This document shows, piece after piece, positions 1-40,499 of a stretch of DNA of 40,499 nt. How positions within the stretch are numbered: position 1 is the stretch's first letter; every line of letters begins with the position of its first letter. Origin of the DNA: Rubrivivax sp. (lineage in GTDB: Bacteria > Pseudomonadota > Gammaproteobacteria > Burkholderiales > Burkholderiaceae_C); contig DYOR01000017.1 of NCBI GenBank assembly GCA_020720385.1, forward strand, positions 1 through 40,499. The letters are read 5' to 3'. A model generated the notes under the pieces. The model was given only the letters and a program-made list of their open reading frames with translations, was not told the DNA's origin and searched no databases. The translations under genes and the position numbers were made by a program.

Positions 1-28
1 CCCTCATGCCCGCACCGGCGGTGCACTG

Positions 29-189
29 GTGCGGTGTTCCATGCTGTGCGGCACTTAAGAAAACCGATGGATTTGTCGTCCTGGCCAGGCGCAAACCACA
101 GCGGTGCCGCGTGGCATCGCGAGGATTTGCAACGACGCCAGGGCGGCAAAGACGCGGTTTTATGTGCCGCATAGCGTGGAACACTGCAC
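29..189. repeat. Structured inverted repeat (copy A) upstream of plsC
   Basis: The segment folds back on itself in three nested layers. Outer arms are 29-54 and 164-189 (26 bp, 3 mismatches), continuing more loosely to 66 and 155. Inner arms are 72-85 and 137-150 (14 bp, 2 mismatches). The core at about 88-139 starts GGCGCAAACCACAG and ends CGAGGATTTGCAACG, around a short hairpin (GTGCC/GGCAT). All five arm mismatches become G-U pairs if the plus strand is transcribed. The same core, with a different but still paired central hairpin, occurs in the element at 14897-15167. No coding function is visible. The right arm ends 12 bp before the acyltransferase start, so it could lie in that gene's leader. 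I do not recognise a named family; a dispersed MITE or REP-like repeat is the likeliest class. Confidence 0.75.
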
Positions 190-201
190 TAGCATCGCCG
201 C

Positions 202-822
202 ATGTCGCGTGCCGAGTTCATGGGGCTGCTGCTGGCCTTCATCGCCCGCCTCATCACGGGCGCGCAAGGCCATTGGAAGGGCTGCCCGCCCAAGGCCGAG
301 CAGCGCATCTATTTCGCCAACCACCAGAGCCACCTCGACTGGGTGCTCATCTGGGCGGCGCTGCCGCGCGAGCTGCGTGCCGTCACGAGGCCCATCGCGG
401 CGCGTGACTACTGGACCTCCTCGCGCTTCAAGGAGTGGCTCACCACCGAGGTCTTCCACGCGGTCTACGTGAGCCGCGAGCGCAGCGACGACCAGGACCC
501 GCTCGAGCCGCTGGCGCAGGCGCTGGCCAGCGGCGATTCGCTGGTCATCTTCCCCGAAGGCACGCGCAGCAGCAAGGGCCAGCCGCAGGCCTTCAAGAGC
601 GGCCTGTATCACCTGGCGGCGCAGTTCCCCGAGGTGCAGCTCGTCCCGGCGTGGATCGCCAACGTGCAGCGCGTCATGCCCAAGGGTGAAGTGGTGCCCG
701 TGCCGGTGCTGTGCACGGTGACCTTCGGCGCGCCCGTCCAACTTCGTGCGCACGAAGACAAGGGCGAATTCCTGGCGCGTGCACGCGAGGCGGTGCTCGA
801 ACTGCGACCGGTGGGCTCATGA
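202..822 (+). CDS. 1-acyl-sn-glycerol-3-phosphate acyltransferase-like protein (PlsC family)
   Basis: This 206-residue protein belongs to the PlsC/LPLAT acyltransferases, which move an acyl chain onto lysophosphatidic acid at the inner membrane in phospholipid synthesis. The catalytic HX4D box reads NHQSHLDW near residue 34, and the substrate-binding block FPEGTRSSKG lies near residue 116. A hydrophobic N-terminus (MGLLLAFIARLITG) is compatible with membrane association. The ATG at 202 has no clear ribosome binding site and lies just after the inverted repeat ending at 189; an in-frame ATG at 220 is an alternative. The stop overlaps the start of the next gene in an ATGA, indicating translational coupling to the CdsA-like enzyme. 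The exact acyl acceptor is not settled, because this short subfamily differs from canonical PlsC. Confidence 0.88.
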   Translation: MSRAEFMGLLLAFIARLITGAQGHWKGCPPKAEQRIYFANHQSHLDWVLIWAALPRELRAVTRPIAARDYWTSSRFKEWLTTEVFHAVYVSRERSDDQDPLEPLAQALASGDSLVIFPEGTRSSKGQPQAFKSGLYHLAAQFPEVQLVPAWIANVQRVMPKGEVVPVPVLCTVTFGAPVQLRAHEDKGEFLARAREAVLELRPVGS

Positions 823-1781
823 TCCAGTGGCGCAGCCTGGCCGTCGAGCAGCACGTGGCGATGCTCTTCGTGTTGCTCTTCGTCGTGCTCTCGCTGGCCA
901 CCATCTCCGTGACCTGGGTCGTGCGCCGCGAGCTCGAGTCCAGCGAGCGCCGGGCGCGCCTGGCGCGCGGCCTGCGTGCGGTGTGGATCGGCGCCGGCGT
1001 GTTCTGGCTGGCCTGGGTCGCCGGCCCGCTGGGTGCGTCGCTCACCTGCGCCGTGCTCTCGTTCCTGGCGCTGCGCGAGTTCATCACCCTGGCGCCCACG
1101 CGCCGCGGCGACCACCGCAGCCTGATGCTCGCCTTCTTCGTCGTGCTGCCGCTGCAGTACGTCGTCGCCGGGGGGCGCCATTTCGACCTCTTGACGGTGC
1201 TCATCCCGGTCTACGTCTTCCTTGCCATCCCCGTGCTCAGCGCGCTGTCGGGCGACCCGGAGCGATTTCTCGAACGCAATGCCGCGATCCAGTGGGGCAT
1301 CATGGTCTGCGTCTACGGCCTGAGCCATGCGCCGGCACTGCTCTTGCTGGACGTGCGCGGCACGCACGGGCGCGGCGCCTTCCTCGTCTTCTTCCTCGTC
1401 GTCGTGGTGACGGTGGCGCAGGTGGCCCAGGAAGCCGCCAGCCGGCGGCTGCGCCGCCGGCCCGTGGCGCGGCAGATCGACCGTGCCTTTTCATGGCGCG
1501 CATGGCTGCTGGGGGCCCTGGCGGCGGCCCTGGCCGGCACGCTGCTGTACTGGGTCACGCCCTTCGTCGCCCCGCAGGCCCTGGCGATGGCCTTCATCGC
1601 CGGCGGCGCCGGGACCCTGGGCGAGTTCGTGATGAAGGCGCTGAAGAAGGATGCCGGCGTGCGCCATTGGGGCAATGCCCCCAGCGTCACCGGGGCGGTC
1701 GGCCTGCTCGACCGCGTGGCGCCGCTGTGCTTTGCCGCGCCGGTGTTCTTTCATTCCGTGCGCTGGTACTTCCACGCCTGA
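819..1781 (+). CDS. Phosphatidate cytidylyltransferase-like membrane protein (CdsA family)
   Basis: A 320-residue polytopic membrane protein. CdsA enzymes make CDP-diacylglycerol from phosphatidate and CTP. The C-terminal family signature is recognisable but divergent: [17 protein letters not shown] followed by [10 protein letters not shown], matching the SxxKR-x4-KD ... GGxxDR pattern. Several hydrophobic segments are evident between residues 12 and 300. I chose the ATG at 819 because it forms an ATGA overlap with the upstream acyltransferase stop; a longer open frame upstream overlaps plsC and is not needed. The preceding acyltransferase would make the substrate of this enzyme, supporting the pairing. 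Standalone CdsA/PlsC pairs like this often exist beside the essential copies, so it may be a paralogue with a special lipid role (inference). Confidence 0.85.
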
Positions 1782-1797
1782 AGGACGACGGCAGCAC

Positions 1798-2346
1798 ATG
1801 CGCATCCTCGGCATCGACCCCGGCCTGCAGCGCACCGGCTTCGGCGTCATCGACTGCCAGGGCGCGGCGCTGGCCTACGTGGCCAGCGGCACCATCAGCA
1901 CCACGGAAGTGCCGCGCGGCGACCTGCCGCTGCGACTGAAGATCATCTTCGAAGGCGTGCAGGAGGTGGTGCAGCGCTACACGCCGGACTGCGCTTGCGC
2001 CGAGATTGTCTTCGTCAACGTCAACCCGCAGAGCACGCTGCTGCTGGGCCAGGCGCGCGGGGCGGCGCTGGCGGCACTCGTCAGCGGCGGCCTCACGGTG
2101 GCCGAATACACGGCGCTGCAGATGAAGAAGGCCATCGTCGGCCACGGCCTGGCCAGCAAGGGCCAGGTGCAGGAGATGGTGCGCCGCCTGCTCGAGCTGC
2201 CCGGGCTGCCGGGCAAGGATGCGGCCGACGCGCTCGGCCTGGCGATCTCGCATGCGCATGCCGGCGCCTCGCTCGCCGCCCTGGCGCTGACCTCGCCGCT
2301 GCAGCGCCGCCAGCATGCGCAGTACCGCAAGGGCCGGGCGTACTGA
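1798..2346 (+). CDS. ruvC: Crossover junction endodeoxyribonuclease RuvC
   Basis: RuvC is the Holliday junction resolvase that cuts four-way DNA junctions with RuvAB during recombinational repair. The 182-residue protein opens with [14 protein letters not shown], and the four metal-binding acidic residues can be assigned as Asp7, Glu69, Asp141 and Asp144 (the last two in [12 protein letters not shown]). The segment [16 protein letters not shown] is the conserved family block. Length is normal. The start at 1798 lies 16 bp after the cytidylyltransferase stop and directly begins the conserved fold, so longer readings of this frame are unlikely. ruvA and ruvB are not adjacent in the window, unlike in many gammaproteobacteria. 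A minus-strand terminator starts just downstream. Confidence 0.96.
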
Positions 2347-2363
2347 GTTTGCGCCGCAGGGCG

Positions 2364-2391
2364 AAAAAAATGGCCCCGGGTGACCGGGGCC
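2364..2391 (-). terminator. Rho-independent terminator for the small minus-strand gene
   Basis: A perfect 8-bp stem, GGCCCCGG (2372-2379) and CCGGGGCC (2384-2391), with loop GTGA, is preceded on the plus strand by seven A residues (2364-2370). Read on the minus strand this is a hairpin followed by a T run, the classic intrinsic terminator. It sits 67 bp past the stop of the 57-codon minus-strand gene. It may also insulate that gene from convergent ruvC transcription. Confidence 0.85.
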
Positions 2392-2458
2392 AAGGTCTCG
2401 ATGTGGCGAGACGGAGGAGTGGACGGATGAGGCAAGCCGCGCGTGCGTGGGGCGGCTC

Positions 2459-2632
2459 TCAGGCCTGCGTGCTGTGCGCTTGCGCCAGTTGCGGGGCGGC
2501 CGCTTCGATGCTCGCCAGCGCGTTGATGGCGCTGAGCGTGGCCAGGGTGAAGACCGCGGCCAGCGAGAGCGTGGCCAGGCGGGCGCTGAGGGGGGCGCTG
2601 AGGGGGGTGGCGAAGGCGGCAGTGGTGGTCAT
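2459..2632 (-). CDS. Small single-span membrane or exported peptide, 57 residues
   Basis: The minus strand encodes a 57-residue peptide beginning MTTTAAFATPLSAPLSARLA and ending AQAHSTQA. The middle (about residues 18-40) is an Ala/Leu/Thr-rich hydrophobic stretch (LATLSLAAVFTLATLSAIN) that could be one membrane segment or an uncleaved signal. A GGAG ribosome binding site lies about six bases before the ATG, and a strong terminator lies downstream, so it looks like a self-contained transcription unit. Short peptides of this general look occur in Rubrivivax-group genomes as unnamed proteins; this is recollection, not a search. Its function is unknown. It lies between ruvC and the patatin gene and points away from the latter. 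Confidence 0.65.
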   Translation of the reverse strand: MTTTAAFATPLSAPLSARLATLSLAAVFTLATLSAINALASIEAAAPQLAQAHSTQA

Positions 2633-2809
2633 GTGGGGCTCCGGCGGGTGGGGGGCAATGAACTCGATGGCTGCACTTTAGGCAGCGCCGCATCACGCCG
2701 CGAGCCCCGTGCGACGGCCGGCCACCCGCCGGCGACGAAGTGCCGCGGGCGCCGACGAATGGCGCCTTGGGGGCGGTGTGCCAACGCCCGCTGGCACCAG
2801 AATGCGGTC

Positions 2810-5029
2810 ATGTGGCCGATCTTCGTGAAGTACCTGACCGGCATCGTCCTGGCGCTGCCCCTGGCGGCCTGGGCCGCGCCGCCAGCGGTGCTGCCTGAGC
2901 TCGCTGCGCCGGCGCCCACCCGCCCCCGCGTCGGCCTCGTGCTCGGCGGTGGCGGGGCGCGCGGCGCGGCGCACATCGGCGTGCTCGAGGTGCTCGAGCA
3001 GCTGCGCGTGCCGGTGGACTGCGTCGCCGGCACGAGCATGGGCGCGCTGGTGGCCGGTGCGTGGGCGGCGGGGCTGTCGCCGGCGGACATGCGCCGCGAG
3101 CTGGCCCAGGCCGACTGGGCCGACATGTTCCAGGACAACCCCGGCTACGCCGACCTCAACTTCCGCAACAAGCGCCTCTCGCAGCGCTTCCTGCCGGGCA
3201 GCGAGACGGGCATGACCGCCGAGGGTGCGGTGACGCCGCCGGGCGTCGTCTCGGGACAGAAGATCAAGCTCTTCTTCAACCACCTGGTGCGTGCCGACGC
3301 CGGCGAGCGCGAGCTGCAGCGGCTGCCGCTGCCGGTGAGCATCGTCGCCACCGACATCGGCAACGGCGAGCGCGTGGTGCTGCGCGAGGGCAGCCTGACG
3401 CAGGCCATGCGCGCGAGCATGTCGGTGCCGGGCCTGATGGCGCCGCTGGTGTACCGCGGCCACAAGCTCGTCGATGGCGGGCTGGTGGACAACCTGCCGG
3501 TGCGCGAGGTGCGCAGCCGCTGCGCTGCGCAGGTGGTGATCGCCGTCAACGTGGGCTCGCCCCTGCTCGCGCCGGAGCAGGTCAGCGGCCTGCTCAGCGT
3601 CACGGCGCAGATGGTGGCCCTGCTCACCGAGCAGAACGTGAGCGCCTCGCTCGCCGCGCTGCAGCCGCAGGACGTCTACATCCGGCCCGAGATGGGCGAC
3701 ATCAGCGCGACCGACTTCGACCGCAGCGCCGCCGCGGCCGATCGCGGCCGTGCCGCCGCGCAGGCCTTCGCCGCCAGGCTGACCGAGCTGGCGCTGGACG
3801 CGCCGCACTATGCGCAGTGGCGGCACAGCGTGGCCGTGGGCGAGCGCGACGTGCCGCGCATCGACGCGGTGGAAATTGCCGGGCTTGCGCGCGCGAACCC
3901 CGCGGTGGTGCGCCGCTACATCGAGCAGGGCGAGGGTGCGGCGCTGGACACGGCGGCGCTCAACCGCGACCTGCTGCGCGCCTACGGCGACGGCTACTAC
4001 GAAGGCGTGGACTACGAGGTCCTCACCCAGCAGGGCCGGCATGTGCTGCGGCTGTTGCCGGTGGAAAAGAGCTGGGGCCCGGACTACCTGCGCATGGCCA
4101 TGCGGCTCGACTCCAACCTCAGCCAGGGGTCGACCTACCTGCTGCGCGTGGGTTACCAGAAGACCTGGCTCAACGCGCTCGGCGGCGAGTTGCTCCTCAT
4201 CGGCGAGCTCGGCAGCCGCACGGGCGCGGGTATCGAGCTGTACCAGCCGCTGGACGCCGCGCAGCGCTTCTTCGGTCAGGCCCAGGCCGGCTACCAGCGC
4301 GAGCGCAGCGGCTACTTCGAGCGCGAGCAGCGCGTGGCCGAGTACGTCAGCGCGCGCTCGCAGGCCGAGCTCAGCCTGGGGGTGAACTTCAACCTCGTCG
4401 GCCAGCTGCGCCTGGGCTGGCGCGAGAGCCGCGTGAGCAGCTCGCTCGAGACCGGCCTGGAGATCGCCGCGCTGGCGCCCGAGCGCACCAGCGGCGGCTG
4501 GCTGCTCGCCCTGGACATGGACCAGCTCGACGGCCTGTACTTCCCGCGCCGGGGTTGGGCCACGCAGGCAGCCTACTACAGCTCCTCGCGCAGCGACTAT
4601 GCGCGCGCGTCGCTGGACACGCGCCTGGCCTGGTCCTGGCGCAGCTGGGTGCTCGGGGCGCGCGCCAGCTGGGTGGGCTCACCCACCGGCCAGTTGCCGC
4701 TGAACGACGCCGGCAAGCTCGGCGGCTTCCTCAACCTCACCGGCTTCGCCAACGGGCAGCTCATCGGCGACGACGTGGCCTACGCCCACGTGCGCGCCGA
4801 ACGCATCATCGGCCGCGCCCCGCCGGGCCTGCGCGGCGACCTGCGCCTGGGCCTGGCGCTGGAGGCCGGCAAGGTGGCCTTGCCTTTCACGGCGCAGCAG
4901 CGCCAGGGCTGGCTCAACTCGGTGGCCGTGTACCTCGGTGGTGAGACGCCGGTGGGACCGGCCTTCCTGGGCATAGGCCGCGGCAGCGGGGGCTCGGTCA
5001 ACGCCTACCTGGTCATCGGCGCGCCCTGA
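2810..5029 (+). CDS. Patatin-like phospholipase with POTRA and beta-barrel (PlpD-type, type Vd secretion)
   Basis: This 739-residue protein has an N-terminal signal peptide (MWPIFVKYL...AAWA, cleavage near residue 22). A patatin lipase domain follows at about 40-330: glycine-rich oxyanion loop GGGGARG (47-52), nucleophile motif GTSMG with Ser76, and Asp222 in VDGGLVDN. A POTRA-like segment covers about 345-440 (VEIAGLARANPAVVRRYIEQG). A C-terminal outer-membrane beta-barrel ends near GFANGQLIGDDVAYAHVRAERI. This matches the Pseudomonas PlpD architecture and length (about 730 residues), in which the barrel carries the lipase to the cell surface. The protein ends YLVIGAP rather than in the aromatic residue common in barrel proteins. 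I placed the start at 2810 because signal peptides begin there; the frame stays open upstream without coding character. The substrate is unknown. Confidence 0.9.
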   Translation: MWPIFVKYLTGIVLALPLAAWAAPPAVLPELAAPAPTRPRVGLVLGGGGARGAAHIGVLEVLEQLRVPVDCVAGTSMGALVAGAWAAGLSPADMRRELAQADWADMFQDNPGYADLNFRNKRLSQRFLPGSETGMTAEGAVTPPGVVSGQKIKLFFNHLVRADAGERELQRLPLPVSIVATDIGNGERVVLREGSLTQAMRASMSVPGLMAPLVYRGHKLVDGGLVDNLPVREVRSRCAAQVVIAVNVGSPLLAPEQVSGLLSVTAQMVALLTEQNVSASLAALQPQDVYIRPEMGDISATDFDRSAAAADRGRAAAQAFAARLTELALDAPHYAQWRHSVAVGERDVPRIDAVEIAGLARANPAVVRRYIEQGEGAALDTAALNRDLLRAYGDGYYEGVDYEVLTQQGRHVLRLLPVEKSWGPDYLRMAMRLDSNLSQGSTYLLRVGYQKTWLNALGGELLLIGELGSRTGAGIELYQPLDAAQRFFGQAQAGYQRERSGYFEREQRVAEYVSARSQAELSLGVNFNLVGQLRLGWRESRVSSSLETGLEIAALAPERTSGGWLLALDMDQLDGLYFPRRGWATQAAYYSSSRSDYARASLDTRLAWSWRSWVLGARASWVGSPTGQLPLNDAGKLGGFLNLTGFANGQLIGDDVAYAHVRAERIIGRAPPGLRGDLRLGLALEAGKVALPFTAQQRQGWLNSVAVYLGGETPVGPAFLGIGRGSGGSVNAYLVIGAP

Positions 5030-5053
5030 GCGGGCGCGGTGCTGCGGCCTGGC

Positions 5054-6142
5054 TCAGGCGCCGGCCAGGCCGGCCAGGGCCTGGCGTGCCGCATCCACGC
5101 CCTGCTCCACGATGCGCTGCTTCCACTCGGGCGTGTCGGTATAGAAGGCGTCGCGCATGCGTTGCCGGGCGGCGGCACGCTGTGCGGGCGGCACCTCGGG
5201 GTGGTTCTCGCACCACTGGTCCTGGCGCAGGGCGTCGGTGATCTCGGGCATGGGCTCGGTGCCGTACTCCAGCGCCAGGCCGGTGTACTGCGCCTGCGCG
5301 CACTCCTCGTAGGCGGCGTTCCACATCAGCCCGGTGAGCAGGGCGGAGGTGGACGAGCCGTCGTAGATCGACGTCACCTGCGGCCCCCACCAGGCGCGCG
5401 CGCGGGCCAGTGCCGCGGCGTCGTCGCGGCAGGCAAAGATGCGCTCGCCGTGACCGCGGGGGCCCAGCCCGGTGTGCAAGTCGATCCAGCCCAGGCGCTG
5501 GCAGCGCGTGCCGTGCTCCTGCAGCACGTGGCGCAGGGTGCGGTGGCTCCAGGTCGGCGTGTGGCCGCCGAAGAACAGGCCTTGCGGGTGCGAGTACTGG
5601 CCGGCGCTCAAGGCGGTCTGCAGACCGCGCATCCCGTGCGCGGCGACGTAGGCGGCCAGCGCGGCTTCGACCTGCGGCCCGGGCGGCCAGTGCGGCGGCA
5701 CGAGCAGGTGGGCGATCTCGTCGTAGGCGGCGTTCTGCGGCAGCGGCCGCGAGAAGTCCTGCCAGTTGCGGTTCAGGTCGACGTTCTCGTGCGTGGTGCG
5801 CCGCCACCAGGAAAAACCGTAGGGGTTGAGCGCGTGCACGTAGAGCACGGCCACGCCGGCGCGGCGCGCCGCGTCGTGGAAGGCGGCGTCGGCGAGCAGC
5901 GCGTTCTGCACGCCCGAGCCGCAGAAGCCCTCCACGCCGTGGCAGGCGCTGCTCAGCAGCAGCAGCGCCTGGGCGTCGGCGGGCCCGAAGCGCGCCACGT
6001 CCATGGCCAGCACTTCGCCATCCTGCCCGAGCATGGGGTGGCGGTGCGAGTGCACGTCCAGGCCCGCGGCGTCCGCCGCGGCGAGGAACTTCTCGCGCGC
6101 CTGGCCATAGGTCTGCGCGAAGTGTGACGAGGCGTCGGTCAT
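5054..6142 (-). CDS. M14-like zinc carboxypeptidase/deacylase family protein (DUF2817)
   Basis: A 362-residue cytoplasmic protein of the DUF2817 group, a branch of the M14 metallocarboxypeptidase/succinylglutamate-desuccinylase fold. The zinc motif HxxE is visible as His68-Gly-Val-Glu71 in SSACHGVEGFCGSG. The third ligand is probably His223 in IDLHTGLG. VDLNRNW near residue 122 fits the substrate-arginine/asparagine motif, and ALEYGTEP near 285 probably holds the catalytic Glu. No signal peptide is seen. The substrate is unknown; the family is predicted to hydrolyse a C-terminal or acyl-amide bond. It is encoded just upstream, in transcription order, of the DNA facing the patatin gene and converges with it. 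The M20 hydrolase lies behind it on the same strand, separated by a GC-rich repeat. Confidence 0.82.
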   Translation of the reverse strand: MTDASSHFAQTYGQAREKFLAAADAAGLDVHSHRHPMLGQDGEVLAMDVARFGPADAQALLLLSSACHGVEGFCGSGVQNALLADAAFHDAARRAGVAVLYVHALNPYGFSWWRRTTHENVDLNRNWQDFSRPLPQNAAYDEIAHLLVPPHWPPGPQVEAALAAYVAAHGMRGLQTALSAGQYSHPQGLFFGGHTPTWSHRTLRHVLQEHGTRCQRLGWIDLHTGLGPRGHGERIFACRDDAAALARARAWWGPQVTSIYDGSSTSALLTGLMWNAAYEECAQAQYTGLALEYGTEPMPEITDALRQDQWCENHPEVPPAQRAAARQRMRDAFYTDTPEWKQRIVEQGVDAARQALAGLAGA

Positions 6143-6161
6143 GGTGTCCTCTCGAGAAAAT

Positions 6162-6230
6162 GCCGGGCCGCCCCAAGTATTCTTGCGCCCCCACGGGGGG
6201 CCGGGCCGGGCTTGCCCGGCCCTTGGGGGT
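6162..6230. repeat. GC-rich intergenic repeat with hairpin
   Basis: The gap between the two minus-strand hydrolase genes contains GCCGGGCCGCCCCAAG (6162-6177). Its exact reverse complement occurs at 26905-26920 between cbbF and cbbP. A strong hairpin, GGGCCGGGC/GCCCGGCCC with a two-base loop, follows at about 6203-6222. Runs of C and G flank it. It looks like a dispersed intergenic repeat of the kind common in Comamonadaceae and relatives. It could act as a transcriptional attenuator between the two genes, but no T run follows on either strand. Confidence 0.55.
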
Positions 6231-7430
6231 TCAGAGCTTGGCCGGCGTGTTCAGCCATTCCTCGGCCAGGCGCACCCACACCGTGGCACCCACCGGGATG
6301 AGCTCGTCGTTGAAGTCGTAGCTCGGGTTGTGCAGCATGCACGGGCCCATGCCGTGGCCGCCCTCGCGGTGGCCGCCGTCGCCGTTGCCGAGCGCGAAAT
6401 AGCAGCCGGCCTTGGCCTGGAGGAAGAAGCTGAAGTCCTCGGCGCCCATGGTGGGCTCGAAGGACACCACCCGGTCGGGCCCGAGCACGCCGCTGAGCAC
6501 GCGGCGCACGAATTCGGTCTCGCTGGCGTGGTTCACGGTGGGCGGGTAGTTGCGCGTGAACTCGAACTCGCATTGCGCGCCGAAGGCCGCGCAGGTGTGC
6601 TCGGCCACCTGCTTCATGCGCGCTTCGATGAGGTCCAGCGTCTCGAAGGAGAAGGTGCGCACGGTGCCGCGGATCTCGGCCGAGTCGGGCACCACGTTGG
6701 TGGCCTCGCCGGCATGCACCATGGTCACCGAGATCACGCCCGGGTCGATGGGCTTGCGGTTGCGCGTGATGATGGTCTGCAAGGCCATCACCATCTGGCA
6801 GGCCACCGGCACCGGGTCGATGCCCAGGTGCGGCAGCGCGGCGTGGCTGCCCTTGCCGGTGATGACGACGCGGAACTCGTTGCTGCTGGCGAGCATGGCG
6901 CCGGGGTTCACGCCCACCGTGCCCACGGGCATGCCGGGCCAGTTGTGGGCGCCGAAGATGGCTTCCATCGGGAAACGCTCGAAGATGCCGTCCTTGATCA
7001 TCTCGCGCGCGCCGCCGCCGCCTTCCTCGGCCGGCTGGAACACCAGGTAGACCGTGCCATCGAAGTTGCGGTGCTTGGCGAGGTGCTTGGCCGCGGCGAG
7101 CAGCATGGCGGTGTGGCCGTCGTGCCCGCAGGCGTGCATCTTGCCCGGGTGCTGGCTGGCGTGGGCGAAGTGGTTGTGCTCGGTCATGGGCAGGGCGTCG
7201 ATGTCGGCGCGCAGGCCCACCGCGCGCGCACTCGTGCCGTTCTTGACGATGCCGACGACGCCGGTCTTGCCCATGCCGCGGTGGATCGGGATGCCCCAGT
7301 CGGTGAGCGCCTTGGCGATGACGTCGGCGGTGCGCTGTTCCTCGAAGCACAGCTCGGGGTGGGCGTGGATGTCGCGGCGGATGGCGGCGATGGCCGCGGC
7401 GTCGGCGAGGATGGGTTCGATGAGGTTCAT
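6231..7430 (-). CDS. M20-family amidohydrolase (hippurate hydrolase-like)
   Basis: A 399-residue member of the M20D amidohydrolases, which release carboxylic acids from N-acyl amino acids such as hippurate, N-acetyl amino acids or indoleacetyl conjugates. Metal-site motifs are clear: RADIDALP (about 74-81), [12 protein letters not shown] with Cys101 and His103, and the catalytic glutamate pair in FQPAEEGG (about 133). MGAEDFSFF near residue 342 is the C-terminal metal-ligand block. I chose the ATG at 7430, giving MNLIEPIL and the usual family length; an in-frame ATG at 7466 would add 12 residues rich in Cys/Pro without family similarity. Neither start has a good ribosome binding site. No signal peptide, so cytoplasmic. 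The natural substrate cannot be told from sequence. Confidence 0.9.
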
Positions 7431-7494
7431 GGCGGTTTGCGGGTGGCAGCAGGTCGGTCGGCGCATCTTAGCCGCACGCGTCCCGTCACATGGG

Positions 7495-8094
7495 CTACAG
7501 GGGCGCCATGAAGTAGCGCTTCAACCCGGCCAGGATCATCTCCACGGCGATGGCGGTGAGCACCAGCCCCATGAGCTTTTCGATCGCCGAAACCACCGAG
7601 TCGCCCACCAGGCGGCGGATGCGTTCGCACAGCAGCAGCACCGCGCCGGACACCGCCATTGCGCACACCAGTGCACCCACCCAGGAGAGCATGCGCTCGG
7701 GCTGGCGCGAGGCCAGCAGCAGCGCGCTGGCCATGGCCGAGGGCCCGGCGAGCAGCGGCACGGCGAGCGGAAAGATCATCGGCTCGCGGCCCTCGGGCAG
7801 GCCGTACACGCCGCCCTCGTGGCTGAAGATCATGCGGATCGCCACCATGAGCAGGATCACCCCGCCGGCGACCTCGAGCGAGCGCTCGGAGAGCCGCATC
7901 ACCTGCAGGAACGCGTCGCCCAGGAACATGAACGCGACGAGCACGGCGAAGGCGATGCCCACTTCGCGCAGCGCCACCCGCGTGCGGCGCGCCGGCGGCA
8001 CGTCGCGCATGATGGGGATGAAGATGGGCAGACTGCCCAGCGGGTCGAGCACCAGCAGCAGGAGGATGAAGGCGGAGAGGAAGCTGTGGTCCAT
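7495..8094 (-). CDS. MarC family integral membrane protein
   Basis: This 199-residue protein has about six hydrophobic segments in the MarC/YhgN pattern. It opens with [25 protein letters not shown], in which the DPLGSLPIF block is diagnostic, and carries [13 protein letters not shown] near residue 125 and a final [11 protein letters not shown]. MarC proteins lie in the inner membrane; the multiple-antibiotic-resistance role once proposed for E. coli MarC was not upheld, so function is unknown. The start at 8094 gives the normal family length, although the frame is open far upstream through the divergent superoxide dismutase gene. It ends 64 bp from the M20 hydrolase start, on the same strand. 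The 291 bp up to the dismutase start hold divergent promoters that I cannot pinpoint. Confidence 0.88.
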
Positions 8095-8385
8095 GCGCGG
8101 CGATTGTGTGGCAGCGGCGCCTGGCGCAGGCGCGGGCCGCGGCCGCAGCCGCGTTCGGGTCCCGCGCTGCCGAACGAACAGCCCGAGCACCATCGGGCAA
8201 GGCCGCTCAAGGCCGGTTCCGTGATGCGAGCGATGACCTCTGCGGGCCGACGCCGTCCATGGTGCTTCGCTCATCGATGGGTTCGGCTTGGTAAGCTCGG
8301 CCCTGCCGAAACAACTTGGAGCCATCGGGTTCCAACGCCGCGGCAGACACTGCCCCGAATGTCCCTTCTGTCCTGGAGCACCCTC

Positions 8386-9093
8386 ATGACCCACCCTCAA
8401 GGCCCTGTCCTCGCTGCCGATCGCCGCGGTTTTCTGCTCGCCTCGGCCGGCCTGGCCGCCGGCGTCGCCCTCGGTGGCCTGCCGCGCCGTGCGCAGGCCG
8501 CGCCGCTGGCGCTGCCGCCGCTGCCCTTTGCCGACAACGCGCTCGCGCCGGTGATCAGCGCCAACACCCTGGGCTTCCACTACGGCAAGCACCACATGGG
8601 CTATCTCACCAACCTCAACAAGCTCATCGCCGGCACCGAGCTCGCCGAGCTGCCGCTGGAGAAGATCGTTGCCGCCGTCGCCGGCAAGGCCGACAAGGTG
8701 GGCATCTTCAACAACGCCGCGCAGACCTGGAACCACAGCTTCTACTGGAAGAGCCTGAAGCCCCAGGGTGGCGGCGAACCGCCGGCCGCGCTCAAGCAGA
8801 TGATGGAGGCGTCGTTCGGCAGCGTCGAGGCCTGCAAGAAGGAGCTTGCGGCCACCGCCGTGGGGCAGTTCGCAAGCGGCTGGGGCTGGCTGGTCGCCGA
8901 CGGCGGCAAGTTGAAGGTGGTGAAGACCGGCAACGCCGACACGCCGCTGACGAGCAGCATGAAGCCGCTGCTGACGATCGACGTCTGGGAGCATGCCTAC
9001 TACCTGGACTACCAGAACCGTCGCGCCGACTACGTCAATGCCGTGATCGACAAGTTGATCAACTGGGAATTCGCCCTGCACAACCTGGGCTGA
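8386..9093 (+). CDS. Exported iron superoxide dismutase with Tat signal
   Basis: This 235-residue protein dismutates superoxide to oxygen and peroxide. The mature part matches SodB: metal ligands His65 (FHYGKHH), His117 (NHSFYW), Asp199 and His203 ([11 protein letters not shown]). The Gln in NNAAQTWNH (Gln113) is the iron-type active-site glutamine. Unlike ordinary cytoplasmic SodB it begins with a twin-arginine signal, [16 protein letters not shown], with a cleavage site at AQA-AP (38/39), so it should be folded in the cytoplasm and exported to the periplasm. A GGAG ribosome binding site supports the ATG at 8386 over one at 8359. The molybdopterin oxidoreductase gene starts 16 bp after its stop, suggesting co-transcription. 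Confidence 0.93.
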
Positions 9094-9109
9094 TCGGCCC
9101 GTGGGTGAC

Positions 9110-11164
9110 ATGTCCGTGGTCGACTCCGCCGCGCCGCGCGTGGTGCGCGGCGCCTGCCCGCACGACTGCCCCGACACCTGCGCCTTGCACGTCACCGTGC
9201 AGGGCGGCCGCGTGCTGCGCGTGCAGGGTGACCCCGATCACCCGCCCACGCATGGCGCGCTGTGCACCAAGGTGAGCCGCTATGCCGAGCGCCTGTACCA
9301 CCCCGAGCGCGTGCTGACGCCGCTGCGGCGGGTCGGCGCCAAGGGTGCGGGGAGCTTCGAGCCCATAGGCTGGGACGAGGCGCTGGACACGGTCGCCGCG
9401 CGCCTGAAGGCCGTCGCCGCGCGTGACCCGCAGGCGGTGCTGCCCTACAGCTACGCCGGCACCATGGGCCTGGTGCAGGGCGACGGCATGGCCGCGCGCT
9501 TCTTCCACCGCCTGGGCGCCTCGCTGCTCGACCGCACCATCTGCAGCAGTGCCGGCGGCGAGGCTCTCGCCGCCACCTATGGCCGGCCGGTGGGCATGCA
9601 CCTGGAGTGGTTCGCCGAGAGCCGGCTGATCCTCATCTGGGGCAGCAACTCGATCGCCTCGAACCTGCACTTCTGGACTTTCGCGCAGCAGGCCAAGCGC
9701 GCCGGCGCCCGGCTCGTGTGCATCGACCCGCGGCGCACCGAGACGGCGGAGAAATGCCACCAGCACATCGCCCTGCTGCCTGGGACCGACGGCGCGCTGG
9801 CGCTGGCGCTGATGCACGAGTTGATCGCCCATGACTGGCTGGACCACGACTACCTGGAGAAGCACGTGGAAGGGTGGCCGGCGCTGCGCGAGCGCGCGCT
9901 GCACTGGCCGGCCGAGCGCGCGGCCGCGGTGTGCGGCATCAGCGCCGAGGAGGTGCGCGCCCTGGCACGTGACTACGGCACGACCCGGCCTGCGGCGATC
10001 CGCCTGAACTACGGCATGCAGCGCGTGCACGGTGGCGGCAATGCCGTGCGCCTGATCGCGCTGCTGCCCTGCCTGGTGGGCGCATGGCGCCAGCGCGCCG
10101 GCGGGCTGCTGCTGTCGAGCTCGGGCTGGTTCAGGCCGCACCTGCGCACCGCCTGGCTGCAGCGGAGCGACCTGCTCGCCGGGCGCACGCCGCGCACGAT
10201 CAACATGAGCACCCTCGGCGACGATCTGAACCGCGAGGCTTCGGCGGCCTTCGGGCCGAAGATCGAAGCCCTGGTGGTCTACAACAGCAACCCCGTGGCG
10301 GTGGCGCCCGAGAGTGCGAAGGTCGTGCGCGGCTTCGCCCGCGAGGACCTCTTCACCGTGGTGCTGGAGCATTTCCTCACCGACACCGCCGACCACGCCG
10401 ACATCGTGCTGCCGGCGACGATGCAGCCCGAGCACTGGGACGCGCACCGCGCCTACGGCCACACCTACGCCATGCTCAACGAGCCGGCCGTCGCGCCGGC
10501 CGGCCAGGCGCGCTCCAACGCCGCCATCTTCCGCGCCCTGGCCGCACGCATGGGCTTCACCGACGAGTGCTTCGCCGACAGCGACGAGGCCATGGCGCGC
10601 GCCGCCTTCGACCCCGAAGCGGTGGACGCGCAGGCGCTGGCTGCGCAGGGCTGGGCCAAGCTGCGCGTGGCCGACGCGCCCTTCGCCGAGGGCGGCTTCC
10701 CCACGCCCGGCGGCAAGGTCATCGTCGACGCACCGGGCCTGGGCGTGCCCGACCACGTGCCGAACTACGAAAGCGCGCAGTCGTCGCCGGCGCTGGCCGC
10801 GCGCTACCCGCTGGCGATGATCTCGCCGCCGGCGCGCCACTTCCTCAACTCCAGCTTCGCCAACGTCGCGAGCCTGCGTGCCGCCGAGCGCGAGCCCCTG
10901 CTCGAGATGCACGCCGCGGACGCCGCCGCGCGCGGCATCGCCAGCGGCGACACGGTGCGCGTGTTCAACGACCGTGGCGAGTACGTCTGCAAGGCCGAGG
11001 TGAGCGCGCGCGCGCGGCCCGGCGTGGTCAACGGCCTGGGTGTGTGGTGGCGCAAGCAGGGCCTGGCCGGCACCAACGTCAACCAACTCACCCACCAGCG
11101 GCTCACCGACATCGGCCGCGCACCGTCGTTCTACGACTGCCTGGTCGAGGTCCGTGCGCTTTGA
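9110..11164 (+). CDS. Molybdopterin-dependent oxidoreductase with [4Fe-4S] motif (YoaE/BisC-like family)
   Basis: A 684-residue member of the DMSO reductase superfamily carrying bis-MGD. The N-terminal cluster motif is Cys16-x3-Cys20-x3-Cys24-x27-Cys52 (ACPHDCPDTC ... ALCTK). Molybdopterin-binding blocks include YSYAGTMGLVQGDG, IWGSNSIASNLHFW and ADIVLPATMQPEHWD. The C-terminal dinucleotide-binding domain carries the block MHAADAAARGIASGDTVRVFNDRG. TICSSAGGEA near residue 145 is where the metal-ligating residue is expected. No Tat signal is visible, so it is probably cytoplasmic. An in-frame GTG at 9101 is an alternative start. No partner electron-transfer or membrane subunit is encoded nearby, and the substrate is unknown. 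The start codon of the following lipoprotein gene overlaps its 3' end. Confidence 0.88.
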   Translation: MSVVDSAAPRVVRGACPHDCPDTCALHVTVQGGRVLRVQGDPDHPPTHGALCTKVSRYAERLYHPERVLTPLRRVGAKGAGSFEPIGWDEALDTVAARLKAVAARDPQAVLPYSYAGTMGLVQGDGMAARFFHRLGASLLDRTICSSAGGEALAATYGRPVGMHLEWFAESRLILIWGSNSIASNLHFWTFAQQAKRAGARLVCIDPRRTETAEKCHQHIALLPGTDGALALALMHELIAHDWLDHDYLEKHVEGWPALRERALHWPAERAAAVCGISAEEVRALARDYGTTRPAAIRLNYGMQRVHGGGNAVRLIALLPCLVGAWRQRAGGLLLSSSGWFRPHLRTAWLQRSDLLAGRTPRTINMSTLGDDLNREASAAFGPKIEALVVYNSNPVAVAPESAKVVRGFAREDLFTVVLEHFLTDTADHADIVLPATMQPEHWDAHRAYGHTYAMLNEPAVAPAGQARSNAAIFRALAARMGFTDECFADSDEAMARAAFDPEAVDAQALAAQGWAKLRVADAPFAEGGFPTPGGKVIVDAPGLGVPDHVPNYESAQSSPALAARYPLAMISPPARHFLNSSFANVASLRAAEREPLLEMHAADAAARGIASGDTVRVFNDRGEYVCKAEVSARARPGVVNGLGVWWRKQGLAGTNVNQLTHQRLTDIGRAPSFYDCLVEVRAL

Positions 11165-12257
11165 AGCCGTGCGCAGGCGGGGCTGGCTGATGGCTGGCGG
11201 GGGGCTGCTCGGCGCGGCGCTGCTGGCGGGTGCGGCGCTGTGCTTCACCGGCGGCTGCAGCTCGCTGGGCTATTACGCGCAGGCCGTGGGTGGGCACCTG
11301 GAGGTGATGCGCCTTGCGCGCCCGGTGGCCGACGTGTTCATCGCCAGCGACACGCCCGAGCCGCTGCGCCAGCGCCTGCTGCTCAGCCAGCGCATGCGCG
11401 ACTTCGCCGCAAGCGAGCTCGAGCTGCCCGACAACCGCAGCTACCGCCGCTTCGCCGACCTGAAGCGCGACTGGGTGGTGTGGAACGTGGTCGCCGCGCC
11501 GGCGCTGTCGCTCACGCTGAAGACCTGGTGCGTGCCGGTGGCCGGCTGCGTGGTCTACCGCGGCTACTTCGCGCGCGAAGGCGCCGAGGCGTTGGCCGCC
11601 GAGCTGCGGGCCCAGGGCTGGGAGGTGATGGTCTACGGCGTGCCGGCGTATTCCACGCTGGGCTGGAGCAACTGGCTGGGCGGCGACCCGCTGCTCAACA
11701 CCTTCATCGGATGGCCCGAGGGCCAGCTCGCCGGGCTCATGTTCCACGAGCTCGCGCACCAGGTCGTCTACGCCCAGGACGACACCACCTTCAACGAGTC
11801 CTTCGCCACCACGGTGGAGCACATCGGCGCGCGGCGCTGGCTCGCCGGCCAGGCCACGCCCGCGGCGCGCGAGGCCTTCGAGGCACAGGACCGGCGACGC
11901 GGGGAATTCCGCGCTTTCACGCTGCGTTGGCGCGGCGAGCTCGAGCGCCTGTATGCCGGCACCCTGGACGACGCTGCCAAGCGCGAGCGCAAGGTGGCGC
12001 TGATGATGGCCATGCGCGCCGAGTACGAGGCCGTGAAGGCCAGCCGCTGGGGCGGCTGGGCGGGCTACGACGGCTGGTTCGCGCAGGCCAACAACGCCTC
12101 CTTCGGCGTGCTCGCCGCCTACCATGAGCTGGTGCCCGGATTCGAGCGCCTGTTCGAGCGCAGCGGCGGCGACTTCAAGCGTTTCTATGCCGAAGTGAAG
12201 CGCCTGGCTGCCCTGCCCAAGGACGAGCGCCGCGCCGCGCTCGCCGACACCCCCTGA
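11154..12257 (+). CDS. Putative zinc aminopeptidase lipoprotein (COG4324-like)
   Basis: A 367-residue protein with an N-terminal lipoprotein signal: basic residues (VRRRGW), a hydrophobic stretch (LLGAALLAGAALCF) and lipobox TGGC with Cys35 if the GTG at 11154 is the start. The zinc-protease motif HELAH is at 198-202, followed by FNESFATTVEHIGARRWL, which gives a glutamate ligand as in gluzincins. This matches a family of proteobacterial putative aminopeptidases of unknown substrate, probably anchored in the envelope. The start is uncertain: GTG 11154 overlaps the oxidoreductase stop by 11 bp, GTG 11169 is also possible, and ATG 11190 would remove the basic n-region. The overlap suggests it belongs to the dismutase-oxidoreductase operon. 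Confidence 0.82.
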   Translation: MRFEAVRRRGWLMAGGGLLGAALLAGAALCFTGGCSSLGYYAQAVGGHLEVMRLARPVADVFIASDTPEPLRQRLLLSQRMRDFAASELELPDNRSYRRFADLKRDWVVWNVVAAPALSLTLKTWCVPVAGCVVYRGYFAREGAEALAAELRAQGWEVMVYGVPAYSTLGWSNWLGGDPLLNTFIGWPEGQLAGLMFHELAHQVVYAQDDTTFNESFATTVEHIGARRWLAGQATPAAREAFEAQDRRRGEFRAFTLRWRGELERLYAGTLDDAAKRERKVALMMAMRAEYEAVKASRWGGWAGYDGWFAQANNASFGVLAAYHELVPGFERLFERSGGDFKRFYAEVKRLAALPKDERRAALADTP

Positions 12258-12271
12258 CCAGGACCCCTGCC

Positions 12272-12613
12272 GTGGCCGAGATCCGCATCCACCGTGAACA
12301 CCACCTTGGCCTGGCCCGCGCGCGCCAGATCGCCTGGACCTGGGCCGAGCATGTCGAGCAGCGCTTCGACATGGAGTGCACGGTGATCGAAGGCCAGCAC
12401 AGCGACAGCGTGGAGTTCACGCGCAGCGGCGTGAGCGGCACGCTGGTGGTAGCGGCCGACCACTTCGAACTGGAGGCCAGGCTGGGCTTCCTGCTCGGTG
12501 TCTTCAGCCAGACCATCGAGTCCGAGATCACCAAGGAGCTCGATACCCTGCTCAGCGCGGAACCGGGGGGCAAGGCGCCGGCGAAGAAGTCGCGCCGACA
12601 AAAAAGTCAGTAA
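12272..12613 (+). CDS. Polyhydroxyalkanoic acid system family protein
   Basis: This 113-residue protein matches the PHA_gran_rgn family found beside polyhydroxyalkanoate genes and thought to be granule-associated or regulatory. The recognisable opening is IRIHREHHLGLARARQIAWTWA. FTRSGVSGTLVVAADHFELEARLGFLLGVF forms the beta-rich centre, and a lysine-rich tail (KAPAKKSRRQK) follows. It starts with GTG at 12272, preceded by an AGGA about nine bases upstream; no ATG fits. No PHA synthase or phasin gene is in the window, so its link to PHA is by family only. It ends 92 bp before cbbM, where the base composition abruptly becomes AT-rich. Confidence 0.8.
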   Translation: MAEIRIHREHHLGLARARQIAWTWAEHVEQRFDMECTVIEGQHSDSVEFTRSGVSGTLVVAADHFELEARLGFLLGVFSQTIESEITKELDTLLSAEPGGKAPAKKSRRQKSQ

Positions 12614-12629
12614 ATACTTAAGTCACCTG

Positions 12630-12672
12630 TCAATATTCTTTAGTTGTTCTTATTGATTGGTGCTCGTAGAGT
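12630..12672 (+). promoter_or_regulatory. cbbM promoter with tandem CbbR half-sites
   Basis: The 92-bp gap before cbbM is markedly AT-richer than its surroundings. Three TNA half-sites spaced by exactly seven bases run TCA-N7-TTA-N7-TTA at 12630-12652, matching the TNA-N7-TNA pattern described for CbbR of the LysR family. A possible sigma-70 promoter is TTGTTC (12644-12649), 17 bp, TAGAGT (12667-12672); both hexamers are weak, as expected for an activator-dependent promoter. An AGGA ribosome binding site follows at 12695-12698, seven bases before the cbbM ATG. The assignment of hexamers is tentative. Confidence 0.6.
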
Positions 12673-12705
12673 GCCCCTCAACACAGGCCAACCCAGGATG
12701 ACAGC

Positions 12706-14088
12706 ATGGACCAGTCGAACCGCTACGCCGACCTCAGCCTGAACGAGGCCGAACTCATCCAGGGTGGGCGCCACATCCTGGTGGCCTACAAGATGAAGCC
12801 CAAGGCGGGCTACGGCTACCTGGAGGCCGCGGCGCACTTCGCCGCCGAGTCCTCCACCGGCACCAACGTCGAGGTCTCCACCACCGACGAGTTCACCAAG
12901 GGCGTGGACGCTCTGGTCTACCTCATCGACGAGGCCACCGAGGAGATGCGCATCGCCTATCCGCTGGACCTCTTCGACCGCAACATCACCGACGGCCGCA
13001 TGATGATGGTGAGCTTCCTCACCCTGGCCATCGGCAACAACCAGGGCATGGGCGACATCCAGCACGCCAAGATCTACGACTTCTGGATGCCGCCGCGCGC
13101 CATCCAGCTTTTCGACGGCCCGAGCAAGGACATCAGCGACATGTGGCGCGTGCTCGGCCGCCCGGTGGTCAACGGCGGCTACATCGCCGGCACCATCATC
13201 AAGCCCAAGCTCGGCCTGCGCCCGGAGCCCTTTGCCGCGGCGGCCTACCAGTTCTGGCTCGGCGGCGACTTCATCAAGAACGACGAGCCGCAGGGCAACC
13301 AGACCTTCGCGCCGATGCGCAAGACGATCCCCTTGGTCTACGACGCGATGAAGCGCGCCATGGACGAGACCGGCGAGGCCAAGCTCTTCTCCGCCAACAT
13401 CACCGCCGACGACCACTACGAGATGCTGGCGCGCGGCGAGTTCATCCTGCGCGAGTTCGGACCCGATGCCGACAAGGTGGCCTTCCTCGTCGACGGCTAC
13501 GTCGGCGGCCCGGGCATGATCACCACGGCGCGGCGCGCCTTCCCCAACCAGTACCTGCACTACCACCGCGCCGGCCACGGCGCCGTCACCAGCCCGAGCG
13601 CCAAGCGCGGCTACACCGCCTATGTGCTGGCCAAGATGAGCCGCCTGCAGGGCGCCAGCGGCATCCACGTGGGCACCATGGGCTACGGCAAGATGGAAGG
13701 CGAGAAGGACGACCGCGCCATCGCCTACATCATCGAGCGCGACAGCTACACCGGCCCGGCCTACCACCAGGAGTGGTACGGCATGAAGCCCACCACGCCG
13801 ATCATCAGCGGTGGCATGAACGCGCTGCGCCTGCCCGGCTTCTTCGAGAACCTGGGCCACGGCAACGTCATCAACACCGCCGGCGGCGGTTCCTACGGCC
13901 ACATCGATTCACCGGCCGCAGGGGCCAGGAGCCTGCGCCAGGCCTACGACTGCTGGAAGGCCAAGGCCGACCCGATCGAATGGGCCAGGGAGCACCGCGA
14001 ATTTGCGCGCGCCTTCGACTCGTTCCCGAAAGACGCCGACGCGATCTTCCCGGGCTGGCGCGACAAGCTCGCCGGCGCGCATCGCTGA
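12706..14088 (+). CDS. cbbM: Form II ribulose-1,5-bisphosphate carboxylase/oxygenase
   Basis: CbbM carboxylates ribulose-1,5-bisphosphate to two 3-phosphoglycerates. The 460-residue sequence is form II throughout, with no small-subunit gene nearby. Catalytic Lys166 lies in [15 protein letters not shown]. The carbamylated Lys191 with Mg ligands Asp193 and Glu194 lies in [13 protein letters not shown], in the same numbering as Rhodospirillum rubrum. The phosphate-binding loop [11 protein letters not shown] and loop-6 region [14 protein letters not shown] are intact. Form II enzymes have low CO2/O2 specificity and suit high-CO2, low-O2 habitats. The gene is preceded by CbbR half-sites and followed after 8 bp by cbbQ. 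Confidence 0.98.
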
Positions 14089-14096
14089 GAACGGAG

Positions 14097-14900
14097 ATGG
14101 CGGCACTCGACGACTGGCGCGTCACCCGCGAGCCCTACTACGCGCCGCAGGGCGACGAGGTGGCGCTGTTCGAGGCCGCCTACGCCGCGCGTCTGCCGGT
14201 GATGGTCAAGGGCCCCACCGGGTGCGGCAAGAGCCGCTTCGTCGAGCACATGGCCTGGCGCCTGGGCCGGCCGCTGGTCACCGTGGCCTGCAACGAGGAC
14301 ATGACCGCGGCCGACCTGGTCGGCCGCTTCCTGCTCGAGCCCGGCGGCACGCGCTGGCAGGATGGACCGCTCACCCTGGCCGCGCGCCACGGCGCCATCT
14401 GCTACCTCGACGAAGTGGTCGAGGCGCGCCAGGACACCACCGTCGTCATCCACCCGCTCACCGACCACCGGCGCACGCTGCCGCTGGACAAGAAGGGCGA
14501 GCTGGTGCGCGCGCACGCCGATTTCCAGCTCGTCATCTCCTACAACCCGGGCTACCAAAGCCTGATGAAGGACTTGAAGACCTCGACCCGGCAGCGCTTC
14601 GCCGCCCTGGACTTCGACTACCCGGCCGCCGCGCTGGAGGCGCAGATCGTCGCCACCGAGACCGGCCTGCCGGTCGAACAGACCGCGGCGCTGGTGCAGG
14701 TGGCCGCGGCCGCGCGCCGCCTCAAGGGCCACGGCCTGGACGAAGGCATCTCGACGCGGCTGCTGGTGTATGCGGCCACGCTCATCCGCGGCGGCATTGC
14801 CCCGCGCGAGGCCTGCCGCATGGCCATGGTGCGGCCGATCACCGACGACGCCGACATCCGCGAGACGCTGGACCACGCGATCGACGCCATCCTTGCCTAG
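14097..14900 (+). CDS. cbbQ: CbbQ, MoxR-type AAA+ RuBisCO activase subunit
   Basis: A 267-residue MoxR-family AAA+ ATPase that, with CbbO, removes inhibitory sugar phosphates from RuBisCO. Walker A is GPTGCGKS (39-46) and Walker B is ICYLDE (101-106). Sensor and arginine-finger regions follow at ISYNPGYQSLMKDLKTSTRQRF. The start at 14097 lies eight bases after cbbM, with GGAG immediately before the ATG, a tight spacing that may lower translation. The stop TAG (14898-14900) lies inside a CTAG that is also the left boundary of the inserted repeat element, so the present stop codon may be one copy of a target-site duplication. Pairing with cbbM makes this the form II-linked Q2O2 activase type (inference from context). 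Confidence 0.95.
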   Translation: MAALDDWRVTREPYYAPQGDEVALFEAAYAARLPVMVKGPTGCGKSRFVEHMAWRLGRPLVTVACNEDMTAADLVGRFLLEPGGTRWQDGPLTLAARHGAICYLDEVVEARQDTTVVIHPLTDHRRTLPLDKKGELVRAHADFQLVISYNPGYQSLMKDLKTSTRQRFAALDFDYPAAALEAQIVATETGLPVEQTAALVQVAAAARRLKGHGLDEGISTRLLVYAATLIRGGIAPREACRMAMVRPITDDADIRETLDHAIDAILA

Positions 14901-15167
14901 GGCCTGTTCACACTACGGGAAGGGATCGCGTTGACAGCCAGAAAAGCCGCAGGCAAGGCGCAAACCGCAGCCGGGTTGGACACCCGGCGAGGATTTGCAA
15001 CGCCACGTGCGGCTTTTCTGGCTGCAACCCTGCGGGAAGGCCCGCCGAAACGGGCCACTCGTCGTGGCAGCGCTTGCCCGCACGCCAGTGCGGGCGGCGC
15101 GCTGCGCCTGGATTGGCCCGTTTCGGCGGGCCTTCGCGACCCTTCCCGCAGTGTGAACAGGCCCTAG
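14897..15167. mobile_element. MITE-like palindromic element (copy B) inserted between cbbQ and cbbO
   Basis: The 271-bp insert has perfect 18-bp ends, CTAGGGCCTGTTCACACT (14897-14914) and its reverse complement (15150-15167), extending to about 33 bp with one mismatch and one bulge. Removing CTAG from each end as a 4-bp duplication leaves termini GGCCTGTTCACACT. Inside are two strong hairpins. The first has 17-bp perfect arms 14935-14951/15008-15024 enclosing the core shared with copy A (GGCGCAAACCGCAG ... CGAGGATTTGCAACG). The second has 21-bp perfect arms 15036-15056/15115-15135 with a nested GCCCGCAC/GTGCGGGC. There is no open reading frame with transposase features. The duplicated CTAG fits the YTAR targets of some IS5-family transposases, so it could be a non-autonomous derivative moved in trans. 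Confidence 0.75.
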
Positions 15168-15200
15168 CGCCGCGCCCGCAGCCTGGGCGAGCAGCTGAGC

Positions 15201-17534
15201 ATGGCCGGCACCTTCTCCTCCTACGGCACGCGGCCGTCGACCGACGCGGCCGCACGGCCGCCGTCGCGCCACGCGGCGCTGCGCGAGCGGCTGGATTGCC
15301 GCTTCCCGGCGGTCGACGAGGTCTTCGACGCGTGCGTCGACGAGGCCGCGCGCGCCCTCGGCCCGCAGGCGCTGGAGGCGTTCATCGACCAGGCGCGCTG
15401 GTTCGGCAAGCTCGGCCGCGGCGCCGAGCCGCTGCTGCAGTTCCTCGAGGCCTGGCCCGGCGTGTCGCGCCTGGCCGGTGAAGCCTGTCTCGCGCCGCTG
15501 ATGCAGGCGGCGCAGGCCTTCCAGAAGTCGCCCAACGGCCCGGCCATCGCGCCGCTGCTGCAAAGCCTGCCCGCGGTGGCGCGGCGGCTGCGTTCGCCCG
15601 AGCTCATGGCGCAATACCTGGCGCTGGCGGTGGAGCTGATGCAACGCACCAGCCTGTCCATCCACGGCCGGCATGCCACCGAGCCCAGCCCCAGCCTGCC
15701 CACGTTCCTGCAGCAGGCCCCGGCGCTGGTGGGCCTGGTGCCGCTGGAGGGCCTGCGCCGCTGGGTGATGGAAGGCATCCGCCTGCACGGCGCGCATCCG
15801 CAGCGGCAGCTCGACTTCTTCGGCCTGGTCACCGCCGACGCGCGCGCGCTGCTGCAACGCGAGCGCCATGGCACCTTGCTCGTGGACGTGGAGCGCAGGC
15901 TCGAGCTCACGCTGCGCGGCCTGTGGGGCGAAGATCTGCCGCTGGTGCCCTACCCGGTGGGCGCTGCCGACGACGCGGCCGGCGCCGTGACCCAGCCCTA
16001 CCTGCAAAGCGACGGCCTGCGCCTGCCCGAGGTGCTGGACGATCGCGCCGGTGTCACGGCCATGCAGTGCTACCGCGCCATGCTCGCCCACCTCGCCGGC
16101 CACCGGCACTGGAGCCGGCCGCAGGTGGCCGACAACCTGAGCCCGCTGCAGCGCCTGGCGGTGGAATGCTTCGAGGACGCGCGCATCGACCACCTCGTGC
16201 TGCGGCGCTATCCCGGCATGGCGCGCACGCTGCACGCGCTGCACCCGGCGCCCGACGAGGACGCCTGCGACCCGGTGCGCGAGTCTTGCCTGCGCCACCG
16301 CCTGGCCTGTTTGTCGCGCGCGCTGCTCGATGCGCGCCACGCCTACAGCGACTCCACCCTGATCGAGTTCGTCCGTCGCTTTCACGAACACCTGCAGGGC
16401 TGCGCATCGTCCACGGCCGCGATGGCCCGGCTGGCGCTGGAATGGGCCGCGCGCACGCGCCGCCAGAGCGACCAGCAGGCCCTGGTGCGCTTTGCCGACA
16501 CGCGGGTGGAGTGGCGCGATGACAACCGCCACCTGTGGACCTTCATCGAGGTCGGCGACGAGGAAGACACCGCGCCCGACCCGACGCCGCGCCGCGCGCC
16601 CGACGACGGCGGCCTGCCGCCGCGTCACTACCCCGAGTGGGATGAGGCCACCCACGCCCACCGCCCCGACTGGGTCAGCGTCTACGACACCCTGCAGCCT
16701 GCCGGTGCCGCGGCCGATATCGATGCGCTGCTGGCACGCCACGCCGCCGAGGCGCGCCACCTCGAGCGCCTGCTCGACCTGCTCAAGCCGCAGGAGCGCA
16801 CGCGCCTGCGCTACCAGGAGGAGGGCACCGAGCTCGACCTGGACGTGGCGCTGCGTGCGCTCATCGACTGGCGCGCCGGCGCCCAGCCCGATGCGCGCAT
16901 CCACATTGACACGCGCAGCGACGGGCGCGACATCGCCGTGCTGCTGCTGCTGGACCTGTCGCAGTCGGTCAACGACCCGGTGGGCGGCACGGGCGCCGGG
17001 GCCGCAGCGGGTGCGACGGGTGAAACCGTGCTCTCGCTCAGCCGCGCCGCCGTCGCGCTGCTCGCCGGCGCCATCGCCGCGCTCGGCGACCAGCTCGCCA
17101 TCGCCGGTTTCCACTCCAACACGCGGCACGAGCTGCGCTACCTGCACATCAAGGGCTTTGCCGAGCCCTGGGGCGACGAGTCCAAGGCGCGGCTGGCCGG
17201 TGCGCAAGGCATGTTTTCCACCCGCATGGGCGCCGCGCTGCGCCATGCCGGCCACCTGCTCTCGGGCCGCCAGGCCGACAAGCGCCTGCTGCTGGTGCTT
17301 ACCGACGGCGAGCCGGCGGACGTGGACGTGAGCGACCCGCAGCACCTCATCGGCGATGCCGCCCAGGCCGTGCGCGAGCTCGACCGCCTGGGCCTGTACA
17401 CGCACTGCATCAGCCTGGACCCCCGCGCCGACGCCTACGTCGGCCGCATCTTCGGCGGGCGCTGGACGGTGATCGACCGCGTGGCGCAGCTGCCGCGCCG
17501 GCTGCCCGAGGTGTTCCTGGCGCTGACGCGCTGA
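15201..17534 (+). CDS. cbbO: CbbO, VWA-domain RuBisCO activase adaptor
   Basis: CbbO bridges the CbbQ hexamer to RuBisCO during activation. The 777-residue protein has a long alpha-helical N-terminal region, and a C-terminal von Willebrand factor A domain from about residue 575. The MIDAS metal site is complete: Asp585-Leu-Ser587-Gln-Ser589 (LLLLDLSQSVND), FSTRMGAALRHAG for the threonine, and VLTDGEPADVDV for the aspartate. The length fits the family (about 740-780). It begins at ATG 15201, 300 bp after cbbQ; nearly all that space is the palindromic element, so the normally close cbbQ-cbbO spacing has been broken. No convincing ribosome binding site precedes the ATG. Expression may depend on read-through of the element's hairpins or on a new promoter. 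Confidence 0.95.
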   Translation: MAGTFSSYGTRPSTDAAARPPSRHAALRERLDCRFPAVDEVFDACVDEAARALGPQALEAFIDQARWFGKLGRGAEPLLQFLEAWPGVSRLAGEACLAPLMQAAQAFQKSPNGPAIAPLLQSLPAVARRLRSPELMAQYLALAVELMQRTSLSIHGRHATEPSPSLPTFLQQAPALVGLVPLEGLRRWVMEGIRLHGAHPQRQLDFFGLVTADARALLQRERHGTLLVDVERRLELTLRGLWGEDLPLVPYPVGAADDAAGAVTQPYLQSDGLRLPEVLDDRAGVTAMQCYRAMLAHLAGHRHWSRPQVADNLSPLQRLAVECFEDARIDHLVLRRYPGMARTLHALHPAPDEDACDPVRESCLRHRLACLSRALLDARHAYSDSTLIEFVRRFHEHLQGCASSTAAMARLALEWAARTRRQSDQQALVRFADTRVEWRDDNRHLWTFIEVGDEEDTAPDPTPRRAPDDGGLPPRHYPEWDEATHAHRPDWVSVYDTLQPAGAAADIDALLARHAAEARHLERLLDLLKPQERTRLRYQEEGTELDLDVALRALIDWRAGAQPDARIHIDTRSDGRDIAVLLLLDLSQSVNDPVGGTGAGAAAGATGETVLSLSRAAVALLAGAIAALGDQLAIAGFHSNTRHELRYLHIKGFAEPWGDESKARLAGAQGMFSTRMGAALRHAGHLLSGRQADKRLLLVLTDGEPADVDVSDPQHLIGDAAQAVRELDRLGLYTHCISLDPRADAYVGRIFGGRWTVIDRVAQLPRRLPEVFLALTR

Positions 17535-17581
17535 GTGGGTACGTCAGCGGCCTGCGCCGCACCGGGCAACCCGCAGGAAGG

Positions 17582-17622
17582 ATGATCTCGATCAATGAGG
17601 GTTTACCCCGCGCTCCGAGAAT
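17582..17622 (+). promoter_or_regulatory. FNR/Anr-type box and -10 element before the rhodanese gene
   Basis: ATGATCTCGATCAA (17582-17595) matches the FNR/Anr/Dnr consensus TTGAT-N4-ATCAA at nine of ten fixed positions. A -10-like GAGAAT lies at 17617-17622. The box centre (17588.5) is 31 bp from the centre of this hexamer, placing the box near -41.5, the spacing of class II FNR-activated promoters. The rhodanese ATG is at 17743, giving a leader of about 110 bases. This predicts induction under oxygen limitation. Two bases of freedom in such short motifs leave some chance of coincidence. Confidence 0.6.
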
Positions 17623-17742
17623 GGCCCTCGTTGCAGTCAGGCGGCGGTGGCCGTCACAGGGGGCGCCGGGCCCGAAGGGGCGGCGCCGTCTGCGGCCAGG
17701 GCACCGCGCCCCTGCCCGAGTTCCCAACCCTGGAGTGACACG

Positions 17743-18225
17743 ATGCGCTTCTTGAACAAACCCCTGTCCATCGCCCTGCTGGTATCGGCCTCCCTGCTCG
17801 TGGGCGGCTGCGCGATCGCGCAGAAGGCGCCGGCGCCGACCTACCCCGACAGCGTCAAGGCCTATGTCGGTGCGGCCAAGAAGCAGATCAAGACGATCAA
17901 GCTCGACGAGTTCCGCGCCCTGCTCGACCAGGGCAAGGCGGGTCTGATCGTCGACGTGCGCGAGGAAGACGAATTCGCCGACGGCTATGTGCCCGGTGCC
18001 GTCAATATTCCGCGCGGGCTGATCGAATTCCGCATCTGGGGCGAGGTCGGTTTCCCCAACGCCACCGACATGAACAAGCAGATGTCGATCTACTGCAAGA
18101 CGGGCGGGCGCTGCGCGCTGGCCACCAAGTCACTGCAGGAGTTGGGCTTCACCAACGTCACCGCCGTGGACATGCTTTTCGACGCGTGGGTCAAGGGCGG
18201 CAACCCGGTCGTCAAGCCCAAGTAG
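17743..18225 (+). CDS. Rhodanese-domain lipoprotein
   Basis: A 160-residue exported protein with a lipoprotein signal: MRFLNKPLSIALLVSASLLVGGC, lipobox LVGGC, lipidated Cys23. The mature part is a single rhodanese domain (about 52-158) with the CDC25-like block VDVREEDEFADGYVPGAVNIPRG and active loop Cys118-Lys-Thr-Gly-Gly-Arg123. Rhodaneses carry sulfur as a persulfide on that cysteine, so an envelope-anchored one may handle sulfane sulfur in the periplasm. The position in a cbb locus fits sulfur-driven autotrophy, but no sox or dsr gene is in view. GGAG lies 8 bases before the ATG. An FNR box upstream suggests low-oxygen expression; a terminator follows. Confidence 0.9.
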   Translation: MRFLNKPLSIALLVSASLLVGGCAIAQKAPAPTYPDSVKAYVGAAKKQIKTIKLDEFRALLDQGKAGLIVDVREEDEFADGYVPGAVNIPRGLIEFRIWGEVGFPNATDMNKQMSIYCKTGGRCALATKSLQELGFTNVTAVDMLFDAWVKGGNPVVKPK

Positions 18226-18247
18226 GCCAGGGATCTCTTGTCGGATT

Positions 18248-18281
18248 GAAGGCGGTTGCGCAAGCCTCCGCCTTCTCTTTT
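18248..18281 (+). terminator. Rho-independent terminator after the rhodanese gene
   Basis: A perfect 8-bp stem GAAGGCGG (18248-18255)/CCGCCTTC (18268-18275) with a 12-base loop is followed by TCTTTT (18276-18281). It lies 22 bp past the rhodanese stop on the plus strand and would close that transcript, making the PfpI-family gene a separate unit. Confidence 0.75.
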
Positions 18282-18433
18282 GCCTGGCCCCTGCGGCGGC
18301 GTCTGAAACACCGGCAAGCCGACGGCGGTAATCACAGCCGGCTGCTACCACCGTTGGCCGCGCGCTCCGAAGAATGGCCGGGGGCGGATCCGCGGGGATT
18401 CGCACCGCCCGAACCCATCCGAAGGAGACTCTC

Positions 18434-19012
18434 ATGTCACGCAAGATCCTCATGCTCTGCGGCGACTACGCCGAAGACTACGAAACCATGGTGCCTTTCC
18501 AGGCGCTGCTGGCGGTGGGCCACACCGTGCACGCCGTGGCGCCCGAGAAGAAGGCCGGCGACTGGATCCACACCGCGATCCACGACTTCGAGGGCGCGCA
18601 GACCTACAGCGAGAAACCGGGCCACCGTTTCGCGCTGAACGCGACCTTCGCCGACGTCAAGCCCGAGGCCTACGACGCGCTCGTCGTCCCCGGTGGCAGG
18701 GCGCCGGAATACCTGCGCATGAACGCCCGCGTGGTGGAGATGGCGCGCCACTTCCTCGCCGCCGACAAACCCGTGGCGGCGATCTGCCACGGCGCGCAAC
18801 TGCTCGCCGCCACCGGGCTGCTCAAGGGCCGCAAGGTGTGCGCCTATCCGGCCTGCCAGGTCGAGGTGGAACTCGCCGGCGCCGAGTGGATGGGCATCGC
18901 CATCGACCAGGCGGTGACCGACGGCAAGCTCGTCACCGCCCCGGCCTGGCCGGCGCACCCGGCGTGGATCGCCCAGTTCCTCGAGGTGCTGGGCACGCGC
19001 ATCGAGACCTGA
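18434..19012 (+). CDS. DJ-1/PfpI superfamily protein
   Basis: A 192-residue DJ-1/ThiJ/PfpI-fold protein. The nucleophile elbow is AICHGAQLL with Cys118-His119-Gly120, and an acidic residue Glu14 (GDYAEDYE) lies where it would contact the cysteine. [12 protein letters not shown] is the conserved glycine block. Family members act as glyoxalase III/deglycase-like enzymes or cysteine peptidases in stress defence; which applies here is unknown. The start at 18434 follows GGAG by six bases and begins the fold directly. The upstream sequence CGCGCTCCGAAGAATGGCC (18361-18379) almost repeats the -10 region of the rhodanese promoter, so the two genes may share a regulatory logic. Confidence 0.88.
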
Positions 19013-19068
19013 GTGCCGCCCCGACAGGGCTAGAGTTCGACCTTCGGCCACCGCCGCGGGAGACGCCC

Positions 19069-19479
19069 ATGTGCGAAGTCTTCATCAGTGCCGACCCGCA
19101 GAGCTACGACAGCCGCACGCGCTCGGTGCGGCTGCACGGCGTGGTCACCAGCATCCGGCTCGAGAACCTCTTCTGGCTGGTGCTCGAGGAGATCGCGCGG
19201 CGCGACGGCATGGGCGTGGTCCAGCTCATCGAGAAGCTCTACGACGAACTCGTCGCCGCGCGCGGCGAGGTCGGCAACTTCGCCTCCTTCCTGCGCGTCA
19301 GCGCGCTGCGCTACGAGGCCATGCTGGCGCAGGGGCGCATCCCGGTGGACACCGCGGTGGCGATCCGCTCGCTCGACGCGCGGGCCGTGCTGCACCAGCT
19401 GCCGCAGGGTTGGGGGCGGCCGGCGCGAGAGGCGCTGCCGGAGATCAAGGCAGGGCGAGCACCGCGGGTCCGCTGCTGA
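19069..19479 (+). CDS. Ribbon-helix-helix domain protein
   Basis: A 136-residue protein whose N-terminal half matches the RHH_4 ribbon-helix-helix family: a beta strand TRSVRLHGVVTSIRLEN followed by helices FWLVLEEIARRDGMGVVQLIEKLYDEL and NFASFLRVSALRYEAML. Such proteins may bind DNA as dimers, but this group has no established target. The C-terminal part (about 100-136) is short and not recognised. It begins at ATG 19069, 56 bp after the PfpI-family stop, with GGGAGA about seven bases upstream. Its last 35 bases overlap the convergent channel remnant on the other strand, so the downstream border may have been reshaped when that gene decayed. Confidence 0.78.
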   Translation: MCEVFISADPQSYDSRTRSVRLHGVVTSIRLENLFWLVLEEIARRDGMGVVQLIEKLYDELVAARGEVGNFASFLRVSALRYEAMLAQGRIPVDTAVAIRSLDARAVLHQLPQGWGRPAREALPEIKAGRAPRVRC

Positions 19480-20540
19480 CCTGGAACTCGCGCTGGTAGC
19501 GCTCCAGGCTGCCCACCGAGCCGCAGACGAAGAGGGCGTCGTCGGCAAGGACCACGAAGTCGTCGTCGAATTCGACGAGCACCTCGTTGTCGCGTTCCAC
19601 CGCCACCACCTTGGCTCCCGTGCGGTCCAGCGCTTCGCTGCGCCAGGGGTGCAGGCCGGCGAGCGCGCCGGCAGCGAAGCGCGAGAACTTGATCTGGGTG
19701 TCGATCGCCGCCTCCTGTTCGTCGGGCAGGTGATAGGCCAGGATCTGCCCGGCCACCTGCCCCACCGAGATGGCGAAGTCCGCGCCCGAGCGGTACAGGC
19801 GCGCCGTGTTCGCCGAGCGCAGCACGCGCACGATGAGCGGCGCTTCGGGGGCGTAGTCGCGCACCTGCGCCTGGTCGAGGGTGGCGCGCTCGAGCACGCA
19901 GCCCACGACATCGACCCCGGGCGCGGCCGCCGCGCCATTGCCCGATGACGGACACGCCGTGCGTGGCGCGCAGGCGCAGTTCGCCCAGGCGCCTGCCCGC
20001 CGATGGGCTCGAGGCGCGCACGCGGAATTCCGCCATCGCCACCTTGCTGCCAAGCAGGTGCATGCCTTCGGCCGGTGGGCTGATGAGGGTGCTGGCACGC
20101 GAGGCCAGTGCCGCGCCCAGCACGTGCGCCGGCGTGAAGACATCGGTGGCGCCGATCTGCAGCATCGGCGCGCGGTACAGCGGGTTGTCGGCCAGGGCGT
20201 AGCGCGGCCCGGTGAAACCCAGTTCGCGCACGATGAGCGTGCAGGTGGCGTTGGCGTGGTCACCCGCGTTCGTCACCACCGCACGCGCCTTGCTTACGCC
20301 GGCGAGCACCGACGTTTCCTCGGTCAAATGGCCCACGGTGACGTTGTAGCCACGGTCGCTCAGGCTGCGCGCCAGGGCCACGTGCTCCTCGAAGATGACG
20401 AAAGGGCTGCGCGTGCGCACGAACTCGTCGAGCAGCGGCTCGATGGCCGTGCCATAGCGGTAGAAGAAGACCCGCCCCTGCATGCGCGGCAGCTCGCGCT
20501 GCAGGCGCTTGGTCGAGCGCTTGAGCTTCTTCGGGCAGGC
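19445..20540 (-). pseudogene. Remnant of a two-RCK-domain potassium channel
   Basis: Two minus-strand frames together spell a RCK (TrkA-N/TrkA-C) regulatory protein. The first, from about 20540 (KKLKRSTKRLQREL, then Met at 20483, MQGRVFFYRYG), carries RCK1 through LRATHGVSVIGQW near 19935. The second frame continues from about 19940 with APGVDVVGCVLERATLDQ and ends QREFQVSSGPAVLALP at 19445. Lesions: no pore or membrane helices before RCK1, although the linker helix remains; loss of the RCK1-RCK2 connection and the start of the second Rossmann fold, with a frame change; and about 22 residues missing after DQAQVR, where the fold normally has its central strand and helix. The second piece still has intact family blocks such as YRSGADFAISVGQVAGQILAYHL. 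I judge it a decayed gene, not sequencing error. Confidence 0.78.
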
Positions 20541-20544
20541 CCGC

Positions 20545-22308
20545 TCACATCGAGAGCGAACCTTCGCGGAACTCCGTCTTGGCCAGCCAGACGTTGACGA
20601 GCACCGGTCGGCCCTGGCGCGCCAGCTCGCGGGCGCGCTGCAGTGCAGGAAGCACCTCGTCCATGTGCCTGACGACGATGCCTTCGGCGCCGAAGCCCGC
20701 GGCCACCGCGTGGTAGTCGGTGCGCGCCAGCACCGTGCCCACGTCGTCGCCGAGCACCTTCACCTGCTCGCGCGCGATCTGCGTCCAGCCGGCGTCGTTG
20801 CCGACGATGGCGATCACCGGCAGGCCGTGGCGCACGAAGGTGTCGAACTCGACCAGGCCCCAGCCGCAGGCGCCGTCGCCGAAGACGATCCAGGTCTCGC
20901 GCTCGGGCCGCGTGGTTGCCGCGCCGATGGCAAAGCCCGCGCCCACGCCCAGCGTGCCGAAAGCGCCCGGGTCGAGCCAGGTGAGCGGCCCGCGGGGGTG
21001 CAGCACGTAGCTGGCGGTGGCGACGAAATCGCCGCCGTCGGCGACGATGAGCGCGTTCTCGCCCGCCTCGCGCTCGAGCGCGCGCAACAGCGCGATCGGG
21101 TTGACGTGTTCGCCGCGCGCCGCGGCCTGCGCGTCGATCTCGGTCTCGCGCGTGGCATCGCGAGCGCGCAGCGTGGCCTGCCAGGCGCCCCAGGTGGCGG
21201 GCGGGCGATCGCCCGCCTGGCGCGCCAGGGCCTGGATGAAGTCGCCGGCGTCGCCGATGGCGGCGATGTCGGGCCGGCGGTTGAGCCGCGCCTCCTTGGC
21301 GCTGCGGTTGGCGGCGACGAGCGTGGCGCTGCGCCGCACGTGACGGCCGTAGTCCAGGCGGAAGTCGCAGGGCACGCCGGCGAGGAGCACGCAGTCGCTC
21401 TCGCGCAGCGCCTGGCGGCGCTGGTGGCGCAGCTGCAGCGGGTGGTCGCGCCCGAGCAGGCCACGCGCCATGCCCGAGAGGTATACGGGCACGCCCAGCC
21501 GCGCCACGGCCTCGGCCAGGGCCTGCGCCTGGTCGGCCCGCACCACGGCCTGGCTGCCGATGATCGCCAGCGGCCGCTCGGCGCGGCCGAGTGTCGCCAA
21601 AGCCGCGCGCACATGGCTGTCGATGGCCGCAGGTGTGGCCACCGGCCGCGCCTGCACCGGGGCGAGCACCTGGCTGCCCGCGAACATGCGCTGCACGTGG
21701 CGGTTGAGGTACCAGCGCAGCGCGCGCTCGGGCAGCGAGTGGCCCTTGCCTGCGGCGTCCGCGTACCACTGGCGGATGTTGGCCTCGTCGTAGAGCAGGT
21801 CCACCGGGCACTCGATGAACACCGGCCCGGGCACGCCCGCCTGGGCCAGTGCGAAGGCCTCGGCCACCGCCGGGCCCAGGTCGCGCACGCGCTGCATCTT
21901 GAAGAAGCGCTTGACGTGCGGCTCGACGAGAGGGCGCTGGTCTATGTCCTGCAGCGCGCCGCGGCCCTGCAGCGCGGTGGGCGCGGCGCCGCCGAGCAGC
22001 ACCACCGGCGACTGCGCGAGCTGCGCGTTCTTCAGCGCGGTGATGGTGTTGGCGATGCCCGGCCCGGCGGTGACCGCGGCGACGCCGGGCCGGCCCGAGA
22101 GGCGCGCTGCGGCGTCGGCGGCAAACACCGCGGTGGCTTCGTCGCGCACGTCGACGATGCGCATGCCGCGCGCCTTGGCGGCCGCGAGGATGGGCGAGAT
22201 GTGCCCGCCGCACAGCGTGTAGATGCAGGCCACGCCGTGCGCCTGCAAGGCCTGCGCGATGCGCTCGCCGCCGTGGGCGCCGGGCGTCTCCCCGCCGGTC
22301 ACGCCCAT
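20545..22308 (-). CDS. Thiamine-diphosphate enzyme resembling ILVBL/HACL2 (2-hydroxyacyl-CoA lyase type)
   Basis: A 587-residue ThDP enzyme of the acetolactate synthase superfamily. Glu57 in [12 protein letters not shown] is the cofactor-activating glutamate. The ThDP-Mg motif is GDG (477-479) to Asn504 in [16 protein letters not shown]. Several blocks are nearly those of human ILVBL (HACL2): [35 protein letters not shown] and [18 protein letters not shown]2 cleaves 2-hydroxy fatty acyl-CoA to formyl-CoA and an aldehyde one carbon shorter. The start overlaps the acyl-CoA synthetase stop by 10 bp, so the two are co-expressed. Acetolactate synthase or oxalyl-CoA decarboxylase are less likely given these blocks. 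The activity is inference by similarity; the catalysis is untested here. Confidence 0.82.
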
Positions 22309-23978
22309 TGCACTTTCTGCTGGTCGGCGTACCAGCGCTCCACCAGCGGCGCGACGGCGGTTTCGATGCGCGCGCGGCGGATCTTCATCGTCGGCGTGAG
22401 GCAGCCGTTCTCGATGCTCCAGGGCTCGCGCGCGACGATGATCATGCGCAGCTGCTCGGCGTCGGAGACCTGGCGGTTGATCTCCGCCAGGAGCCGGTCG
22501 AGTTCGGCGCGCACCTGGGCGCGCAGCGCGTCTTCCTGCTGGCGCGGGCGCAGGGTCTCGGCGAGCAGGACGATGGCGAAGGCCGCCGGCTGGCCCACGC
22601 CGGAGACCAGCGAGAGCTCGATCATCGGGTGCGCATTGAGCAGGTTCTCGATCGGCGCGGGGGCCACGTACTTGCCCTTGGCGGTCTTGAAGAGCTCCTT
22701 GGCCCGGCCGGTGATCTTGAGCAGGCCGTCGGCACGCAGCTCACCCAGGTCGCCGGTGTGGAAGAAGCCGTCCTCGGTGAAGGACTCGGCGCTGAGCTCG
22801 GGTTGCTTGTAGTAGCCCACCATGCGCCCGGGCGACTTGATGAGGATCTCGCCCTCGGGGCTGATGCGCACCTGCACACCCTCCATCGCCACGCCGACGT
22901 AACCCGGGGCGTTGAACTTGTCGTTCGAGGAGTGCGAGTAGGAGTTGTCCTCGGTCATGCCGTAGCCTTCGTACAGCGGCAGGCCGATGCGCCGGTACCA
23001 GGTGATGAGGTCCGGCGGGATGGGCGCGGAGCCGCTGCCGGCGCGCTTCACCTGGTCCAGCCCCAGGCCCTTGCGGATCTTGCGCGCGATGAGCTTGCCG
23101 AGCAGGGGGATGCCCAGCAGCCGGTCGAGCTTGGCCGGCGGCATCTTCGCGAACACGCCTTGCTGGAACTTCAGCCACAGGCGCGGCACCGAGATGAAGA
23201 GCACCGGGCGCGCACGCTGCACGTCCTGCACGAAGGTCTCCAGCGACTCGGCGAAGTACAGGTGCACGCGCCCGTCCACCAGGGCCTGGGCCTCGACCCA
23301 CGAGCGTTCGAAGCTGTGCGCCAGCGGCAGGTACGAGAGCATGCGGCATTCGGTGTCCTGGCCGATCCAGTGGCGCGTGTCGCGCACGATGCCCTCGCCG
23401 GCGCGGGTGATGCCCTCGAAGCTGATCATCACCCCCTTGGGCGTGCCCGTGGAGCCCGAGGTGTACATGATCATCGCCAGGTCGTCGGCCGCGCGGGCCG
23501 GCCGGCCCGGCAGCGGCGCGGTGCGCGCGACGATGGCCTCCCAGGTCTCGAACTCGGTCTTCGGCGAGAGCGGCATGGCGATGCAGGGCAGGCCGGCGGG
23601 CACCCCGGGCTGCTGCTGCGGCCAGCTGTCGAGCTTGCCGACGAAAAGCAGGCTCGCCTCGCTGTGCTCGAGCACGTAGCGCACGGTCTCGGCGGTCTCG
23701 GTGGGGAAGATGGCCACCGTGGTGTAGCCGGCCATCCACACGGCCAGTTCGACCATGATGAAGTGGGCGCTGTTCTTCGAGAGCATGGCGATGCGCGCGC
23801 CCGGCGCGAGACCCAGGCCCTTGAGGTGCGCGGCCATGCGCCGCGACTGATCCATGGCCTGCGCCCAGGTGGTGTCGACGACCTGGCCCCCGCCCACGGG
23901 CTGCGTGAGGAAGACGCGGTCGGCGAGTTCGGATTCGTGCGCGTAGACGTGGTCGAGGATGAGCTTGTCGTGGGTCAT
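22299..23978 (-). CDS. AMP-forming acyl-CoA synthetase (long-chain type)
   Basis: A 559-residue adenylate-forming enzyme that activates a carboxylic acid with ATP and CoA. Motifs: YTSGSTGTPKG (172-182), YEGYGMTEDN, the hinge block GFFHTGDLGELRADGLLKITGRAKELFKTAKGKY, and a C-terminal lysine in LTPTMKIRR. The pattern fits long-chain fatty acyl-CoA synthetases (FadD15-like), with the large insert KARKIRKGLG typical of that branch. The ATG at 23978 forms an ATGA overlap with the cbbR stop; a longer start at 24026 would lie inside cbbR. Coupling to the HACL2-like enzyme suggests it supplies acyl-CoA or 2-hydroxyacyl-CoA. Chain-length preference cannot be read from sequence. Confidence 0.92.
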   Translation of the reverse strand: MTHDKLILDHVYAHESELADRVFLTQPVGGGQVVDTTWAQAMDQSRRMAAHLKGLGLAPGARIAMLSKNSAHFIMVELAVWMAGYTTVAIFPTETAETVRYVLEHSEASLLFVGKLDSWPQQQPGVPAGLPCIAMPLSPKTEFETWEAIVARTAPLPGRPARAADDLAMIMYTSGSTGTPKGVMISFEGITRAGEGIVRDTRHWIGQDTECRMLSYLPLAHSFERSWVEAQALVDGRVHLYFAESLETFVQDVQRARPVLFISVPRLWLKFQQGVFAKMPPAKLDRLLGIPLLGKLIARKIRKGLGLDQVKRAGSGSAPIPPDLITWYRRIGLPLYEGYGMTEDNSYSHSSNDKFNAPGYVGVAMEGVQVRISPEGEILIKSPGRMVGYYKQPELSAESFTEDGFFHTGDLGELRADGLLKITGRAKELFKTAKGKYVAPAPIENLLNAHPMIELSLVSGVGQPAAFAIVLLAETLRPRQQEDALRAQVRAELDRLLAEINRQVSDAEQLRMIIVAREPWSIENGCLTPTMKIRRARIETAVAPLVERWYADQQKVQWA

Positions 23979-24943
23979 GATGGGGCTCGCGGTGGTGAGG
24001 GGGCGTCGCCGTGACCGGGCATCCATGGCCGGTCGTGTTCGGCCAGGTAGGCTTCCCCGTGCTCGAGCACGAAGTAGCGCAGCGCTTCGGCTGCCGGCGA
24101 CAGTAGTTTGGACTGCATGTGCACGATGTTCCAGTTGCGCACGATGGGGGTTTCCTCCACGTGCACGAGTTCGATGAGTTGGCTATGCAATTCCAGCCCC
24201 AGGGTGTGCAGCGAGAGAAAACTCAGCCCCATGCCGGCCATCACCGCTTGCTTGATGGTCTCGTTGCTCGGCATCTCCATGGCGATGCGCGGCTCGACGC
24301 GGTGATCGGCGAAGAAGCGGTCCATCAGCGCCCGCGTGCCCGAGGCCGGTTCGCGCACGATGAGGGGGTGCTCGGCGACTTCGGCCACCGTCGGCCGACC
24401 GCGCCGCAGGATGGGGTGGCCGGGCGGCGCGACGAAGACATGCGGGTGTGCGGCGAAGGACTCGGCGCGCATCGCCAGGGCCTTGGGCGGGCGGCCCATG
24501 ATGGCCAGGTCGACCTCGCCCTGCTGCAGCATGTCGGCCAGGGCCTCGCGGTTGTTGCCCACGCGCAGGCGCAGCTCGACGCCCGGGTGTTCCTCGCGAA
24601 AGCGCGTCAGCAGCCGCGGCACGAAATACTTGGCCGTGGCCACCATGCCCACGCTGAGCACGCCCGACTCGAGCTTGCGAAAGCGCGCCATGGCGTCGTC
24701 GGCGTCCTTCAGCGTGGCCAGCATGCGCTTGGCGTAGACGAGGAAGTACTCGCCGGCGGTGGTGAGCGAGACCTTGCGCCCTTCGCGGTCGAACAGCGGC
24801 AGCTCGATGGCAGACTCGAGCTCCTTGACCTGCATCGTCACCGCCGGTGGCGTGAGGTGCAGGCTCTCCGCGGCGCGCACGAAACTCAGGTGGCGGGCGA
24901 CTTCGACGAAGACGCGGAGCTGGCGGAAGGTGACGGTCTTCAT
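23975..24943 (-). CDS. cbbR: CbbR, LysR-family activator of Calvin cycle genes
   Basis: A 322-residue LysR regulator. The N-terminal winged helix-turn-helix (about 5-64) is TFRQLRVFVEVARHLSFVRAA ... LTPPAVTMQVKELE, and the C-terminal substrate-binding domain senses metabolites such as RuBP or ATP/NADPH in known CbbRs. It is divergent from cbbE, and a 17-bp palindrome overlaps its own start codon (24942-24958), so autoregulation is likely. Unusually, its stop codon overlaps the start of an acyl-CoA synthetase gene (ATGA), so this regulator is translated together with lipid-metabolism enzymes. The C-terminal tail PGHGDAPSPPRAPS is probably disordered. Confidence 0.95.
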   Translation of the reverse strand: MKTVTFRQLRVFVEVARHLSFVRAAESLHLTPPAVTMQVKELESAIELPLFDREGRKVSLTTAGEYFLVYAKRMLATLKDADDAMARFRKLESGVLSVGMVATAKYFVPRLLTRFREEHPGVELRLRVGNNREALADMLQQGEVDLAIMGRPPKALAMRAESFAAHPHVFVAPPGHPILRRGRPTVAEVAEHPLIVREPASGTRALMDRFFADHRVEPRIAMEMPSNETIKQAVMAGMGLSFLSLHTLGLELHSQLIELVHVEETPIVRNWNIVHMQSKLLSPAAEALRYFVLEHGEAYLAEHDRPWMPGHGDAPSPPRAPS

Positions 24944-25008
24944 TCAGAAATTCTGAATCCGAAGCCAAACATTGATGAATTTACCTTAAACCCGCAGCTG
25001 CCTACATT
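24942..25008. promoter_or_regulatory. CbbR operator and cbbE promoter in the cbbR-cbbE intergenic region
   Basis: A perfect 17-bp palindrome ATTCAGAAATTCTGAAT (24942-24958) contains TCA-N7-TGA and a T-N11-A LysR motif (24944-24956). It covers the first bases of cbbR, consistent with autorepression. Downstream, TTTACC (24980-24985), 17 bp, TACATT (25003-25008) is a fair sigma-70 promoter for cbbE with a start near 25015. The palindrome centre (24950) then lies at about -65, the usual recognition-site position for LysR activators. The region is AT-rich relative to its neighbours. A cbbE ribosome binding site GGGAGG follows. Confidence 0.75.
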
Positions 25009-25038
25009 CGATTCAACAGCCCCACAGGGAGGCCCGCA

Positions 25039-25722
25039 ATGAGCTACCGCATCGCTCCCAGCATTCTCTCGGCCGATTTCGCCCGCCTGGGCGAGGAGGT
25101 CCGCAGCGTCATCGCTGCGGGCGCCGACTGGATCCACTTCGACGTGATGGACAACCACTACGTGCCCAACCTGACCATCGGCCCGGGCGTGGCGCAGGCC
25201 ATCAAGCCGCACTGCAAGACGCCCGCGGGCACGCCGGTGCCGCTGGACGTGCACCTCATGGTGCAGCCGGTGGACGCCCTGGCGCAGGCCTTCGCCAAGG
25301 CCGGTGCCGACCTGGTGAGCTTCCACCCCGAGGCCAGCGCGCATGTGGACCGCACGCTGCAGCTGATCAAGGCCGAGGGCTGCCAGGCGGGCCTGGTGTT
25401 CAACCCGGCCACGCCGCTGGACGTGCTCGAGTGGGTCATCGACAAGGTCGACCTGATCCTCATCATGAGCGTCAACCCCGGCTTCGGCGGCCAGAGCTTC
25501 ATCGACAGCGCGCTGCGCAAGATCGAGCAGGCGCGCAGCCTCATCCAGAGCACGGGCCGCGACATCCGCCTGGAAGTCGACGGCGGCATCAAGGTCGACA
25601 ACATCCGCCGCGTCGCCGACGCCGGTGCCGACACCTTCGTCGCCGGCAGCGCGATCTTCGGCAAGCCCGACTACCCCGCCGTCATCGCCGCCATGCGCGC
25701 CGAGCTCGCCCGCGGCCGCTGA
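25039..25722 (+). CDS. cbbE: Ribulose-phosphate 3-epimerase
   Basis: A 227-residue TIM-barrel enzyme (Rpe/CbbE) that interconverts ribulose-5-phosphate and xylulose-5-phosphate in the Calvin cycle and pentose phosphate pathway. Conserved blocks are all present: [17 protein letters not shown] with the phosphate/substrate serine, [14 protein letters not shown] with the catalytic aspartate and metal histidine, [20 protein letters not shown] and LEVDGGIK with the second aspartate. It is the first gene of the cbbE-cbbF-cbbP-cbbT unit, under the CbbR-controlled promoter just upstream, and 34 bp separate it from cbbF. Being in this operon it probably serves CO2 fixation; the chromosome may carry a second epimerase. 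Confidence 0.96.
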
Positions 25723-25756
25723 GCCGCGCCCGCACCCCACACCACCCGAGGCCGCC

Positions 25757-26839
<1,083 letters not shown>

Positions 26840-26868
26840 TGAAATGACGACCCCCAGGCTTGTGCCTC

Positions 26869-26930
26869 CGGCCCTTCGCCACCCCCCAAGGGGGCTCAGT
26901 CGGGCTTGGGGCGGCCCGGCGCCCGACTGA
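26869..26930. repeat. GC-rich intergenic repeat between cbbF and cbbP
   Basis: Contains CCCCCCAAGGGGG followed by a perfect 9-bp stem CAGTCGGGC (26897-26905)/GCCCGACTG (26921-26929). The loop contains part of CTTGGGGCGGCCCGGC (26905-26920), whose exact reverse complement occurs at 6162-6177. No open reading frame crosses it. Without a T run it is unlikely to be an intrinsic terminator, but it could act as an mRNA-stability element or a partial attenuator inside the cbb operon. It is probably a member of the same dispersed repeat family as the 6.2-kb site. Confidence 0.6.
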
Positions 26931-26952
26931 CCTCCACCCTGGAAAGCTCTCC

Positions 26953-27837
26953 ATGTCACAACGCCATCCCATCATCGCCATCACCGGCTCCTCGGGCGCC
27001 GGCACCACCTCGGTGACGCGCACCTTCGAGAACATCTTCCGCCGCGAAGGCGTGAAGGCCGCGGTCATCGAGGGCGACAGCTTCCACCGCCACGACCGCA
27101 AGGAGATGAAGCTCAAGGCAGCCGAGGCCGAGGCGCAGGGCAACAAGCACTTCAGCCATTTCGGGCCCGAGAACAACCTCTTCCCCGAACTGGAGAAGCT
27201 CTTTGCCAGCTATGCCGAAACCGGCACCGGCAAGCGGCGCAAGTACCTGCACGACACCGACGAGGCCGCGCCCTACAAGCAGGAGCCCGGCACCTTCACG
27301 CCCTGGGAGGACGTGCCCAAGGACACCGACCTGCTCTTCTACGAAGGCCTGCACGGCGCCGTGGTCACACCCGAGGTGAACATCGCCAAGCACCCCGACC
27401 TGCTCATCGGCGTGGTGCCGGTGATCAACCTGGAGTGGATCCAGAAGCTCTACCGCGACAAGAGCAAGCGCGGCTACAGCACCGAGGCGGTGACCGACAC
27501 CATCCTGCGCCGCATGCCCGACTACGTGCACTACATCTGCCCGCAGTTCGAGCACACCCACGTCAACTTCCAGCGCGTGCCCTGCGTCGACACGAGCAAC
27601 CCCTTCATCGCCCGCGACATCCCCGCGGCCGACGAGAGCATGGTGGTGATCCGCTTCGCCAAGCCCAAGGGCATCGACTTCCCCTACCTGCTGCAGATGA
27701 TCGACGGCAGCTGGATGTCGCGTGCCAACACCGTGGTCGTGCCCGGCGGCAAGATGGAGCTGGCGATGCAGCTCATCTTCACGCCCTTCATCTGGCGCAT
27801 GATGGAGCGGCGCCAGCGCGCCGTGGGAGCGCTGTGA
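26953..27837 (+). CDS. cbbP: Phosphoribulokinase, class I (bacterial type)
   Basis: A 294-residue kinase that phosphorylates ribulose-5-phosphate with ATP to form RuBP, the committed Calvin-cycle step. The P-loop is [10 protein letters not shown] (11-20). [12 protein letters not shown] carries the catalytic aspartate region, and [12 protein letters not shown] is the Walker B block. The length and sequence are of the octameric, NADH-activated proteobacterial class, not the plant type. The start at 26953 follows GGAAAG by seven bases. The stop overlaps the transketolase start (TGATG), indicating coupling. Confidence 0.97.
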
Positions 27838-29858
27838 TGGGCGCCGCCGCCTTTCGCGCCGACACGAAGCGGATGGCCGACGCGATCCGCATGCTCGCGG
27901 TGGACGCGGTGGAGAAGGCCAAGTCGGGCCACCCCGGCGCGCCCATGGGCATGGCCGAGATCGCGCTGGTGCTGTGGCAGCGCCACCTCAGGCACAACCC
28001 GGCCCACCCGCAGTGGGCCGACCGCGACCGCTTCGTGCTCTCCAACGGCCACGGCTCGATGCTGCTCTACGCGCTGCTGCACCTCAGCGGCTACGACCTG
28101 CCGATGAGCGAGCTGCAGGCCTTTCGCCAGCTGCACAGCAAGACCCCGGGCCACCCCGAGGTCGGTGTCACGCCGGGCGTGGAAACCACCACCGGGCCGC
28201 TGGGCCAGGGCATCGCCAACGCCGTGGGCATGGCGCTGGCCGAGAAGCTGCTGGCGGCCGAGTTCAACCGCGACGGCCACCGCATCGTCGACCACTTCAG
28301 CTGGGCCTTCCTGGGCGACGGCTGCATGATGGAGGGCATCAGTCATGAGGCCTGCTCGCTTGCCGGCACGCTGCGCCTGTCCAAGCTGGTGGCCTTCTAC
28401 GACGACAACGGCATTTCCATCGACGGCCATGTCGAAGGCTGGTTCAGCGACGACACGCCGGCGCGCTTCGAGGCCTACGGCTGGCATGTCGTGCGTGGCG
28501 TCGACGGCCACGACGTCGAGGCTGTCGATGCGGCCATCCGCGCCGCCAAGGCGCAGGCGCTGCGCGCCGACGGCAAGCCCACGCTGATCTGCTGCAAGAC
28601 GGTGATCGGCAAAGGCTCGCCGAACAAGGCCGGCACACACGACGTGCACGGTGCCGCGCTGGGCGCGGCGGAAGTGGCGGCGACGCGCGCCGCGCTGGGC
28701 TGGACGGCGGCGCCCTTCGAGCTGCCCGACGACGTGGCGCAGGCCTGGAACGCGCGCGAACAGGGCATCGCCCTGGAGCGCGAATGGCAGCAACGCTTCG
28801 ACGCCTACCGCAGCGCTTTCCCGGCGCAGGCGGCGGAGTTCGAGCGCCGCATGCGTGGCGATCTGCCCGCGGCCTGGGCGCAGCAACTGCCCGGCGTGCT
28901 GGCGGCCATTGCCGCCAAGGCCGACCCGGTGGCCACGCGCAAGGCGAGCCAGAACGCGCTCGACGCGCTGGCCCCGCTGCTGCCCGAATTCTTCGGCGGC
29001 AGCGCCGACCTCACCGGCTCCAACCTCACCAACTTCAAGGGCTGCGTGCGCGCCGGGCGCGACCAGGCCGGCAACCACATGAGCTGGGGGGTGCGCGAAT
29101 TCGGCATGGCCGCGGTGATGAACGGCATGGCGCTGCACGGCGGGCTCATCCCCTACGGCGGCACCTTCCTCACCTTCAGCGACTACAGCCGCAACGCCAT
29201 CCGCATGGCCGCGCTGATGAAGCTGCGCGTGATCCACGTCTTCACCCACGACAGCATCGGCCTGGGCGAGGACGGCCCCACGCACCAGAGCGTGGAGCAG
29301 GTGCCCAGCCTGCGCCTGATTCCCAACCTCGACGTCTGGCGGCCCGGCGATGGCCTGGAAACCGCAGTCGCCTGGGCCGCGGCGGTGGAGCGCCGCGACG
29401 GCCCCACGGCACTGGCGCTGTCGCGCCAGAACCTGCCGCGCCTGGTGAGCGACGCCGCGCGCGCCGCCGAGATTCGCCGCGGTGGCTACGTCCTGCAAGA
29501 CGCCCCGGGGGCGCGTGCGGTGATCATCGGCACGGGCTCGGAAACGAGCCTGGCCTTGGCCGCGCAGGCGCTGCTGGCGGCGCAGGGCATCGCCGTGCGC
29601 GTGGTCTCCATGCCCAGCACCAACGTCTTCGACCGCCAGGACGCCGCCTGGCAGGACGCCGTGCTGCCGCTGGCGCTGCCGGCGGTGGCGGTGGAAGCCG
29701 CGCACCCCGACTTCTGGCGCAAGTACGTCGGCCGCACGGGCGCGGTGGTGGGCATCGCCAGCTTCGGCGAATCGGCCCCGGCGGGGGATTTGTACCGCCA
29801 CTTCGGCATCACCGCCGAGGCCGTGGCCGCAGCGGTGCGTCGCATGCTCGCGGCCTGA
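27837..29858 (+). CDS. cbbT: Transketolase
   Basis: A 673-residue ThDP enzyme that moves two-carbon units between sugar phosphates during RuBP regeneration. N-terminal block [19 protein letters not shown], ThDP motif [10 protein letters not shown] ... [10 protein letters not shown], and the C-terminal blocks [15 protein letters not shown] and [15 protein letters not shown] are intact; these include the residues that bind cofactor and phosphate. Length is normal. The ATG at 27837 shares two bases with the cbbP stop. It is the last gene of the plus-strand cbb block; the acyl-CoA-binding protein gene converges on it 72 bp later. No cbbZ, cbbA, cbbG or cbbK is in this cluster, so those functions must come from elsewhere. 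Confidence 0.97.
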
Positions 29859-29930
29859 ACACCGCGCGGCGCCGGGGCAGCCGCCACATCGGGGCCTTGC
29901 CGCCGCGGCCGTTCCGCGGACGGCCTGGCG

Positions 29931-30185
29931 CTACTTCAGCGACTCGATGAGGTCGATGTACTCCTGCATCGCCTCGCCGCCGTCCTTGCCCTCGAGCGTG
30001 GCCCAGGCGTCGAACTTGGCGCGCGCCACCATGTCGGTGAAGCCCGGGCGCTTGCCGTCCACATCGCCTTCGGTGGCCTGCTTGTAGAGCGCGTAGATCT
30101 TCAGCAAGGTCATGTTGTCCGGCTTCTCGGGCAGTTGCTTGCTCTCGGCGACGGCCTTGTCGAAGGCGGCTTTCAGCGGGGCCAT
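29931..30185 (-). CDS. Acyl-CoA-binding protein
   Basis: An 84-residue ACBP-family protein: four-helix bundle that binds long-chain acyl-CoA esters in the cytoplasm. The diagnostic block is TLLKIYALYKQATEGD, in which Tyr and Lys contact the acyl-CoA adenine and phosphate, and FDAWATLEGKDGGEAMQEYIDLI closes the fold. The ribosome binding site AAGGAGAG precedes the ATG closely. It is divergent from the wax ester synthase/DGAT gene and shares the 96-bp intergenic region with it. An acyl-CoA pool-keeper beside an acyl-CoA-consuming acyltransferase suggests joint function in neutral-lipid metabolism (inference). Confidence 0.93.
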   Translation of the reverse strand: MAPLKAAFDKAVAESKQLPEKPDNMTLLKIYALYKQATEGDVDGKRPGFTDMVARAKFDAWATLEGKDGGEAMQEYIDLIESLK

Positions 30186-30281
30186 GGCGCTCTCTCCTTG
30201 GGTGAAAATCCTTGGTTGACGGGGCGCATGTTACCCAGCATCGTCGCTCACCCAGCGCGCCGACGTCCAAGGAGACCCCCC

Positions 30282-31721
30282 ATGCCCCACGCAGCCGAGC
30301 GCATGTCGCGCGTCGATACGGCCTGGCTGCGCATGGACAACGAGGTCAACCTGATGCTCATCGTCGGCATCTGGCTGCTCACCCCGGCCATCACCCTCGA
30401 GGCCCTGCGCGAGCGCATCGCCGACAAGCTGCTCAAGTACGAACGCTTCCGCCACAAGGCGGTGGTCGACGCCATGGGCGCGCAGTGGGTGCCCGACGAG
30501 GACTTCGACCTCGCCCACCACGTCGCCACCACGCGGCTGCGGCGCCGGCGCGGCGAGACCGAGCGCCAGGCCCTGCAGCGCCTGTGCGGCGAACTGGCGA
30601 CCACGCCTCTGGACCCGGCGCGGCCACTGTGGCAGTTCCTGCTCGTCGAGCACTACGAGGGGGGCAGCGCGCTCGTCGCGCGCATCCACCACTGCATCGG
30701 CGATGGCATTGCGCTCATGTCGGTGATGATGTCCATCACCGACGGCGGCAGCGAGCCCCCCAAGCGCCACCGGCGTGCCGCGCAGCCCGAAGGGACGGAG
30801 CCCGATTGGCTCGCCGACGCGGTGATCAAGCCGCTCACCGACCTCACCGTGAGGGCCATCGGCATGTACGGCGGCGGTGTGGCCAAGTCCATCGACATGC
30901 TCGCCAACCCGCAGCAGCCGCTGCTCGGTTCGGTGGACATGGCGCGCACGGGCGTGAAGGTGGCGGGCGACGTGGCTGCGCTGGCGCTCATGCCCGACGA
31001 CTCGCCCACCTTGCTCAAGGGCAAGCTGCAGGGCCGCAAGGTGGTGGCGTGGAGCGAACCCGTGCCGCTGGAGAGGATCAAGGCGGTGGGCAAGGGGCTG
31101 GGCTGCACCATCAATGACGTGCTGCTGTCGTGCGTCGCCGGGGCCATCGGCGCCTACCTGCAGGCGCAGGGCCAGGACCCGGCAGGCAAGGAGATCCGCG
31201 CCATGGTGCCGGTGAACCTGCGCCCGCTGGAGAAGGCCTGGCAGCTGGGCAACCGCTTCGGCCTGGCGCCGCTGGTGCTGCCCATAGGCATCGCCAGCCC
31301 GCTGCGGCGCGTGCACGCGGTGCGCCAGCGCATGGACGATCTCAAGGGCAGCTACCAGCCGCTGCTGGCCTTTGCCGTGCTCTCGGTCAGCGGCCTGTTC
31401 ATCAAGCCCGTGCAGGACGCCATCCTGGGCCTGTTCGCGAAGAAGGCCACCGCGGTGATGACCAACGTGCCGGGTCCGGTGCAGCCGCTGCAGTTCTGCG
31501 GCTCGACGCTGCGCCAGTCGATGTTCTGGGTGCCGGCCACGGGCGAGATCGGCGTGGGCGTGTCCATCCTCAGCTATGGCGGCGGGGTGCAGTTCGGCCT
31601 CATCACCGACCAGCGGCTGTGCCCCGATCCGCAGGCCATCATCGACCGCTTCGAGCCCGAGTTCGAGAAGCTGCTCTACCTCAGCCTGATGCTGCCCTGG
31701 GCCGGCCAGGCCGAGGGCTGA
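30282..31721 (+). CDS. Wax ester synthase/diacylglycerol acyltransferase (WS/DGAT)
   Basis: A 479-residue acyltransferase that esterifies fatty alcohols or diacylglycerol with acyl-CoA to give wax esters or triacylglycerol storage lipid. The catalytic HHxxxDG motif is His136-His137-Cys-Ile-Gly-Asp141-Gly142 (VARIHHCIGDGIAL). The PLW block (PLDPARPLWQF) and the ND motif (GCTINDVLLSCVAG) are intact, as is NVPGPVQPL near the C-terminus. AAGGAG lies seven bases before the ATG at 30282; an in-frame Met at 30303 is possible. It is followed after 31 bp by the SRPBCC-fold gene. Product (wax ester or TAG) cannot be told from sequence. Confidence 0.94.
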   Translation: MPHAAERMSRVDTAWLRMDNEVNLMLIVGIWLLTPAITLEALRERIADKLLKYERFRHKAVVDAMGAQWVPDEDFDLAHHVATTRLRRRRGETERQALQRLCGELATTPLDPARPLWQFLLVEHYEGGSALVARIHHCIGDGIALMSVMMSITDGGSEPPKRHRRAAQPEGTEPDWLADAVIKPLTDLTVRAIGMYGGGVAKSIDMLANPQQPLLGSVDMARTGVKVAGDVAALALMPDDSPTLLKGKLQGRKVVAWSEPVPLERIKAVGKGLGCTINDVLLSCVAGAIGAYLQAQGQDPAGKEIRAMVPVNLRPLEKAWQLGNRFGLAPLVLPIGIASPLRRVHAVRQRMDDLKGSYQPLLAFAVLSVSGLFIKPVQDAILGLFAKKATAVMTNVPGPVQPLQFCGSTLRQSMFWVPATGEIGVGVSILSYGGGVQFGLITDQRLCPDPQAIIDRFEPEFEKLLYLSLMLPWAGQAEG

Positions 31722-31752
31722 ATCCACTCCCATCCAAGGCAGGAGACCGCGC

Positions 31753-32229
31753 ATGACCGTCACCGTCGACATCGATCTGGCCTACGAGTTCGCCGTCAAG
31801 GCCCCCTTCGCGGAGGTCTTCGACCTGCTCTGCGACGTGCCCGCCTCGGTGAGCCACTTCCCCAAGGTCGACAAGCTCGTCGACCTGGGCGGCGGTGTCT
31901 ACCGCTGGGAGATGGCCAAGGTGGGCACGGCCCAGGTGAACATCCAGACCGTCTACGCCAGCAAGTACGTTTCCGATCGCAAGAAGGGCAGCGTGGTGTG
32001 GACGCCGGTGCAGGGACAGGGCAATGCGCTCGTCGGCGGGAGCTGGAAGATCGTCGACCGCAAGACGCGCACCGAGGTCGAGTTCAGGGTCCAGGGGACC
32101 GTGGACGTGCCGCTGCCCGGGTTGATGAAGATGGTCGTCGTGCCCATCGTCCGGGGCGAGTTCGAGGGTTTGATCGAGAAGTACATCGACAACCTGATCA
32201 AGGAATTCGGCGGCGAAGTCGAGGTCTGA
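31753..32229 (+). CDS. SRPBCC-fold protein (START/Bet v 1-like)
   Basis: A 158-residue protein with the SRPBCC lipid-binding fold: MTVTVDIDLAYEFAVKAPFAEVFDLLCDVPASVSHFPKVDKL is the first beta-alpha unit. The beta sheet follows, and the C-terminal helix ends FEGLIEKYIDNLIKEFGG. The fold binds hydrophobic ligands in a deep cavity. No specific ligand is known. It lies between WS/DGAT and the ubiquinone genes, with AGGAGA six bases before the ATG. A role in delivering lipid or quinone intermediates would fit the neighbours, but that is inference. Confidence 0.8.
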   Translation: MTVTVDIDLAYEFAVKAPFAEVFDLLCDVPASVSHFPKVDKLVDLGGGVYRWEMAKVGTAQVNIQTVYASKYVSDRKKGSVVWTPVQGQGNALVGGSWKIVDRKTRTEVEFRVQGTVDVPLPGLMKMVVVPIVRGEFEGLIEKYIDNLIKEFGGEVEV

Positions 32230-32309
32230 TCGCCGCCCGAGGCATGGCCGAGAATCCGGCAACCCAGGGCCTGGCGCGTGCGGCGCTGTTGGCCTCGAAA
32301 GGCCTGCCC

Positions 32310-33326
32310 ATGACCCGTGAACATGCCGCCCCCGAACTGGTCTGCCCCGCGGGCTCGCTGCGCGCACTGCAAGCGGCCGTGGACGCCGGCGCGGATGCCG
32401 TCTACCTCGGTCTGAAGGGCGGCACCAATGCGCGCAACTTCGCCGGGCTGAACTTCGACGACGCGCAGGTGCGCGAGGGCGTGGCCTACGCCCATGCGCG
32501 CGGCGCCAAGGTGCTCATGGCGCTGAACACCTTCGCCGACGCGCGCGACCTGGGCCCCTGGCGGCAGGCGGTGGACCGCGGCGTGGACCTGGGGGCCGAC
32601 GCCCTCATCGTGGCCGACAGCGCGGTGATGGCCTACTGCCGCGACGCACATCCCACGCTGCGCCTGCACTTGTCGGTGCAGGCCTCGGCCACCAGCCACG
32701 CGGCCATCGAGTTCTACCGCCGCCGCTACGGCATCCAGCGCGCCGTGCTGCCGCGCGTGCTCACGCTGCAGCAGGTGGAGCAGGTGATCCGGCACGCCGA
32801 GGTGGACATCGAGGTCTTCGGCTTCGGCAGCCTGTGCGTGATGGTGGAGGGGCGCTGCATCCTCTCGTCCTACACCACCGGGCAGTCGCCGAACAACGCC
32901 GGCGTGTGCTCGCCGCCCTCGGCCGTGCGCTGGCAGGAGGACGCCGCGGGCGTGCAGGTGCGCCTGGGCGGCATGCTCATCGACAGTTACACCCACGACG
33001 AGCCACGCGGCTACCCCACGCTGTGCAAGGGCCGCTTCCTCGTCCGCGGCGAGCGCGACTACGCCATCGAGGAACCCACCAGCCTGAACACGCTGGCCAT
33101 CCTGCCCGAGCTCGTGGCGATGGGCGTGAAGGCGATCAAGATCGAAGGCCGCCAGCGCAGCACGGCCTACGTGGAACAGGTCACGCGCGTGTGGCGCGCG
33201 GCCATCGACCAGGCCTGCGCGAGCCCCGGCCGCTACGGCGTGCAGCCCGAATGGACGGCCACGCTGTCGCGCCACGCCGAGGGCCAGCAGCACACGCTGG
33301 GCGCCTACAACCGCCCCTGGCGCTGA
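32310..33326 (+). CDS. ubiU: UbiU, O2-independent ubiquinone hydroxylation protein (U32 family)
   Basis: UbiU forms a complex with UbiV that hydroxylates the ubiquinone ring without O2, using prephenate as oxygen donor in E. coli. The 338-residue protein carries the four [4Fe-4S] cysteines of UbiU at Cys176, Cys183, Cys200 and Cys239 (GSLCVMVEGRC, NNAGVCSPP, YPTLCKGR). Blocks such as LHLSVQASATSHAAIEFYRR and VKAIKIEGRQRS match E. coli YhbU closely. I start at ATG 32310, with AAAGG seven bases upstream; ATG 32244 is possible. Immediately followed by ubiV and ubiT. Confidence 0.95.
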   Translation: MTREHAAPELVCPAGSLRALQAAVDAGADAVYLGLKGGTNARNFAGLNFDDAQVREGVAYAHARGAKVLMALNTFADARDLGPWRQAVDRGVDLGADALIVADSAVMAYCRDAHPTLRLHLSVQASATSHAAIEFYRRRYGIQRAVLPRVLTLQQVEQVIRHAEVDIEVFGFGSLCVMVEGRCILSSYTTGQSPNNAGVCSPPSAVRWQEDAAGVQVRLGGMLIDSYTHDEPRGYPTLCKGRFLVRGERDYAIEEPTSLNTLAILPELVAMGVKAIKIEGRQRSTAYVEQVTRVWRAAIDQACASPGRYGVQPEWTATLSRHAEGQQHTLGAYNRPWR

Positions 33327-33341
33327 ACACCCGAGGCACGC

Positions 33342-34289
33342 ATGACCGCGAGCAAGATCGAACCCGCCGTGCGCCTGGCCCTGAGCGTGGGGCCGGTGCT
33401 CTACCACTGGCCGCGCGAGACCCTGCTGCGCTTCTACGCCGAGCTCGCCGACAGCCCGGCCGACACCGTGGTGCTGGGCGAATCGGTGTGTGCGCGGCGG
33501 CGCGAGCTGCGCCTGGACGACTGGCTGGCGCTGGGGCGCGAACTCGTCGCCGCGGGCAAGGAAGTGGTGCTCGTGGCGCAGGCGCTGATCGAGAGCGAAG
33601 CCGACCTGCGCCTGCTCGAGCGCCAGGGCGAGCAGGACGAGTTCGCCGTCGAGGCGGGTGACGCCTCGGCGCTGCAGCTGCTTGCCGGGCGCGTGCCGCT
33701 GGTGCTCGGGCCGCACCTCAACATCTACAGCCGCGAGGCGCTGCGCGAACACGCCGACCTGGGCGCGACGCGCTGGGTGGCGCCGGTGGAATTGCCGCTG
33801 GATGCGCTGGGCCTCGTCAACCCCCCGGCCGACCCCGTGCGCACGCCGCAAGGCCAGGCCATCACCACCGAGGCCTGGGTCTTCGGCCGCCTGCCGCTGG
33901 CGTTCTCGGCGCGCTGCTTCACCGCGCGGCACCACCGGCGCAGCAAGGACGACTGCGCCTACCGTTGCCTCGACGACCCGGACGGGCTGCTCGTGTCCTC
34001 CACCGAGGGCCAGCCCTTCCTCGTGCTCAACGGCCCGCAGACGCAGTCGGCCACGGTGCAGAACCTGCTCCACGACGGGCCCGCGCTGCGTGCGGCCGGC
34101 GTCTCGCGCCTGCGCCTGTCGCCCTGCGCCCAGGGTTTCATGCAGGTCCTTCAGGACTTCGACGCGGTGATGAACGCCGGGCTGTCCGCGGTGGGGCGGG
34201 CCAGTGCCTGGGCCGGCCTGGGCGTGCCCGCCAACAGCAGCAACGGCTTTGCCCATCGGCGGGCCGGCATGACATGGAGCGTGGAATGA
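33342..34289 (+). CDS. ubiV: UbiV, partner of UbiU (U32 family)
   Basis: A 315-residue U32 protein, the heterodimer partner of UbiU in oxygen-independent ubiquinone synthesis. Its four cluster cysteines are at Cys50 (GESVCARRRE), Cys192 (SARCFTARHH), Cys205 and Cys209 (KDDCAYRC), corresponding to the spacing in E. coli UbiV. LVLGPHLNIYSREAL and LRLSPCAQGFMQVL are further matching blocks. The length is slightly above E. coli UbiV because of a longer N-terminus. The gap from ubiU is 15 bp, and the stop overlaps the ubiT start (ATGA), so the three are one translational unit. Confidence 0.94.
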   Translation: MTASKIEPAVRLALSVGPVLYHWPRETLLRFYAELADSPADTVVLGESVCARRRELRLDDWLALGRELVAAGKEVVLVAQALIESEADLRLLERQGEQDEFAVEAGDASALQLLAGRVPLVLGPHLNIYSREALREHADLGATRWVAPVELPLDALGLVNPPADPVRTPQGQAITTEAWVFGRLPLAFSARCFTARHHRRSKDDCAYRCLDDPDGLLVSSTEGQPFLVLNGPQTQSATVQNLLHDGPALRAAGVSRLRLSPCAQGFMQVLQDFDAVMNAGLSAVGRASAWAGLGVPANSSNGFAHRRAGMTWSVE

Positions 34290-34765
34290 AGCCAGCCGCC
34301 GATCGCCATCTGCCCGCGGGCCTGCCAGCCTGGCTGGCCCCGGCCCACCGGCGCATCGCCGGGTGGGTCGAACGCCTGCCCACGGCGCCGCCGTCGTTTG
34401 CCTTGGCACGCGTGCTCGACCGCGTGCTGCTGCCGCGCCTGCCCGCCGACGCGCGCGCGGCCATGAGCGGCCGCTGCATCGAGCTGCAGGTCACCGACTT
34501 CGGCGTGCGCGTGCGCCTGCGGCTCACGCCCTCGGGCTTTGTCGCCGCGGGCGACGCGGGCGAGGCGGTGCTGTGCATCCTCGCTCCCAGCGCAAGCTAC
34601 TGGCGGCTGCTGCGCGGCCAGGACGACCCGGACCAGCTCTTCTTCGAGCGCGCGCTGGTGATGGAGGGCGACACCGAACTCGGCCTGGTGCTGAAGAACA
34701 CGCTCGATGCCATCGGCCCGCTGTGGCCGCAGTGGATGTCCGGGCCGAAGGTGCGCGTGATCTGA
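34286..34765 (+). CDS. ubiT: UbiT, SCP2-domain ubiquinone accessory factor
   Basis: A 159-residue protein with an SCP2 sterol-carrier fold. UbiT binds lipids (ubiquinone intermediates) in E. coli and is required for the anaerobic pathway. The recognisable parts are FALARVLDRVLLPRLPADARAAMSGRCIELQVTDFG, a lipid-facing sheet, and FFERALVMEGDTELGLVLKNTLDAI near the C-terminus. The ATG at 34286 lies in an ATGA overlap with ubiV. Gene order U-V-T is compact here, unlike E. coli, where ubiT is divergent from ubiUV. The trio lets the cell make ubiquinone without oxygen. Confidence 0.9.
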   Translation: MKPAADRHLPAGLPAWLAPAHRRIAGWVERLPTAPPSFALARVLDRVLLPRLPADARAAMSGRCIELQVTDFGVRVRLRLTPSGFVAAGDAGEAVLCILAPSASYWRLLRGQDDPDQLFFERALVMEGDTELGLVLKNTLDAIGPLWPQWMSGPKVRVI

Positions 34766-34832
34766 AGTGATGACGATCTCCGTGGTGCGCAGGGTGCCAC
34801 CGGTGCGCAAGGCCCAGGCAGCCTGCCCATCG

Positions 34833-35279
34833 TCAGCCGCCTGAGGCTGCGCTGAGGCGCGCCGCGAGCTCGCGCTCGTCCAGCGCGGTGTAGTCCGCCG
34901 CCACCGAGCGCAGCAGCGCCTTGCGCGCCTGCTCGCTCAAGTGTTCCTTGAGGCGCCCGAGGAAGGGGTTGGAGGCCACCAGCACGAGCCCGGCGCAGCG
35001 CCCGGCGGCCACCCCCGCATTCAGCGCGCTGGCCACCTCGCGCGCGAAGCGGTCGTGCTCGCGCTCGCGCGGCGCGGTGCGTGGGTCGTAGGCCGCACCG
35101 CCCGCGCCCTGCGGCGCCGCGCCGCCGACATGGCCGGGCCGGTCGCCGGCGAGGTCCACGCCCTTCTGCCGGCTTTGCGGATGCACCAGGTCGGCGACAT
35201 GGACGTAGACGCCGGGCTTGCTCGACTCCTCGAGCACGCGTGCGCGCGAGGCATTGGCGACGATCAACCAGTTCATCAT
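34833..35279 (-). CDS. Host attachment family protein (BaeRF12-like)
   Basis: A 148-residue protein of the 'protein required for attachment to host cells' family, now placed among bacterial archaeo-eukaryotic release factor-like proteins. The block MNWLIVANASRARVLEES opens the fold and DRFAREVASALNAGVAAGRCAGLVLVASNPFLGRLK closes it. Despite the family name, a role in attachment is poorly supported; functions in translation stress have been suggested for the wider group. AGGAG lies eight bases before the ATG, and ATG 35276 is an equivalent start. It is the last gene of the proteostasis operon, 29 bp after cbpM. Confidence 0.82.
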   Translation of the reverse strand: MMNWLIVANASRARVLEESSKPGVYVHVADLVHPQSRQKGVDLAGDRPGHVGGAAPQGAGGAAYDPRTAPREREHDRFAREVASALNAGVAAGRCAGLVLVASNPFLGRLKEHLSEQARKALLRSVAADYTALDERELAARLSAASGG

Positions 35280-35308
35280 GGCATTGCTCCTGTCGTTGGC
35301 CGCGCGCA

Positions 35309-35623
35309 TCAGCGCGCGGCGATGCCGACCCGCCGCAGTTGTGCGCGCAGCCGCTCGATCTCGTCGAGCAGGTCGAGCATCACCGCCACGCTTTGCAGGT
35401 TGGCGTCGAAGTCGCGCTGCAGGCGGCGGATGCGCCGCACGCGAGCGAGTTCCTCGCCGCCGAAGCGCCACGCGGGCTGCATCGCGGCGGGTTGCAGCAG
35501 CCCCTCGTCGATGAGCACGCGCACGAAGTCGGTCTCGGTGCCGCAGGCTGCGGCAAAGGCTTCGAGCTCGAGGCCGGTGTCGGCGTCGAGGCACACGCCG
35601 ATGGCGATCGAGGTGCTGTTCAT
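35309..35623 (-). CDS. cbpM: Chaperone modulator CbpM
   Basis: A 104-residue MerR-like winged-helix protein. CbpM binds the J domain of CbpA and blocks its co-chaperone activity. The helix-turn-helix-like block is LEAFAAACGTETDFVRVLIDEGLL, and the dimerising C-terminal coil reads VMLDLLDEIERLRAQL. Its start overlaps the cbpA stop by 4 bp (ATGA), the usual cbpA-cbpM coupling. This adjacency makes the assignment firm despite the short length. Confidence 0.9.
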   Translation of the reverse strand: MNSTSIAIGVCLDADTGLELEAFAAACGTETDFVRVLIDEGLLQPAAMQPAWRFGGEELARVRRIRRLQRDFDANLQSVAVMLDLLDEIERLRAQLRRVGIAAR

Positions 35624-36585
35624 GCGTCGACTCCCGTTGTGGCGCGCGGGTCGAAGGCGAGATCATGGGCCATCTGGCGGTAGGCGGCGCGGGCACGGTC
35701 GTCGCCGGCAGGCGGCAACACCACCTCGAGCACGACGTAGAGATCGCCCGGCGTGCCGCCGGGCATGCCGCGCCCGCGCAGGCGCAGCTTGCGGCCTGTC
35801 TGCGAGCCGGCGGGCACGCTCATCTCCACCGTGCCCTCGGGCGTGGGCACGGGCACCGCGGCGCCCAGGGCGGCTTCCCAGGGAGCCACGCGCAGCGTGT
35901 GGTACAGGTCGCGCCCGTCGACACGCCAGCGCGCGTGCGCTGCGAATTCGACCTCCAGGTAGAGGTCGCCGCGCGGCCCCGGGCCGAAGCCCGGCGAGCC
36001 CTGTCCGGCCAGGCGGATGAGCTGTCCGGCGCGTATGCCCTTGGGGATGGCGACCTGCAGCGTGCGTTCGTGCAGCGCCACGTTGCCGCTGGCGTCCATC
36101 TCCGGGCTGTGCAGCGTGAACTGCCGTGTCGCACCGTGAAAGCTGTCCTCCAGCGGCACCACGATCTTGGCGTGGTGGTCCTGGCCGCGGCTGGCGTGGG
36201 CCTGCTGCGGGCCGTGGCCGGGCCGCGCCCGCGCGCCGCGACGTGCCGCGCCGAAGAGCGCCTCGAAGAAGGCGCTGTGGCCGGCAGCGTCGCCGAAGTC
36301 GGCCGGGTTGCCGCTGAACTCGAAACCGCTGTCCCAGCCTGGCGGCGGGTTGAAGTCCTGGCCGCGCTGAGCGCCCTGGCCGACGCGGTCGTAGGCGGCG
36401 CGCCGTTCCTGGTCGCGCAGCACTTCGTGGGCCTCGTTGATCTCCTGCATGCGCGCCTGCGCGTCGGGGGCCTTGCTGATGTCCGGATGGTGCTTGCGCG
36501 CCAGCCGGCGAAAGGCCTTCTTGATCTCGGCCTCGCTTGCCGTGCGCTCCACGCCGAGCACCTGGTAGTAGTCCTTGAACTCCAT
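35620..36585 (-). CDS. cbpA: DnaJ-family co-chaperone CbpA
   Basis: A 321-residue J-domain protein: J domain 4-68 with the HPD tripeptide at 33-35 (KHHPDISK), a Gly/Phe-rich linker (FNPPPGWDSGFEFSG), and two C-terminal substrate-binding domains (PLEDSFHGATRQFTLHSPEMD; YHTLRVAPWEAALGAAVPVP). It lacks the zinc-finger of DnaJ, as in CbpA. It works with DnaK in protein folding and has been called curved-DNA-binding protein in E. coli. Coupled to cbpM. The gap to lon is 36 bp, so it is part of the same minus-strand operon. Confidence 0.94.
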   Translation of the reverse strand: MEFKDYYQVLGVERTASEAEIKKAFRRLARKHHPDISKAPDAQARMQEINEAHEVLRDQERRAAYDRVGQGAQRGQDFNPPPGWDSGFEFSGNPADFGDAAGHSAFFEALFGAARRGARARPGHGPQQAHASRGQDHHAKIVVPLEDSFHGATRQFTLHSPEMDASGNVALHERTLQVAIPKGIRAGQLIRLAGQGSPGFGPGPRGDLYLEVEFAAHARWRVDGRDLYHTLRVAPWEAALGAAVPVPTPEGTVEMSVPAGSQTGRKLRLRGRGMPGGTPGDLYVVLEVVLPPAGDDRARAAYRQMAHDLAFDPRATTGVDA

Positions 36586-36621
36586 GCTGTGCCTTGTGGA
36601 ATCGTGTGCCGGCCCATGTTC

Positions 36622-38991
<2,370 letters not shown>

Positions 38992-39005
38992 GGCGTGCCT
39001 TTCGG

Positions 39006-40441
39006 TCAGAACTCCGGCATCGCCGCGCCCGGCCCGCCCGGCATGGCGCCGTGCGGCGGCGGGGCGTTGGCGATCATGCAATCGGTCGTCAGGATGAGCG
39101 CGGCGATGGAGGCGGCGTTCTGCAAGGCCAGACGCGTCACCTTGGCGGGGTCGATGACGCCCATCTGCAGCAGCTCGCCGTACTCGCGCGTGGCGGCGTT
39201 GTAGCCGTAGGCCGGGTCGGTGGCCTCCTCCACGCGGTGCAGCACCACCGAGGGCTCGTCGCCGGCGTTGGCGACGATGCGCCGCAGCGGTTCCTCGAGA
39301 GCGCGCGCGACGATGCGCAACCCGGAGTCGTGGTCCAGCGACGGCCCCTTCAGGCCGGCGAGCACGCGCCGGGCGCGCAGCAGCGCCACCCCACCGCCGG
39401 GGACGATGCCTTCCTCCACCGCCGCCCGCGTGGCGTGCAGCGCGTCCTCCACGCGGATCTTGCGTTCCTTGAGTTCGGTTTCCGTGGCGGCGCCCACCTT
39501 GATCACCGCCACGCCGCCGCAGAGCTTGGCGATGCGCTCGTCGAGCTTCTCGCGGTCGTAGTCGCTGGCGGCCGCCTCGCGCTCCTTGCGAATGCTGGCG
39601 ACGCGCGCCTGCAGTGCGTCGGGCGCACCCGCGCCGCCGATGACCGTGGTCTCGTCCTTGCCCACCTCGACGCGCCGCGCGCGCCCCAGGTCGGCCAGGC
39701 TGGCCTTGGCCAGGGTGAGGCCGAGTTCGTCGCTGATCACCGTGCCGCCGGTGAGCACGGCGATGTCCTGCAGCATGGCCTTGCGTCGGTCGCCGAAGCC
39801 CGGCGCCTTCACGGCGCAGGTCTTGAACGTGCCGCGGATGGTGTTGATGACCAGCGTGGCGAGGGCCTCGCTGTCGATCTCCTCGGCAATCACGAGCAAC
39901 GCGCGGCCGGCCTTGACCACCTCCTCGAGCAGCGGCAGCAGGTCCTGCAGCGAGGACAAGCGCTTGTCGCAGAGCAGGATGGCGGCATCCTCGAGCACGG
40001 CCGTCTGCCGCTCGGCGTTGTTGATGAAGTAGGGCGAGAGGAAACCGCGGTCGAACTGCAGGCCCTCGACGACCTCGAGTTCGCTCACCAGCCCCGAACC
40101 GTCCTCGATCGACACCGCTCCCTCGCGGCCGACCTTGTCGATGGCGCGGGCGAGCAACTCGCCCACCGAGCGGTCGTTGTTGGCCGAGATCGACGCCACG
40201 TGCTCGATCTCCTGCGAACTGGCGCAGGGCCGGGCGACGCGGCGCAACTCCTCGACCACCGCCTCCACGCCTTGCTCGATGCCGCGCTTGAGGTCCATCG
40301 GGTTCATGCCCCCGGCCAGATAGCGCATGCCTTCGCCGATCATGGCGTGGGCCAGCACCGCGGCCGTGGTGGTGCCGTCGCCGGCCTTCTCGCTGGTGCG
40401 CGCCGCGCCTCGTCGTGAAAGAGCAGTTGCTTGGCGGCCAT
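39006..40441 (-). pseudogene. groEL: groEL (Hsp60) with 5' deletion and frameshift
   Basis: The minus strand begins with ATG at 40441 as [13 protein letters not shown], a normal GroEL N-terminus, but then jumps in another frame to [19 protein letters not shown], which corresponds to E. coli residues about 81-95. About 66 codons (roughly residues 14-80) are missing and the frame is lost. The lost part holds key equatorial ATP-site residues (the LGPKGRNV and ITKDGVSVA regions). From there to the stop everything is intact: SNDR-type apical domain, [32 protein letters not shown], ending [10 protein letters not shown]. Internal initiation would give a 450-residue fragment. It may be a damaged second chaperonin, or the deletion may be an assembly artefact. 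Confidence 0.8.
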
Positions 40442-40445
40442 GGCC

Positions 40446-40499
40446 TCACTCCTCGTCCAGGTGCGGCGGCGACTGGCCTTCGGCCGGCTCGCCCGTCTC
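40446..40499 (-). CDS. 3' end of an unidentified gene upstream of groEL
   Basis: At the right edge the minus strand reads in one frame ETGEPAEGQSPPHLDEE followed by TGA (40446-40448), four bases before the groEL ATG. The acidic Pro-rich tail is too short to identify; a co-chaperonin, small heat-shock protein or protease would be plausible in this operon, but nothing in the 17 residues decides. The GAGGAG in its last codons probably serves as the groEL ribosome binding site. Confidence 0.55.
   Translation of the reverse strand, partial: ETGEPAEGQSPPHLDEE

Follow-up and report, generated by a model that had tools for sequence, protein, structure and literature searches.

A two-arm mobile element at the cbbQ stop codon of Rubrivivax sp. 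and its relatives

The window analysed here, a 40,499-nucleotide stretch of a Rubrivivax sp. draft genome (contig DYOR01000017.1), carries a RuBisCO large-subunit gene, which we take to be the form II gene cbbM, followed by cbbQ and a cbbO-like gene, all three co-directional. An insert with inverted ends lies between cbbQ and the cbbO-like gene, and a one-arm member of the same family sits close to the start of the window. The features are listed below with the evidence for each, where R1 denotes our model of the arm.

29..189, + strand: one-arm family member, 161 bp, with ends GTGCGGTGTTCC/GGAACACTGCAC (R1 match 69-155, E 2.7e-12, absent from the R1 alignment)
12706..14088, + strand: RuBisCO large subunit (NF010002, 895.9 bits; RuBisCO_large)
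14097..14900, + strand: cbbQ, 267 aa (AAA_5 and CbbQ_C)
14898..14899, no strand: left TA of the putative target duplication; this TA and G14900 form the cbbQ stop TAG (flank reading, family boundary)
14900..15164, + strand: two-arm mobile element, 265 bp (inverted ends; boundary from 30 relatives; full-length homologues with other flanks; empty junctions in relatives)
14900..14930, + strand: terminal stem, left strand (inverted end; inverted-repeat analysis, fold)
14935..15024, + strand: arm 1, a hairpin with the conserved inner motif C(A/T)AGGCGC...GCAACG (R1 match 14938-15023 on the + strand, E 1.4e-21, a match by construction because both window arms are in the R1 alignment)
15028..15036, + strand: tiny central hairpin, CCC-loop-GGG (both predicted CG pairs identical across all 32 elements)
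15033..15138, - strand: arm 2, of the same kind as arm 1 but on the opposite strand (inverted repeat; homology to arm 1; R1 match 15042-15127 on the - strand, E 3.5e-21, likewise by construction)
15135..15164, + strand: terminal stem, right strand (inverted end; inverted-repeat analysis, fold)
15165..15166, no strand: right TA of the putative target duplication (flank reading, family boundary)
15201..17534, + strand: cbbO-like gene, 777 aa (position after cbbQ; name from the preliminary description)

The cbbO-like protein has no Pfam or NCBIfam match; it is 76% identical to the product of the gene after cbbQ in one sister genome (G041, 489 aligned residues) and 71% identical in another (G079, 487 residues). 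From the cbbQ stop to the cbbO ATG the distance is now 300 nt and shrinks to 33 nt when the insert is cut out, in line with the compact cbbQO arrangement that the preliminary description had predicted for the excised locus. Of the 81 genomes of the genus, 19 contain CbbQ relatives at E<=1e-60. Eight of the 25 non-window CbbQ loci were aligned, and the junction was read closely in two of them, G041 (CbbQ 91% identical) and G079 (86%). Both junctions are empty, with the cbbO-like start ~30 and ~37 nt after the cbbQ stop as judged by protein alignment, which supplies the vacant sister site that the preliminary description had proposed to look for and supports its claim that an inverted-end element splits cbbQ from cbbO. 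The insert has moved in and is real. Since the stop in both sister genomes is TGA and not CTAG, the exact pre-insertion site and the TA duplication at cbbQ are reconstructed from family statistics. A second empty site concerns a related element (L016) that occupies a TGA stop and is flanked by TGA left and right; a relative (L364) has one TGA, four bases and the ATG of the next gene. It was the only one of five aligned relatives to give both flanks, two of the other four ending at the left TGA and two having been read on the wrong strand.

Copies with other flanks, another proposed check, are present in the genus, with three full-length relatives in G025 (89-90%) and one in G020 (89%); some match to the element occurs in 43 of the 81 genomes (host counted), many of these matches being short. 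In the 3.36-Mb draft genome of the host, the window copy is the sole full-length one. A second CbbQ-like gene (58% identity) lies on another host contig (G000:C202; L168, L214), with a one-arm element ~16 kb away.

The insert had been drawn as 271 bp with a duplicated CTAG, and CTAG is indeed found at both edges (14897-14900 and 15164-15167). Comparison of 30 related elements, taken from among the matches listed, leads to a different boundary. TA adjoins the left end in 24 of the 30 and the right end in as many, with 19 elements flanked by it on both sides; position -3 is C or T in 28 and position +3 is A or G in 28; 11 of these 30 TA-type copies have no TA on one or both sides. The element is therefore best placed at 14900-15164, with the boundary TA|GGGCC...GGCCC|TA and a probable TA duplication inside a YTAR target, in place of the longer insert. 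Its G+C content is 0.687. The inverted ends match perfectly over the first 18 bases, as described earlier, and then continue through one mismatch and nine more pairs, so that the measured pairing covers 28 nt at 96% where an extension to about 33 bp had been given. Of the two internal hairpins, the 17-bp one (14935-14951/15008-15024, 100%) stands as described, and the second, given as 21 bp, measures 28 nt at 93% (15033-15060/15111-15138). Open frames of at least 120 aa cross the element on both strands and run past its limits; the element itself appears to make no protein.

Short length (<500 bp) and terminal inverted repeats are both hallmarks of a miniature inverted-repeat element (MITE), and the window element has them. 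Dispersed copies are found as well, as one full-length element in the host, others in sister species and 15 single-arm relatives in the host. When the 16-base end was used as a pattern in a scan of a genome collection, at least 119 stretches matched. Among the matches listed, 50 pairs of facing ends lay 20-2600 bp apart; 31 of these pairs span 263-268 bp and nine span 39-52 bp. Very short elements of ~47-55 bp consist of two facing ends alone (L031, L038, L061, L067, L309-L311, L315-L317 and L327), several of them with TA flanks; these are possibly deletion products that have lost the arms.

The analysis of length and fold started from 62 elements, oriented and aligned, that came from the listed scan matches and the genus. 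Their lengths fall within 263-268 bp, and 54 of the 62 measure 265 or 266 bp, after candidates had been pre-selected at 255-275 or 240-300 bp. A set of 32 elements less than 85% identical to one another (median pairwise identity 52%) yielded a consensus fold of 92 pairs, 80 of which show double compensatory changes. In this whole-element fold, which the preliminary description had missed, a terminal stem encloses two homologous arms with a tiny central hairpin between them. Read on the strand to which it belongs, arm 2 is a homologue of arm 1, and in both C(A/T)AGGCGC faces GCAACG. Pairing holds in 91.0% of cells on the consensus fold versus 62.6% in shuffled alignments, and the covariation score is 0.693 versus 0.179 (sd 0.008), with none of 500 shuffles scoring as high; in the terminal helix, 91.9% of cells pair. 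Sliding the partners by one column lowers pairing to 42%, and although scoring a fold on the alignment from which it was derived flatters it against such slid controls, the gap is large. Mismatches were counted as a guide to the strand on which the fold might act. G.T and A.C mismatches number 138 and 124 in all, and 92 and 89 along the arms. This balance argues against selection as a one-strand RNA, and a DNA-level role for the fold seems the more likely. The parts of the element lean in opposite directions (terminal helix, 28 G.T and 53 A.C; arm 1, 46 and 25), so the strand test is not a clean one. Covariation in a palindrome can, in addition, arise from hairpin-templated repair.

One and the same core carries different ends, with either TA or TNA duplications. 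Elements that begin with GGGCCTGTTCACACTA have a TA duplication, and elements with the same core and the same length that begin with GAGGTTGAGAGGC, GAGTGTGAGAGGC, GAGCCTGTGAAG or similar sequences have 3-bp TNA duplications. In the host genome, R1 gave 17 matches below E 1e-9, which are the two window arms and 15 single arms. The ends of these single arms are of the GAGCTTGTGAAG type in six cases, GAGCGTGAGAGT in three and GTGCGGTGTTCC in four, the element at 29-189 among them, with one variant and one unclear case, and the host one-arm elements with clean ends measure 159 or 161 bp. The one-arm element at 29-189 has TAG on its right and TG instead of TA on its left; it lies just upstream of an acyltransferase-like gene (202-822). 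At E<=1e-5, R1 matched 115 of 398 sampled Pseudomonadota genomes (host included), or 62 of 213 genera, a count in which some genomes may hold sequences used to build the model. The best 60 loci of this list were fetched and gave 45 measured two-arm elements, 10 that were one-arm or uncertain and five without clear ends; 38 of the 45 span 264-273 bp with outer palindromic bases included. A strict arm pattern proved too narrow for use: it matched one of 21 genomes, and the host was not among its matches.

Similarity searches of the plasmid and phage collections found no DNA similar to the window element. A relative in G270 matched four records catalogued as Azotobacter, Halomonas and Pseudomonas plasmids, L328 and L329 among them, and none of the matching stretches bears an annotated feature; two of the four records were inspected, the second of which carries one annotated feature in all. 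When 149 genomes of the genus to which G270 belongs were searched with the flanks, G270 alone matched.

The end sequence and the short YTAR or TNA duplication agree with published IS5 ends (PMC3189936, in its available part). The search for a transposase acting on these ends covered several kinds of candidate. Among the matches listed, two elements, L054 (826 bp) and L084 (838 bp), resemble the window element in having such ends and TA flanks and differ from it in encoding a transposase, both with DUF4096. DDE_Tnp_1 was found in L084; in L054 the scan covered the first frame. Such IS5-family elements with a DUF4096 transposase are presumably of the IS427 type. The two lie in metagenome-assembled genomes of other phyla, a Verrucomicrobia and a Treponema, outside the carrier genomes examined. 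At E<=1e-5, no DUF4096 transposase was found in the host or in 18 of the 22 carrier genomes. One carrier, G321, has a DUF4096 element of 836 bp (L265) that is flanked by TA and has GGGTCAGGACCC ends; it was rejected as a partner, its ends sharing only the first five bases with those of the two-arm element there. Nine DUF4096 loci in G250 (L264, L268 and L271-L277) were also set aside, as they show no mutual blastn match above 300 bp and no convincing inverted ends; their proteins are perhaps stand-alone transposase-like genes. DDE_Tnp_1 was found at 26 loci in eight of 13 genomes, none with a matching pair of ends; an apparent end near a transposase in L338 was a chance match, and the host's single such locus sits at the edge of a contig, which leaves its ends unreadable. 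A search for partners by end pattern covered five genomes, in which a 3.96-kb pair of ends in G270 frames flagellar and signalling genes and thus represents two stray ends. A 1315-bp stretch with such ends in an Acidobacteriaceae metagenome-assembled genome (L035, 4034-5348) has frames that resemble another transposase type, which we assume to be IS3-like. The carriers searched thus yielded no autonomous partner with matching ends, in draft genomes that may miss repeats. For this reason we lower our confidence that the element is IS5-driven, as had been proposed, and leave its MITE-like character as it stands; the part of the earlier proposal that holds is the IS5-like ends and duplication.

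The preliminary description had also stated that the target duplication carries the cbbQ stop codon, and this agrees with both the window, where TA and G14900 make up the TAG at 14898-14900, and the TNA class in this genus. Among 22 TNA-type two-arm elements of the genus, 21 had enough flank on the TGA side, and the TGA is the in-frame stop of an upstream frame in 19 of them, compared with 10 of 84 shifted control frames (p 9e-12); the upstream frame had to be open and to show a coding-like G+C bias. One-arm TNA elements of the host lie on stop codons in seven of eight tested (of nine in all), calls that were judged from frame lengths and base composition without a separate control. For TA-type elements, TAG sides fall on stops in 15 of 46 cases versus 7 of 118 controls, and compared with ordinary YTAG sites they are only slightly enriched on stops (18 of 57 sides versus 46 of 245, p 0.047). 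Other genomes sampled show no stop-codon excess (TAG sides, 8 of 42; control frames, 21 of 132; GAG type, none of 10), in a test that required a frame open for 100 codons and applied no base-composition filter. A family-wide stop-codon law is thus rejected, the 43 two-arm elements from other genomes doing no better than control frames. What holds is that the TNA class in this genus ends up on stop codons, sparing the upstream gene. These copies are also oriented. Aligned by the core, 20 of the 22 TNA two-arm copies have TGA on the left, and the two exceptions still lie on stop codons; one-arm copies read along the arm have TCA as the left triplet in nine of nine and as the right in eight of nine. 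The two ends of the TNA two-arm copies agree at 19 or 20 of the outermost 20 positions, so that the outer ends give no clue to left or right. What distinguishes the two sides is either the arms or selection on orientation beside a gene.

Several described families share part of this design. MITEPsy1 of Pseudomonas syringae is 100 nt long with CTAG/YTAA and a 4-nt duplication, and ISPsy19 of the same species is an IS5 element with GAGGGTGTAGACAAAAT ends and a 3-nt duplication, according to the accessible part of PMC3189936. Judged by that text, the present family resembles the IS5-type MITEs of P. syringae in its inverted ends, its CTAG/YTAR or 3-nt duplications and its shortness, as in MITEPsy1, and its GAG...TG-type ends resemble those of ISPsy19; it differs in the two-arm fold, the near-fixed length of ~265 bp, the several end types per core, the phylum-wide spread and the failure to find a partner in the carriers searched (PMC3189936). 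The CIR elements of Caulobacter and Brucella likewise consist of two long inverted repeats, that is, two arms joined by a linker; the portion of PMC2229807 at hand describes them with a conserved GANTC and without a stem formed by the 5' and 3' ends. Our family has paired ends and carries GANTC in 8 of 64 arms and 14 of 32 elements; for CIR, this comparison draws on the description in the same portion (PMC2229807). The window element has no GANTC. Correia/NEMIS, RUP and ERIC elements are similar in being small, non-autonomous and mostly intergenic, with inverted ends and stable predicted transcripts; as far as the available parts of the two reviews go, they are single stem-loops without arms or linker (PMC2229807, PMC10969869). 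Searches of an open-access library turned up no title or abstract that describes the two-arm family, and a Polaromonas JS666 paper, cited for MITEs in the seen part of PMC10969869, may describe it. On what these sources give, the ends and duplications fit IS5-type MITEs and the two-arm layout recalls CIR (PMC3189936, PMC2229807).

Our best overall explanation, in which we place somewhat more belief than doubt, is that a non-autonomous element with IS5-like ends sits at the cbbQ stop as a member of a family kept by its whole-element fold. The boundaries and the empty junctions show the insert to be a transposable element that moved in at the cbbQ stop, probably into a CTAG of which it copied the TA; the cbbQ frame thus retained its stop, and the junction lengthened from 33 to 300 nt. 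The conserved part of the family, as the covariation and the arm model show, is the whole-element fold, made of a terminal stem formed by the inverted ends and one or two homologous arms with an asymmetric inner loop. In the aligned elements the ends vary from one subfamily to another, and the core and the length are retained. The end sequence and duplication type suggest as the most likely mover an IS5-type DDE transposase, provided in trans, that would act at the ends. The arms were most likely kept because folded DNA, on either strand, helps mobility or insertion, a role to which the strand-neutral covariation points, together with an orientation of insertion left unexplained by the outer end sequence. 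The element could instead be an ordinary MITE whose fold has no function, its hairpins correcting themselves during replication or repair so that the arms stay palindromic while they drift. Such a process would fit the balance of G.T and A.C mismatches, and the inverted ends and TA/TNA duplications are as in known MITEs. Repair, however, would tend to perfect the hairpins, whereas an imperfect inner loop is kept in both arms of 32 diverse elements, and drift would be expected to lose both this loop and the near-fixed total length, which makes this account rather unlikely. The MITE reading holds, but it is too small for the element.

We think still less of a role for the element as RNA in the cbbMQO transcript, where it would fold, be cut by RNase III or bound by a protein and set the CbbQ:CbbO ratio, with similar effects at other gene pairs. 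The element does lie between co-directional genes, its predicted RNA fold is very stable (-211.0 kcal/mol), and RNase III processing of Neisseria MITE transcripts is described in the accessible part of PMC2229807. Against such a role, there is no net G.U excess, a simple consensus scan of 14000-15400, which also bears on the damping of cbbO conjectured in the preliminary description, found neither an intrinsic terminator nor a sigma-70-like promoter, and Rfam gave no match at gathering score in 16 loci, with three sub-threshold miRNA-family matches around the window element (14600-15500). For the stop codons, the preferred explanation leaves two routes, in that the TNA class of this genus would reach them, sparing the upstream gene, by targeting or by selection. 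A choice of target sequence (CTGAG or CTAG) followed by loss of harmful insertions, without any targeting of gene ends, has a little less than an even chance in our judgement. It is in keeping with the YTAR- or CTGAG-like targets, the missing excess in other genomes sampled and the weak TA-type excess over ordinary YTAG sites, and in the window a single CTAG, located at a stop, falls outside coding frames and elements (1 and 0, by crude gene calls). It accounts less well for the TNA-type elements of the genus, 26 of 29 of which lie on in-frame stops, since among intergenic sites in the window non-stop CTGAG is as common as stop CTGAG (6 and 5) and YTGAR divides into 30 and 10. With these rates as the base, the TNA-type stop excess has p ~8e-7 or less, a value that depends on gene calls that are crude and visibly wrong in places, an antisense frame having been chosen over the cbbO-like gene.

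A bolder proposal, which we put forward tentatively and regard as doubtful, is that the elements form a phylum-wide mobile class in which the folded DNA arm, and not the end sequence, is the conserved recognition unit; joined to different ends, the arm would set the orientation and in some lineages steer insertion onto stop codons. For carbon fixation, the locus offers a natural case of an operon with its activase genes pushed apart. The relatives on plasmid records might be passed from one host to another. Landing precisely at stop codons, as in one genus, would account for the entry of these elements into operons with the genes left intact, and a 92-pair fold and near-fixed length that persist despite changing ends suggest that selection in small bacterial mobile elements acts on structure as well as on end sequence.
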